Shown in pieces: positions 1-46,851 of a stretch of 46,851 bases of DNA. The position numbers were made by a program, and so were the translations under genes. The DNA comes from Desulfuromonadaceae bacterium (GTDB lineage: Bacteria > Desulfobacterota > Desulfuromonadia > Geobacterales > Pseudopelobacteraceae). Position 1 is the first letter of the stretch. Every line of letters starts with the position of its first letter. The notes under the pieces were generated by a model. It had not been told where the DNA came from, did not search any database, and saw nothing but the letters and a program-made list of their open reading frames with translations. The DNA lies in NCBI GenBank assembly GCA_028688955.1, contig JAQTXD010000020.1, positions 1-46,851 on the forward strand, read 5' to 3'.

Positions 1-408
1 AATACGTGTGAGTTTGCATGGATCAAGAATGGTGCGACCGATTGCGTTCAACTGCGTCGGACGAATAACCGAATATCCAATATAATTTTCTCGGTATTGA
101 TCCAGGCTGAATAGATTTTCTGCCGGTATCAGGCAATTAAAGAAATGAAGTCGATATGTAGTTGAAGGTCGATTGGCAAACTTTTTTGAATAGAAATTCG
201 AGTATGCATCCCTGTAATCTTTATCAATATAGCTTTTTTCAATCAGTACGGACTTAACATCATCTTCCAGATAATCACGCAGCCGTTGATGCTCGGGACC
301 CGATAGATATGCCTTGCAAATATCGGCAAGCTCAAGCCACCCGGCTTGCGTCTCCACCGAAACGAGTGCATATGATGGGTTATTGATCAATACCAGCGTC
401 AAGATCAT
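1..408 (-). CDS. Hypothetical protein, partial (C-terminus beyond the left edge)
   Basis: An open frame enters from the left edge with no stop, giving at least 136 residues of the N-terminal part. I do not recognise the family. It is rich in Tyr and Asp (IDKDYRDAYSNFYSKKF around residues 63-79) and has a GYSVIRP motif followed by IGRTILDP near the window edge. The first ATG (408-406) has AGAGG directly against it, too close to work. A TTG two codons later (402-400) has the same AGAGG at a 6-nt spacing and may be the true start. It is separated from the next element operon gene by about 115 bp and probably belongs to the integrated element. The function is unknown. Confidence 0.6.
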   Translation of the reverse strand, partial: MILTLVLINNPSYALVSVETQAGWLELADICKAYLSGPEHQRLRDYLEDDVKSVLIEKSYIDKDYRDAYSNFYSKKFANRPSTTYRLHFFNCLIPAENLFSLDQYRENYIGYSVIRPTQLNAIGRTILDPCKLTRI

Positions 409-523
409 CCTCTAATCTGAATCGTTAAAAAGGGTATATCTCGCACAATTAGACAAAATTGTAAACACCTAATAACTCAGAATAGTTCTAGGCAAGTCAA
501 GATAGATGGTTCTTACGGTTACG

Positions 524-772
524 TTAATAAGTAGATATGTCCTGGATTAGATTTTTAGTAATCTGAATCAGTTCGCGTAAATCGTTTCGTAATACGATAG
601 CCTCTTTCGTATGTTTTCCAGTTCGATAACGACCATGCGCCTTTCCTGATAGACTTTTTCCACCATGAAGTCTACAGCGCCCATTCTTCATGGCAGGCTG
701 ACGGCAAGAACCGCCAGCCCTCGTTATTGCACCACAATGCATCCGTGACATAGGGTAATTCATTTTTTTCAT
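524..772 (-). CDS. Small HGGxSTG-type element protein
   Basis: An 82-residue basic protein. The N-terminal half holds CGAITRAGGSCRQPAMKNG followed by CRLHGGKSLSG, the cysteine and HGG pattern of small proteins that recur in prophages and integrative elements (HGGxSTG-type). Here the motif reads HGGKSLSG. The spaced Cys and His residues (C-x9-C-x9-C-x2-H) suggest a small zinc-binding fold, which is inference. The ATG overlaps the TGA of the upstream gene by one base (TGATG), with a G-rich ribosome site just before it, so it is translationally coupled. It is the last gene of the operon that starts at the AlpA-like regulator. The exact role is not known. Confidence 0.7.
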   Translation of the reverse strand: MKKMNYPMSRMHCGAITRAGGSCRQPAMKNGRCRLHGGKSLSGKAHGRYRTGKHTKEAIVLRNDLRELIQITKNLIQDISTY

Positions 773-1392
773 CACTCCCCCCCTCCTGTGACGCCCCCGG
801 CTGAAATGCTATCGGCAATCACATTCTGGCCGCCGGTAACATGAACCTGCTTGACGATTATAGTTTGCTTACCGGCATTTCTGGTACGGCAGAGAGTTTC
901 CATTCCCTTCTGGTAAACTTCCATCAGCTTTGCGGCAACGGCAATCTGTTTTAGTTGAAAGGTTCGTGTTTCCAAATCGCGAGCATAGTTGCCACCCTCT
1001 GCAATCAGATTCATAGCCTTCACATGACAGGCTGCCATCTGGTGGGCAAGCATCTTTTCAAGGCTGTTCTTTGCCTGAATACTGTTAGCAGTATCAATGC
1101 CGGTTTCCAGTGAGGAAGCTCGCTGCAATAGTTTTGTGCGTTCCATACTGGCATCAACAGACGGGGTGTCCGGATTAGAAAGCGTGTTTATGATACCATA
1201 GGGATCATGCTGTTCATCCTCAGGGATGTGCATCACCTCACCCTGCCGAATATCCGGCGGTGCTTCAGGTATCATCAAACTTGCCGCTTCTCGTTCATAC
1301 ATTGAAAGGAGTGTTGGATTTGGTCTGTGTGATTCATAATAAAGATCATATCGCGCATCAGCAGCTTGCTGTGTTCTGGTTTTCCGTTTCAT
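772..1392 (-). CDS. Hypothetical mobile-element protein
   Basis: A 206-residue protein. The start is set at the ATG at 1392 because it overlaps the preceding stop as ATGA. The frame stays open further upstream but that stretch lies inside the preceding gene. The N-terminus is basic (MKRKTRTQQAADARYDLYY). The middle is helical with a conserved-looking segment around residues 110-150 (KMLAHQMAACHVKAMNLI), and the end is Gly-rich. Proteins with a KMLAHQMA..H..AM segment occur in phage-like elements next to small HGG proteins. I cannot assign a function; a packaging or DNA-binding role is only a guess from context. Confidence 0.65.
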   Translation of the reverse strand: MKRKTRTQQAADARYDLYYESHRPNPTLLSMYEREAASLMIPEAPPDIRQGEVMHIPEDEQHDPYGIINTLSNPDTPSVDASMERTKLLQRASSLETGIDTANSIQAKNSLEKMLAHQMAACHVKAMNLIAEGGNYARDLETRTFQLKQIAVAAKLMEVYQKGMETLCRTRNAGKQTIIVKQVHVTGGQNVIADSISAGGVTGGGE

Positions 1393-1691
1393 GCGTTGCC
1401 CTCGATACCTTTTGCAACCACTGCAATAAACATCAGTTCCTTGTTGCGTTGACGCAGTAAAGCATTTTCCTCTGCCAGCTTTTGACATTCTGGAAGAAGC
1501 ACATTAACTACCTGTTCTGCTGCCTCAACAAGGTACAGCACATTTCGTGGTGTAATTTTGCCTTTGTTTTCCGTCGCGTGAATAAGGAAGGGTGCCAGAT
1601 CCTGCAATGCGCCGTTGATAGGGTGGTGCGCTCGCAGTTCATCAAGGTGCTGTTGTGCCTGTTCATCGGTCATGTTATCGTATTCAATCAT
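1389..1691 (-). CDS. Hypothetical protein with C-terminal coiled coil
   Basis: A 100-residue protein with AGGAG nine bases before the ATG. It is acidic and helical, and residues 66-92 (PECQKLAEENALLRQRNKEL) look like a short coiled coil. The stop overlaps the start of the next gene (ATGA), so it is co-transcribed and probably coupled. No family recognised. It is downstream of the primase-helicase and the Cys-rich protein in the element's operon. Confidence 0.6.
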   Translation of the reverse strand: MIEYDNMTDEQAQQHLDELRAHHPINGALQDLAPFLIHATENKGKITPRNVLYLVEAAEQVVNVLLPECQKLAEENALLRQRNKELMFIAVVAKGIEGNA

Positions 1692-1703
1692 GGTGGTAGT
1701 CTC

Positions 1704-2021
1704 CTAAGGTGCGGGGGCAAGTTTGCCTTGCTGCTCGTTTATGGTTTGTGTGGCATCCTGTGAAGCGTGGTAGTGATCGCAGGCATTACGGACACAACCA
1801 GAAGGATAAGTGCTGCTGTGTAACTTTTCAGAACACCAACCGCCATAAAATAAACAGTGGTGCGGAAGGTCGCGGCCTCCGTTCGTTGGTGGTATCATTT
1901 CGATTTTGCGCAGTATCTTTGCTGCTTGATTTCGATTCAGCTCTAAAACTTTCCCAGCCGGTAGGGTGACACACCCTTGTTGCGTTTCCACAGTAAGGGG
2001 TTCAACAACAAAATATTTCAT
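1704..2021 (-). CDS. Small Cys/His-rich element protein
   Basis: A 105-residue protein whose start overlaps the primase stop (ATGA). The first 45 residues resemble a small beta-rich domain (MKYFVVEPLTVETQQGCVTLPAGKVLEL). The second half carries HHCLFYGGWC followed by SGCVRNACDHYH, which gives Cys and His in C-x6-C and C-x4-C spacing suggestive of zinc binding. Such short C-terminal C...C...C...C segments are seen in small genes beside satellite primases. The function is unknown. Confidence 0.6.
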   Translation of the reverse strand: MKYFVVEPLTVETQQGCVTLPAGKVLELNRNQAAKILRKIEMIPPTNGGRDLPHHCLFYGGWCSEKLHSSTYPSGCVRNACDHYHASQDATQTINEQQGKLAPAP

Positions 2022-4423
2022 GACATCACCTCAAAATTAGTTCCGGTTAGGTCAATAACTTCACTTGCTGAAAAGGGGGCTTTATCCGTAACAACGTCAC
2101 AACCCTGTATTGGTGCGGGTTTGCATGTTTCCTTTTCAGATTCACAAGAGTAACGTGACAGATTATTGGTAACAGGTAAAGCCGCTTCTGGTGCGGTTTG
2201 TGACGTTGTTACGCTTGGAAGGGGGGTAACTGGGATATAACGAGAAAACGCCTCGGCAAGCTGTTCTTTTTCGTAGCCCTTGGCAGTTTCAAAACCGAAT
2301 CTGATTGTCTTGCTGTGGATTCCGTACCCCTTCAACTTGTCTGCAATCTGCCGGGGTTTGATCTGAAACCCTTTGTTGTATGTGTTCCACGGCTTTTCAT
2401 CATCGGCGATAAGTTCTTTAATCAGTTCCGCTGTGCTGATACGGTCAACTTTCTTGTGTTCAAAGATTTCCTGTATATCTGCAAGTAATTCAGTGCCGAT
2501 ACTCAATGAGTGGCTTTCACCCCCAGCAAGTTTCAGCGCAGTTGCCGTGCCGGTCTTGTACCATCCACCCCCGGCAATCATTGCAATAGCAAGTAACGGC
2601 TCCCAGTTGTCTTGCGCACGGTCATTAAGGCTGGAGGGGAGGTCAGGGCGTGCCAGCCTTACCCGTTCGCAGTTGTCATCGGCGAATCGTGCTAGCTTTT
2701 GACAAAGTTCGATAAACAGACCGGGTTCAGCGTGGCGGATACGGTCGACGGATTCATGGGAGAGTTTCCGCCGCAATTCAAGAATGATTGACCGATCCAT
2801 AAGCGTGTCGGCAACATGGCCGATACCAGAAAGCGCCTTTGCTCCCCAGACGTTAAAACGCTTCGGGGTGTGGTCATCTCCTACACAACGGATAGTAAAG
2901 GCGCTGTCGCGGGTGTGACCGCAGTTAATCAGCCCCCGCAACTCTTCATTGTCTTTCATGCATGCGTCAACCTCATCAATCAATAAAGTAGGTTGCCAGG
3001 CATCTATTGACCTGAATAGTGCACTTGGTGAAATGCTACTTGACATAAGCGGTCGCGGGACAAGCCGCCCGATCAAGAACAACATCATAGATTTTCCACA
3101 ACGCTTTTCAGGTGCGGTGATTACCGCCAGTGGTGCAACCTGAATTACGTCAATAAACCACGTCATAGCAATCCATAATGCCACGGCGTGAGCTGTCTCT
3201 TGCCCGCAGATAATGAAACGCTTGATAGTTGCTGCAATAGTTGTCAGTAGTGCTGCTCCGTCAACTGGTTCGTGCCACGGATCAACATCCTCAAAAGGCG
3301 AATCTTTAACATCTACTTTACGTGTCGCCTTGATTTCAACGTCAAGCGTCCCAGGACGTACCCCTAGTGCTTTTGCTTCGTCTTTGCGTACTTTATCATA
3401 TTGAAGGGGGGAGAGTTTCGCCAGACGGTTGACCGCTGCCGTCAACAGGTCTGTAATATCTGGGGTGGTGTTCTCTGTAGCTGTTGCAGCATCAGGAACA
3501 GGTGCTTGTATAGGGCCAACCAGAACAGCAGCTCCAAGACAAGATAAGACGGCTTGTTTTCCTGACATTCCGAAGAGGTCACAAACATCTGTTCCATCAT
3601 CACCGGAAAAAGTAGGTATTGCCAGCCGTGCGCCTGTTGCCAGTGCCGCCGCTGTTGCTTTGGTCACTCCCGGATTATTTGCGGACAGTCGATCATTGTC
3701 AGCAACAAAAACCATGTCATAGTCGTTACCGCCCGCCGATCTAATAGCCTTGCCAACTTCAAGCAAATTGCCACAATCAAAACAGACGATAGCGGTCGCG
3801 CCGGTCAGTTCATGGATTTTGCAGGCATCAGCCCATCCCTCGACAAGATAAACTTTATTACCCTTACCCTTGATTGCCAGGTACGATCCGGCTTTCTCGG
3901 TACCGGTCAGAAATTTCTTTGAACCATCCGGCATAATGACCTGCAAACCGGTCAGGGTCTTTTCCTTATACAAAGGGATTAACAGCATATTTTTCAACTG
4001 CTTTGCGCCAAAAGGTTTGATTCTGTGAGACACAAGATAGGCATGGTCTGCTTTTACATCGTGCGCCGCTGCCAGCATTCTTTTTGCCTTGCCGCAACAC
4101 TCTGCCCGGACTTCCTGTAATGCCTTATCACGCGCCGCCCGTGCCTGCTCTCTTCGTTCTTTGATCTGGCTACGCTCTTCCGTTGTCAGGGTGTTATCTG
4201 CTTTGGCTTGCCAGTTTTGCCCGTCTGGCATACGTGACCAATGGCCGAATTTTCCCGCCGGGATTCCGTCACCGTAGAGGATATACCAAAGGTCTTTCTT
4301 ACCTGGTCGGTCTTGTTTGTCGCGGACATGAGCATGAAGGATGCCGTCATCAATAATCGGCCTTTCCGGATCTAGCCCGGCGTTCCTCATAGCCTCGGCG
4401 AATTGTTCCAATGAATCTGTCAT
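2018..4423 (-). CDS. TOPRIM primase / DUF3631 helicase-type replication protein
   Basis: An 801-residue protein, likely the replication protein of the element. Residues 1-75 include the conserved WYILYGDGIPAGKFGHW segment typical of satellite primases. Residues 145-285 are a TOPRIM domain with the catalytic Glu in VEGWAD (E195) and the acidic pair in VADNDR (D242-D244). Residues 380-620 hold an ATPase with Walker A APEKRCGKS (437-445), Walker B TLLIDEVD (479-486), and the DRAQDNWEPLLAIA segment of DUF3631. It is thus a primase-helicase fusion by analogy with the P4 alpha protein. The last 150 residues are less conserved and may bind origin DNA. ATGA overlaps on both sides couple it to its neighbours. 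Confidence 0.85.
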   Translation of the reverse strand: MTDSLEQFAEAMRNAGLDPERPIIDDGILHAHVRDKQDRPGKKDLWYILYGDGIPAGKFGHWSRMPDGQNWQAKADNTLTTEERSQIKERREQARAARDKALQEVRAECCGKAKRMLAAAHDVKADHAYLVSHRIKPFGAKQLKNMLLIPLYKEKTLTGLQVIMPDGSKKFLTGTEKAGSYLAIKGKGNKVYLVEGWADACKIHELTGATAIVCFDCGNLLEVGKAIRSAGGNDYDMVFVADNDRLSANNPGVTKATAAALATGARLAIPTFSGDDGTDVCDLFGMSGKQAVLSCLGAAVLVGPIQAPVPDAATATENTTPDITDLLTAAVNRLAKLSPLQYDKVRKDEAKALGVRPGTLDVEIKATRKVDVKDSPFEDVDPWHEPVDGAALLTTIAATIKRFIICGQETAHAVALWIAMTWFIDVIQVAPLAVITAPEKRCGKSMMLFLIGRLVPRPLMSSSISPSALFRSIDAWQPTLLIDEVDACMKDNEELRGLINCGHTRDSAFTIRCVGDDHTPKRFNVWGAKALSGIGHVADTLMDRSIILELRRKLSHESVDRIRHAEPGLFIELCQKLARFADDNCERVRLARPDLPSSLNDRAQDNWEPLLAIAMIAGGGWYKTGTATALKLAGGESHSLSIGTELLADIQEIFEHKKVDRISTAELIKELIADDEKPWNTYNKGFQIKPRQIADKLKGYGIHSKTIRFGFETAKGYEKEQLAEAFSRYIPVTPLPSVTTSQTAPEAALPVTNNLSRYSCESEKETCKPAPIQGCDVVTDKAPFSASEVIDLTGTNFEVMS

Positions 4424-4683
4424 GACCTACCTCCGTCACGCTGTCTATGAGAATAGATGGCGTCGGAGATGTAGCGGCAAGCAGCAATAAATGCCTGGAC
4501 CGGTACAGCCCGATTCAGGGCATATTCAATACATGCTAAGTCCAGTTTCTGGTTGTTAGCAAATTCAGCATCAAGTCCACCATCGTTTCGGGGGACAAAA
4601 TCACATTGAAAGCCACAAGCAATTAGGTAGGCAATTTTGTTTCTATCTCTGATGATTGTCGTCTGTGTCGATGTCTGCGTCAT
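4420..4683 (-). CDS. Hypothetical protein between regulator and primase
   Basis: An 87-residue protein of unknown family. It starts with a Thr/Gln-rich tail (MTQTSTQTTIIRDRN) followed by a compact segment with two Cys (ACGFQCDFV) and LACIEYALNRAVPVQAF. It begins two bases after the AlpA-like stop and ends in an ATGA overlap with the primase gene, so it is made with both. It could be a small replication accessory or regulator; nothing in the sequence decides this. Confidence 0.6.
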   Translation of the reverse strand: MTQTSTQTTIIRDRNKIAYLIACGFQCDFVPRNDGGLDAEFANNQKLDLACIEYALNRAVPVQAFIAACRYISDAIYSHRQRDGGRS

Positions 4684-4685
4684 GG

Positions 4686-4871
4686 CTATGCTTCCTTCTG
4701 GCTGTCAATCCAATTCATAAATCCATCAGCATCAATCAGCACTTTACGACCAACTTTACGAATGAACGCGGTTGCGCCATTTTGTTTTGAATTGAAGATG
4801 ATCCAACGAAGGGAGTTTTCGGTAAATGCAGGGAACTTCTGGGAGGTTTGTTTTACGGTAAGAAACGACAT
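4686..4871 (-). CDS. AlpA / excisionase-type helix-turn-helix protein
   Basis: A 61-residue protein with the length and pattern of the winged-helix excisionase/AlpA family. The N-terminus (FLTVKQTSQKFPAFTENSLRWIIF) matches the helix-turn-helix, and the wing and end read RKVGRKVLIDADGFMNWI. AAGGAG lies eight bases before the ATG. In P4-like satellites such proteins activate or repress the integrase or the replication operon. It is the first gene of the seven-gene operon running to 524, and a perfect palindrome lies 40 bp upstream of its start. Confidence 0.75.
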   Translation of the reverse strand: MSFLTVKQTSQKFPAFTENSLRWIIFNSKQNGATAFIRKVGRKVLIDADGFMNWIDSQKEA

Positions 4872-4911
4872 GGTCTATTCTCCTTCACAGTTTGGTTGTT
4901 CCAAGTGGCCA

Positions 4912-4925
4912 CTTGTACTGTGTTA
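4912..4925. promoter_or_regulatory. Perfect 14-bp palindrome, candidate operator
   Basis: CAAGTGGCCACTTG reads the same on both strands and sits in the only gap (4872-4975) before the AlpA-like operon, 40 bp from its start codon. This is the expected place for an operator bound by a dimer. Which protein binds is not shown. Confidence 0.5.
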
Positions 4926-4975
4926 GAGAATAAAGTTGTTTGTTGTGGTTGAGAGTGTATGAACCTTCTTTTGAT

Positions 4976-5737
4976 TTACACCTTTCGGTATTTCGGCAAA
5001 GCGGCCTTAAGTTTTTCTGACAGAGATACACCGCTGTCATCGTAAGGGCTGTCATAAGTTTTTAGCAGCGCCATATAATCATCCTGCATAATTTTTGGAG
5101 CAACTCCAGTGCAGTCACTTTGTTTCTGCCATTCTTTAAAGGATGGAAGATTGTTTATTGAGGTACGTTTTGCCATGTCAATTATTGAGTCAACGATACA
5201 AGCGAAATTAGCCTCCCCCTCATATCTACGCTCAATAACTGTGTATGCTATCTCAATAGCTTGTTCCCGCGATATACCGAACAGCCATTGCAGCTCATAT
5301 GCGTCTGTTAGAACCTTTTCGGCAGTAATGGTAAAACAGTCATAATTATTCTTTTTTTCAGCAGTTATATTGTAACACCAGTCAAGCGTGAGATTTTGCC
5401 TACAACCATCATTAAGGTTTGTAAGATAAAGACGAAAACCACTTGCGATCGCTTCGGCCATCCAGTATGGGACAGTTACATCAGCAGGTGATAATTTCCC
5501 GCCCTCAGAAAATTTGTCAACTCGATGTGAAAATGCTTCCATGACATATAGGAAGTTCTTGCTTTCATTGTAATCCTCTTTTGACCGGTGCTCGCTAGTG
5601 ACGCAAAGTGTGTGATTGTCAACACCCAGGAGGAAATTTTCACCTTTACCTTCCCAGTCATCTACGGGCGCAATAAGTGAAGTAACCCTTACTTCTTCAT
5701 AGTCTGGGTGACATCTGTTTTTTCTCTTAGTTGCCAT
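4976..5737 (-). CDS. Hypothetical protein between integrase and AlpA-like gene
   Basis: A 253-residue soluble protein with no signal peptide or membrane segment. The ATG at 5737 is chosen over an upstream TTG because it has GGAG ten bases before it. The start is basic (MATKRKNRCHPDYEEVRV). The middle contains WMAEAIASGFRLYL and a helical stretch near residues 140-180 (GISREQAIEIAYTVIERRYEG). I do not recognise the family. It lies 51 bp after the integrase stop on the same strand, so it may be read from the integrase promoter. Confidence 0.6.
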   Translation of the reverse strand: MATKRKNRCHPDYEEVRVTSLIAPVDDWEGKGENFLLGVDNHTLCVTSEHRSKEDYNESKNFLYVMEAFSHRVDKFSEGGKLSPADVTVPYWMAEAIASGFRLYLTNLNDGCRQNLTLDWCYNITAEKKNNYDCFTITAEKVLTDAYELQWLFGISREQAIEIAYTVIERRYEGEANFACIVDSIIDMAKRTSINNLPSFKEWQKQSDCTGVAPKIMQDDYMALLKTYDSPYDDSGVSLSEKLKAALPKYRKV

Positions 5738-5788
5738 TATTGTATATCTCCACAATCGCTATGTACTTTTGGGCCTGTGCTTTTAGTC

Positions 5789-6862
5789 TTACTCAGCCTG
5801 CGTACCAAATATTTTTTGATTCATCCTCTCCACAACCGACAGCGTATGCTGTTCTGAAAGATGCGCGTAACGCTTCACCATGTCATTTGTTCGGTGACCA
5901 AGTACGGCGGCAATTTCCGGCAAACTTGCACCGTTCATAGCCAAGTATGAAGCGCATGAATGGCGCAGATCATGGAAGTGGAAATTTTCGATATTTGCGG
6001 TCTTAACAGCATTATCCCATGCAGTGCGAACGGATATTGACTCTTTGCCTTTTATACCTGCACGGGGAAACACAAGCGGGGTATCGATCCGGCGTATTTT
6101 AGAATGATCCTTGAGCAGTTTAAATGCTTCACCGGTTAGTGGTACAGCCCTTGTGTCGCCGTTCTTGGTATCAACCAGAATGATCCTTTTCAGGTCGAAA
6201 GAAACATTTTCCCAAGCAAGGCTAAGTATCTCGTTTTTTCTTGCGCCAGTAGAAATAGCCAACAGCACAACTAGATAAAGATGTGCGTTGCGGCTAACCT
6301 TACAAACTTCAAGCAGTCTGTTGCGTTCATCATCAGACAAAAAGCGCACTCTGCCTTTTGGTTCTGCTTCCTTCTCAACCTGTGCAAAAGGTGTCTTATC
6401 AATCCAGCGCCATGTTTTAACTGCCTTGGTGAAAACGTGCGACAATGCTGCCAGATACCTGTTGACGGTTGAGCCGGCCATCACTGTACCCTTATATGTT
6501 TTTTGCTGTAGAAGCTTCGTTTTGCATTCGTCTATAACGTCTGGAGTAACATCAGCCAGCGTGCGCATTCCTATTTCATTCTTCCACCATTCTAGTTGTG
6601 GTTTTTGCCCCGCTGCGGTCTTTGGCTTTTTGGGGAGTTCTTCTTTAATATACTTATCAATTAGTTCCTCTGCTGTGTGTTTCTTGGCCTTGATTGTTTC
6701 AAAGTGCTTTCCGTGGTGTATAGCTGTTTCAACTTCTTTTGCCCATCGGTCTGCATCGGTTTTGCGCTTGAAGGTCGCAGACTGCGTAGGGTAGCCCTTC
6801 ATCCTGATTGTCACTTTGTAGGTGACTCCCTTTACGCCGTCATACTTGGTTATGCTTGCCAT
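5789..6862 (-). CDS. int: Tyrosine recombinase, site-specific integrase of the element
   Basis: A 357-residue phage-type integrase. The start at 6862 is preferred because AAAAGGGGG lies just before it; the open frame extends 20 codons further. Residues 1-55 form an N-terminal arm-binding-type domain, about 60-160 the core-binding helical domain, and 170-345 the catalytic domain. The catalytic residues are visible: R208 (TGARKNEIL), H297 and R300 (HDLRH), H323 (LGHRTND) and Y332 (KRYAHL). It would integrate and excise the element at the tRNA-Leu gene at 10332. It is unusual that the gene is 3.4 kb from the tRNA, with cargo genes between, rather than directly next to it. Confidence 0.92.
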   Translation of the reverse strand: MASITKYDGVKGVTYKVTIRMKGYPTQSATFKRKTDADRWAKEVETAIHHGKHFETIKAKKHTAEELIDKYIKEELPKKPKTAAGQKPQLEWWKNEIGMRTLADVTPDVIDECKTKLLQQKTYKGTVMAGSTVNRYLAALSHVFTKAVKTWRWIDKTPFAQVEKEAEPKGRVRFLSDDERNRLLEVCKVSRNAHLYLVVLLAISTGARKNEILSLAWENVSFDLKRIILVDTKNGDTRAVPLTGEAFKLLKDHSKIRRIDTPLVFPRAGIKGKESISVRTAWDNAVKTANIENFHFHDLRHSCASYLAMNGASLPEIAAVLGHRTNDMVKRYAHLSEQHTLSVVERMNQKIFGTQAE

Positions 6863-6929
6863 AACGCCCCCTTTTCCCAGACTTGATAACAGCCAGTAAA
6901 AGAGTACAACTAACAACCACAACTGTCAA

Positions 6930-6950
6930 CACAAGATACATAATCTTGTG
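6930..6950. promoter_or_regulatory. Inverted repeat, candidate operator upstream of integrase
   Basis: CACAAGAT, five bases, then ATCTTGTG: a perfect 8-bp inverted repeat 68 bp upstream of the integrase start. A dimeric regulator such as the AlpA-like protein could bind here. It could instead be a weak hairpin in the integrase leader. Confidence 0.45.
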
Positions 6951-7002
6951 ATATATGACATAATACCAATATAAATAAGTATGTTATAAATTATATGCTC
7001 TT

Positions 7003-7054
7003 ATTTGGTGCATATATGGTGCACAAAAATCTAAATTTAGTGCAAATTGGTGCA
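7003..7054 (+). repeat. Four ordered ATTTRGTGCA repeats, candidate integrase arm sites
   Basis: The copies are ATTTGGTGCA (7003-7012), ATATGGTGCA (7014-7023), ATTTAGTGCA (7035-7044) and AAATTGGTGCA (7044-7054, sharing an A). Steps of about 11, 21 and 10 bp put all four on one face of the helix. Two inverted copies lie beside the tRNA at 10241-10261. This pattern is typical of arm-type sites bound by the N-terminal domain of tyrosine integrases. Confidence 0.55.
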
Positions 7055-7403
7055 ACTCCATCCAGAATAACCAATCGTTGAGTGGTCACATTTATGATCA
7101 ATTGAAATTATGAACGTCAATAGACGAGAGGCTGGCATTGGTAAATTTATTGGCTAATTTATAGAAGAAAACTTGGTTCCCATTTATTTCAATTTTAATA
7201 ATTCTCTAATTGACACTCGAACAAGCTCTGGTAGGATGCTGCTCGCATGCGTACTGGAATCATTACGGGTAGAAATGACTTGAGAAATAAATCTGGAAAA
7301 CTTTTATAAGTTTAGGGGGTTGCAACTAATTTACAGGCTAACATCCAAACCAGGATGATGGCCATATCTGATCAATAACAAGTTGAACTTATGGAGGAAT
7401 GGC

Positions 7404-8405
7404 ATGAAACTCTTAGTAACAGCCCAGCAAATTCGGGAGATGTTATATCAAGTAGCCCCATCAAAAATTGCAGTTGCCTTTATTGGAAAGGGGTGGAAAA
7501 AATTCATTCCCACGGAGCAACTACAAGAGATTGTGGTCTCACCAACTTTTGGATCAAACCCAAAGGCCATTGAGGAAATAATGAAAGTGATAGGAGATGA
7601 AAAAGTATATTTCCTAGATCAACTCCACTCTAAAGCCTACATTGGTAAAGACACCGCACTCATAGGTAGCTGCAATCTATCTGACAATGGTATGGGCGAT
7701 AACCATTTAATGGAAATGGCTGTGTTTTTAGAAAAATCTGCTTCAATTGCGCAGCTTGAGAATACATTCGAAGAATACAAGAAACAGGCGCTCAACCTCT
7801 ACCCAAACCTTGAAGCAAAAAAAGCCAGGCTCCGAATGCTAACAAAACAGTGGAATACCGCTGTCTGGCACGGAGTTACAATAGATGATACTGAGGAACC
7901 GAGCCTAATGGATTATGAAAGTGTATTGGATACAATCCATATTGCTTTTTATCAGCCAGACGACTTGGTTTACAATTCCGAAGCTATTGACACCATAGTT
8001 CCTGAATCAAAAGGTGTGTCGCCTGATGATTATTTTTCTGAACAGCTTCAGTTTCTGGAGGAGGATCCCATTGAACAGGGAGATTGGATTTTATGCTGGC
8101 ATTGTAATAACGATGGCTATCCACGAAAAAATGGTGATGTGAGTTGGATGCGTGCACATTATGTCATACCTCACGGTGTAGTAGACGAGGATTATACAAA
8201 ACTGGTATGTCAAGCAAAGAACCTAGAACCTGGCAGTGCCCCATTCCGGCTTGACCCGACAACTAAAGAACTTATTCGGAATGCGCTTTATTCCGGGCAA
8301 TTTCCGGAGTTGCTTTCACTAGATGACTCTGTCTGGCATCTGACACCTGCTGATGCCGTTACGCAAAATTTCCTTCAGCATATTAGGCAACAACGAAGAG
8401 AATAA
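7404..8405 (+). CDS. PLD-like (single HKD) protein, cargo gene
   Basis: A 333-residue protein. GGAGG lies just before the ATG at 7404, which is why this start is preferred over an upstream in-frame ATG. The N-terminal 110 residues carry one phospholipase D-type motif: HSKAYIG (H75, K77) followed by GSCNLSDNG (S89, N91). Family members with one motif act as dimers, often as nucleases. The C-terminal 200 residues are unfamiliar and contain WILCWHCNNDGYPRKNGDVSW. There is no signal peptide. It is the first of three plus-strand cargo genes between integrase and attachment site, a position where satellites often carry defence genes. A defence role is inference only. Confidence 0.7.
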   Translation: MKLLVTAQQIREMLYQVAPSKIAVAFIGKGWKKFIPTEQLQEIVVSPTFGSNPKAIEEIMKVIGDEKVYFLDQLHSKAYIGKDTALIGSCNLSDNGMGDNHLMEMAVFLEKSASIAQLENTFEEYKKQALNLYPNLEAKKARLRMLTKQWNTAVWHGVTIDDTEEPSLMDYESVLDTIHIAFYQPDDLVYNSEAIDTIVPESKGVSPDDYFSEQLQFLEEDPIEQGDWILCWHCNNDGYPRKNGDVSWMRAHYVIPHGVVDEDYTKLVCQAKNLEPGSAPFRLDPTTKELIRNALYSGQFPELLSLDDSVWHLTPADAVTQNFLQHIRQQRRE

Positions 8406-8489
8406 TATCCAACAAGGCTTACGACCTGCCCTAAAAGCTGGCAGGTCAAAGCCATGCCCGTTGAACGACAAAAGAAGGAGAATGGACTG

Positions 8490-9146
8490 ATGAAGCCTAA
8501 TCCGAAAAACTGGGAATTTCTTGAAAAAGAGGTTGAATCGAGACGTAAGCTTTTATTAGAAGCGTTGAGAGCGCGTTTTCCAAACTCAAACACAGTTGCA
8601 ATGGCAGCAACTGATGTGTTTGTGGAGAAAGCTCAACTAGCCTTAAGCCAGAGGGCAGAGGGAATGGTTTTTTGGGGGTTGGTGACAGGGGGATTAGGCA
8701 CTATTGTTCTTATTCTTACAGCAGTCTATCTTGGCTATGTCGATTTTTTCCATCCAGACCATTCTAAGTACGACAACTACACTTTCACATTGAAGTTGGT
8801 TAAGACTACAACTATTAGCGCCTTAATACTTGGAGCTGATGTTATGTTGATGGGGCTGGCAAAATCTCTTCTTCATGAGGCAATGGTGCTTTACAATCGC
8901 AGACATGCATTAAGATTTGGAAGGCTCTACGTGTATACCCAGAACGGAAATGTAAACATTGATAAGCTTATTGACGCCTTCGAGTGGAATTCTGAATATA
9001 CATCTGCCTTCAAAGATTTAAAACCAGAGACCATATCAAAAACAATCCTTCACAAAATATTTGAACTGCCCCCTGATACACTCAGAGCTGCGGGCGATTT
9101 TTTACGAGCCAACAAAGAGCGGAAAAATAAGTCAGAGAACGATTAG
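8490..9146 (+). CDS. Two-TM membrane protein of unknown function, cargo gene
   Basis: A 218-residue protein. The ATG at 8490 is preferred because AAGGAG lies about ten bases upstream; a further ATG at 8454 has no ribosome site. Residues 1-57 are soluble and helical. Two membrane segments follow at about 60-83 and 104-124, and the C-terminal 90 residues are soluble with LYNRRHALRFGRLYVYTQNG and FEWNSEYTSAFKDL. The topology suggests both ends in the cytoplasm. It starts 84 bp after the PLD-like gene and may be co-transcribed. I do not know the family. A small helical membrane protein next to a candidate nuclease could be a sensor or effector, but this is speculative. Confidence 0.65.
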   Translation: MKPNPKNWEFLEKEVESRRKLLLEALRARFPNSNTVAMAATDVFVEKAQLALSQRAEGMVFWGLVTGGLGTIVLILTAVYLGYVDFFHPDHSKYDNYTFTLKLVKTTTISALILGADVMLMGLAKSLLHEAMVLYNRRHALRFGRLYVYTQNGNVNIDKLIDAFEWNSEYTSAFKDLKPETISKTILHKIFELPPDTLRAAGDFLRANKERKNKSEND

Positions 9147-9179
9147 AATTTAAGCCAACAGACATATACATATTCAAAG

Positions 9180-9206
9180 ATGCAGCATGATAAGTGCATT
9201 TTTTTT
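9180..9206 (+). terminator. Weak hairpin with T8 tract after the membrane-protein gene
   Basis: ATGCA and TGCAT can pair around a ten-base loop, followed by eight T. The stem is only five base pairs, so termination may be partial. Confidence 0.35.
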
Positions 9207-9423
9207 GTCCGTTTATTCAATTCTAGAAATTGCAGATTCTCATGCATCGGATGAGTATGTAAGAGGAAGAGAAACCCACTGAAAAAACGTCTTGAAGTTA
9301 AAGGACTTCGGGTTAAACGCGAATTGAACACAACAAAGCACCAGGCGATCGTGCGATACGGTTACGACGACACGGCGCTCTCTCTCGTTAAACAAATGAC
9401 TATAGACTTTTTTGGGAGGATTG

Positions 9424-10074
9424 ATGCAAGGTACAGTTAAATGGTTTTCGCAAGAAAAGGGGTTTGGATTTATTGTTGATAGTGATGGTAATGATCTTTA
9501 CTTCAATGTCCAAGGAATCAAAGGGGCTACTCTACCAGGAAATGGTGATGTCGTAAGTTATGATATTGGAAAGGGTAAGAAAGGGCCAATAGCAACTTCG
9601 GTGACAATTATCCAAAAAAAAGAAGTTCAATCGAGAAATACGTATGTTGACAGTCGAGTAACATGTTCAAAATGCAATAGAGCTATGGTGCCACGGGTAG
9701 TACTCAAATATGGGAGTCCCGATTACTCAATATGTCCATATTGTGGTGATATGTACAAGGCTTTTTGGTGCTTTATTACTACAACAGTCTGTAATTATAG
9801 AGGACTTCCAGATGATTGCTATGAACTACAGACTCTTCGTCGATTTAGAGATGAACACTTACTCTCCACGGAACAAGGGTCTACTTTAGTAAAAAACTAT
9901 TACGACGTAGCCCCTTCAATTGCAGCTCGCTTAATTAATAAAGATGACTTAGAAAACACTTGGGAGAAGATTTGTCAGTGTATTGCTGATATTGAGTCAA
10001 ATCAATTTGATGAAGCTGTAGTCAAATACTCTAAAATGGTTGCATTTCTCCAACAGCGACTTCTATCGCAATAG
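9424..10074 (+). CDS. Cold-shock domain / zinc-ribbon / CFI-box protein, cargo gene
   Basis: A 216-residue protein with GGGAGG four bases before the ATG. Residues 1-65 are a cold-shock domain (GTVKWFSQEKGFGFI, RNP1 intact). The RNP2 position reads DLYFN rather than the usual VFFH. Residues 81-107 form a zinc ribbon (C81-x2-C84 ... C104-x2-C107). Residues 115-172 match the CFI-box C-terminal domain: WCFITT, then LQTLRRFRDEHLL and NYYDVAPSIAARL. The cold-shock domain should bind single-stranded nucleic acid. The CFI box is a tail shared by otherwise unrelated proteins and has no known function. It lies last in the cargo group, closest to the attachment site. Confidence 0.8.
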   Translation: MQGTVKWFSQEKGFGFIVDSDGNDLYFNVQGIKGATLPGNGDVVSYDIGKGKKGPIATSVTIIQKKEVQSRNTYVDSRVTCSKCNRAMVPRVVLKYGSPDYSICPYCGDMYKAFWCFITTTVCNYRGLPDDCYELQTLRRFRDEHLLSTEQGSTLVKNYYDVAPSIAARLINKDDLENTWEKICQCIADIESNQFDEAVVKYSKMVAFLQQRLLSQ

Positions 10075-10240
10075 GATGTCATAAATAATAAGAATAAATA
10101 AGAATGGGAGCCAACAGACCCTACATTAGATGGACATTGCTTGATTTGCCCATTAGGCAGTCACACTAACCACGGGTACCTCAGTTTTCAATGATCTTAA
10201 TCTGTTGCAAGGGGTTTATTTATGGTCGACTGAAAATGAC

Positions 10241-10261
10241 TGCACTAAATTTGCACTAAAT
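10241..10261 (-). repeat. Two inverted copies of the ATTTAGTGCA repeat near the tRNA
   Basis: TGCACTAAAT occurs at 10241-10250 and 10252-10261, eleven bases apart, which is ATTTAGTGCA on the minus strand. This is the same unit as at 7003-7054 in opposite orientation, 70-90 bp from the tRNA 3' end, where an integrase arm would be expected. Confidence 0.55.
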
Positions 10262-10284
10262 CTGTTTTAGAGAGGGAGAAAAGA

Positions 10285-10321
10285 CAAGAAAAAAGGCCCT
10301 ACGAAAACTCGTAAAGCCTTT
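10285..10321 (-). terminator. Rho-independent terminator downstream of tRNA-Leu
   Basis: On the minus strand AAGGC and TACGA arms pair with TCGTA and GCCTT around a short loop, followed by six T. It lies directly after the tRNA, on the element side of the junction, so the element may supply the terminator. Confidence 0.65.
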
Positions 10322-10331
10322 ATTCTTCTGA

Positions 10332-10418
10332 TGGTGCCCGGGACTAGACTCGAACTAGCACACCCTTGCGAGCACAAGAACCTGAATCTTGCGTGTCTAC
10401 CAATTCCACCACCCGGGC
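10332..10418 (-). tRNA. tRNA-Leu (CAG anticodon)
   Basis: Read on the minus strand, the acceptor arms GCCCGGG and CCCGGGC pair perfectly, followed by A and an encoded CCA. The anticodon loop TTCAGGT between CAAGA and TCTTG gives anticodon CAG. A long variable arm (GTGCTCGCAAGGGTGTGC region) and the AGTTCGAGT T-loop fit leucine tRNA. The 3' end marks the probable element junction. Tyrosine integrases often use tRNA 3' ends; P4 also uses a tRNA-Leu gene. Confidence 0.95.
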
Positions 10419-10431
10419 AAGTGAGCTGTCT

Positions 10432-10460
10432 TCATAACATACTTCGTTTTTATATTGCAA
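10432..10460 (-). promoter_or_regulatory. Candidate sigma-70 promoter of tRNA-Leu
   Basis: On the minus strand TTGCAA and TTATGA are separated by 17 bases, with TTATGA ending 13 bases before the mature tRNA 5' end. Confidence 0.45.
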
Positions 10461-10499
10461 GAACAAAAAAGTACGATGCTGCGAAAAGGTGCTATAAAC

Positions 10500-10529
10500 T
10501 TGACAAAATAGTCACCCAGATGATATCAG
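10500..10529 (+). promoter_or_regulatory. Candidate sigma-70 promoter of ndk
   Basis: TTGACA and TATCAG with an 18-base spacer, 39 bp upstream of the ndk start codon. Confidence 0.55.
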
Positions 10530-10567
10530 GTGTGTTCAATTTTCAGATATCTTTTGGAGGAAACAAC

Positions 10568-10981
10568 ATGGAACGTACATTCGCTATCATCAAGCCGGAT
10601 GCAGTTGAGCGTAAACTGGCTGGCCAAATTCTGGCAAGAATCGAAGAAAATGGCTTTACCATTGCGGGAATGAAAAAGATTCAGCTGACGAGAAAACAGG
10701 CAGAAGGCTTCTACTGTGTTCACAGCGAACGCCCTTTTTTCAATGACCTGTGTGCCTTTATGTCCCGTAGCCCGGTAATTGTACTCTGCCTTGAAAAAGA
10801 AAATGCTATTGCCGACTGGCGTACCCTCATGGGTGCAACGAATCCGGCGAATGCTGAGCCGGGAACAATCCGCAAGGATTTTGCTGTTAATATCGAAGAG
10901 AACTCTTCCCACGGATCTGACGCTCCTGAAACTGCAGCGTTTGAAATTCCATATTTCTTCAGCGCGTTGGAACTGGTTTAA
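10568..10981 (+). CDS. ndk: Nucleoside diphosphate kinase
   Basis: A 137-residue enzyme that moves the gamma phosphate of ATP onto nucleoside diphosphates, balancing the NTP and dNTP pools. The sequence starts [19 protein letters not shown], and the signature [12 protein letters not shown] near residue 117 carries the phosphorylated histidine. Length and motifs match the family over the whole protein. TTGGAGG lies eight bases before the ATG. It is a single-gene unit bounded by its own promoter and a strong terminator, the first core chromosomal protein gene right of the tRNA. Confidence 0.97.
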
Positions 10982-11000
10982 CGGTAGATAGCAGTCTTTA

Positions 11001-11043
11001 AACGCAAAAAAGGCCCTGCGATTGCGGGGCCTTTTTTGCGTTT
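11001..11043. terminator. Strong bidirectional terminator between ndk and cobA-hemD
   Basis: AACGCAAAAAAGGCCC is followed by a short loop and GGGGCCTTTTTTGCGTT, nearly perfect for 16 bases. T runs on both strands allow it to end the rightward ndk transcript and the leftward heme operon. Confidence 0.9.
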
Positions 11044-11057
11044 ATATCAAAGATAAC

Positions 11058-12575
11058 TCAGCAGAAATGCGCTTCCAGCGCCTCAGCAAGAGCGTCCAGA
11101 GTATATGATTGAGGTTCTATGTCTACCTTCAGTCCCAGTTCCCGGCAGCTTTTAGACGTGATCGGTCCGATTGAGGCGACAGCCACTCCCTTCAACATAT
11201 CAAGCATTAATTCTTCTCCAAGCATCGCAGCAAGGTTTTGAACCGTTGATGAGGACGTGAATGTAATGCAGTCTACTGACCGCTTTTCAAGTGCAAATAA
11301 GGTTTCAGGTGGAAGCCGCTCCGGGAAAATGTTCCGGTATGCCACCGGGCTGTCCACGTGTGCTCCCATTTTTTTCAAATCCCGCGGGATTACATCACGT
11401 GCCTTGTCGGCGCGTGGAAAAAGAATCCGATTGTTGAGCATATCCAAACGGGAGAATTCGCTGACAACGCCCTCCGCTTTATAATCTGACGGCACCAGAT
11501 CCGGCCTGATACCGAACAATTGTACTTCGTCAGCAGTTTTAGGTCCGACAGCGCAGACCCTGCAGCCCGCCAACGCCCTGGCATCGACGCCGAGAGCATG
11601 CATCCTCTGGAAAAAATATCGGACAGCGTTTACTGACGTCAGCACCAGCCAGTCATAACTGTGTAATTCACGAATAGCAAGATCCAGCAATTGCCAGCTC
11701 TCCGGCTCTACTAGACGGATAGTGGGACATTCCAGTACGGTTGCACCGCGCGCCGTCAACTTTGCGGAAAATTCACCGGCCTGTTCGGCTGCACGGGTGA
11801 CAACTATCTTTCTTCCGCAGAGAGGACGTCTGTCAAACCACTGCAGTTTCTCCCGCAACGCCACAACTTCACCAACAATTGTGACCGCCGGCGGTTTGAA
11901 ACCGCTTTCCTCTGCGCGATCGGCAATGTTGCTTAATGTGCCGACAAGTACTTGCTGGCACGGAGTTGTTGCCCAGCGGACCAGGGCTACCGGCGTATCG
12001 GGTGATCTGCCATGTTCCAGCAGGCGCAGCATGTTGCGACGAAGAGTCGTTACCCCCATGTAAAACACGACGGTGCCGCTGCCTAGTGAAAGTCGGTCCC
12101 AGTCGATGCTTGATTCGTCCTTGTCCTTACCTTCCTGGCCAGTAACAAATGCTACCGAGGCGGTTATTTCACGATGGGTGAGCGGGATACCGGCGTAGGC
12201 AGAGGCTCCAACGGCAGCGGTAACTCCCGGTACAACCTCAAACGGGATCCCTGCGTCGCGCAGGGCCTCGCACTCTTCTCCGCCACGGCCAAACACGAAA
12301 GGGTCGCCACCTTTCAGGCGCACTACGACTTTTCCCTCCCCCGCTTTTGCAACCAGTAAACTATTGATCTCGTCCTGACCCTGGTTGTGCCGCCCGCCGA
12401 TTTTTCCGGCATAGATGCGCTCGGCGGTTTCAGGGGCGTGGCATAACAGCAGCTCGTTGGCAAGATAGTCGTAAACGATGACATCGGCGTGCTTTAAGCA
12501 TTCCACGCCACGCAACGTAATCAGGGCCGGGTCGCCAGGACCGGCGCCCACCAGATATACGATTCCGTTACTCAC
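11058..12575 (-). CDS. cobA-hemD: Fused uroporphyrinogen-III C-methyltransferase / uroporphyrinogen-III synthase
   Basis: A 505-residue bifunctional protein at the branch between heme and siroheme/cobalamin. Residues 1-245 are the SAM-dependent methyltransferase ([35 protein letters not shown]) making precorrin-2. Residues about 255-500 are HemD ([17 protein letters not shown] ... [15 protein letters not shown]), which closes the tetrapyrrole ring with D-ring inversion. The start is the GTG at 12575, which overlaps the hemC stop by eight bases and has AAGG upstream. The frame is open much further but that part lies within hemC. This fusion is known in clostridia and delta-proteobacteria. It is the last gene of the heme operon. 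Confidence 0.93.
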
Positions 12576-13506
12576 CGATTGACCTTTCGTATACTTCCTC
12601 CAGAATGGCTTTGCCACCTTCCGCCAGCAGTTGATCCGCAAGGCGGATACCCAGTTGCTGGCATTCTGCAACCGGACCGCTGATTTCACCGCGTACGGAG
12701 CGCGAGCCATCAACAGCCGCGATAAAGCCGACCAGACGTAATTGACCGTCATTGACGGTGCCGTGGGCTGCAATCGGCACCTGACACCCTCCCTCGCACC
12801 GTTTCAGCAGGGCACGTTCTGCACGTACAGCATAACTGGTATCAGGGTGATTGAAAAAGTCGATTGTTTCGGTTATGACCGGATCGGCCAGACGGCATTC
12901 AATGCCTAAAGCACCCTGCCCGATAGCCGGTATTGAGAGGTCAACATCAAGGTATTCTCCAACGCAGTCAGTGAAGCCGAGCCGCTTAAGACCGGCGGCA
13001 GCGAGTATGACGGCGTCCAGATTATCTTCCGTGAGCTTTCTAATACGGGTTTCTACATTGCCGCGAATAATACACATCTGCAGGTCGGGGCGAACTTTAA
13101 GGAGTTGTGCCTGTCTGCGAAGAGCGCTGGTACCGATACGGGCTCCCTGAGGCAGATCAGCAAATTTTACGTTGCGAGAAATGACGGCGTCACGTGGGTC
13201 TTCGCGCTCAGTTATGCAATGCAGTCCCAGTCCTTCCGGGAAATCAGTCGGAACATCTTTCATGCTGTGTACGGCGATATCAATCTCACCCCGCAACATG
13301 GCCTCTTCAATCTCCTTGACGAACAGACCCTTTCCGCCAACCTGTGCCAGTGGAACATCAAGGATTTTATCGCCGATTGTCTTGATTTTGGTTAAAGTGA
13401 CTTCCATGCCGGGATATCGCTTCTCAAGTTCAGACTTTACCCAGTTGGCCTGCCAGAGGGCCAGTTGACTGGCGCGTGTTCCAATTCGTAACTGTTTGGG
13501 GGGCAT
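12568..13506 (-). CDS. hemC: Hydroxymethylbilane synthase (porphobilinogen deaminase)
   Basis: A 312-residue enzyme that joins four porphobilinogens into hydroxymethylbilane, the HemD substrate. The N-terminus reads LRIGTRASQLALWQA. The dipyrromethane cofactor cysteine is C241 in RCEGGCQVPIAAH, and the catalytic Asp lies in GEIDIAVHSMKDVPT. The ATG at 13506 has GGAG seven bases upstream; 15 upstream in-frame codons are not conserved-looking. It overlaps the next gene by eight bases, so production of HemC and CobA-HemD is coupled. Confidence 0.96.
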   Translation of the reverse strand: MPPKQLRIGTRASQLALWQANWVKSELEKRYPGMEVTLTKIKTIGDKILDVPLAQVGGKGLFVKEIEEAMLRGEIDIAVHSMKDVPTDFPEGLGLHCITEREDPRDAVISRNVKFADLPQGARIGTSALRRQAQLLKVRPDLQMCIIRGNVETRIRKLTEDNLDAVILAAAGLKRLGFTDCVGEYLDVDLSIPAIGQGALGIECRLADPVITETIDFFNHPDTSYAVRAERALLKRCEGGCQVPIAAHGTVNDGQLRLVGFIAAVDGSRSVRGEISGPVAECQQLGIRLADQLLAEGGKAILEEVYERSIGE

Positions 13507-13543
13507 ATTCTTCTCCGCGTATATGTATTTACCTTCTAACGTG

Positions 13544-14236
13544 CTAGACAATTACCGGTAACCGCTTCGTAAGTCTGACTTCGGTTGGAGTTACCAGCGC
13601 CTGGTAGGCCAACGCCTCTACTCCGTTCTCCAGCGCCAAACGCAGCAGGCGTCCGTATTCCTGATCAATCAAATCAGCAGGTGAAACGGAGGTGCTGTCA
13701 CCACGCTGGACGGTGAAAAATATTACGCCCCTATGACCGGTGCGCACAACCTTCATTAGTTCCTGCAGATGTTTTTGCCCTCTGGTTGAAACCGCATCCG
13801 GGAAAAGTGCCCTGCCATTCTCAACCAACGTAACATTTTTAATTTCCACGAAACATTGCCCTGACGGACCATCCAGCAGTAGATCAATTCGGCTGTGCTC
13901 ACCATAGGGGATCTCGGGACGGATAGACGTATATCCCTGCAGTTCCGCAACGGTTCCATCTTCAATGGCCTCACGAACCAGACGGTTGGGGAGAGCTGTA
14001 TTAATACCGACCCAGAGCCCTTCAGCTTCCACAAGCTCCCATCCAAGGGGATACTTCCTCCCGGGAGAAAGGCTGCGGGAAAGCAGTACACGGCTTCCCG
14101 GGGTTGCGCATCCACTCATGCTGCCTGTGTTCGGGCAGTGAGCGGTAACCGCAGTACCATCTTCCAACAGCACATCCGCCAGAAAACGTTTGTAGCGCTT
14201 TATCAGAGTCCCTGCCTCCAAAGGCGGCAGGCGCAC
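13544..14236 (-). CDS. sfsA: SfsA family protein (sugar fermentation stimulation homolog)
   Basis: A 230-residue protein matching the SfsA family over its whole length: AHCPNTGSMSGC near residues 32-43, VEIKNVTL (about 131-138) and FPDAVSTRGQKHL (about 145-157). SfsA has an OB-like N-terminal domain and a nuclease-like C-terminal fold. In E. coli it is linked to maltose genes, but its molecular function is not settled. It starts at a GTG overlapping the hemA stop by one base (TAGTG) and is therefore translationally tied to hemA. Its place inside a heme operon is unexpected. Confidence 0.92.
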   Translation of the reverse strand: MRLPPLEAGTLIKRYKRFLADVLLEDGTAVTAHCPNTGSMSGCATPGSRVLLSRSLSPGRKYPLGWELVEAEGLWVGINTALPNRLVREAIEDGTVAELQGYTSIRPEIPYGEHSRIDLLLDGPSGQCFVEIKNVTLVENGRALFPDAVSTRGQKHLQELMKVVRTGHRGVIFFTVQRGDSTSVSPADLIDQEYGRLLRLALENGVEALAYQALVTPTEVRLTKRLPVIV

Positions 14237-15537
14237 TACTCTTCCAACTCCAGCTCTTCGTCATCCCGCTGCAGCGCTTCCAGTTCAAAGAGCTGACGCA
14301 GGGCGTCGACGTACAGGTCAACCCGCCCTCCCTGGCCGGCCTGTTTGAGTGCAGACGTGGGAGCGTGCAGCAGCTTGTTCATCATGGCAAGCGTGAGAGC
14401 ATCAAGCCGTTTTCCGGCATCAGGGGGAAGATCCTTCCATGCGGAAATAGTCTTATCAAGTTCCGTTCGGCGAATCTCGTCAAAACGATTACGCAGAGCG
14501 ACTATAGTAGGGGTTACTTCAAGTGTCGAAAGCCATTTATGAAACTGGCCTATCTCCTGTTCAATAATTTCCTCGGCTTTTTCTGCCTCAAGGGAACGCT
14601 GGGCAAGGTTGGCCTGCACGATTTCCTGCAAGTGATCAACGGTGAAGAGGTAGGCGTTTTCGACTTTATCAACTTTGGGGTCGATATCACGCGGTACGGC
14701 GATGTCGATGAAAAAAATCGGTTTTGATCTGCGCCGTTTAATCACTTCTTCAGCATCTTTTGGCCCGATGATGCAATGGGGGGCCCCGGTGGATGACAGG
14801 ACAATATCGGCGCGATGGAGATGATCAAGGAATGACTCAAACGGGACCGCTTCACCACCAAACTCTTCCGCCAAACGTTCTGCCCGTTCGAAGGTACGAT
14901 TGGTTACCATGACACCCTTCGCTCCGCTGTTCAGAAAATGTTTGGCCGCAAGTTCGCACATTTCGCCGGCACCGATGAGCATGACGGTCTTAGCGGAAAG
15001 GTCCCCGAGAATTTTTTTAGCCAGCTCCACGGCTGCAAAAGCAACGGAAACGGCAGAAGATGCAATCTTTGTTTCGGTGCGTACCCGTTTGGCTACAGAA
15101 AAGGCCTTATGAAGAAATCTATTAAGAATAATTCCTGAGGATTTGAATTCAGCGGCATAGCCGTAGGACGTCTTAATCTGTCCCAAAATTTGCGGTTCAC
15201 CGACAATCATCGAATCCAGGCTGGATGCAACCCTGAATACGTGGCGTATGGCGGCTTCAGCATGGTAGCTGTAGAGGTGGGGTTCGAGAGTTTCAACGTC
15301 CAGATGGTGATAGTCGGCCATAAACCGCTTTATCCGGGCGATACCGCCGGCAATATCTCGGGTTGTGGCATAAATCTCCACCCGGTTGCAGGTGGAGATA
15401 ATCACTCCCTCTATAATGCCCTCAAGGTTGACCAATTCACCCAGTGGTTTTTCAATCTGATTGGGTGAAAAAGCCACCTTTTCACGGATTTGCACTGTAG
15501 CCGTTTTGTGAGAGAGTCCAACAACAATGATATTCAT
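14236..15537 (-). CDS. hemA: Glutamyl-tRNA reductase
   Basis: A 433-residue NADPH-dependent enzyme that reduces glutamyl-tRNA to glutamate-1-semialdehyde, the first committed step of C5-pathway tetrapyrrole synthesis. The catalytic cysteine is C50 in [24 protein letters not shown] (7-20) and [10 protein letters not shown] (about 113-122) are family signatures. The NADPH domain carries [16 protein letters not shown], and the C-terminal dimer domain is helical. It starts 42 bp after the ccsB-like stop and leads into sfsA, hemC and cobA-hemD. In many bacteria HemA is controlled by heme-dependent proteolysis; nothing here shows this. Confidence 0.97.
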
Positions 15538-15579
15538 AATCGAGAACGGTCCAGGGAGATAAAAATACTGGGAGCAAGG

Positions 15580-16380
15580 CTACCAGGTAATGCTGTGCTT
15601 CATACTCAAAAACGTAAACAGGACAACAATGAAGCCGACTATCGAAAGGATTGCAGCACGCTTACCGCGCCAGCCGATGGTAAGGCGCCCATGCAGGAGT
15701 GCGGCATAGATGAACCATATAATCAGCGACCAGGTCTGTTTGCGATCCCACACCCAGTAACTGCCCATTGCCTGCTCCGACCAGATGGCGCCGGAAATTA
15801 TGGCAACCGTCAGCAGGGGGAAACCAACGGCAAGACAGCGATAGCTGATCTCGTCCATCGTATCGAGTGATGGAAGCTTTTGGAAAAGTGCTCCAAAATG
15901 CTTTGTTTTCAGGAAATACCGTTGGATCAGATACATAACCGCGACGCCTGCGGCAATAGTAAAGCAGGCATAACTGGCAAATGCCAGCAGAGCATGAAAC
16001 CAGAACCAGTTACTCTGCAGCAGAGGTGGGAGGAGACGCATCTCTGCATGCAACGAACTTGAGGCGACCAGCATCATGAGTGCGACCGGGACGACGAAAG
16101 AACCGAGCATTGTTACTTTGTATCTTCGCTCAAAAAATATAAAGGCACCGACTATGGATAGACTGAAAAACGATAGCGATTCCTGCATGTTTGTCAGCGG
16201 CAGGTAATGCATCTTGACAGCAAGGTGAATTGTTGACAGCAGGTGAGCGGTAAAACCGGCAGCCAGAAGGCGCCCCGCCCAGCGTGTCAAAAATGGTACA
16301 GTACGCACAAGGCAGAAAAGATATGCGGTGGTTGCGCAGCCATATAATGCAACGGTCAGAAAGAAAAACAGGTGTGTCAT
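15580..16380 (-). CDS. Cytochrome c assembly (CcsA/CcsB-type, HemX-like) heme-handling membrane protein
   Basis: A 266-residue membrane protein with about eight hydrophobic segments. Residues around 205-225 hold the heme-handling motif (YWVWDRKQTWSLIIW, the WxWD signature). Histidines in LLSTIHLAVKMHY and LLQSNWFWFHALLA, plus LLHGR near the end, could ligate heme. Such proteins pass heme across the membrane to apocytochrome c in system II, or appear as HemX-type proteins in heme operons. It overlaps the sirC stop by four bases. Its neighbours suggest coupling of heme synthesis to cytochrome c maturation. Which exact subfamily is not decided by sequence alone. Confidence 0.88.
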   Translation of the reverse strand: MTHLFFFLTVALYGCATTAYLFCLVRTVPFLTRWAGRLLAAGFTAHLLSTIHLAVKMHYLPLTNMQESLSFFSLSIVGAFIFFERRYKVTMLGSFVVPVALMMLVASSSLHAEMRLLPPLLQSNWFWFHALLAFASYACFTIAAGVAVMYLIQRYFLKTKHFGALFQKLPSLDTMDEISYRCLAVGFPLLTVAIISGAIWSEQAMGSYWVWDRKQTWSLIIWFIYAALLHGRLTIGWRGKRAAILSIVGFIVVLFTFLSMKHSITW

Positions 16381-16973
16381 GGCAAAGATTCCTTGCGTTC
16401 AGTGAGTTCGGTAAGCAAACGCGTGGCAAGCGAGCGTAAAACCTGCGTATTGTATGTGCTTGAACTCCCATTCGTCAACAGCTTTTCTCGTTCAACGGCC
16501 AGGCTATTGAGGATATCGCCATATTCATGCCCGATGTGTGCGGAAATAGAGTCGCGCACATCAACTGCAAATGTCGGACAGCGTCCGCCAGTTGAAACAG
16601 CGATTTCAAGATCGCCGCGCTGGAGAGTTGCCGGAAAAATACAATTTCCGGCTGCCGGATTATCGGCGACTGCGATGAGAATCCCTCGGTTGTGGGCATC
16701 TTCGCTGATCTGGGCGTTTACGGCGGCATCATCCGTAGCAGCAATCACCAGGAAGGCGTCATCCAGGTATGGCGCGGCATATCCGCCGGTCAGCAGGACA
16801 ATGGCACCGGAATCAGCAAGAGCTGCTATTTCCGGACAGATTGTCTTTGATATGAGCGTAACAGCTGCTCCAGCTCTCAGCAGCGTGCGAAGTTTGCGCA
16901 ATGCAACTGTTCCGCCGCCGATAACCACTACCTGTCTGCCCTGCATCCGTATATTCAGAGCCAGTGTTTTCAT
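16377..16973 (-). CDS. sirC: Precorrin-2 dehydrogenase / sirohydrochlorin ferrochelatase-type protein
   Basis: A 198-residue protein of the Met8/SirC type, equal to the N-terminal module of CysG. The NAD-binding fold is at the start (VVVIGGGTVALRKLRTLL). FLVIAATDDAAVNAQI and NCIFPATLQRGDLEIAVSTGGRCP are the family signatures, including the Ser-Thr-Gly-Gly-Arg substrate loop. It oxidises precorrin-2 made by CobA to sirohydrochlorin, and some members also insert iron. It is the first gene of the leftward heme operon, divergent from trxA across 160 bp. The methyltransferase part sits at the other end of the same operon. Confidence 0.93.
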   Translation of the reverse strand: MKTLALNIRMQGRQVVVIGGGTVALRKLRTLLRAGAAVTLISKTICPEIAALADSGAIVLLTGGYAAPYLDDAFLVIAATDDAAVNAQISEDAHNRGILIAVADNPAAGNCIFPATLQRGDLEIAVSTGGRCPTFAVDVRDSISAHIGHEYGDILNSLAVEREKLLTNGSSSTYNTQVLRSLATRLLTELTERKESLP

Positions 16974-17064
16974 GTGGTTCCTCCGGGGGCGCGATCATAC
17001 TCCTGCTGCGTATTCATTTCAACGATATGCAAATCACTATATGTATGTACGTAAGAGTTTGCTC

Positions 17065-17092
17065 TTGATTTTTTCAGTGTCTCGTATATCAT
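17065..17092 (+). promoter_or_regulatory. Candidate sigma-70 promoter of trxA
   Basis: TTGATT and TATCAT with a 16-base spacer, 41 bp upstream of the trxA start in the trxA/sirC divergent region. Confidence 0.4.
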
Positions 17093-17133
17093 CCTGAAAC
17101 AGCAACTTATGTACTCAAAAGGAGAACTACAAT

Positions 17134-17469
17134 ATGGCCAGTGAAAATGTAATCGCATTTACTGATGCAAATTTTGATCGGGAGGTGCTGCAGTCAACCA
17201 TTCCGGTTCTTGTTGATTTTTGGGCTACGTGGTGTGCGCCGTGCAAAGCGATCGCTCCACTTATCGATACAATTGCAGATGAATATGTCGGAAAAGTCAA
17301 AGTCGGCAAGGTAAATGTTGACGAAAACCAGGCGACTCCCAGCAAATATGGCGTTCGTGGTATTCCAACGATTATTCTGTTCAAAGATGGTGCCGTCCTC
17401 GAGCAGGTTGTCGGGGCTGTACCAAAATCCCAGATCGACGCACTCATTGCCAAAGCGCTCCAGGGGTAA
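17134..17469 (+). CDS. trxA: Thioredoxin
   Basis: A 111-residue thioredoxin. The active site is [14 protein letters not shown] (C34, C37), with WCAPC in place of the common WCGPC. The cis-Pro loop is GIPTIILF. Length and fold match cytosolic thioredoxins; it reduces protein disulfides using thioredoxin reductase. AAAGGAG lies eight bases before the ATG. Its TAA overlaps the next start (TAATG), so it is coupled to an exported thioredoxin-like protein. Confidence 0.95.
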
Positions 17470-17987
17470 TGAGTCCCATTTCGTCTTTCATCAGAACCCT
17501 GCTGGTAATACTGGTCGCATCATTCCTGTCCTCACCCGGGCAGGGTGATGCGGCTCCCCGCACAGGCCAACCGTTACCCAACTTCAGAGTAATCTCCACA
17601 ACAGGACAATCCATAACCCAGGAAAATTACCATGGTCATGTGCTGGTGTTGGATTTTTTTGCCACCTGGTGCCAGCCATGCCGGCAATCAATCCCCCATC
17701 TGGTTGAAATGAATCGTAAATATGGTAAGCAGGGTCTCCAGATTCTCGGTGTGAGTGTTGATGAAGATGGAGAGCGGGTGGTCAAAGCATTCACTGAGGA
17801 ATTCCGGGTTACCTATCCGTTGGCGATGGCGGGAGATGCACTGACCGTCGATTTTGGTGTCCGGTCGGTGCCGGTTATGTACCTGATCGACAAAAAAGGT
17901 AAAATTGCAGAAGTGTACCGCGGCTACACGGCTGAAATGGCACGTTCGGTGGAACAGTCGATCAAGCGGTTACTGGCAGAGAAGTAA
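17469..17987 (+). CDS. Exported TlpA/ResA-type thiol-disulfide oxidoreductase
   Basis: A 172-residue protein with an N-terminal signal sequence (hydrophobic residues 9-22, then a probable cleavage near GDAAP). The mature part is a TlpA-like redoxin with FFATWCQPCRQSIPHL (C68, C71), VSVDEDGERVV and the cis-Pro loop VRSVPVMYLID. Family members keep apocytochrome c cysteines reduced, or serve other periplasmic reductions. The neighbouring ccsB-like gene across the divergent region makes cytochrome c maturation a reasonable role, by inference. Its 3' end overlaps the convergent truA by 26 bp. Confidence 0.88.
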   Translation: MSPISSFIRTLLVILVASFLSSPGQGDAAPRTGQPLPNFRVISTTGQSITQENYHGHVLVLDFFATWCQPCRQSIPHLVEMNRKYGKQGLQILGVSVDEDGERVVKAFTEEFRVTYPLAMAGDALTVDFGVRSVPVMYLIDKKGKIAEVYRGYTAEMARSVEQSIKRLLAEK

Positions 17988-18729
17988 ATTTTTCGGGATA
18001 TACTACCTCTATCAGACATAATCCGCAGGCCGGGGCAGTAGTCCCGGCCTCCTTTCTATCTCCCTCAAGCAGCAGCCTGTCGATATCAGATGGCGAAAAG
18101 CGCCCCTTTCCGATGTCCACAAGTGTACCGACCATCACGCGCACCATATTTTTCAGAAAGCCGCCGCCTATAACATCAATAATAATACGGGAGTCAAGGC
18201 TGGTGATCTGTACCGAATCTATCCGTCTGACTGTTGTTTTAGCCACACAGTTGGACGCACGGAATGCAGAAAAATCATGGGTGCCGACAAAACGACCGGC
18301 GGCCACCTGCATTGCTGTAATATCAAGTGGTTCCCGAACCTGCCAACTATAGAGTCGGTCAAGTGGAGATCGGACAGAAGAGTTTATGATGGTATAGCGA
18401 TACTGTTTTGCGAGTGCCATAGTAATCGGCTTGAATCCATCCGCTACAATACGGGCACTCTGGATGGCAACATCAGCAGGAAGAAAACGGTTTGCTCCTT
18501 CGACAAACGCTTTCAGCGGGAGGTTCCGACTCGTACTGAAGGCTGCCGGCATAGACCGGGCATGGACGCCGGCATCGGTTCTTCCGGAAGAACGGACCTG
18601 AACCCGCTCTTTCAGTAATTGTTCCAGGGCATCTTCAACAACCTGCTGAACGGCCAGACCATTTGGCTGTACCTGCCAGCCGGAATAGTTTGTTCCATCG
18701 TAAGCAATAGTCACCAGTACGGTTGGCAC
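17962..18729 (-). CDS. truA: tRNA pseudouridine(38-40) synthase
   Basis: A 255-residue enzyme that makes pseudouridine in the tRNA anticodon arm. The catalytic Asp is D52 in SSGRTDAGVHA, with FRASNCVAKTTVR and FLKNMVRVMVGTLVDIG as the other family blocks. The likely start is the GTG at 18729, one base after the hslO stop, with AGG eight bases upstream. The frame continues upstream inside hslO, but the family alignment starts at TVLVTIAYDGTNYSGWQ. It shares a transcript with hslO. Confidence 0.93.
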   Translation of the reverse strand: MPTVLVTIAYDGTNYSGWQVQPNGLAVQQVVEDALEQLLKERVQVRSSGRTDAGVHARSMPAAFSTSRNLPLKAFVEGANRFLPADVAIQSARIVADGFKPITMALAKQYRYTIINSSVRSPLDRLYSWQVREPLDITAMQVAAGRFVGTHDFSAFRASNCVAKTTVRRIDSVQITSLDSRIIIDVIGGGFLKNMVRVMVGTLVDIGKGRFSPSDIDRLLLEGDRKEAGTTAPACGLCLIEVVYPEKFTSLPVTA

Positions 18730-18730
18730 G

Positions 18731-19621
18731 TCAACAACCTGCCTGATCAGAAGCCAGAGCAATCAGGGCGTCCAGATCCGTACTTTCCAGGCGGTATGTT
18801 TTGCGGCAGAATTCACAGGTAACCTCTGCACCGCCATCTTTCGAGTTCATGTCCTGCAGTTCAGTACCTCCTAACGTGAGAAGAGCCCGCTCGACTTTTT
18901 CCCGACTACATCCGCAACGGAAAAAGATGTCATGTGATTCAAGAACCGTATAGGGAATGTCGCCAAAAAGTTCCCGTACGATACGTTCAGCCCCACCCTC
19001 TTTGAGCAGAGCGGTCAAGGAGGGAAGATCTTCAATACGTGCCATGATCTGGTCCAGTTCCGAATCATCCGCTTTAGGCAGGACCTGAACCAGAAACCCG
19101 CCGCAGGCAGAAATTAACCCGTCACCAGAAAGGGTTGCGCCCAATCCGACTGCGGAAGGAGTCTGTTCGGAGTCAGTAAGGTAATAGGCAAGATCTTCGC
19201 CAATTTCACTGCTGACAAGCTGTACAACACCCTGATACGGCTGGCCGCCTACGCCAAGGTCCTTCGATACGGTCAGAAACCCCGCTTTGCCTACCAATCC
19301 TGCAACATTCCATTTTCCATCGGTCACCGCAAGGTCAGCAAGAGGGTTTCCGACACAGCCTCGTACCGCTCCGTCGCTGTCTGCCTCGATAATCATCTTG
19401 CGAAGTGGACCATTCCCCTCAAATTTGAGTGCGATACGCTGGTTCCCCTTGAGAAGGGCACCCATCAAAGCTCCACCTGCCAACCCTCGGGCAAGTGCAA
19501 TGCTTGCAGTTGCTGAAGTCTGTTGAAGAAGGCATATTTCTCGTGACAGCAGACCGGTACTGCAGGCAATAACCCTTATTCCACCCGACAGGCACAGGGC
19601 CCTAACTATTTGATCAGCCAT
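18731..19621 (-). CDS. hslO: Hsp33 redox-regulated chaperone
   Basis: A 296-residue holdase chaperone switched on by oxidation plus heat. The zinc/redox switch is near the C-terminus: C236-x-C238 (FRCGCSRE) and C269-x2-C272 (VTCEFCRK). The N-terminal domain has RGLAGGALMGALLKGNQR and GLGVGGQPYQGVVQLVS-type signatures (here DLGVGGQPYQG). AGGAGG lies twelve bases before the ATG. It is the first gene of the hslO-truA unit. The upstream region contains a terminator-like hairpin on the same strand 78 bp before the start, so a controlled leader is possible. Confidence 0.95.
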   Translation of the reverse strand: MADQIVRALCLSGGIRVIACSTGLLSREICLLQQTSATASIALARGLAGGALMGALLKGNQRIALKFEGNGPLRKMIIEADSDGAVRGCVGNPLADLAVTDGKWNVAGLVGKAGFLTVSKDLGVGGQPYQGVVQLVSSEIGEDLAYYLTDSEQTPSAVGLGATLSGDGLISACGGFLVQVLPKADDSELDQIMARIEDLPSLTALLKEGGAERIVRELFGDIPYTVLESHDIFFRCGCSREKVERALLTLGGTELQDMNSKDGGAEVTCEFCRKTYRLESTDLDALIALASDQAGC

Positions 19622-19698
19622 AATAAACTATATCCTCCTGGGAATAATATGATTCACGTGAGTGGTATATAAAAGCATACTACTACTGCTTTAGGCAC

Positions 19699-19763
19699 AA
19701 AAAAAAGCTGCATCTGTTCGGTACGGTTTATTTTGTAAGTATCGAATACACATTACATGCAGC
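19699..19763 (-). terminator. Hairpin plus T8 terminator on the hslO strand
   Basis: GCTGCAT and ATGCAGC close a long two-part stem, followed on the minus strand by eight T (A8 at 19699-19706 on the plus strand). It is oriented towards hslO, 78 bp before its start codon. Confidence 0.6.
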
Positions 19764-19850
19764 AGACTAATGAATATATCATACCGATATGCAGGTAATT
19801 TTTGCGGATACCAGCGATGTGTCGCTAAAATTCCAGTAGGAATGCGCGTT
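19699..19850 (-). ncRNA. Candidate structured leader or small RNA upstream of hslO
   Basis: Read on the minus strand, three hairpins follow each other: ATTCC/GGAAT (19830-19843), AGCGA/TCGCT (19813-19826), and a large one. The large one has a 7-bp base (19707-19713 with 19757-19763) and an 8-bp upper helix with one G-U pair (19717-19724 with 19739-19746). The last runs straight into eight U. No protein gene on this strand ends here, so the terminator must end either a small RNA or the hslO leader. The 5' boundary is a guess and no promoter is convincing. Confidence 0.35.
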
Positions 19851-19877
19851 GAATATTTTCGACTTGCCTACAGTTGA

Positions 19878-19892
19878 AATTGTGGCACAATT
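19878..19892. promoter_or_regulatory. Perfect AATTGTG-N-CACAATT palindrome, candidate operator
   Basis: A 7-bp inverted repeat around one base, 42 bp upstream of the elbB start and in the region that should hold the divergent promoters of elbB and the hslO leader. The binding protein is unknown. Confidence 0.5.
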
Positions 19893-19934
19893 ACCAGACG
19901 CGGTGCCGTATCGAATGAACGGGAGGACAGTTAT

Positions 19935-20588
19935 ATGAAGAAAATTGGAGTAGTTCTGTCAGGGTGCGGAGTTTATGACGGCAGTGAGATTCATGAAGCG
20001 GTGTGTGTCCTGCTTGCGATTGACCGTGCCGGATGCGAAGCGGTCTGCATGGCCCCTGCGGTCGAACTTACGGTCATAGATCATCTGACGTCTCTTGAAA
20101 CCGGAGAAAAACGTAATGTACTGGTGGAGGCAGCGCGTATTGCCCGCGGTAGTATCCGCAACATTGCGGAGGTCACGGCCTCCGACCTTGATGCTGTTAT
20201 TCTGCCGGGCGGATTTGGCGCTGCGAAAAATCTCTGCAATTTTGCCGTAAAAGGTGCCGCTGCATCAGTGAATGCCGAAGTAACCCGATTGGTGCGTGAG
20301 ATGGCAACTGCCGGAAAGCCGATTGGAGCGGTCTGCATTGCTCCCGTTGTTCTTGCTGCCGTGATGGGTAGGGAGTATTCACCGGTCGTGACGATTGGCA
20401 CTGATGCCGGAACTGCTGCAGAGATTGAGAAGACCGGAGCACATCATCAGATCTGTCCGGTGACCGATTTTGTGATTGATGAAAAAAACAAACTGGTTAC
20501 GTCTCCGGCCTATATGTTGGCCACGCGCATATCCGAAGTGGCTGACGGAATTGACAAGTGTGTCAAGGAAGTAATCAAGCTGATCTGA
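19935..20588 (+). CDS. elbB: ElbB family glyoxalase-like protein (DJ-1/PfpI superfamily)
   Basis: A 217-residue protein matching ElbB along its length: MKKIGVVLSGCGVYDGSEIHEA at the start, ILPGGFGAAKNL (89-100) and the nucleophile elbow GAVCIAPVVLA with C134. ElbB was first linked to isoprenoid synthesis and belongs to the class I amidotransferase-like fold; glyoxalase III activity is reported for the family. GGGAGG lies eight bases before the ATG. It is followed at 63 bp by a membrane protease gene that may be co-transcribed. Confidence 0.92.
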   Translation: MKKIGVVLSGCGVYDGSEIHEAVCVLLAIDRAGCEAVCMAPAVELTVIDHLTSLETGEKRNVLVEAARIARGSIRNIAEVTASDLDAVILPGGFGAAKNLCNFAVKGAAASVNAEVTRLVREMATAGKPIGAVCIAPVVLAAVMGREYSPVVTIGTDAGTAAEIEKTGAHHQICPVTDFVIDEKNKLVTSPAYMLATRISEVADGIDKCVKEVIKLI

Positions 20589-20651
20589 AGTGAGCCGGGT
20601 AGCGTAAGCCAGCAGCATTTACCACATTGATAAACCAGGGACAACTTTTTG

Positions 20652-21896
20652 ATGAAACTCTTGCTGTTCGGCTTTTTTGCCATAATTACTGCTTTCACCT
20701 ACTGGTTGCGCTATATAAATCTGCGCCATCTCAAACTTCACGGCAGCAGGATACCTGATGGTTTTGAAGGTGCAATTGACGAGGAAAAACTACGCATCAG
20801 TTCATCCTACACCTTTGATTCAAGCCGTCTTGGATTGTGGGATTCATTGTTTGATAACGCTCTGCTGCTGATATTCCTGTTCGGTGGCCTTATCACCGTG
20901 TATGACCGCTACATAACGGCAACACACACATCGCCAGTACTTTCGGCGGTCTGTTTCTTTCTGCTGCTGACTTGGGTATCAACCCTGCTCGGTGTACCAT
21001 TTGACTTGTATTCTACCTTCAGTATTGAGGCCCGCTATGGCTTTAATACGACGACTCTGCGAATCTGGATAACTGATTTACTCAAGTCTCAGGCAATAGG
21101 TGCGCTGGTATTGGTTTTTCTGGTGGCGGTCATCTTCTGGCTGATCAGCTGGAGTCCACAGCAGTGGTGGCTCTGGGTGTGGGGATTCATGGCGCTATTC
21201 AGTTTGTTCATGATGTTCATCTCTCCTTATGTGATAGAACCGCTCTTTAACAAGTATGAACCGGTAACGGAAGAAGGTCTTGAGAATGACATTCGAGCCA
21301 TGATGGAAAAAGCCGGTTTAAAGGTTGGAACGGTACAGCAGATGGACGCGTCAAAACGAAGCAGGCACTCTAATGCTTATTTTACCGGCATTGGCAGGGT
21401 TAAACGTATCGTGCTGTACGACACGCTGATCAAACAGATGAGTCACAGTGAGATTGTTGCCGTGTTGGCCCATGAAATTGGCCACTGGAAAAAGGGGCAC
21501 ATCTGGAAACGCCTGGTGTGGGCCGAAATCATGGCGCTGGCGGGATCATGGCTCAGCTTCAAACTGCTGGGTTGGCAGGGACTGCCCGGGTTATTGGGAT
21601 TACCGGACAGTATATCCCTGCCGTCAAAAATGGTGGTACTCGGGTTTATTGCTTCACTCGCCCTGTTCCCGCTCGGGCCGTTATCTGCCTGGCGTTCGCG
21701 CTGCCACGAACGGGAAGCGGACAGATATGCGGCCGACCTCACCGGCAGGCCGGAGGATCTTGCGTCAGCCCTCGTTAAAATGTCGGCGGAGAATCTTTCC
21801 AATCTATTTCCACATCCATTCTATGCAGGGTTTTACTTCTCGCATCCGCCGACGGTTGAGCGAGTGAAGACGTTGCGCGCATGGTCTCCCCTATGA
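20652..21896 (+). CDS. M48 family membrane metalloprotease (Ste24/CAAX-protease-like)
   Basis: A 414-residue integral membrane protease. The zinc site is HEIGHWKKGH (H274, E275, H278), with the third ligand Glu in CHEREADRYA (about residue 350). Membrane segments are at about 1-20, 68-85, 97-116, 150-168, 172-192 and around 325-345. The N-terminal Peptidase_M48_N part and the ARYGFNTTTLR motif place it with Ste24-like rather than HtpX-like proteins. Bacterial members probably clear membrane proteins. The ATG at 20652 follows AGGGA. The substrate is unknown. Confidence 0.88.
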   Translation: MKLLLFGFFAIITAFTYWLRYINLRHLKLHGSRIPDGFEGAIDEEKLRISSSYTFDSSRLGLWDSLFDNALLLIFLFGGLITVYDRYITATHTSPVLSAVCFFLLLTWVSTLLGVPFDLYSTFSIEARYGFNTTTLRIWITDLLKSQAIGALVLVFLVAVIFWLISWSPQQWWLWVWGFMALFSLFMMFISPYVIEPLFNKYEPVTEEGLENDIRAMMEKAGLKVGTVQQMDASKRSRHSNAYFTGIGRVKRIVLYDTLIKQMSHSEIVAVLAHEIGHWKKGHIWKRLVWAEIMALAGSWLSFKLLGWQGLPGLLGLPDSISLPSKMVVLGFIASLALFPLGPLSAWRSRCHEREADRYAADLTGRPEDLASALVKMSAENLSNLFPHPFYAGFYFSHPPTVERVKTLRAWSPL

Positions 21897-21921
21897 ACAT
21901 GATACCTCTCCCCGCCACTGG

Positions 21922-23655
21922 ATGCCTATGACGCACACTATGGATACGGAAGTACGCCCGGCTGGACCGGGAGACACTCAGTCTCTCACTCTGCTCATAG
22001 TAGAAGATGAACTGATGAGCAGGGAGATGCTCTCCATGCAGCTTGAGGGCCTCTTTGGTCGAGTCATTACAGCGGTTGACGGTAACGACGGACTCAGGAT
22101 CTTTAACGAACAGGCACCGGATATTGTGCTCACAGACCAGATTATGCCAGGTCTCTCCGGATTGGATCTGCTGCGCGGCATCCGCGCAACGGGTGCAAAA
22201 ACTCCTGTGCTGCTTATGACCAGTTCCATTGATAATGCCATTCTTCTGGAGGCAATAAACTGTGGTGTTGAGCGATTTGTCCCAAAGCCGTTCGATTTTA
22301 ATCTAATAATCCGTACGCTGAGCGGTATTTCCCGAGAAATCATCAATGAGCGGCTTGCAGTACAACATCGCCTGCAGGAAGTGGAGTTGTTGCGCTATCG
22401 GGATTCCTACAATTCCATGCAGCAGGAATCTGCCAGGCAAAAAGAACGGCATGTCGTACGCCATGATCTGCGTAATCATATTCTGGAGGGGTTCGAAGGC
22501 GTGCGCTGGGGGATCAATGTCGCCTACTCCCCTCATGACATTATGTGTGGTGATGGGTACTCCGTACGCAATCTGTTTGATGGTCGTCAGCTCATCTTTG
22601 TTGTTGATGCCATGGGTTCTGGAATGTCGGCATCACTGACCGCAATGCTTGCAACTTCATTTTTTAATTATCAGGTTGAAAATCTGCATTTGTGGGGAGC
22701 CTTTACTCTCAGAATATTCCTCAATCGCTTCAAAGAGTACCTTACCAGTATGTTATTAACTGAAGAGGTCCTTTCCTGCGGGTTTTTCCTGGTGGATCTG
22801 CTGAAAGAGGAGATTGATGTCGCCCTCTTCGCATTGCCGCCATTGCTGATACGGAAATTTGACGGCTCTGTCCAGATCGTGCGCGGAGAAAATCCTCCCA
22901 TTGGCATTTATCCTGGTGAGACAAACATAAGTACAATCTCGCTGTCAGGAGTTGCTGACGTGCTGATTATGACTGATGGTATTACGGATGCTTCACTGGA
23001 GCGCGGTGACGGCTCATACCGCGAGGAGCTTGGGGCAGATTTCCGTAAATCGCCGACGCTTACGGAACTACTGCGCCGCTTCAGAAAAAAGACCGAGAAG
23101 AGTTCACTGGATGATCTTACGCTGATGCACTTGCGGCGATTGGACCTCGGCACCGACTGGAGTTGGAAAGGAGAGCCGGACCTCTCCCCGGCCGGTTTGA
23201 GGGCCATTATTCAAGAGTTCTTGGCTGCCCTGGCGTCAGAGGTTGTTCTGGATACTGGTATACGTGGCGAGCTGGAGAGCACTCTTACGGAAGCATTACG
23301 CAATGCTCTTGAGCATGGTTGTCTGGGCATTGATCGGGAAGAAAAATCCCGCTTGCTGCTTTCAGGCGAATATGATGACAGCCTTGGGAAAAAAACTCCA
23401 TTACCTGGAGCCGCCATTATGCTCTCTGCGACGCTGTGGAGAGGTTCGGAAAATCCGTTACTTCTCATGGAAGTCAGCGATACGGGCATTGGCCTGCCGC
23501 TTGATGCGCTGAAAAGTGAATGGAACATAACCCCCGAATATGGACATGGTTTACGGATGCTTAGCCAGTTCAACGATTCCCTCTTTATCGGCAGGCCCGG
23601 TGGGTGCCTGATTATTCTGAAAACGTTACCAGAAGGAGATGAGTATGCAGATTGA
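21922..23655 (+). CDS. Response regulator with SpoIIE/RsbU phosphatase and HATPase kinase domain
   Basis: A 577-residue three-domain regulator. Residues 21-140 are a receiver (acidic EDE at 28-30, phosphoacceptor D72 in TDQIMPG, K near FVPKPF). Residues about 185-400 are a PP2C-type SpoIIE phosphatase with the metal-binding Asps in VVDAMGSGMSASL, VLIMTDGITDAS and DDLTLMHL. Residues 425-577 are a RsbW-like HATPase (TEALRNALEHG, SDTGIGLP). Phosphorylation of the receiver would control dephosphorylation of a STAS antagonist; the kinase domain could do the reverse. The STAS gene overlaps its 3' end by 11 bp. No ribosome site marks the start, so ATGs at 21928 or 21940 are alternatives. Confidence 0.88.
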   Translation: MPMTHTMDTEVRPAGPGDTQSLTLLIVEDELMSREMLSMQLEGLFGRVITAVDGNDGLRIFNEQAPDIVLTDQIMPGLSGLDLLRGIRATGAKTPVLLMTSSIDNAILLEAINCGVERFVPKPFDFNLIIRTLSGISREIINERLAVQHRLQEVELLRYRDSYNSMQQESARQKERHVVRHDLRNHILEGFEGVRWGINVAYSPHDIMCGDGYSVRNLFDGRQLIFVVDAMGSGMSASLTAMLATSFFNYQVENLHLWGAFTLRIFLNRFKEYLTSMLLTEEVLSCGFFLVDLLKEEIDVALFALPPLLIRKFDGSVQIVRGENPPIGIYPGETNISTISLSGVADVLIMTDGITDASLERGDGSYREELGADFRKSPTLTELLRRFRKKTEKSSLDDLTLMHLRRLDLGTDWSWKGEPDLSPAGLRAIIQEFLAALASEVVLDTGIRGELESTLTEALRNALEHGCLGIDREEKSRLLLSGEYDDSLGKKTPLPGAAIMLSATLWRGSENPLLLMEVSDTGIGLPLDALKSEWNITPEYGHGLRMLSQFNDSLFIGRPGGCLIILKTLPEGDEYAD

Positions 23656-23944
23656 AACCCGTGGCAGCAACGAGCTGGTTATTACCGGCAACATCAAGTC
23701 TGTTGAGGATAGTCAGGATATAAAAAAGGCGATGCAACTCCTGCAGCAAAATGGTGCCAGGAACATGCTCTTGAAAATTCAGGACTCGTTTTCAATGACC
23801 TCGACAGTAATCGGCTTTCTTATGAAGCTGGTTAATGTTGATAAGATCCCGGTTTCGCTGGTTGTTGGTGACCCTCGACTGTATCAGTTGCTCGAAGAAT
23901 TGAATCTTGTCCAGGCATTTAATGTCCGTTCCGCCGGGAAATGA
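23645..23944 (+). CDS. STAS-domain anti-sigma factor antagonist-like protein
   Basis: A 99-residue single STAS domain. The ATG at 23645 is chosen because GGAG is six bases upstream, whereas the ATG at 23639 touches it. The predicted phosphorylation loop reads SMTSTVIGFL (50-59). The usual D-S-S/T-G has become T-S-T-V, keeping the Ser but losing the Asp and Gly. It is the expected substrate of the phosphatase/kinase just upstream, with which it overlaps. It lies 54 bp before a chemoreceptor gene, so output to chemotaxis or biofilm control is possible. Confidence 0.75.
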   Translation: MQIETRGSNELVITGNIKSVEDSQDIKKAMQLLQQNGARNMLLKIQDSFSMTSTVIGFLMKLVNVDKIPVSLVVGDPRLYQLLEELNLVQAFNVRSAGK

Positions 23945-23998
23945 TCTGAAGACGATGTGAGGGCGTGAAGTGTACTTACATAAGAAAAGGATAAAAAT

Positions 23999-25636
23999 AT
24001 GACCCCTTTGAGAGATTGGAAAATTCGGAATAAAATCCTTGTAGCTCCAGCGGTAATGGCTGTTTGTATGACCGTGTGGGTTATTGTCTATCTGCTGCCG
24101 CTCTTTGAAAAAAGTCTCCTCAAGGAAAAAGAGACCGCGACCCGGCATGTTGTGGAAATGACATGGGGACTGCTGGCGGAAATAGATGGACAGGTAAAAA
24201 GCGGAACGTTGACCCTCGAAGAGGGAAAGAAACAGGCGGCACAACGCTTGGGAAATCTTCGCTATGAAGAAAAGGAGTACATCTGGGTTAATGACCTGCA
24301 GCCGCGCATGGTAATGCATCCCTATAAGCCGGAACTTAATGGCAAGGATCTGAGCAGCATTAAAGACCCCGACGGTACTCTGTTGTTTATGGAATTTGTC
24401 AAGGTATGTAAGGAAAAGGGGGGAGGGTTTGTCCACTATCTCTGGCCCAAGCCGGGTGAAAGTAAGCCGGTTACCAAAATATCGTATGTCAAACTGTATG
24501 AACCATGGGGCTGGGTTATTGGCAGCGGTATATACGTTGATGACCTCTACCGGCAGATGATGTTGACCAAAATAATTCTGTTGGGAGGTGATTTTGCCTT
24601 TGTCGCTTTCATCATGGCAGTTTCGATTCTCATAAGCCGCCAGGTAACCGTGCCGGTTAATCAGATGGTTCGTATGGCTGATGACCTTGCACATGGTGAG
24701 GGTGATTTGACGAAACGTCTTGGGATAACACAGAAGGACGAAGTTGGTGCGGCTGCCGGTTTAATCGACCAGTTTATCGCTAAAGTGCAGAACAGTGTTG
24801 CCCAGTCTGCCGACAGTTCAAGTGAGACAGCTGTTGCCAGTCAGGAGCTTTCCCATATCGTTACAAATCTGTCGGATATCCTCCGCCGGCAATCGGCCCT
24901 GATCGAAGAGAGTAATCAGCTGACTCAGGATGTCGCCCAGAATCTTGATGTCACGGAAGAAATGGCTGTTTCAACGACAGAAACGATTGAAGTCACGCGA
25001 ACAACGCTCTCTCTCTTCGTGGAGGATTTGAACCGGGCGGGCGGCGTCATTATTGGAGAATCGGAGAGTCAGGCGGCCATGAGTGCACAAACTCAGGAGT
25101 TGGCTGTCAAGGCCTCGGATATCCGTAAAGTGCTCGAAATTATTTCAGACATCGCCGACCAGACTAACCTGCTGGCACTGAATGCATCAATAGAAGCTGC
25201 CAGAGCAGGAGAAGCCGGGCGCGGTTTTGCGGTGGTTGCCGATGAAGTCAGGGCGCTTGCTGCAAAAACACAGAATTCGCTGACCCAGATCAACGCCGGT
25301 GTACAGGCTGTGGTTACCGGAGTCGAGCGTGTGTGTGGAGCAAACGAAAAGAGTGCTGTACGGATGCGGGATATTGCTGAGGAAACCCGGCGACTTATTA
25401 CGACCGTAGGAGAAACGGATGACCGTCTCCGTGGGGCGGTTGATATCTCCTCCGGCCTTGTGAGTAAGAGTACCTACATAGCGACTCGAACCAAGCAGCT
25501 GATCGAACTGATGCAGCAGGTGATCGTCTTGACCGAGCAGAACCGCTCAGTTGCCAGCGAGGTAGGAGGGGTTTCAGCCTCTTTGGCAGAAAAATCAGAA
25601 GGACTTCGCGGGGTACTTGCCAAATTCAAAGTCTGA
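23999..25636 (+). CDS. Methyl-accepting chemotaxis protein with sCache domain
   Basis: A 545-residue chemoreceptor. TM1 is at about 16-33, then a periplasmic single-Cache domain to about 185 (YIWVNDLQPRMVMHPYKPELNGKDL, WGWVIGSGIYVDD), and TM2 at about 190-212. HAMP follows (VPVNQMVRMADDLAHGEGDLTKRL), then a cytoplasmic signalling domain with the conserved hairpin tip DQTNLLALNASIEAARAGE. sCache domains of this class often bind small carboxylates; the ligand is not shown. A weak ribosome site AAAAGGA lies before the ATG. Confidence 0.95.
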   Translation: MTPLRDWKIRNKILVAPAVMAVCMTVWVIVYLLPLFEKSLLKEKETATRHVVEMTWGLLAEIDGQVKSGTLTLEEGKKQAAQRLGNLRYEEKEYIWVNDLQPRMVMHPYKPELNGKDLSSIKDPDGTLLFMEFVKVCKEKGGGFVHYLWPKPGESKPVTKISYVKLYEPWGWVIGSGIYVDDLYRQMMLTKIILLGGDFAFVAFIMAVSILISRQVTVPVNQMVRMADDLAHGEGDLTKRLGITQKDEVGAAAGLIDQFIAKVQNSVAQSADSSSETAVASQELSHIVTNLSDILRRQSALIEESNQLTQDVAQNLDVTEEMAVSTTETIEVTRTTLSLFVEDLNRAGGVIIGESESQAAMSAQTQELAVKASDIRKVLEIISDIADQTNLLALNASIEAARAGEAGRGFAVVADEVRALAAKTQNSLTQINAGVQAVVTGVERVCGANEKSAVRMRDIAEETRRLITTVGETDDRLRGAVDISSGLVSKSTYIATRTKQLIELMQQVIVLTEQNRSVASEVGGVSASLAEKSEGLRGVLAKFKV

Positions 25637-25649
25637 CCTGCCGGACTAC

Positions 25650-25740
25650 CACCTTCCTGGTTCCATACCTGTTCAAGTCAGGCCTGGAACCCGAAGGTGT
25701 GTTATTCCGGAGATTACCTTCCGCTGTCGGATCTTTTTTT
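25650..25740 (+). terminator. Long hairpin followed by small hairpin and T7
   Basis: CACCTTC and GGTTCCA on the left pair with TGGAACC and GAAGGTG on the right (25650-25699). A second TCCG-CTGT-CGGA hairpin (25720-25731) leads into seven T (25734-25740). It probably ends the chemoreceptor transcript. Confidence 0.5.
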
Positions 25741-25845
25741 GCGCTGTCCTCATCTTCCTTCTCGCGTTATAACTGAACCGGCGTATAAGTGGGACGTGTG
25801 CCGGCAGGAACGACAACATCACGTTACAATTGACGGAGAGCGGTA

Positions 25846-26472
25846 ATGAGTAAACGATTTAAAATACTGGCTGTGGATGATGAACCGATCAATCTTCAGC
25901 TTATATCCGCTGCACTCAAAAATGAATATGATGTGTTAACTGCTACGAACGGCTATCACGCCATCGCCCAACTTAAGGAACAGAGACCGGATCTAATTCT
26001 TCTTGACGTGATGATGCCTGACATGAACGGATTTGATGTCTGCAGCAACATCAAGGCTGATGCGTCGTTTGTTGATATTCCGGTGATTTTCCTGACGGCT
26101 TTGGACCCAAATGAGGGTGAATTGCGGGGGCTCGAGATCGGAGGAATTGATTATCTGATGAAGCCGGTAAATTTTGAGTTACTTAAATTACGGGTGCGGA
26201 ACCATCTTGCTCTGAAGGAACGCAATGAGATGGTGATTGCACAGCGGGACCTGCTGGAGATTCAGAAGAAAGAGCTTGAAGAAGCACTTGCCCGGGTCAA
26301 GCACCTGGAAGGGATTATACCGATTTGTATGTACTGTAAAAAAATCAGGGATGACCAGAATACCTGGAACCAGCTGGAGCAATATATCTCTGAACATTCA
26401 GAGGCAAAATTCAGTCACGGCATCTGTCCAAAGTGTGTGCAGGAGCAGATGGAGATCATCAAGAACATGTAG
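25846..26472 (+). CDS. Response regulator with coiled coil and four-Cys C-terminal module
   Basis: A 208-residue protein. Residues 5-122 are a receiver (DDE at 11-13, phosphoacceptor D54 in LLDVMMPDM, K106 in MKPVNF). Residues about 125-155 form a coiled coil. The end, from GIIPICMYCKKIRDD to HGICPKC, holds C161-x2-C164 and C194-x2-C197 with H191, likely a zinc site. This tail recurs after receiver or PAS domains in delta-proteobacteria; its output is not known to me. It is a single gene between a terminator region and the convergent XRE gene. Confidence 0.88.
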   Translation: MSKRFKILAVDDEPINLQLISAALKNEYDVLTATNGYHAIAQLKEQRPDLILLDVMMPDMNGFDVCSNIKADASFVDIPVIFLTALDPNEGELRGLEIGGIDYLMKPVNFELLKLRVRNHLALKERNEMVIAQRDLLEIQKKELEEALARVKHLEGIIPICMYCKKIRDDQNTWNQLEQYISEHSEAKFSHGICPKCVQEQMEIIKNM

Positions 26473-26521
26473 TACGTCTCCCGTGCCAACACTGTAGGGA
26501 GAAAAGACGTAAAAGTGAAAC

Positions 26522-27124
26522 CTATTCCTTTGTGTACATGACCGCTACCGCCTTTGCGGTGCTGTCACCGACGGCGACCCAGCCGTGGGGTTGGCTGGAA
26601 TCATAGTAGATACTGTCACCATCCCGCATGCGAAGCACTTCAGTGTTGTAATGAAAGTCCAGCTCGCCGGAAATGACATAGATAAATTCTTCATCACCTT
26701 CATGCTTGAAGAAGAGCGCATCATCCCACTCCTTGTTTTCAAACTCCACCAGAAACGGTTCCATATGCTTGTGTCTCAATCCCTGGGCAAGTGAATAATA
26801 CGCATAGGGACGTGCGGTTTCATTAGCAACCGGGCGGTGTCCCCTGTCATCCTCGCGGACGTCTTCTCGTCTCGTCAATACGTACTTCTGGCTGTTGCTG
26901 GCGTCTGCAAAGAAAAAATGGATATCCACCTTGAGACCCCGGGCAATTTTGAGCAGGGTCGCCAGGGGGGGAATAACCTGCTGATTTTCAATCTGTGACA
27001 ACAGTGGTTTAGAAAGAGTTGTGAGTTCAGATAATTCCTGGAGAGTCAGCCGCTTCTGCTGGCGGAGCCCCCTGATTTTTTCTCCGATGCGAAATTCTCT
27101 GATCTGTGCCTTGATATCTGTCAT
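26522..27124 (-). CDS. XRE-family regulator with C-terminal cupin domain
   Basis: A 200-residue regulator. Residues 11-65 form the helix-turn-helix (GLRQQKRLTLQELSELTTLSKPLLSQIENQ). Residues about 115-195 form a cupin (MEPFLVEFENKEWDDALFFKHEGDEEFIYVISGELDFHY, PHGWVAVGDS). Members bind a small effector in the cupin pocket and repress adjacent or metabolic genes. The ATG at 27124 has GGGAG seven bases before it. It is divergent from htrA, and the shared region has a direct repeat suited to such a regulator. Confidence 0.88.
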   Translation of the reverse strand: MTDIKAQIREFRIGEKIRGLRQQKRLTLQELSELTTLSKPLLSQIENQQVIPPLATLLKIARGLKVDIHFFFADASNSQKYVLTRREDVREDDRGHRPVANETARPYAYYSLAQGLRHKHMEPFLVEFENKEWDDALFFKHEGDEEFIYVISGELDFHYNTEVLRMRDGDSIYYDSSQPHGWVAVGDSTAKAVAVMYTKE

Positions 27125-27194
27125 CTCATTACTCCCATCGCCCGTTGGAATGTGGCTACTTTTACACAAACGGAGCGCCGTTTCAATAACATAA

Positions 27195-27231
27195 TTATGC
27201 TGAATAGAACACGAAGCGTATAATGCTGAAT
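27195..27231 (+). promoter_or_regulatory. TWATGCTGAAT direct repeat, candidate operator
   Basis: TTATGCTGAAT (27195-27205) and TAATGCTGAAT (27221-27231), 26 bp apart, lie directly before the htrA promoter and 70-107 bp from the divergent XRE start. A third nearby element is AAACGG-AGCG-CCGTTT (about 27167-27182), a short inverted repeat. Confidence 0.45.
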
Positions 27232-27234
27232 TTC

Positions 27235-27263
27235 TTGACACACCAAATCATTTTAACTACAGT
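27235..27263 (+). promoter_or_regulatory. Sigma-70 promoter of htrA
   Basis: TTGACA and TACAGT with a 17-base spacer, 45 bp upstream of the htrA start. Confidence 0.6.
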
Positions 27264-27308
27264 TTCCGCATCTTATACCTGCTAAATCCACTCATAGGTT
27301 GTGCTGAT

Positions 27309-28745
27309 ATGAATCAACTATTCCGTGTTTCACGTGTGTGTATTGCTGTTTGGGTTTCTGTTGCCGCCCTGGGGGGGTGCAGCGGGAAAAATGAGACCCC
27401 GCTGTTCCTTGAGTCGAACAGAAAGGGGGGGGTAGCTGATGCTCCGGTCAAGGAGGTTCCGACTGATATCCTCTCCACCCAGAAAGCATTCAGCACCGTA
27501 GCAAAAAAGGTCACCCCCTCCGTTGTGAACATTTCGACGGTAAGCCGGAAGAAGTATATTCAGCCGTTTTTTGAAGCCAACCCGCTTTTTGAAGATTTTT
27601 TCGGCGCCCCGCAGGCCAGGCGTAACAAGAGCCTCGGCTCAGGTTTTATGATCAGTAAAGATGGCTACATCGTAACGAATGACCACGTTGTCCGGGATGC
27701 CGAAAGTATTCAGGTCAAGCTCTCCAACGACAAGGTGTATGACGCAAAGGTGGTTGGCGCTGATCAAAAAACCGATATCGCCGTTATCAAAATCGCTGCC
27801 GCTGACTTGCCGACGGTTGTATTAGGTGATTCCGAAAAGCTCGAGGTCGGGCAGTGGGCGATTGCCATCGGAAATCCCTTTGGACTTGATCGTACCATGA
27901 CGGTCGGCGTCATATCTGCTACCGGCCGCTCCAATATGGGTATTGAAACGTACGAAAACTTTATCCAGACCGATGCCTCCATTAACCCTGGTAATTCCGG
28001 TGGGCCTCTCCTGAATGTCTATGGAGAGGTGATCGGCATCAACACGGCCATCGTGGCAGCCGGACAGGGGATCGGTTTTGCTATCCCGATCAACATGGCC
28101 AAACAGGTTTTTTCACAGTTGATCAAGAAAGGGAGTGTCAGTCGCGGCTATATGGGAGTTACCATCCAGCCGGTAACCGAAGAGTTGGCGCGGTCGTTTG
28201 GCCTGAAACAATCCAAGGGCGCTTTGGTTAATGATGTTATCAAAGGGGGACCGGCAGATAAGGCCGGTATTCGGCAAGGGGATATTATTACGGCCCTGAA
28301 CGGAAGTGAGGTCAAAGATCCCTCTCACCTGCAGCGGCAGGTTGCCGAAGCCGGAATTGGAAATATCTCGAAAATCACAGTGTTCCGCGACGGCAGAACG
28401 CTTGACCTGAGCATAACCCTGGGCAGTGCAGATGCAGCACCAAAACTAAGGCAGAGGTTGGAGCAGGGGAGCCAGCAGCAGGATGGCGAAGCTGACCTGC
28501 TTGGCCTGGTGGTCGAAAATGACGAACAGGGAGGCGGGGTTGTTGTCGTCGATGCCATGCGGGGTGGGGCTGCAGCGGAATCCGGCATTAAGCGAGGGGA
28601 CGTAATTGTGTCGGTAAATCGCAAACGGACGGCTACGGTTGCAGAATATACCCGGACCATCCAGCAGGCCGCCCGTGGCGGAAGTCTGACGATTCTGGTG
28701 CGCCGCGGTGATTCGAGCATCTACTTTGCATTACGTTTGAAATAG
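27309..28745 (+). CDS. htrA: HtrA/DegP-family serine protease, probable lipoprotein
   Basis: A 478-residue envelope protease. The N-terminus is a lipoprotein signal with lipobox LGGC (C24). The chymotrypsin-like domain carries H126 (TNDHVV), D156 (TDIAVIKI) and S230 (NPGNSGGPL). Two PDZ domains follow (about 275-365 and 385-470; GYMGVTIQPVTEELA and GGGVVVVDAMRGGAA). It should degrade misfolded periplasmic proteins. A consensus promoter is upstream. Lipid anchoring is less common than a cleaved signal in this family. Confidence 0.94.
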   Translation: MNQLFRVSRVCIAVWVSVAALGGCSGKNETPLFLESNRKGGVADAPVKEVPTDILSTQKAFSTVAKKVTPSVVNISTVSRKKYIQPFFEANPLFEDFFGAPQARRNKSLGSGFMISKDGYIVTNDHVVRDAESIQVKLSNDKVYDAKVVGADQKTDIAVIKIAAADLPTVVLGDSEKLEVGQWAIAIGNPFGLDRTMTVGVISATGRSNMGIETYENFIQTDASINPGNSGGPLLNVYGEVIGINTAIVAAGQGIGFAIPINMAKQVFSQLIKKGSVSRGYMGVTIQPVTEELARSFGLKQSKGALVNDVIKGGPADKAGIRQGDIITALNGSEVKDPSHLQRQVAEAGIGNISKITVFRDGRTLDLSITLGSADAAPKLRQRLEQGSQQQDGEADLLGLVVENDEQGGGVVVVDAMRGGAAAESGIKRGDVIVSVNRKRTATVAEYTRTIQQAARGGSLTILVRRGDSSIYFALRLK

Positions 28746-28810
28746 TGCTATGGTGCCAGGTACTCGGGGCGTATGAGTATGCCTCTATTACGATATAAGG
28801 GACATTATCC

Positions 28811-29074
28811 ATGAATATGATTGATAATCCGGATCAGGCAAAACGGCTGGCCAGAGCAATTCTCTCCGACGTGGCCATGTACAATAAGGATAAGGTAGAG
28901 AGCGGCATCAAAAATGACACCATTTTTGATCTTCTCAAGGAAGAACTTGAAGAAGGCCGCCAGCACTTCCTTTCCCGGGTATCCGAAGACATCAACCCGG
29001 AAATTATTTATGGAACCGCCGTGGTGGATGTCCTGATAAAACGGGCTGGAAAGATTGAATCATCCATCTGGTAG
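28811..29074 (+). CDS. Small conserved acidic protein of unknown function
   Basis: An 87-residue helical protein (KRLARAILSDVAMYNKDKVESG, then LLKEELEEGRQHFLSRV). I recognise the general pattern from small delta-proteobacterial proteins, but no function is known to me. AGGGA lies eight bases before the ATG. It is 65 bp after htrA and directly before a strong terminator, so it may be the last gene of an htrA transcript. Confidence 0.75.
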   Translation: MNMIDNPDQAKRLARAILSDVAMYNKDKVESGIKNDTIFDLLKEELEEGRQHFLSRVSEDINPEIIYGTAVVDVLIKRAGKIESSIW

Positions 29075-29099
29075 CTCATTGTCACACGCATTTTTCTGC

Positions 29100-29135
29100 A
29101 AGGCGTGCCTGAACCGGCGCGCCTTTGCTTTTTAT
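29100..29135 (+). terminator. Terminator or attenuator directly before rluD
   Basis: AAGGCGTGCC and GGCGCGCCTT pair over ten positions with one T-G pair around a six-base loop, followed by TGCTTTTT. It ends about 10 bp before the rluD start, leaving no room for a promoter between them. Confidence 0.75.
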
Positions 29136-29145
29136 TGAGGTATTC

Positions 29146-30099
29146 ATGAACCACCTTTCACTCACATTTTCCCCCGAACATGAACCAATTCGGATTGACC
29201 TTTTTCTCAGCCGCGTAATGAACGGCGAATCACGTGCCACCGTCCAGAGATTGGTAGAAACCGGTCATGTACTGGTTGACGGTAAACAGGTACGTACATC
29301 CCAGAAGCTTCGGGGAGGGGAGGTGATTGAAGTCACTATTCCGCCGCCGCTGCCGGCACAGCCACTGGCTGAAGCGATACCGTTGGAGGTGTTGTATGAG
29401 GATAGCGATCTGGTTGTGATCAATAAAGCCGCTGGAATGGTGGTACACCCCGGTGCGGGCAATACAAGCGGCACACTCGTAAACGCACTGCTGGCGCATT
29501 GCAGCGATCTTGCCGGCATTGGTGGTGAACTACGCCCCGGCATCGTCCATCGTCTGGACAAAGGGACCTCAGGTGTGCTGGTGGCCGCCAAGCATGACCG
29601 TGCCCACCAGGCGCTTTCGGAGCAGTTCAGTGTCCACTCAGTCAAACGCATCTATCAGGCACTTATTTACGGTTCACCGGCCGAAGACACCGGAAAAATT
29701 GAGGGGATTATCGGTCGACACCCGACGGAACGACTGCGTTTGTCCGGCAAGGCGAAAAACGGGAAACATGCAGTGACCCGCTGGAAGGTTAAGGAACGTT
29801 ATGGCAGGGTTTCCCTGGTGGAGCTGCGGCTTGAGACGGGGCGCACTCATCAGATCCGCGTACACCTGACGGAAGCCGGATTCCCGTTGTTGGGAGATCC
29901 GCTCTATCCGGATGGCGGGCGCTGCAACAACATTCCCGACACCAGGCTGCGGGGTATGATCAGCCATCTCGGTCGTCAGGCGCTGCATGCCAAGTGCCTG
30001 GGGTTTATTCATCCGTCAAGTGGCGAGTATATTGAGTTTACAACTGAGCCGCCTGAAGACATGCAGGAGTTACTGAGGTATCTGCGGAAAGATTCATAG
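29146..30099 (+). CDS. rluD: RluD-family ribosomal large subunit pseudouridine synthase
   Basis: A 317-residue protein. Residues 12-75 are an S4 RNA-binding domain (RIDLFLSRVMNGESRATVQRLVETGHVLVDG). The catalytic Asp is D138 in VHRLDKGTSG, and RLETGRTHQIRVHL is the second family signature. RluD makes pseudouridines in helix 69 of 23S rRNA; RluC-type specificity cannot be excluded. GAGG lies five bases before the ATG at 29146. Its last 62 bases overlap the convergent HAD gene. Confidence 0.9.
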   Translation: MNHLSLTFSPEHEPIRIDLFLSRVMNGESRATVQRLVETGHVLVDGKQVRTSQKLRGGEVIEVTIPPPLPAQPLAEAIPLEVLYEDSDLVVINKAAGMVVHPGAGNTSGTLVNALLAHCSDLAGIGGELRPGIVHRLDKGTSGVLVAAKHDRAHQALSEQFSVHSVKRIYQALIYGSPAEDTGKIEGIIGRHPTERLRLSGKAKNGKHAVTRWKVKERYGRVSLVELRLETGRTHQIRVHLTEAGFPLLGDPLYPDGGRCNNIPDTRLRGMISHLGRQALHAKCLGFIHPSSGEYIEFTTEPPEDMQELLRYLRKDS

Positions 30100-30733
30100 T
30101 CAGCAGCTCTTCCAGGCGGAGCAGCTGTTCAATGTTCCGGCTCAAATATACCGGGCAACCGAGCTGTTCCGGAACCCTCAGATCAACATCGTAGCGATCA
30201 CCGACAAACAGTGCCTCGCTCGGAGCCAGTCCTACCAAATCAAGAACCCGGCGTACCATCCCTTCGTCCGGCTTGCCACGCCAGGTGTCATCAATTGTAA
30301 AAACCCCCGGTACAATTTTTTGCAGGCCGAGGTGGCTTATAATACGATCCGTCAGGATTCGATTGTTGTTCGTATAGACAGAGAGTGAGAAACGTGTTGC
30401 AAGGCGTTCCAGCAGGCGGATTACCCGCTCGTCCCGAACCAGGAACGTCTCCGGCTGGAGGGTCTGCTCAAAAAAACGGTGCAGTTCCTGTATGCTGCCG
30501 CCAAGTTCTGAACAGACGGAGGAGAGTGTCTGAGATGTGCCGTGGACCTCTGAATGCTGTTGCCGGGTGGCTGCTATCAACTCTGCTGCTTCGGCGGAGG
30601 TGATCTGCCTGAGTCCGGCAATGTACAATGCGGCGGCATCCTGAATTTTGGCAGCAAAGCGATCACACACGTACAGGGTGCCATCAAGATCAAATATAAT
30701 TCCGCGAATTCCGGTGGACGGCAGTCCGGGCAT
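30038..30733 (-). CDS. HAD-superfamily hydrolase
   Basis: A 231-residue HAD-IA type phosphatase. Motif I is GIIFDLDGTLY (nucleophile D15, acid D17), motif II SVYTNNN near residue 120, and motif III/IV KPDEGMVRRV and ALFVGDRYDVDL. The cap domain is a helical insert. The substrate is unknown; phosphoglycolate or nucleotide phosphatases are the nearest kinds. It starts directly after the stop of the methyltransferase gene, with GGAGG upstream inside that gene. Its 3' end overlaps rluD by 62 bp. Confidence 0.86.
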   Translation of the reverse strand: MPGLPSTGIRGIIFDLDGTLYVCDRFAAKIQDAAALYIAGLRQITSAEAAELIAATRQQHSEVHGTSQTLSSVCSELGGSIQELHRFFEQTLQPETFLVRDERVIRLLERLATRFSLSVYTNNNRILTDRIISHLGLQKIVPGVFTIDDTWRGKPDEGMVRRVLDLVGLAPSEALFVGDRYDVDLRVPEQLGCPVYLSRNIEQLLRLEELLTMNLSADTSVTPACLQAAQL

Positions 30734-31882
30734 CTACCCTCCTATCCTGCGCTGGCAGAGGAGGCTGGGCGCTGTTACACCCTTGGACTGGATCAGGATC
30801 TTGAAGGTGTCTCCCATCCCCCCTTCCGGCATGATCAGCTTTTTGAGGGTCAGTCGGAGCCGTAGTTTCTCCTCCTCTGTTATGTCAGAACGCTCAATCT
30901 CTTCAATTTCTTCAATTATCCCCGCAGAGAGGAGAAAACGGTACTGCTCTCCGAACCAGATGTTCTGCAACCCCGATTCCTCTCCGCACTTCATAAGAGT
31001 GGTGAAATCCACGTGAGAGGTGATGTCCTGCAACCCGATACGGAGGTAGGGATTTTCTTCTGTCTGATGACGGTAGTAACAGAGTAGTGTCCCGAGTTTG
31101 CGGCGCGATGCGTAGAGTTCCTGCGCGGTATAACCGTAATCAATCGTCAGAATAAAGCCCTGCTGAAGTGCTCTGGCAGCAGATGAGAGCCATTGTGGTG
31201 CATTCAGGTTGACTTCGGCCTGCTGGCCGGGATGGAGTTCCACGTTGACCCGCTTCAAATGCGCTTCAATCTCGGGAGTAGATTGTTCGCCCGCCTCCTC
31301 AGAACACTCACCCTCCCTGCAGATCACGTATATTTCCTTCAGACCATCAGTGGTCATGACGACACGATGGGTCGGCAGAGCGTCGATCAACTCATTTGAA
31401 TACAGACAACCGCTGAAAGTAAAACTCCCCGAAGCAAACTCCTCCGGGGAAAGCCAGGCAAGTCTGTCGATGTGAGCTGCCAGCATCTCGCGCTGAGCAC
31501 TTTCCAGAGAGGGTTCCCGCTCAACAAGGATCAATTGCAGCCCCTGGTACAGCTGCGGCTCACGGTCCGCCAGAAAATTCATGATATCGCACGCAAGACG
31601 GCCGTTTGCTGCTCCGCACTCCACCAGGGTGAACCTGGCAGGTGTACCCATACATCGCCACATCTGGGCAATTTCTCGGGCAATCACGCGCCCGAAGGCG
31701 GCATGCACCGTTATGCTGGTATAGAAATCACCCTCGGCGCCAACTTTGCGCCCCGGAGACGTGTAGTAGCCAAGTCCCGGCTCGTAGAGGCACGCAGCCA
31801 TAAAGTCGGCAAAGGTAATGCGTCCCTGAGTGGTGATTCGGTTGTAGATTCTCTCTTGAAGGATGTTGTCGTTTTCAGTCAT
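30734..31882 (-). CDS. MidA/NDUFAF7-like SAM-dependent protein methyltransferase
   Basis: A 382-residue protein of the DUF185/MidA family. Residues about 17-60 contain FADFMAACLYEPGLGYYTSPGRKVGAEGDFYTS in pieces. The SAM-binding motif is FTLVECGAANGRLACDIM, and SNELIDALPTHRV and FILTIDYGYTA are further family blocks. The mitochondrial homolog methylates an arginine of complex I subunit NDUFS2; a bacterial role is not settled. The ATG at 31882 lacks a clear ribosome site; the TTG two codons upstream has AGGA at a better distance and could be the start. Confidence 0.85.
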   Translation of the reverse strand: MTENDNILQERIYNRITTQGRITFADFMAACLYEPGLGYYTSPGRKVGAEGDFYTSITVHAAFGRVIAREIAQMWRCMGTPARFTLVECGAANGRLACDIMNFLADREPQLYQGLQLILVEREPSLESAQREMLAAHIDRLAWLSPEEFASGSFTFSGCLYSNELIDALPTHRVVMTTDGLKEIYVICREGECSEEAGEQSTPEIEAHLKRVNVELHPGQQAEVNLNAPQWLSSAARALQQGFILTIDYGYTAQELYASRRKLGTLLCYYRHQTEENPYLRIGLQDITSHVDFTTLMKCGEESGLQNIWFGEQYRFLLSAGIIEEIEEIERSDITEEEKLRLRLTLKKLIMPEGGMGDTFKILIQSKGVTAPSLLCQRRIGG

Positions 31883-31932
31883 CGTCAATTCTGTTCCTGT
31901 ATGGATGGAGTGTATCTGTGTAATCAAGTGAT

Positions 31933-33111
31933 CTATTTGTTATGCCCTGGGTATATTTGCGGTGTGGGAGACTTCTTCCACTGCTTCTCGCGGTACATTT
32001 TTTCATCGGCACGGCTCATTAGATCGTCAATGTTGCATGCGGAGTCCGGAGTTATCTCCACAATTCCGATACTGAAGGAGAGTGTATAGTCAACAGTCCG
32101 CTGCCGGTTCCATGCGGCCAAATTTTCAAGCAGGCGTTGCTTGATCTGTTCTTCAGTCGATGGATTTTCTGTCCCGACAGTCAACGCCGCAAACTCATCA
32201 CCACCTATTCGGGCGATGCTATCCGAAAAACGCAGGGTATTTTTAAGAATTCCGGCAGTTTCAACAAGAGCCTGATCTCCCGCTTCGTGACCGTAATTAT
32301 CATTGATGCGTTTGAAATCATCCATGTCAATAAAGAGTAAAAATGCGCCTCTTTCACAGCGATTGAGCATGGACAGCTGCTTATCAACCAGAGCGGTAAA
32401 TCCACGACGATTTAACAGTCCGGTCAGGATATCGGTTACTGACAGCTGCTGAAACTGATCTCTTGCCTGTTTAAGTTCGGCCATACTCCTGTGAGCCAGG
32501 TAGGAACTGAAAAAACCGCCTGCAAGCAGCAGAATGATCACCGGATACAGAATTCTTCGTTCATCGCGGATCATCTGATGATACGCCTGCCGCAACCCGG
32601 TAATATCCCGATAAATCTCAAAAGCGCCCATGGCAACCCCATGATCAATGATCGGTACATATGTCTCAACAAAGACTTTTTTTGACCGTATGGAAACTTT
32701 CAATTCTGTACGCGGTCGTCCGTCGCTCAGCATCTGGGGGAAAAAAGTCTGGGAAGTCGGTGCGCCAATATCGACTGGATCGGTTGAATAGACGATGATT
32801 CCTTCAGTGGAAAAAATTTTTATCTTCGGCAGCCCAACTGTGCGCTGTATGTATTCCACTTTCTTGATGAATGAATCATTCAGCGGCGTTGATTGTGATA
32901 TCGGAGTTGAAAAATGATGATCTTTCACCATCTGACTCGCCAGAAGTTTCATCTCCTCTTCAACATTGTTGGTCAAAAAATCTTCATATGCCGGGTAGGC
33001 AATGAACTTCAGATACAGCGGCAGGGCAAGAGCGATAATAGTCGAGAATGCCGCGATCAGAACGAGGGTGTTGTGCCGGTACATGTAATCCCCAACCGCT
33101 CGTGCGTTCAT
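31933..33111 (-). CDS. Membrane-bound diguanylate cyclase (GGDEF)
   Basis: A 392-residue protein. TM1 is at about 15-38, a periplasmic sensor domain at 40-185 (KIKIFSTEGIIVYSTDPVDIG, a dCache/sCache-like segment), and TM2 at about 188-206. A short linker leads to GGDEF at residues 303-307 (RIGGDEFAAL), with the product-inhibition site R294-x2-D297 five residues before it. All hallmarks of an active cyclase are present. It overlaps the WYL gene by four bases (ATGA). Confidence 0.94.
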   Translation of the reverse strand: MNARAVGDYMYRHNTLVLIAAFSTIIALALPLYLKFIAYPAYEDFLTNNVEEEMKLLASQMVKDHHFSTPISQSTPLNDSFIKKVEYIQRTVGLPKIKIFSTEGIIVYSTDPVDIGAPTSQTFFPQMLSDGRPRTELKVSIRSKKVFVETYVPIIDHGVAMGAFEIYRDITGLRQAYHQMIRDERRILYPVIILLLAGGFFSSYLAHRSMAELKQARDQFQQLSVTDILTGLLNRRGFTALVDKQLSMLNRCERGAFLLFIDMDDFKRINDNYGHEAGDQALVETAGILKNTLRFSDSIARIGGDEFAALTVGTENPSTEEQIKQRLLENLAAWNRQRTVDYTLSFSIGIVEITPDSACNIDDLMSRADEKMYREKQWKKSPTPQIYPGHNK

Positions 33112-34142
33112 TTGTTTTTCTTCTCCATCCTGCCGGAATCCTTTTCCTTGCCTCGATACAGCTGACGTAATTCTTTGACCTGACGCCTGATCTCCTTGCG
33201 CAGTTCAGGGGGGTCCAGTACCTCGGCATGGATGCCGTAGGAAAGTATCCATGATACCAGTTCCATCTGCCCCGCTGCCTCAAACTCAACAACGACCCGT
33301 CCTTCAGAATCCGTGTTTATTTTCTGTTCCGGCATCCAGCTCCGCCCCTTGATCGAGTGAGCAATTTCTGCGGAAAAACGAACTCTGGTTTTCAGGGGAG
33401 AGTCGTTCACCAGACCAAAAGCTTTGCTAAAATGTGCTTCGGGTTGGTAGCTATCGGGGATATCAAAACGCTGGCGGGTAACGTTAACCCCGCGGATTCG
33501 TTCAAGAGCAAAAAGGCGCATCCCGGAACGGTTGTGGGCGTTGCCCAACAGATACATGCCGCCTTTATGAAAGACCAGAGTGTAGGGATCAACGTCGTAC
33601 ACATCAATCCTGTCCGCGCCCTTTTTGGCATAATCGAGGCGGATGCGGTACTGCTGCAGCAACGCCTTCTGCAAGTCGGCAACATACGGTGCTGCCGTGG
33701 TATAATCCCGCGCACCGTGCAGCAGTGGCAAAGAAACACGGGCAATTCGTTCCAGATGGGCGGCGTGGCGATCGGGAAGCACAGAATGAATGCTTTTAAA
33801 TAAGTCGTCTATCTCGGCTTGAAACGGTGTGCCGGCGAGATGCGCTCCAAGTGAGCGCAGCAGGTAGAGCGACATCAACTGCGGGAGGGTAAAGGTTATT
33901 GCGGGAAGATTGCGGGACTTGCTCAGAAAACGGTAGACTTTTTTCCCGTCAATCCACTCCGTGGATAGCGAGTATCCGGCCTGTTCAACTGCGTTCAGGT
34001 CACGGTGAATGGTGCGCCGGTCAACGTCGCATTCTTCTGCGAGCTCATCAAGCGTCAGTCCGCACCTGGTTTCCAAAAGCCGGATTATTGAGTGCAGCCG
34101 CCCAGCCTGGGAATATTTTTTAGCCGGTTTTCCTTTCTGCAC
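33108..34142 (-). CDS. WYL-domain transcriptional regulator
   Basis: A 344-residue regulator. Residues 12-70 are a DeoR-like winged helix (LDELAEECDVDRRTIHRDLNAVEQAG). The WYL domain lies at about 155-225 (VYDVDPYTLVFHKGGMYLLGN), and a WCX-like C-terminal part is at 250-325. Members bind nucleic acid-derived or nucleotide ligands, sometimes near c-di-nucleotide or defence genes. Its coupling to a diguanylate cyclase gene is notable. It is divergent from the YqaA-like gene across about 130 bp. Confidence 0.88.
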   Translation of the reverse strand: MQKGKPAKKYSQAGRLHSIIRLLETRCGLTLDELAEECDVDRRTIHRDLNAVEQAGYSLSTEWIDGKKVYRFLSKSRNLPAITFTLPQLMSLYLLRSLGAHLAGTPFQAEIDDLFKSIHSVLPDRHAAHLERIARVSLPLLHGARDYTTAAPYVADLQKALLQQYRIRLDYAKKGADRIDVYDVDPYTLVFHKGGMYLLGNAHNRSGMRLFALERIRGVNVTRQRFDIPDSYQPEAHFSKAFGLVNDSPLKTRVRFSAEIAHSIKGRSWMPEQKINTDSEGRVVVEFEAAGQMELVSWILSYGIHAEVLDPPELRKEIRRQVKELRQLYRGKEKDSGRMEKKNK

Positions 34143-34247
34143 CCTACATGTTCTCCCTTGCTGAATCTGAATAAATCGTTACAATGCAGATACTATCCAT
34201 GCCTGAAGTAGCGAGTCAGGGGGAGCATTGTAGCGTTTTGAGCCATT

Positions 34248-34275
34248 TTGACAACCAATTTCTGACATATACTGT
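34248..34275 (+). promoter_or_regulatory. Candidate promoter next to the YqaA-like start
   Basis: TTGACA (34248-34253) is followed by TATACT (34268-34273) at 14 bases, or by TACTGT (34270-34275) at 16. The latter ends one base before the ATG. Spacing is not ideal, so confidence is low. Confidence 0.3.
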
Positions 34276-34276
34276 C

Positions 34277-34726
34277 ATGCTGCATGACTGGCTCAATCAG
34301 CCCGGATATGTATCACTGTTTTTCCTCAGTTTTCTCGCCTCTACGCTGCTGCCGCTTGGTTCGGAGTGGCTGCTGGTGATGATGCTGATTGGCGGATTTG
34401 ACCCTGTATCTTCCGTTGCGATCGCCACCTGCGGGAACTATCTGGGTGCCGTGCTCACCTATCTGATCGGTATTCAGGGCGGGAGCTGGCTGATTGAGCG
34501 GGTGCTGCGGGTTTCGTCGGAACAGCAGGATCGGGCACGCAGCTATTACCGGCGTTACGGATCCTTTTCACTCCTGTTTTCCTGGCTTCCTGTCATTGGA
34601 GACCCGCTTTGTCTGGTGGGGGGCATGCTGCGGGTCAATTTCGGCCTGTTTTCACTGCTGGTTGCAACCGGCAAGCTGATTCGATACGTCGTAACAGCCT
34701 GGATAGCTCTGGCTGCGGCACGGTAA
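34277..34726 (+). CDS. YqaA-like (DedA/VTT family) membrane protein
   Basis: A 149-residue membrane protein with about four hydrophobic segments. STLLPLGSEWLLVMML (25-40), GNYLGAVLTYLIG and the YRRYGSFSLLFSWLPVIGDPLCLVGGMLR block match the YqaA branch of the VTT (SNARE-associated/DedA) superfamily, which includes lipid scramblases or flippases. The ATG at 34277 gives the family-typical N-terminus. An upstream in-frame ATG at 34184 would add 31 residues with no homology-like pattern. No ribosome site precedes either. Confidence 0.82.
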   Translation: MLHDWLNQPGYVSLFFLSFLASTLLPLGSEWLLVMMLIGGFDPVSSVAIATCGNYLGAVLTYLIGIQGGSWLIERVLRVSSEQQDRARSYYRRYGSFSLLFSWLPVIGDPLCLVGGMLRVNFGLFSLLVATGKLIRYVVTAWIALAAAR

Positions 34727-34781
34727 CGGATGACGATGAAATGACCGGTACGGCACTCTCTTCTCTGAGCGGACACCTTCA

Positions 34782-35576
34782 ATGATGACTTTCTGCAGAT
34801 TGCAACTGGTGGTGCTTCTCTCCCTGCTCATCCTGTGCGGCGGCAGACACGCAAGTGCCGAAGAGGAAGTTGTGGTTGGCCTTACGGAGCATCTTGGCAC
34901 CAAAATCCACCTCGATACCACGTTCCGTGATGAGACCGGAATGCCAGTCAGGCTCTCTGACCTGGTTACGGGCCCGACCATTATCCTCCCGGTCTACTAC
35001 GGCTGCACCAATGTCTGCTATTCTCTGCAATGGGGACTGGCGCAGGTGCTGCCAAAAATTAAGAGCAGGCCGGGAGAAGAGTACCGGGTTATTTCCATCA
35101 GCTTTGACGAAAACGATACTCCGGCTCTGGCAGCAAAATTCAAGCGGGTCTACCTGGGTGCGATGCATACGCCTTTTCCCGGAGATGGCTGGCGCTTCCT
35201 GACCGGGGACAGTGAAAATATCCGGAAACTGACCCAATCCATCGGGTATGGTTTCCAGCGTCGTGGTCGGGATTTTCTCCATCCGTCGGTCAGTCTTATT
35301 ATCGCCAGAGATGGTACAATAGTCCGCTATCTGTACGGCACAACCTTTCTTTCAAAAGATCTGGCACTGGCTCTTATCGAAGCACGAGACGGTACTTCCG
35401 GAGCGACGGTCAGGAAAATTGTCAGTTATTGTTTTACATTTGATCCCGAGCAAAAAACATATGCTTTTAATCTGCTGAGAGTAAGTGCTACTCTGGTCAT
35501 CATCTGTACCGGAGTGTTTTTGACATTTTTGATCAAGTCCGGCAGAAAGCGTAATAAACGGGACCCGAGGGAATAA
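34782..35576 (+). CDS. SCO1/SenC-type copper chaperone with C-terminal TM
   Basis: A 264-residue protein with an N-terminal signal (hydrophobic 8-20, HASAEEE cleavage region). The thioredoxin-like SCO domain carries VYYGCTNVCYSL (C75, C79) and H167 in FLHPS, which are the three copper ligands. A C-terminal TM lies at about 230-252, ending in a basic tail. It should deliver copper to the CuA site of the oxidase encoded downstream. Its stop overlaps the ctaD start (TAATG). The C-terminal anchor is in addition to the family's common N-terminal anchor. Confidence 0.9.
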   Translation: MMTFCRLQLVVLLSLLILCGGRHASAEEEVVVGLTEHLGTKIHLDTTFRDETGMPVRLSDLVTGPTIILPVYYGCTNVCYSLQWGLAQVLPKIKSRPGEEYRVISISFDENDTPALAAKFKRVYLGAMHTPFPGDGWRFLTGDSENIRKLTQSIGYGFQRRGRDFLHPSVSLIIARDGTIVRYLYGTTFLSKDLALALIEARDGTSGATVRKIVSYCFTFDPEQKTYAFNLLRVSATLVIICTGVFLTFLIKSGRKRNKRDPRE

Positions 35577-37201
35577 TGGCTTCAAATGTGCCTGTACTCC
35601 ATGCCACCGGCAGCAGTTTCTGGAACGACAGTGGTAAAAGCGGTATCGCCTCCTGGCTCTTTTCTACCGATCATAAGCGTATCGGTCTGCTTTATTTCTT
35701 TTCAACGTTCGGTTTCTTCCTGACCGGAGTCCTTTTGGGGCTGCTGCTCCGGATCGAACTGATGGCGCCGGGACGCACCATCATGGGGCCACAGACGTAC
35801 AATGCGCTCTTTACCGTGCATGGTGTAGTCATGATATTCCTCTTCATTATTCCCGGTATTCCGGGGGCATTCGGTAATATGGTCATGCCGATACAGATCG
35901 GTGCACGCGACGTTGCCTTTCCTCGCCTCAATCTGCTTTCATGGTGGCTCTATATTGTTGGTGCCGTCATTGTGCTGGCGTCACTCTTCAGCGGTGGCGG
36001 CGCACCTGATACCGGCTGGACATTCTACGTCCCTTTCAGTTCCCGCACCGGTACCAATGTCTCCCTGGCGGTTTTCGGCGTGTTCATTGTCGGTTTCTCC
36101 TCTATTCTGACCGGGGTTTACTTCGTTACGACTATCCACCGTCTTCGGGCCGAGGGAATGACCTGGGGGAGGTTGCCGCTCTTTACCTGGTCGCTGTATG
36201 CAACGGCCTGGGTGCAGATTCTGGCGACGCCGATTCTGGCGATCACCCTGGTACTGGTCATGGCGGAAAGAATGGTGGGAGCAGGTCTGTTTGACCCGTC
36301 CCGCGGGGGTGATCCGGTTATGTACCAGCACCTCTTCTGGATATATTCTCACCCCGCGGTCTACATTATGATTCTGCCGGCAATGGGTATTGTTTCTGAT
36401 ATCATTCCGGTCTTTTCCCGGAAGCCGATTTTCGGCTATAAAATGATCGCCTTTTCCAGTATTGCCATCGCTGCTGCCGGATCACTGGTCTGGGGGCATC
36501 ATATGTTTACCAGCGGCATGAGCGACACCGCCGTCATGGTTTTTTCTTTTCTGACATTTGTTGTCGCCATTCCTTCAGCGATAAAGGTATTCAACTGGGT
36601 TTCCACTCTCTACAAAGGCTCAATATCACTGGAAGCTCCCATGCTGTTTGCACTTTCCTTTGTCCTGCTCTTCTCCATCGGCGGCCTGAGCGGCCTGATC
36701 CTCGGTGCCGCCGCCACTGATATCCACGTACATGACACGCACTTTGTGGTCGGTCACTTCCACTATGTGATGTTTGGCGGCACTGCATTTGCCTTTTTTG
36801 CCGCCATGCACTACTGGTTGCCCAAGTTCTTCGGACGCCGCTACGTGGAAAAGCCTGCTCTTATTGCATGGGCGCTGATGTTCACCGGTTTTAACATCCT
36901 CTACTTTACCATGCAGGTGCTCGGCATGAAGGGGATGCCGCGACGTTACTATGATTATCTGCCGGAGTTTGCCAATCTTAACCTGGTTGCGACGATCGGT
37001 AGCTGGATACTTGCTGTCGGACTGATCATTATGCTGGTAAATCTGTTTCGTGGACTCTGGTGGGGCGTGCCCTTTGAGGGCAACCCCTGGGGAGGGGCAA
37101 CCCTGGAATGGAGTGTTGCCACGCCGCCGCCAACGGAAAATTTCGATGAAGAACCGATTGTGACCCATGGGCCGTATGATTTCAGTGAGGCCGGCAGATG
37201 A
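35576..37201 (+). CDS. ctaD: Cytochrome c oxidase subunit I, A2-type
   Basis: A 541-residue subunit with twelve or so membrane segments. It holds heme a, heme a3 and CuB. H82 (FTVHGVVM) and H396 (GHFHYVM) ligate heme a, H394 ligates heme a3, and H259, H308 and H309 ligate CuB. The D-channel Glu region reads WIYSHPAVYI (255-264): Glu is replaced and Tyr-Ser precede HP, the known A2-type pattern of Rhodothermus-like caa3 oxidases. Y263 is the cross-linked tyrosine position. It overlaps sco1 and the subunit III gene. The operon order is sco1-ctaD-ctaE-ctaF-ctaC-ctaB. Confidence 0.97.
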   Translation: MASNVPVLHATGSSFWNDSGKSGIASWLFSTDHKRIGLLYFFSTFGFFLTGVLLGLLLRIELMAPGRTIMGPQTYNALFTVHGVVMIFLFIIPGIPGAFGNMVMPIQIGARDVAFPRLNLLSWWLYIVGAVIVLASLFSGGGAPDTGWTFYVPFSSRTGTNVSLAVFGVFIVGFSSILTGVYFVTTIHRLRAEGMTWGRLPLFTWSLYATAWVQILATPILAITLVLVMAERMVGAGLFDPSRGGDPVMYQHLFWIYSHPAVYIMILPAMGIVSDIIPVFSRKPIFGYKMIAFSSIAIAAAGSLVWGHHMFTSGMSDTAVMVFSFLTFVVAIPSAIKVFNWVSTLYKGSISLEAPMLFALSFVLLFSIGGLSGLILGAAATDIHVHDTHFVVGHFHYVMFGGTAFAFFAAMHYWLPKFFGRRYVEKPALIAWALMFTGFNILYFTMQVLGMKGMPRRYYDYLPEFANLNLVATIGSWILAVGLIIMLVNLFRGLWWGVPFEGNPWGGATLEWSVATPPPTENFDEEPIVTHGPYDFSEAGR

Positions 37202-37800
37202 CCGGCCATATTCACAAGGACGATTTCGGGGCCAAACTCGGCATGTGGCTGTTTCTCTTTACCGAACTGATGCTTTTCGGCGGATTGTTCCTTTTGTACG
37301 CGGTATATTTCAAACGATATCCCCATGAGTTCGCCACAGGAGGGAAACAGCTGAACTGGCTCTTGGGCGGTGCCAATACCGCGATCCTGCTTACCAGCAG
37401 CCTCTGTGTTGCCATGGCAGTCACCGCTCTGCAGCGCAATGAATTACGGCGGGTTATGGGGTTGATAGGCGGGACGATCCTCTGTGCCGCCGGTTTTATG
37501 GTGGTAAAGTATGTTGAGTGGAGTGCCAAGATCGGCCATGGCATCTATCCCGGTTCAGACCATCTGAAAGCCGCTCCGCCGGGTGAATCGGTGTTTTTCA
37601 GCCTCTACTTCATGACGACCGGTATTCACGGTATTCATGTGTTGATCGGTGCAGCTCTGTTGACCTGGATCGCCGTTAAAGTCAACGGGAGAGCGGTCTC
37701 TGCTGAAAATTATATTCTTCTCGAAAACGGGGCGTTGTACTGGCATCTGGTTGATCTGATATGGATCTTTATTTTTCCGTTATATTACCTTGTTCTGTGA
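37198..37800 (+). CDS. ctaE: Cytochrome c oxidase subunit III
   Basis: A 200-residue five-TM subunit III. LGMWLFLFTELMLFGGLF (14-31), the WSAKIGHGIYP region, the FFSLYFMTTGIHGIHVLIG block and the terminal YWHLVDLIWIFIFPLYYL are family marks. It lacks the first two helices of the seven-TM form, as usual for caa3-type enzymes. It overlaps ctaD by four bases (ATGA). Confidence 0.95.
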   Translation: MTGHIHKDDFGAKLGMWLFLFTELMLFGGLFLLYAVYFKRYPHEFATGGKQLNWLLGGANTAILLTSSLCVAMAVTALQRNELRRVMGLIGGTILCAAGFMVVKYVEWSAKIGHGIYPGSDHLKAAPPGESVFFSLYFMTTGIHGIHVLIGAALLTWIAVKVNGRAVSAENYILLENGALYWHLVDLIWIFIFPLYYLVL

Positions 37801-37810
37801 CGGCATACCC

Positions 37811-38092
37811 ATGAGTGACTCAAACCACATCGTGAGCTATAAAAAACTGACTGTAGTCTGGCTGGTGCTGCTGTCGTTGACCGTCCTGACTGTTGCCATT
37901 ACCCGTGTGGAACTAGGCGGTTACAAGGTTGCCGGAGCGCTCGCCATCGCCTGTATCAAGGCCGGGCTTGTCATCGCCGTTTTCATGCATATGAAGTACG
38001 AAGGAGCGTTGCTGCGCTGGCTGCTTTTTTTGGCATTGGCTACTCTGGCAATATTCATTGGTTTTACATTCTTTGACGTACTCTACCGGTGA
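37811..38092 (+). CDS. ctaF: Cytochrome c oxidase subunit IV
   Basis: A 93-residue small subunit with three membrane segments: VVWLVLLSLTVLTVAITRV, KVAGALAIACIKAGLVIAVFMH and LLFLALATLAIFIGFTFF. The KAGLVIAVFMHMKYE block is typical of prokaryotic subunit IV. The ATG at 37811 is used instead of an upstream ATG in ctaE. It lies 10 bp after ctaE and 9 bp before ctaC. Confidence 0.9.
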   Translation: MSDSNHIVSYKKLTVVWLVLLSLTVLTVAITRVELGGYKVAGALAIACIKAGLVIAVFMHMKYEGALLRWLLFLALATLAIFIGFTFFDVLYR

Positions 38093-38101
38093 GGAAATAA
38101 C

Positions 38102-39019
38102 GTGAATCAATTGCCCCTGGTATCCACGACCGAAGCGATTGACCCGGTCTTTATGTATATATTTGGTGCCTGCCTCGTGCTGTTGCTTGGCATCACTCTG
38201 GTTATGCTTGCCTTCGTTGTGCGTTACCACCGTTCCCGTGCGCCACAGCCGACCTCACAGGTTGCAGGAAATCTCTGGCTTGAGATAGTCTGGATCGTGG
38301 TTCCGAGCCTGCTGGTTCTGGCAATGTTCTGGTACGGCTGGAAAGAGTATCTGGTTTTACGTACCGTTCCGCCGGGGGCCCTTCCGGTGACCGCTACTGC
38401 CCGAATGTGGTCCTGGGAGTTCTCCTACGCCAACGGTAAAACCAGCCCCAGGCTCTATGTCCCGGTGGGGAGGCCGGTGCGGGTGGAGTTGGTGTCAGAG
38501 GACGTCATTCACGGGATTTTTCTCCCCGCTTTCCGGGTTAAGCGTGATGTTGTGCCGGGTATGAGCAACTACGCCTGGTTTGTGGCTACAACGCCGGGAA
38601 GCTATGATCTGTTCTGCTCCCAGTATTGCGGCACACAACATTCTGCCATGGTATCCACTGTTGAGGCGGTATCGGGGGAGCAGTTCACCAGGTGGCTTGC
38701 TGAAGGCAGCGCAGGATCTGCAGAGGCAAAATCTGATGGCCGGCAGCTGGCAACGGAAAAAGGGTGCCTTGCCTGTCATACACTGGACGGCAGTAAGGGT
38801 GTCGGGCCTACGTTTAAAGGGCTTTACGGCAGTCAGGTCAAAGTCACGCGGGATGGGAAGCAATTGATTGTTACGGCTGATGACGCCTATTTAAAGGAGT
38901 CCATTCGCCAGCCGGCTGCCGCAATTGTGGAAGGTTTTCCGCCGATCATGCCGGGTAACCCTGACATGCAGGATGAGTCGGTTGCTGAACTGGTCGAGTT
39001 TATCAAGAGCCTGAAATGA
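38102..39019 (+). CDS. ctaC: Cytochrome c oxidase subunit II with fused cytochrome c domain
   Basis: A 305-residue protein. Two TMs anchor it (about 15-38 and 60-80), then the CuA cupredoxin domain (DVIHGIFLPAFRVKRDVVPG; C-SQYCGTQHSAM with the two Cys, His and Met ligands). A C-terminal cytochrome c domain has KGCLACHTLDG and a distal Met in PIMPGNP. This makes the enzyme caa3-type. It starts at a GTG with GAGGAAATAAC before it. Its gene follows, rather than precedes, ctaD, which is not the commonest order. Confidence 0.95.
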   Translation: MNQLPLVSTTEAIDPVFMYIFGACLVLLLGITLVMLAFVVRYHRSRAPQPTSQVAGNLWLEIVWIVVPSLLVLAMFWYGWKEYLVLRTVPPGALPVTATARMWSWEFSYANGKTSPRLYVPVGRPVRVELVSEDVIHGIFLPAFRVKRDVVPGMSNYAWFVATTPGSYDLFCSQYCGTQHSAMVSTVEAVSGEQFTRWLAEGSAGSAEAKSDGRQLATEKGCLACHTLDGSKGVGPTFKGLYGSQVKVTRDGKQLIVTADDAYLKESIRQPAAAIVEGFPPIMPGNPDMQDESVAELVEFIKSLK

Positions 39020-39852
39020 TTCGTACACTCATAACATTATTCCGCTTGAAGCTATCGCTTTTGAACGGCATCGCTGCCGTAGCAGGTTGCCTCCTGTTTC
39101 CTGCCGCCTCCCGGGCTCTCCCCGCTTTTACCGCTATTACCGCATTTACCGGAGTTTTCCTGTTGGCTGCCGGCAGTTCAGCGTTCAATCAGGTTATTGA
39201 ACGCAACCTGGATTCGCGGATGATGCGCACCCGGTTGAGACCGCTCCCGACGGGAGCTATGAGCATCACTGCAGCACTTTTCCTTGCCGGAAGTGCCGTT
39301 GTGTCTGGCCTGCTGGTGCTGGTGTCTGCAGGAGACGGGAAACCGGGGATATGTGGTGCAATTGCCGTTGTGTGGTATCTCGGGGTATACACGCCACTCA
39401 AGCGGTACTCCTCATTGACCCTGTTAATTGGGGGGCTCTGCGGAGCGTTCCCTCCGTTGATTGGTTGGAGTCTTGCGGGAGGGCACCCGGGCGATTTCAG
39501 GATCGTCATTCTGGCCGGCCTCCTGTTTCTGTGGCAGGTACCTCATTTCTGGCTCTTCCAGCGTCGACATGCCGAAGATTACCGCCGGGTCGGTATTCCG
39601 CTGTTTTGCGTTGGAGGGAAACTGTACGGTTACAATTTATTTTTCTGGCTCTGGCTCGGAGCCCTCTCGGTTGGCGCGCTGTTACTGCCGCTATTTGGTC
39701 TCATAGGACGCCCCGGCGCCTTCTGGTATATGCTCTTTCCGGTACCGCTGGTATTTTTGTCCGCATTTCGTTCCGGGCGCCATCTTTTCTCCTATATTAA
39801 CTGTTTCCCGCTGCTGGTAACACTGCTGCTGATGATACAAAAGCGCTGTTAG
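39016..39852 (+). CDS. ctaB: Protoheme IX farnesyltransferase (heme O synthase)
   Basis: A 278-residue UbiA-family membrane enzyme with about eight TMs that adds a farnesyl group to heme B for the oxidase. The substrate motif is SSAFNQVIERNLDSRMMRTRLRP in pieces (N-x3-...D-x3-MxRT), and the second loop contains YTPLKRYSSLTLLIGG and WQVPHFWLFQRRHAEDYR. It overlaps ctaC by four bases. CtaA (heme A synthase) is not in the window, so whether heme O or A is used is open. Confidence 0.95.
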   Translation: MIRTLITLFRLKLSLLNGIAAVAGCLLFPAASRALPAFTAITAFTGVFLLAAGSSAFNQVIERNLDSRMMRTRLRPLPTGAMSITAALFLAGSAVVSGLLVLVSAGDGKPGICGAIAVVWYLGVYTPLKRYSSLTLLIGGLCGAFPPLIGWSLAGGHPGDFRIVILAGLLFLWQVPHFWLFQRRHAEDYRRVGIPLFCVGGKLYGYNLFFWLWLGALSVGALLLPLFGLIGRPGAFWYMLFPVPLVFLSAFRSGRHLFSYINCFPLLVTLLLMIQKRC

Positions 39853-39865
39853 GAAAGGATCCGTC

Positions 39866-40753
39866 ATGGAGATATTTATTGCCGGTGGTACCGGTTTTGT
39901 TGGTGAACATCTTATCACGGCGTTGCTTGGGAGGGGGCATTCAGTACGACTTCTGGTGCATCGACGAACGCCCCGGCTGAGTGGTGACATCACGGTGGTT
40001 GAAGGTGACGTCACCAGATTGGAGAGCTTCGAACAGGGTGCCAGCGGCTGTCAGGCGGTTATTAACCTGACCGGTATCATCCGCGAGTTTCCCGGTCGGG
40101 GGATTACCTTTGATAAGCTCCACCTTCAGGCTACGGCCAACCTTTTGACCGCTGCATCACGCAACGGCATCAGCCGCTATCTGCAAATGTCGGCGCTCGG
40201 GACACGGCCGAATGCCGTTTCAGCGTATCATCGCAGCAAATGGCAGGCGGAGGAGTCTGTGCGGGGGAGTCAGCTCGAGTGGACTATCTTCCGTCCGTCG
40301 CTGATTTTTGGACGGCACGATGAGTTTATTAATATGTTGGCGTCACAATTGCGCCTGGTTCCTGCCATGCCGGTAATCGGAACCGGCACATACCGACTGC
40401 AGCCGATACATGCGGATGATGTGGCCCGCTGTTTTACCGAGGCGCTGGCAATGCCGAAAACGATCGGTCAGACGTATGAACTGTGTGGCCCTGATCGTGT
40501 ACGTTACATAGATCTCATTGACCTGATCGCCTCCGTTCTGAAGCGCCCGGCTCCTTTTAAACCTCACATCCCGCTTGCCCTTATGAAGATAATTATCCCG
40601 GTTATGCAGAAAATACCTCAGTTTCCGATCACTACGGACCAGCTGCAGATGCTGTTGGAAGAGAGTATTTGCGGGAGAGAATGGCAGGAGACGTTTGGGT
40701 TTACACCCCGCGGGTTACGGGAGGGGATTGCAGAATATCTACACAAAACTTGA
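39866..40753 (+). CDS. NAD(P)-binding protein, NDUFA9/NmrA-like short-chain dehydrogenase
   Basis: A 295-residue atypical short-chain dehydrogenase. The dinucleotide fold starts at once (MEIFIAGGTGFVGEHLITALL), and YLQMSALGT, YHRSKWQAEESV (Tyr-x3-Lys) and WTIFRPSLIFG are typical of the complex I NDUFA9 branch. It lies 13 bp after ctaB with AGGAAAGG upstream, so it is probably part of the oxidase operon. The substrate is unknown. Confidence 0.88.
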   Translation: MEIFIAGGTGFVGEHLITALLGRGHSVRLLVHRRTPRLSGDITVVEGDVTRLESFEQGASGCQAVINLTGIIREFPGRGITFDKLHLQATANLLTAASRNGISRYLQMSALGTRPNAVSAYHRSKWQAEESVRGSQLEWTIFRPSLIFGRHDEFINMLASQLRLVPAMPVIGTGTYRLQPIHADDVARCFTEALAMPKTIGQTYELCGPDRVRYIDLIDLIASVLKRPAPFKPHIPLALMKIIIPVMQKIPQFPITTDQLQMLLEESICGREWQETFGFTPRGLREGIAEYLHKT

Positions 40754-40778
40754 CCAATATGCATATCTATTGTATAAA
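40750..40778 (+). promoter_or_regulatory. Sigma-70 promoter of the RlpA-like gene, leaderless spacing
   Basis: TTGACC (40750-40755) and TATAAA (40773-40778) with a 17-base spacer. Only seven bases separate the -10 box from the ATG at 40786, so transcription would begin at or next to the start codon. Confidence 0.55.
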
Positions 40779-40785
40779 GCTCTGC

Positions 40786-41271
40786 ATGAAACTACTATAT
40801 TTCAATATGATAGCAATAATAGTCACCTCCTTGGTTCTCTCTTCAACAGTTGTTTTCGCAGATAGTCAGACCGGAAGTGACTTGGTGCTGTTAGAAGAGC
40901 TCTCCACAACAGCACCGAACAACCTGGAAGAGCTTGTCCTGAAAAGCAGTTCATTCGAATCTGTTGAAGGATTTGCATCGTATTATGCACGCCGCTTTGA
41001 GGGGCGCCGCACAACCTCAGGACTTCGCTACAATCCCAACAAAATGACCGCTGCTCACCAAAGCCTGCCGCTCGGCACGGTGGTGCAGGTTGTCAATCCT
41101 GCCAACAAACAGGAGGTCCACGTTACTATTACCGACCGCTGCTCTTCAAAACCATTCCACTTTATTGATCTTTCGCGTGCAGCAGCCAAAAAAATAGGTC
41201 TGTGGGGCAAGGGAAAGATTAAAGTCGTTATTACTCCTCTCATTGAAGAAAAGCTGGAAGAACCGGCCTGA
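40786..41271 (+). CDS. RlpA-like exported double-psi beta-barrel protein
   Basis: A 161-residue protein. The signal peptide is at 1-26 (MKLLYFNMIAIIVTSLVLSS ... VFA). An acidic linker follows, then an RlpA-like double-psi beta barrel with EGFASYYARRFEGRRTTSG, AAHQSLPLGTVVQVVN and VHVTITDRCSSK, with Asp in TDRC and IDLSRAAAKKIG. Family proteins bind or cleave denuded peptidoglycan glycans. There is no ribosome site; the promoter position suggests a leaderless mRNA. An upstream ATG at 40759 is inside the promoter. Confidence 0.85.
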   Translation: MKLLYFNMIAIIVTSLVLSSTVVFADSQTGSDLVLLEELSTTAPNNLEELVLKSSSFESVEGFASYYARRFEGRRTTSGLRYNPNKMTAAHQSLPLGTVVQVVNPANKQEVHVTITDRCSSKPFHFIDLSRAAAKKIGLWGKGKIKVVITPLIEEKLEEPA

Positions 41272-41277
41272 GTCCGC

Positions 41278-42630
41278 TCACAGCACGACGGAATGCAGGT
41301 CGCGGCGGTGATATCGCCAGGCAAAAGCGACCCCACGACAATACCAATCAATCAGAAAGACCCCCCATACGGCATAGAGCGAAAGATGCAGCCAGCTTGA
41401 TGCCGCCCATGATAACGCCACCCGAATTCCCCACATGGCAACCAGCGTCACTATGAAAACGTAGACGGTATCTCCGGTGCCACGCAGGCTGCCGGCATAG
41501 ACGAAGGAAATCGCCAGCGGTATCTGGGCGAATGCCACCAGTTTAAGAAATACGCTTCCTTTCTCGATTACGTCCGGATCTTGGCTGAAGAGTCCAATCA
41601 GAAACTGCGGTGCAAAGAAAAATATCAGCGCCATGACAGTCATAACCCCGACCGCTAACCGGAGTGCCTCGTTGTGACTGATACGGGCGCGACGGAGCTT
41701 TCCGGCACCCAGTGATTGTCCCATCAGCGTTGCTGCCGCAATTCCCATCCCGGCACCCGGCATGAAGGAGAGCGATTCAATCGAGAGGCCGATCTGGTGT
41801 GCCGCATAGGCTGTCGTACCGTAGGCGATAATAAAGCTCGAGTAGAACAGTTGACCGCTTTGCTGGGCAACACGTTCCAGTGCCACCGGCCAGCCGATTC
41901 TCCATATTCTTCCGAACAGTTGCAGATCCGGGCGGCCGAAGGTTATATATTTTTTGCGGAGGGCCTGAATGAGCAGATAGGCAAACCCTATGAATTCAGA
42001 ACTGTTTATGGCAATTGCGGCACCCTTGACCCCAAGCGCCGGCATGCCGAGTTTACCGTAAATCAGCGGCCAGGCCATCAGGACATGGAGAATGTTCACG
42101 AGGATAATGGCTTTCATTGGTGTTCGTGTGTCACCGGTGCCATGCATGATCGCCGAGAGAAGATTCAGGCCGGTAGTCCAGATCATCCAGAGAAATACGA
42201 GTCGGATATATTCTGCAGCCAACACCTGAACGTGCGGAGCAGCACCCATCAGACGGGCAATGTCACCGCCCCATCGGGCACCGGCAAGAGAGCAGAGCGC
42301 GGTCATCCCCAATCCCGCCAGACACGCGACAGACGCCGCCCTGCCAGCGTCTTTTCGTCGTCCAGCACCCCAGAGATGTGAAATAACAACGGTTACTCCG
42401 GTTGAGAGGCCCCAGAAAACCGTCATTGTCGTAACCATCAGAAGCTGCCCCAGACCGGTGGCAGCGATTGCAGAAGCTCCCAGTCCTCCGGTGAGAAAAA
42501 CATCGACGATTGACACCAGTCGCTGGAACAGGGATGAGAGAAGTACCGGGAGTGACAGACGAAGTACGTTGCGACGAATGGAGACAGGTTTCTGACGCGA
42601 AGAAGTTGATGTTGCAAAGGGAAACGGCAT
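41278..42630 (-). CDS. MATE family efflux transporter
   Basis: A 450-residue twelve-TM transporter with two MATE repeats (ALERVAQQSGQLFYSSFIIAYGTTAYAAHQIGL; IGWPVALE). GTGDTRTPMKAI and GTGDTVYVF are the paired inter-repeat marks. It would export drugs or metabolites using Na or H. No ribosome site marks a start; the ATG at 42630 is the best of several. The frame opens to a GTG at 42702 within the flgL terminator hairpin. It lies 6 bp from the convergent RlpA-like stop. Confidence 0.88.
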   Translation of the reverse strand: MPFPFATSTSSRQKPVSIRRNVLRLSLPVLLSSLFQRLVSIVDVFLTGGLGASAIAATGLGQLLMVTTMTVFWGLSTGVTVVISHLWGAGRRKDAGRAASVACLAGLGMTALCSLAGARWGGDIARLMGAAPHVQVLAAEYIRLVFLWMIWTTGLNLLSAIMHGTGDTRTPMKAIILVNILHVLMAWPLIYGKLGMPALGVKGAAIAINSSEFIGFAYLLIQALRKKYITFGRPDLQLFGRIWRIGWPVALERVAQQSGQLFYSSFIIAYGTTAYAAHQIGLSIESLSFMPGAGMGIAAATLMGQSLGAGKLRRARISHNEALRLAVGVMTVMALIFFFAPQFLIGLFSQDPDVIEKGSVFLKLVAFAQIPLAISFVYAGSLRGTGDTVYVFIVTLVAMWGIRVALSWAASSWLHLSLYAVWGVFLIDWYCRGVAFAWRYHRRDLHSVVL

Positions 42631-42688
42631 GGAAATGGGGTGGAGTCCGGAGCTCGAGATAAATTCAGATGTATCGGAAGTTATGAAA

Positions 42689-42711
42689 CGGCGAGGAGAC
42701 ACTCCTCGCCG
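42689..42711 (-). terminator. GC-rich hairpin downstream of flgL
   Basis: CGGCGAGGAG and CTCCTCGCCG form a perfect 10-bp stem with a three-base loop, followed on the minus strand by GTTTCATAA. The stem is strong and the T run short. Confidence 0.6.
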
Positions 42712-42726
42712 GGGATTAAGGGCTGT

Positions 42727-43833
42727 CTACATATAGTTGAGCAGGGATAGCTGGGTAAGCTTTGCGGTGGCAGAGAGTGATGCCTCAAAGGCTATCTTCT
42801 GGCTGTTCAGCTCGACTCCCAGCTTGGCGTAGTCGACTTCCTGCATGCTGGTGGAAATGGAGAGTAATGTATTTTTATTGTTGTCATTGAGTTTACTCAT
42901 ATTATCCAGTCGGGCCATGCGCGAGAGGATGTCACTTGTGGCGATATTGATCTGTTTCGCTCCATCCTGAAGGTCTGCGGCTGCCTGTGACATCGCCGGG
43001 ACATTGCTCGGGGTCAGACTGTCCCCCACCGCTGTAATCAGGGAGTCGAACGTCTTTAAAATATCAATCGAACCGTAACTCGGGTTTGTCCCGACACCCT
43101 TAAGAAGGCGGTCACCGGAAACGTTGAGTGTCTGGCTTGAGTTCTGGGCAATTTCAATCGACATCTGAGTACTATCACCGTTATACAGATTGAGCGCGGA
43201 ACCGGTTGTTGTGGTTGTTGCTGATACCGGTGCCCCAAGGGAGTCCACGAGCGTAAAAGAATTTGGTCCGGTAATGGCTCCGATGAAGGAACCAGACGGG
43301 ATGCCAGTCCCAGACACCTCCATGCCGACAGTCAACCCTGTCACAGTGGCATTCAAGACGGTTGAGGAACCGTTGGTCAGGTCACCTGTTGTGGCGCTGA
43401 ATGGTGCTGTCAGGTTTTTGGCACCACCAAAAACATACTGATCTCCGTACTGCATGTTTGCCATATCGATAACCTGTTTTTTGAGGTCAACGAGCTGGTC
43501 ATGCACACTTTGACGAATTGACGGGTCACTGCTGCCGGTATTGATGGTTCCTGCGACTTTCTTGGCCTGGCTGATTATTGCCGAGATGCCGTCCATGGCC
43601 GTACTGGTGAACTTCAACCACGTTGTTGCCTTATTGATATTGCTGGTGTACTGGTCGAGCGATCTGAGCTTGTCACCGATCTCCAGAAGATTCCTGGTAG
43701 AAATAGGATCATCGCTTGGTCTGTTGACGTTTTGACCGGATGCAATTGATTCTTCGAGTTTATTGAGTCTTGCCTGTCCCCGCTGAATGTTGTACAGGGA
43801 GTTTTCCGCAGACATGTTTGCAGTAACGCGCAT
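42727..43833 (-). CDS. flgL: Flagellar hook-associated protein FlgL (HAP3) with an inserted domain
   Basis: A 368-residue flagellin-like junction protein between hook and filament. The N-terminal flagellin domain (RGQARLNKLEESIASGQNVNRPSDDP) and the C-terminal one (LGVELNSQKIAFEASLSATAKLTQLSLLNYM) are intact. Residues about 149-213 are an insert (DLTNGSSTVL, LTVGMEVSGTGIPSGSFIG, NSFTLVDSLG) resembling repeat modules of phage-tail and surface proteins. GGAGG lies before the ATG. It is the last gene of the operon, before the GC-rich hairpin. Confidence 0.95.
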   Translation of the reverse strand: MRVTANMSAENSLYNIQRGQARLNKLEESIASGQNVNRPSDDPISTRNLLEIGDKLRSLDQYTSNINKATTWLKFTSTAMDGISAIISQAKKVAGTINTGSSDPSIRQSVHDQLVDLKKQVIDMANMQYGDQYVFGGAKNLTAPFSATTGDLTNGSSTVLNATVTGLTVGMEVSGTGIPSGSFIGAITGPNSFTLVDSLGAPVSATTTTTGSALNLYNGDSTQMSIEIAQNSSQTLNVSGDRLLKGVGTNPSYGSIDILKTFDSLITAVGDSLTPSNVPAMSQAAADLQDGAKQINIATSDILSRMARLDNMSKLNDNNKNTLLSISTSMQEVDYAKLGVELNSQKIAFEASLSATAKLTQLSLLNYM

Positions 43834-43844
43834 GAGTGTTCCTC

Positions 43845-45251
43845 CTAACGAAGCATACCGATGACAGTATCCATCATCTCGGTAGCAGTGGTAATCAGTT
43901 TGGCTGAGGCCTGGTATGAACGCTGATATTTAATGAGGTTAGTCAGCTCTTCATCCAGTGATACGCCGGAGTTTGATTCACGAAGCGTCGACAGCTGTCT
44001 GGTAAAAGCTTCGTCCTGTGCCACTGTTGTCTTGCTTGAGAGGACATCCAGTCCGACTTTGCTGACAAAGCTGCTGTAAAAGCTGCTGAATGTAGCGGTT
44101 GGGGCTCCGGACGGCACTGTAGCGGTGCCTGCCAGTTTTGCAATCGTAACCGCCTTGCTGTTGTCGCCCGGCAGTGTAGCGCTCCTGGACGCAGCTATCG
44201 TGGTAATATTCAAGCCGGCTTCGAGTGAAAAAGCGGCGGCAGAACCGGCAACGGTATTGGATGGAGTGAAGAAGTTCTGACCGGTTCCTCCCGTCGGACT
44301 GAAACCGGCAAAGTGCTCAGTATTTACTGCATCGATAACAGATTTGGCCAGTGTATCTATCTGAGTCAGATAATTCGGTATGATGGTGTCCCGCAGGGCA
44401 ATGGTAGCGCCCAACTGGCCGCTTGCCGGAGTAACAATGGATGCTGCACCACCCGGAGGTGTCAGGTTGACATTGTAGAGGCCGGTTCCGTCATTGGTTG
44501 TTAATGAAAAAGCCCCGGCAGATGTTCCTGTGACAAGGGCTGTTGTACCACCAGCATCGGCGAATTTGATATCTGTGGTGCCATCACTGTTTTCGGTAAA
44601 CGTAATCCCGACCTGCTTGGAAAGGTCGCGTACCAGTTGATCCCGCTGATCCCTTATTTCATTGGCGTTGCCGCTGACCAATTCGGTGTACTTAATCTGG
44701 CCGTTAAGCTGAGCAATGTTTGTGAGCGTGTTATTGATGCTGTCAGTTAATGGAACAAGAGATGCGTTCTGAATTGAAATTGTGTTGGTTAGACCTGTGC
44801 TGACAGTATGGAAATTGTCGGCTAATATTTGAGCCCTGGTCATAACCACCTGTCGCTCCGACGAGCCACTCGGGTTGAGGCTTAGGTCCTGCCAGGCAGT
44901 GAAATAGTTGGCGACGGCGGTACCGATGCCGTCATTTGACACCTCGTTGAAATACGGTTCCACCTGCTGCAAAACTGTGGATTTTGTGGTGTCAAAGCCT
45001 TGGGACGTCTGGGCATTAACCAGTTGCTGCTGCAGCAACCCATCGTAGTACCGCTCGACGGCAGAAATTTTAACCCCGGTTCCCAGGGGAAAACCGTTTG
45101 CATTTGTCGGTGGCGCTGATTCGAGAATCACCCTCTGGCGTGAGTAACCGGGGGTATTCACGTTGGCGATGTTTTCACCGGTTACTTCCTGGGCAACCCT
45201 ATATATAGTAAGACCGTTCTTGCCGATCTCCATTGCAGCACTCAGTCCCAT
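43845..45251 (-). CDS. flgK: Flagellar hook-associated protein FlgK (HAP1)
   Basis: A 468-residue hook-filament junction protein. The N-terminal rod-type motif (NIANVNTPGYSRQRVILES) and C-terminal EELTNLIKYQRSYQASAKLITTATEMMDTVIGML are family marks, with a variable Thr/Ala/Gly-rich centre. GGGAGG is six bases before the ATG. It is 11 bp from flgL and 1 bp from flgN, whose product should be its export chaperone. Confidence 0.96.
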   Translation of the reverse strand: MGLSAAMEIGKNGLTIYRVAQEVTGENIANVNTPGYSRQRVILESAPPTNANGFPLGTGVKISAVERYYDGLLQQQLVNAQTSQGFDTTKSTVLQQVEPYFNEVSNDGIGTAVANYFTAWQDLSLNPSGSSERQVVMTRAQILADNFHTVSTGLTNTISIQNASLVPLTDSINNTLTNIAQLNGQIKYTELVSGNANEIRDQRDQLVRDLSKQVGITFTENSDGTTDIKFADAGGTTALVTGTSAGAFSLTTNDGTGLYNVNLTPPGGAASIVTPASGQLGATIALRDTIIPNYLTQIDTLAKSVIDAVNTEHFAGFSPTGGTGQNFFTPSNTVAGSAAAFSLEAGLNITTIAASRSATLPGDNSKAVTIAKLAGTATVPSGAPTATFSSFYSSFVSKVGLDVLSSKTTVAQDEAFTRQLSTLRESNSGVSLDEELTNLIKYQRSYQASAKLITTATEMMDTVIGMLR

Positions 45252-45252
45252 A

Positions 45253-45744
45253 CTATGCCTCCCGGTTTATCATGACGGCGCTTGCCGGTCGCTGCTGATA
45301 GCCACCCGATGCCCCATAAACATTTGATTGATTTATCAGCCGTGTTATCAGGCCGAGAGAAGACGTAATTGAAAATGCAAAACGCTCTGCAATTTCCCGG
45401 TTGAGTGCAGCAACCTGCTGGATGCGCTCTGCCGTTGCTTGGATCTGTTTTTGAGTGGCAAGCAATTCGCGATTGCCTCGTTTTGCACTAAATTCGGCGA
45501 TTGTCCTGAGAGTTGCGTTTGAGGAAAGCCCTTCATGTGCTGCGATTTCTGATATAGCCCGTTGTATAAGCGGTGAGTGCCCGCTGATCCTTGCGATCAA
45601 CTCTTCCTTTGTCTGGTTGGAATGATTCATGGCGGCGATGTTAACATCACCCATCTCTATGGTTTCCCGCTCCAGGACCTGGAGCAGCTCGGTAAGCAGT
45701 CTGGACTCAACTGCAATTGCTTCTTTCAATGTTTTCGTTTCCAT
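45253..45744 (-). CDS. flgN: FlgN-type flagellar export chaperone
   Basis: A 163-residue all-helical protein (KEAIAVESRLLTELLQVLERET, NREIAERFAFSITSSLGLITRLIN) of FlgN size and character. The ATG at 45744 has GGAG eight bases upstream; the open frame extends eleven codons further. FlgN guards FlgK and FlgL before export. The assignment rests on pattern plus position directly before flgK, since FlgN sequences diverge. Confidence 0.8.
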   Translation of the reverse strand: METKTLKEAIAVESRLLTELLQVLERETIEMGDVNIAAMNHSNQTKEELIARISGHSPLIQRAISEIAAHEGLSSNATLRTIAEFSAKRGNRELLATQKQIQATAERIQQVAALNREIAERFAFSITSSLGLITRLINQSNVYGASGGYQQRPASAVMINREA

Positions 45745-45760
45745 CGGCAGACTCCGACCG

Positions 45761-46138
45761 TTACTCAACGTGATCAACCTGACGCGGCAGCTTATGACTT
45801 TCCTGGCGGATAATATCCTTCTCGATTATCTTAGCTATCCCGAGGCCGCCAGCACGTTTGACTGCAGCATTTGCATATTCCTGGTCAAGCATCGACCGGT
45901 AGACATCATCACCATGTCCGCCGCCGGTTAAGGCATCTTTCCCAACGGTTGCACGCATTGATTTCATCATCATACCGACAAACAGAGCTTCAAAATCCTG
46001 TGATACTTTCTTTGCCTGTTGCCGCTGTTTCTCGGTAAGTCCGGCACTATTTCCTGTCGTCGTGCGCTGGAGCAGGCGTGCCTTGTCCGCAATGCCTTCT
46101 GATACATTCGGTAGTGCTGTTGCAGGTGTAATGTCCAT
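45761..46138 (-). CDS. flgJ: Rod-binding protein, FlgJ N-terminal-type
   Basis: A 125-residue rod-cap protein with the rod-binding domain only: VSQDFEALFVGMMMKSMRATV, GDDVYRSMLDQEYANAAVKRAGGLGIAKIIE. The muramidase domain of enterobacterial FlgJ is missing, as is usual in delta-proteobacteria, so another enzyme must open the peptidoglycan for the rod. It is followed by flgN with 16 bp between. Confidence 0.9.
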   Translation of the reverse strand: MDITPATALPNVSEGIADKARLLQRTTTGNSAGLTEKQRQQAKKVSQDFEALFVGMMMKSMRATVGKDALTGGGHGDDVYRSMLDQEYANAAVKRAGGLGIAKIIEKDIIRQESHKLPRQVDHVE

Positions 46139-46175
46139 ACGCTCTTATCGTCCTAAGCGGCTCAGTTGTTTAGTG

Positions 46176-46851
46176 TTAAATTATGGAAAGTTCTGCCTGC
46201 AGCGCCCCTGCGGCTTTGACCGCCTGTAGGATGCTGATCAGGTCGCGTGGAGTGACTCCCAACAGATTGAGCGCCCGTACAACATCACCGATGCTGGCCC
46301 CTTCCTGCAGGACCATCAGGCGGCGATTGTCCTCTTCTACTTTCAAGTCAGTACGTGGCACAACTTTGGTCTCGCCCGTCTTACTAAGAGGAGCCGGTTG
46401 TGATACCAGCGGAGTTTCCTTTATAACCAGTGTCAGACTGCCATGAGTGATGGCAACAGTAGAAATCCGTACATTTTCCCCCATGACAATTGTGCCGGTA
46501 CGTTCATTCAGTACAACTTTGGCCTGGGCATCCGGTTTAACTTCCAGACGTTCCAAAGCAGCGACAAATTCAACGGGTCGATTCGCATAGGCTTCAGGAA
46601 TTGTCAGTGTTACTGAGCCGGGATCATTGCTGGCAGCCACGGGGCTTTTGAATTTGTCATTTACAACGGCTACAATTCGCGACGCTGTGGTGAAATCTGC
46701 AACTGTCAGATTCATGTTTAATACGGATTTGCCTACCAGAGTATTAGGTAGTTCCCGCTCGATCAACGCGCCGCTCGGCACTCGCCCGGCGGTTGGGTGG
46801 TTTTTTTGGGCAGTGGCACCCTGGCCTCCAAATGCAAAGGAGTTGGTCAGG
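46176..46851 (-). CDS. flgI: Flagellar P-ring protein FlgI, partial (N-terminus beyond right edge)
   Basis: The C-terminal 224 or so residues of FlgI. The frame is open to the window edge and reads NSFAFGGQGATAQKNHPTAGRVPSGALIERELP, here given in its parts NSFAFGGQGATAQ and NHPTAGRVPSGAL. The end includes NERTGTIVMGENVRISTVAITHGSLTL and ALNLLGVTPRDLISILQAVKAAGALQAEL, typical of the family. It is the periplasmic ring around the rod in the peptidoglycan layer. It leads into flgJ. Confidence 0.93.
   Translation of the reverse strand, partial: LTNSFAFGGQGATAQKNHPTAGRVPSGALIERELPNTLVGKSVLNMNLTVADFTTASRIVAVVNDKFKSPVAASNDPGSVTLTIPEAYANRPVEFVAALERLEVKPDAQAKVVLNERTGTIVMGENVRISTVAITHGSLTLVIKETPLVSQPAPLSKTGETKVVPRTDLKVEEDNRRLMVLQEGASIGDVVRALNLLGVTPRDLISILQAVKAAGALQAELSII

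Follow-up and report, generated by a model that had tools for sequence, protein, structure and literature searches.

The window analysed here, one whole contig of 46,851 nucleotides from a Desulfuromonadaceae bacterium, carries a tyrosine integrase gene (int), a tRNA-Leu gene and, between them, three further genes (Table 1). The integrase (Int) has a tyrosine-recombinase catalytic domain (PF00589). In the PDB the sequence nearest to it is 1aih, the catalytic domain of HP1 integrase (E 2.5e-21); its fold matches include HP1 and P2, ranked after XerA. Two sets of a repeat of the type ATTTRGTGCA bracket the three genes. On the plus strand, copies begin at 7003, 7014, 7035 and 7045, with spacings of 11, 21 and 10 bp that place all four on one face of a 10.5-bp helix; two of them depart from the pattern by a single base (7014, ATATGGTGCA; 7045, AATTGGTGCA). 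Their sites read TG... toward int on the minus strand. The other set, beyond 3,186 bp of cargo, consists of two exact inverted copies at 10241 and 10252, 11 bp apart. All six copies described in an earlier, sequence-only reading of this DNA were thus recovered by the motif scan, with the same positions, spacings and orientations.

Table 1. Features between int and its tRNA target in the window.
Feature	Coordinates	Strand	Basis or remark
Tyrosine integrase gene (ATG at 6862; 357 aa)	5789..6862	-	Pfam PF00589, E 6.1e-34
Second promoter candidate, TTGACA-17-TACTCT	6901..6929	-	GTTGA invariant in four-way alignment
Candidate -10 TATAAT, 11 bp after TGCACC of the last site	6990..6995	-	By eye; same spacing in L012
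Int-proximal set, four putative Int sites	7003..7054	+	Window motif scan
PLD-like protein	7404..8405	+	Pfam PLDc_2, E 1.8e-7; weak PADLOC DrmC/DpdK
230-aa protein, hydrophobic stretches by eye	8454..9146	+	Without family match
Cold-shock-domain protein with extension	9424..10074	+	Pfam CSD, E 1.4e-14
Putative core-proximal arm pair, two exact copies	10241..10261	-	Window motif scan
Hairpin resembling a terminator, on the element side downstream of the tRNA; nearly the same in L012	10292..10321	-	
Attachment core, 61 bp, with an identical copy at C134:11406-11466 (other element end)	10332..10392	-	Own-genome comparison
tRNA-Leu (CAG), integration target	10332..10418	-	tRNA call

The exact pattern occurs five times in the window against 0.24 in shuffles, none of 100 of which reaches five; the fifth copy, at 45484, is isolated and was set aside. 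With up to one mismatch the count is ordinary (11 copies against 7.3 expected, 12 of 100 shuffles being as high), and what is unusual is the clustering, phasing and location of the copies. Genome-wide there are 23 exact copies in 3.95 Mb, compared with 7 for a reversed control pattern. The 18 outside the window include one member of a pair on contig C134 (see below) and two copies in a second element on C123.

No attachment repeat was found within the window, where positions 10200–10430 have no match of at least 13 bp to the remainder except the arm motif and two chance-like ones. The second copy of the core is in the same genome, on C134, and consists of an exact 61 bp of the 3' part of the tRNA gene. 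On its element side, at C134 11284–11304, stand ATTTAGTGCG and ATTTAGTGCA, again 11 bp apart. Direct 11-bp pairs therefore flank the core on both sides and, in the orientation of the window, point one way, with the 7003–7054 set pointing the other. This looks like a P2-like attP, in which the 10241–10261 pair would be one arm and the C134 pair the other; it looks complete without the upstream set, because both core-flanking pairs exist as in P2. The element as a whole is deduced from these repeats, since C134 and C47 are unjoined in the assembly; if it is one element, its C134 side adds type I restriction-modification genes and an Hsp70-like gene. One suggestion of the sequence-only reading was that cargo had been inserted into the attP region. 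The cargo does lie between the two sets, but with both arms intact attP proper appears not to be split, and the cargo would sit between attP and the int control region.

Relatives of the locus show how the two sets stand when no cargo is present. The comparison covered 113 loci (13 of one set, all 80 of a second, 19 of the 80 of a third, and the window), 109 of which have at least 150 bp upstream; redundancy was kept, and the window is counted twice among the 109 (as WIN and L010). A direct and an inverted pair of exact 6-mers upstream of int are found in 25 of the 109 loci against 0.05 expected, small expectations being rough here because the first-order Markov shuffles comprised only 4–50 repeats. 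This test and the shuffle counts reject a chance origin of the repeats. With mismatches allowed, the arrangement is found with a short gap in 38 loci and a long gap in 8 (expected 0.0 and 2.75), and the four-copy arrangement is absent from the other 63. Another scan of the 109 loci gave a long-gap expectation of 0.0, yet the long gaps of L054, L125 and L134 look chance-like. Thirty-seven of the 46 mismatch-tolerant loci were trusted, nine being dropped as low-complexity or chance-like (L054, L061, L068, L074, L089, L107, L119, L131 and L134).

In 32 relatives the sets are 36–238 bp apart, and the expectation that they would join where cargo is lacking was borne out by L012, L014 and L358, in all of which they lie close together. 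In L012, whose Int is 84% identical and whose tRNA-Leu is the same, three upstream copies are clear, and 103 bp separate the last from the inverted pair; the L012 contig holds no repeat of its tRNA of at least 18 bp, so the other end of that element was not found. In L014 (Int 68%) four copies, with one degenerate and the first identified by eye, stand at spacings of 11, 21 and 10 bp before a 73-bp gap. L358 is a second complete element of the same genome (8.0 kb, with 57-bp repeats at tRNA-Ser), with sets 88 bp apart and without cargo. The alignment of the window with L012 runs as far as the upstream set and resumes about 6 bp short of the arm pair; the cargo has replaced the DNA in between. 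An origin of the upstream set as a cargo operator is ruled out, since where cargo is lacking the two sets are separated by short spacers only.

Five of the 37 loci have a gap of more than 300 bp: the window, L049 (1,564 bp), L050 (2,509), L051 (4,134) and L055 (482). The far pair is 49–74 bp from the tRNA in four of these, and L051 is without a called tRNA. A later set of loci, the best 120 of a longer match list within one order, added L238 (6,597 bp), L240 (590) and perhaps L283 (489). A wider four-copy search of these 120 found 36, of which only 18 have TG in all four copies; the other 18 look like chance. Among the later loci, 32 have 6.5 kb or more of upstream sequence, and 26 of these lack the inverted pair there because they have another layout, with int at the other element end. 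Searches at E 1e-60 matched only the own genome in a phylum sample of 395 genomes, and nothing in phage records with L051 Int as the only query.

What fills the gap varies. The window cargo is rare in its order, the PLD-like protein occurring in 3 of the 141 genomes, its own included, and the cold-shock protein from its own genome only (1 of 141); the G+C content of the cargo is 0.40, compared with 0.46 in the element to its left and 0.52 in the right flank. L050 has an AbiD/Abi_2 protein and an unmatched 387-aa protein; L051 a D12 methylase, a PD-(D/E)XK nuclease-family protein and an HNH-effector-like protein; L238 a DRT8 reverse transcriptase, IetA/IetS and one unmatched protein; and L049 a single unmatched protein. 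Only short frames, or none, are seen in L055, L240 and L283. Some of the accessory genes in the slot are perhaps for defence.

The repeats change from lineage to lineage, in both sets at once: TGTCCC, TGGACA, TGTGCC, TGCCCC, TGCGTA and others occur, and the format of TG plus four bases (N1 to N4) holds in all but a few degenerate copies. Agreement between the sets is partly by construction, and the exact-6-mer test (25 of 109) is the non-circular one. Over the first 37 loci, motif distance follows the N-terminal domain of Int when the catalytic domain is controlled for, with a partial r of 0.285 (p 0.002), compared with 0.113 (p 0.11) the other way round. The five best-associated Int columns in these loci are residues 18, 5, 7, 3 and 16. 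In the AF2 model of Int (strands 2–9, 12–19 and 27–31, helix 34–49), the N-terminus is predicted to form a three-strand sheet and a helix (pLDDT 79–85 for residues 1–50), and residues 3, 5 and 7 on the one hand and 16 and 18 on the other take alternate positions on the first two, neighbouring strands. From this placement, and by comparison with known arm-binding domains, the five residues could sit in the DNA groove.

The later loci made a finer map possible. An exact TGNNNN pair is at the expected place in 91 of the 119 with enough sequence, against 1.4 expected; it is missing there from 28 of these and from 58 of 105 first-set loci. Pooling gave 138 loci and 109 non-redundant Ints (<85% identity) with 289 variable columns. 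The top column is residue 18 for N2 (z 22.9), residue 16 for N3 (z 25.2), residue 7 for N4 (z 13.0), and residues 18 and 3 for N1 (z 10.9 and 10.4). N2 is G in all 39 Ints with E or D at residue 18, and N3 is A in 37 of the 38 with T at residue 16. The motifs of L014 and L060 were reassigned by hand from the DNA for such residue–base counts and for the nearest-neighbour recovery below; the z scan used the earlier motifs. Seven loci contradict the firm part of the code and were kept in the counts; five of them have TGGGAC and a K or R at residue 18, probably because the far pair of TGTCCC, read on the reverse strand, was mistaken for the near one. In 53 disjoint pair contrasts, which limit shared ancestry, every one of the 27 pairs that differ at N2 also differs at residue 18 (p 5.5e-9), and no other Int position scores as well for N2. 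The leading positions for the other bases are residue 3 for N1 (21 of 25), residue 16 for N3 (19 of 23) and, weakly, residue 7 for N4 (4 of 9, p 2e-3), where residues 274 and 177 score nearly as well. Nearest-neighbour matching on residues 3, 5, 7, 16 and 18, with training confined to Ints that share less than 60% identity in their catalytic parts, gives the complete motif for 54% of the 109, an optimistic rate because overlapping data had been used to choose the five residues; the catalytic part recovers 5.5%, the rest of the domain 21%, and a random match 8%. With training below 50% identity the five residues, with the same optimism, give 28% vs 3% and 2%. In these comparisons each base tracks one Int residue: N1 residue 3 (and 18), N2 residue 18, N3 residue 16 and, weakly, N4 residue 7.

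Such tracking bears on which protein uses the repeats. A recombination directionality factor might bind them in place of Int, for example the 61-aa product of an ORF at 4686–4871, which is AlpA-like by eye and matches nothing in Pfam or PHROG. Excisionases too bind direct repeats spaced by one helix turn, as phage 186 Apl does (PMC7498355), and the window repeats have this arrangement. This explanation is nonetheless very improbable: the motif follows the N-terminal sheet residues of Int better than any other Int column, and the pairs lie on both sides of the core, a geometry shared by the annotated P2 Int arms, with Cox annotated elsewhere. The view of the repeats as arm-type sites of Int, already put forward in the sequence-only reading, gains support from the att ends, the cargo-free relatives and the residue–base tracking, and its binding step would fall to the N-terminal domain.

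The set next to int keeps a fixed place. In the 37 trusted loci the int-side pair is a median of 141 bp from the int start (IQR 134–147, range 110–239), over a gap between the sets that ranges from 36 to 4,134 bp. This much of the proposal that the upstream set controls int stands; the control itself would be exerted at one of two promoter candidates in the window. A -10 at a 7-bp offset is found in 4 of 32 loci of the window's own layout, and the 14 loci with the pair more than 220 bp from int have no common -10. The TTGACA-17-TACTCT candidate (6929–6901) would leave the upstream set about 75 bp upstream of its -35, an odd place for simple repression. In the second layout, a Methylococcales-type group, the pair is about 148 bp from int and a TATAAT (up to one mismatch) follows it at exactly 7 bp in 46 of 56 loci. 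An opposite-strand T-loop of a tRNA fragment is present there in 50 of 54 loci (5.5 expected), and the idea that the int-side pair of this group is independent of att was dropped, as the tRNA fragment stands at a fixed distance; the pair is not separable from an arm because it is also at a fixed distance from the core.

The latter observation suits an explanation in which both sets are arms of one long attP, the int-proximal set having no regulatory role, and the element, its arms displaced by cargo, either loops or is crippled. The T-loop is 148–161 bp from the pair in 48 of 50 second-layout loci, as an arm would be, and in cargo-free relatives with a called tRNA about 120–230 bp separate the int-side set from the end of the tRNA, a distance that an intasome could span. 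On balance a single long attP is unlikely: the P2 record shows only two core-flanking arm pairs, both of which exist here without the upstream set, and that set holds its distance to int at gaps of 0.5–6.6 kb. Common to both layouts is a pair reading toward int at a similar distance. Because of this shared pair, and because autorepression has been measured for IntS, IntC, IntF and IntL, whose promoters lie in the att region (PMC2951348), self-control is the best reading. Int bound upstream might activate int instead of repressing it; the window array lies upstream of one promoter candidate, and in the group whose -10 is clear, the first site stands, by eye, roughly at the -35 position and lacks a -35 consensus. 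Activation is quite unlikely, the precedent measured in KplE1 IntS and the three other integrases (PMC2951348) being repression.

Overall, the repeats are probably arm-type sites of the Int N-terminal domain, the 7003–7054 array being a separate set, inverted relative to the arms, at the int control region, where Int, when bound, would most likely repress int. One domain serving both recombination and control of its own gene is the best reading. As the two sets would do different jobs, the DNA between them could take new genes, and excision and integration would presumably tolerate the insert; here the slot would be filled by the PLD-type, 230-aa and cold-shock-domain proteins. The larger proposition is somewhat favoured: that the N-terminal sheet reads TGNNNN by a near-modular code (residue 3 to N1, 18 with 5 to N2, 16 to N3, 7 to N4), that lineages have many times rewritten arms and operator together into a private address, and that the separation of operator and arms gives a slot for swapping defence genes with mobility kept. 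To our knowledge, studies of the arm-site specificity of phage and island integrases have so far dealt with single elements. A genome-readable code, if true, would make arm sites and operators predictable from the protein, show how elements sharing a host avoid cross-talk, and help to locate both ends of islands. It would also offer a testable reason for cargo between int and att, namely that two DNA modules used by the same protein can separate harmlessly.

Arm pairs, P2-type attP and integrase autoregulation are already known. As far as a literature search shows, with most subscription papers outside its reach, three things may be new: a putative operator set apart from the arms, a cargo slot between it and attP and, most notably, the residue-by-base code; the search found no earlier report of such a code. 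An IntP2 subgroup of arm-binding tyrosine integrases is named in PMC8138268. The annotated Int arms of P2 are, as here, direct pairs 11 bp apart on both core sides in one orientation, and the aligned D18 and L7 of P2 Int agree with the code at N2 and N4. P2 differs in having its P' arm at the 3' end of int and no third annotated Int set in the stretch compared, whereas in the window a further set of four sites, inverted, precedes int, and cargo parts it from attP. KplE1 (PMC2951348) shares the STI layout of tRNA and int and has Int sites at the int promoter, with negative autoregulation by IntS measured; its promoter is inside attL with arm sites overlapping it, whereas in the window operator and arms would be separate sets, kilobases apart. 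Phage 186 Apl (PMC7498355) likewise uses direct repeats 10–11 bp apart, at att and at promoters, but it is a different protein, and the motif in the window tracks residues of Int.

The features of the element and of its probable other attachment end, which lies on a separate contig (C134, locus L009), are listed below. The terminator-like hairpin has a near-identical counterpart in L012, the relative at the same tRNA-Leu whose integrase is 84% identical.

Features of the element in the window and at the C134 attachment end
Feature	Location	Remarks
Element backbone	window 524-4871	DUF3631/Toprim primase-like protein and small proteins
DUF3631/Toprim primase-like protein	window 2018-4423	
61-aa ORF	window 4686-4871	AlpA-like by eye
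Terminator-like hairpin	window 10292-10321	immediately behind tRNA gene, element side
Type I restriction-modification genes, YgjP-like gene, Hsp70/TPR gene	L009 (C134) 239-10964	directly inside other attachment end

The same genome holds another complete element (L358, contig C123), of about 8 kb and without cargo, at a tRNA-Ser. Its integrase is related to that of the window (52% identity), and repeat copies occur at its far end, at 3780 (+) and 3797 (-), not as a clean pair.

Within the Methylococcales-type group, where the integrase gene (int) lies at the element's other end, the distance from the repeat pair to the tRNA fragment falls into two classes (148-150 and 158-161 bp), differing by about one helix turn. 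By eye, in L250, L258, L265 and other loci of this group, a leader between the pair and int carries a GGCCTTG...CAAGGCC hairpin and, immediately ahead of int, a short ATGGCT... reading frame.
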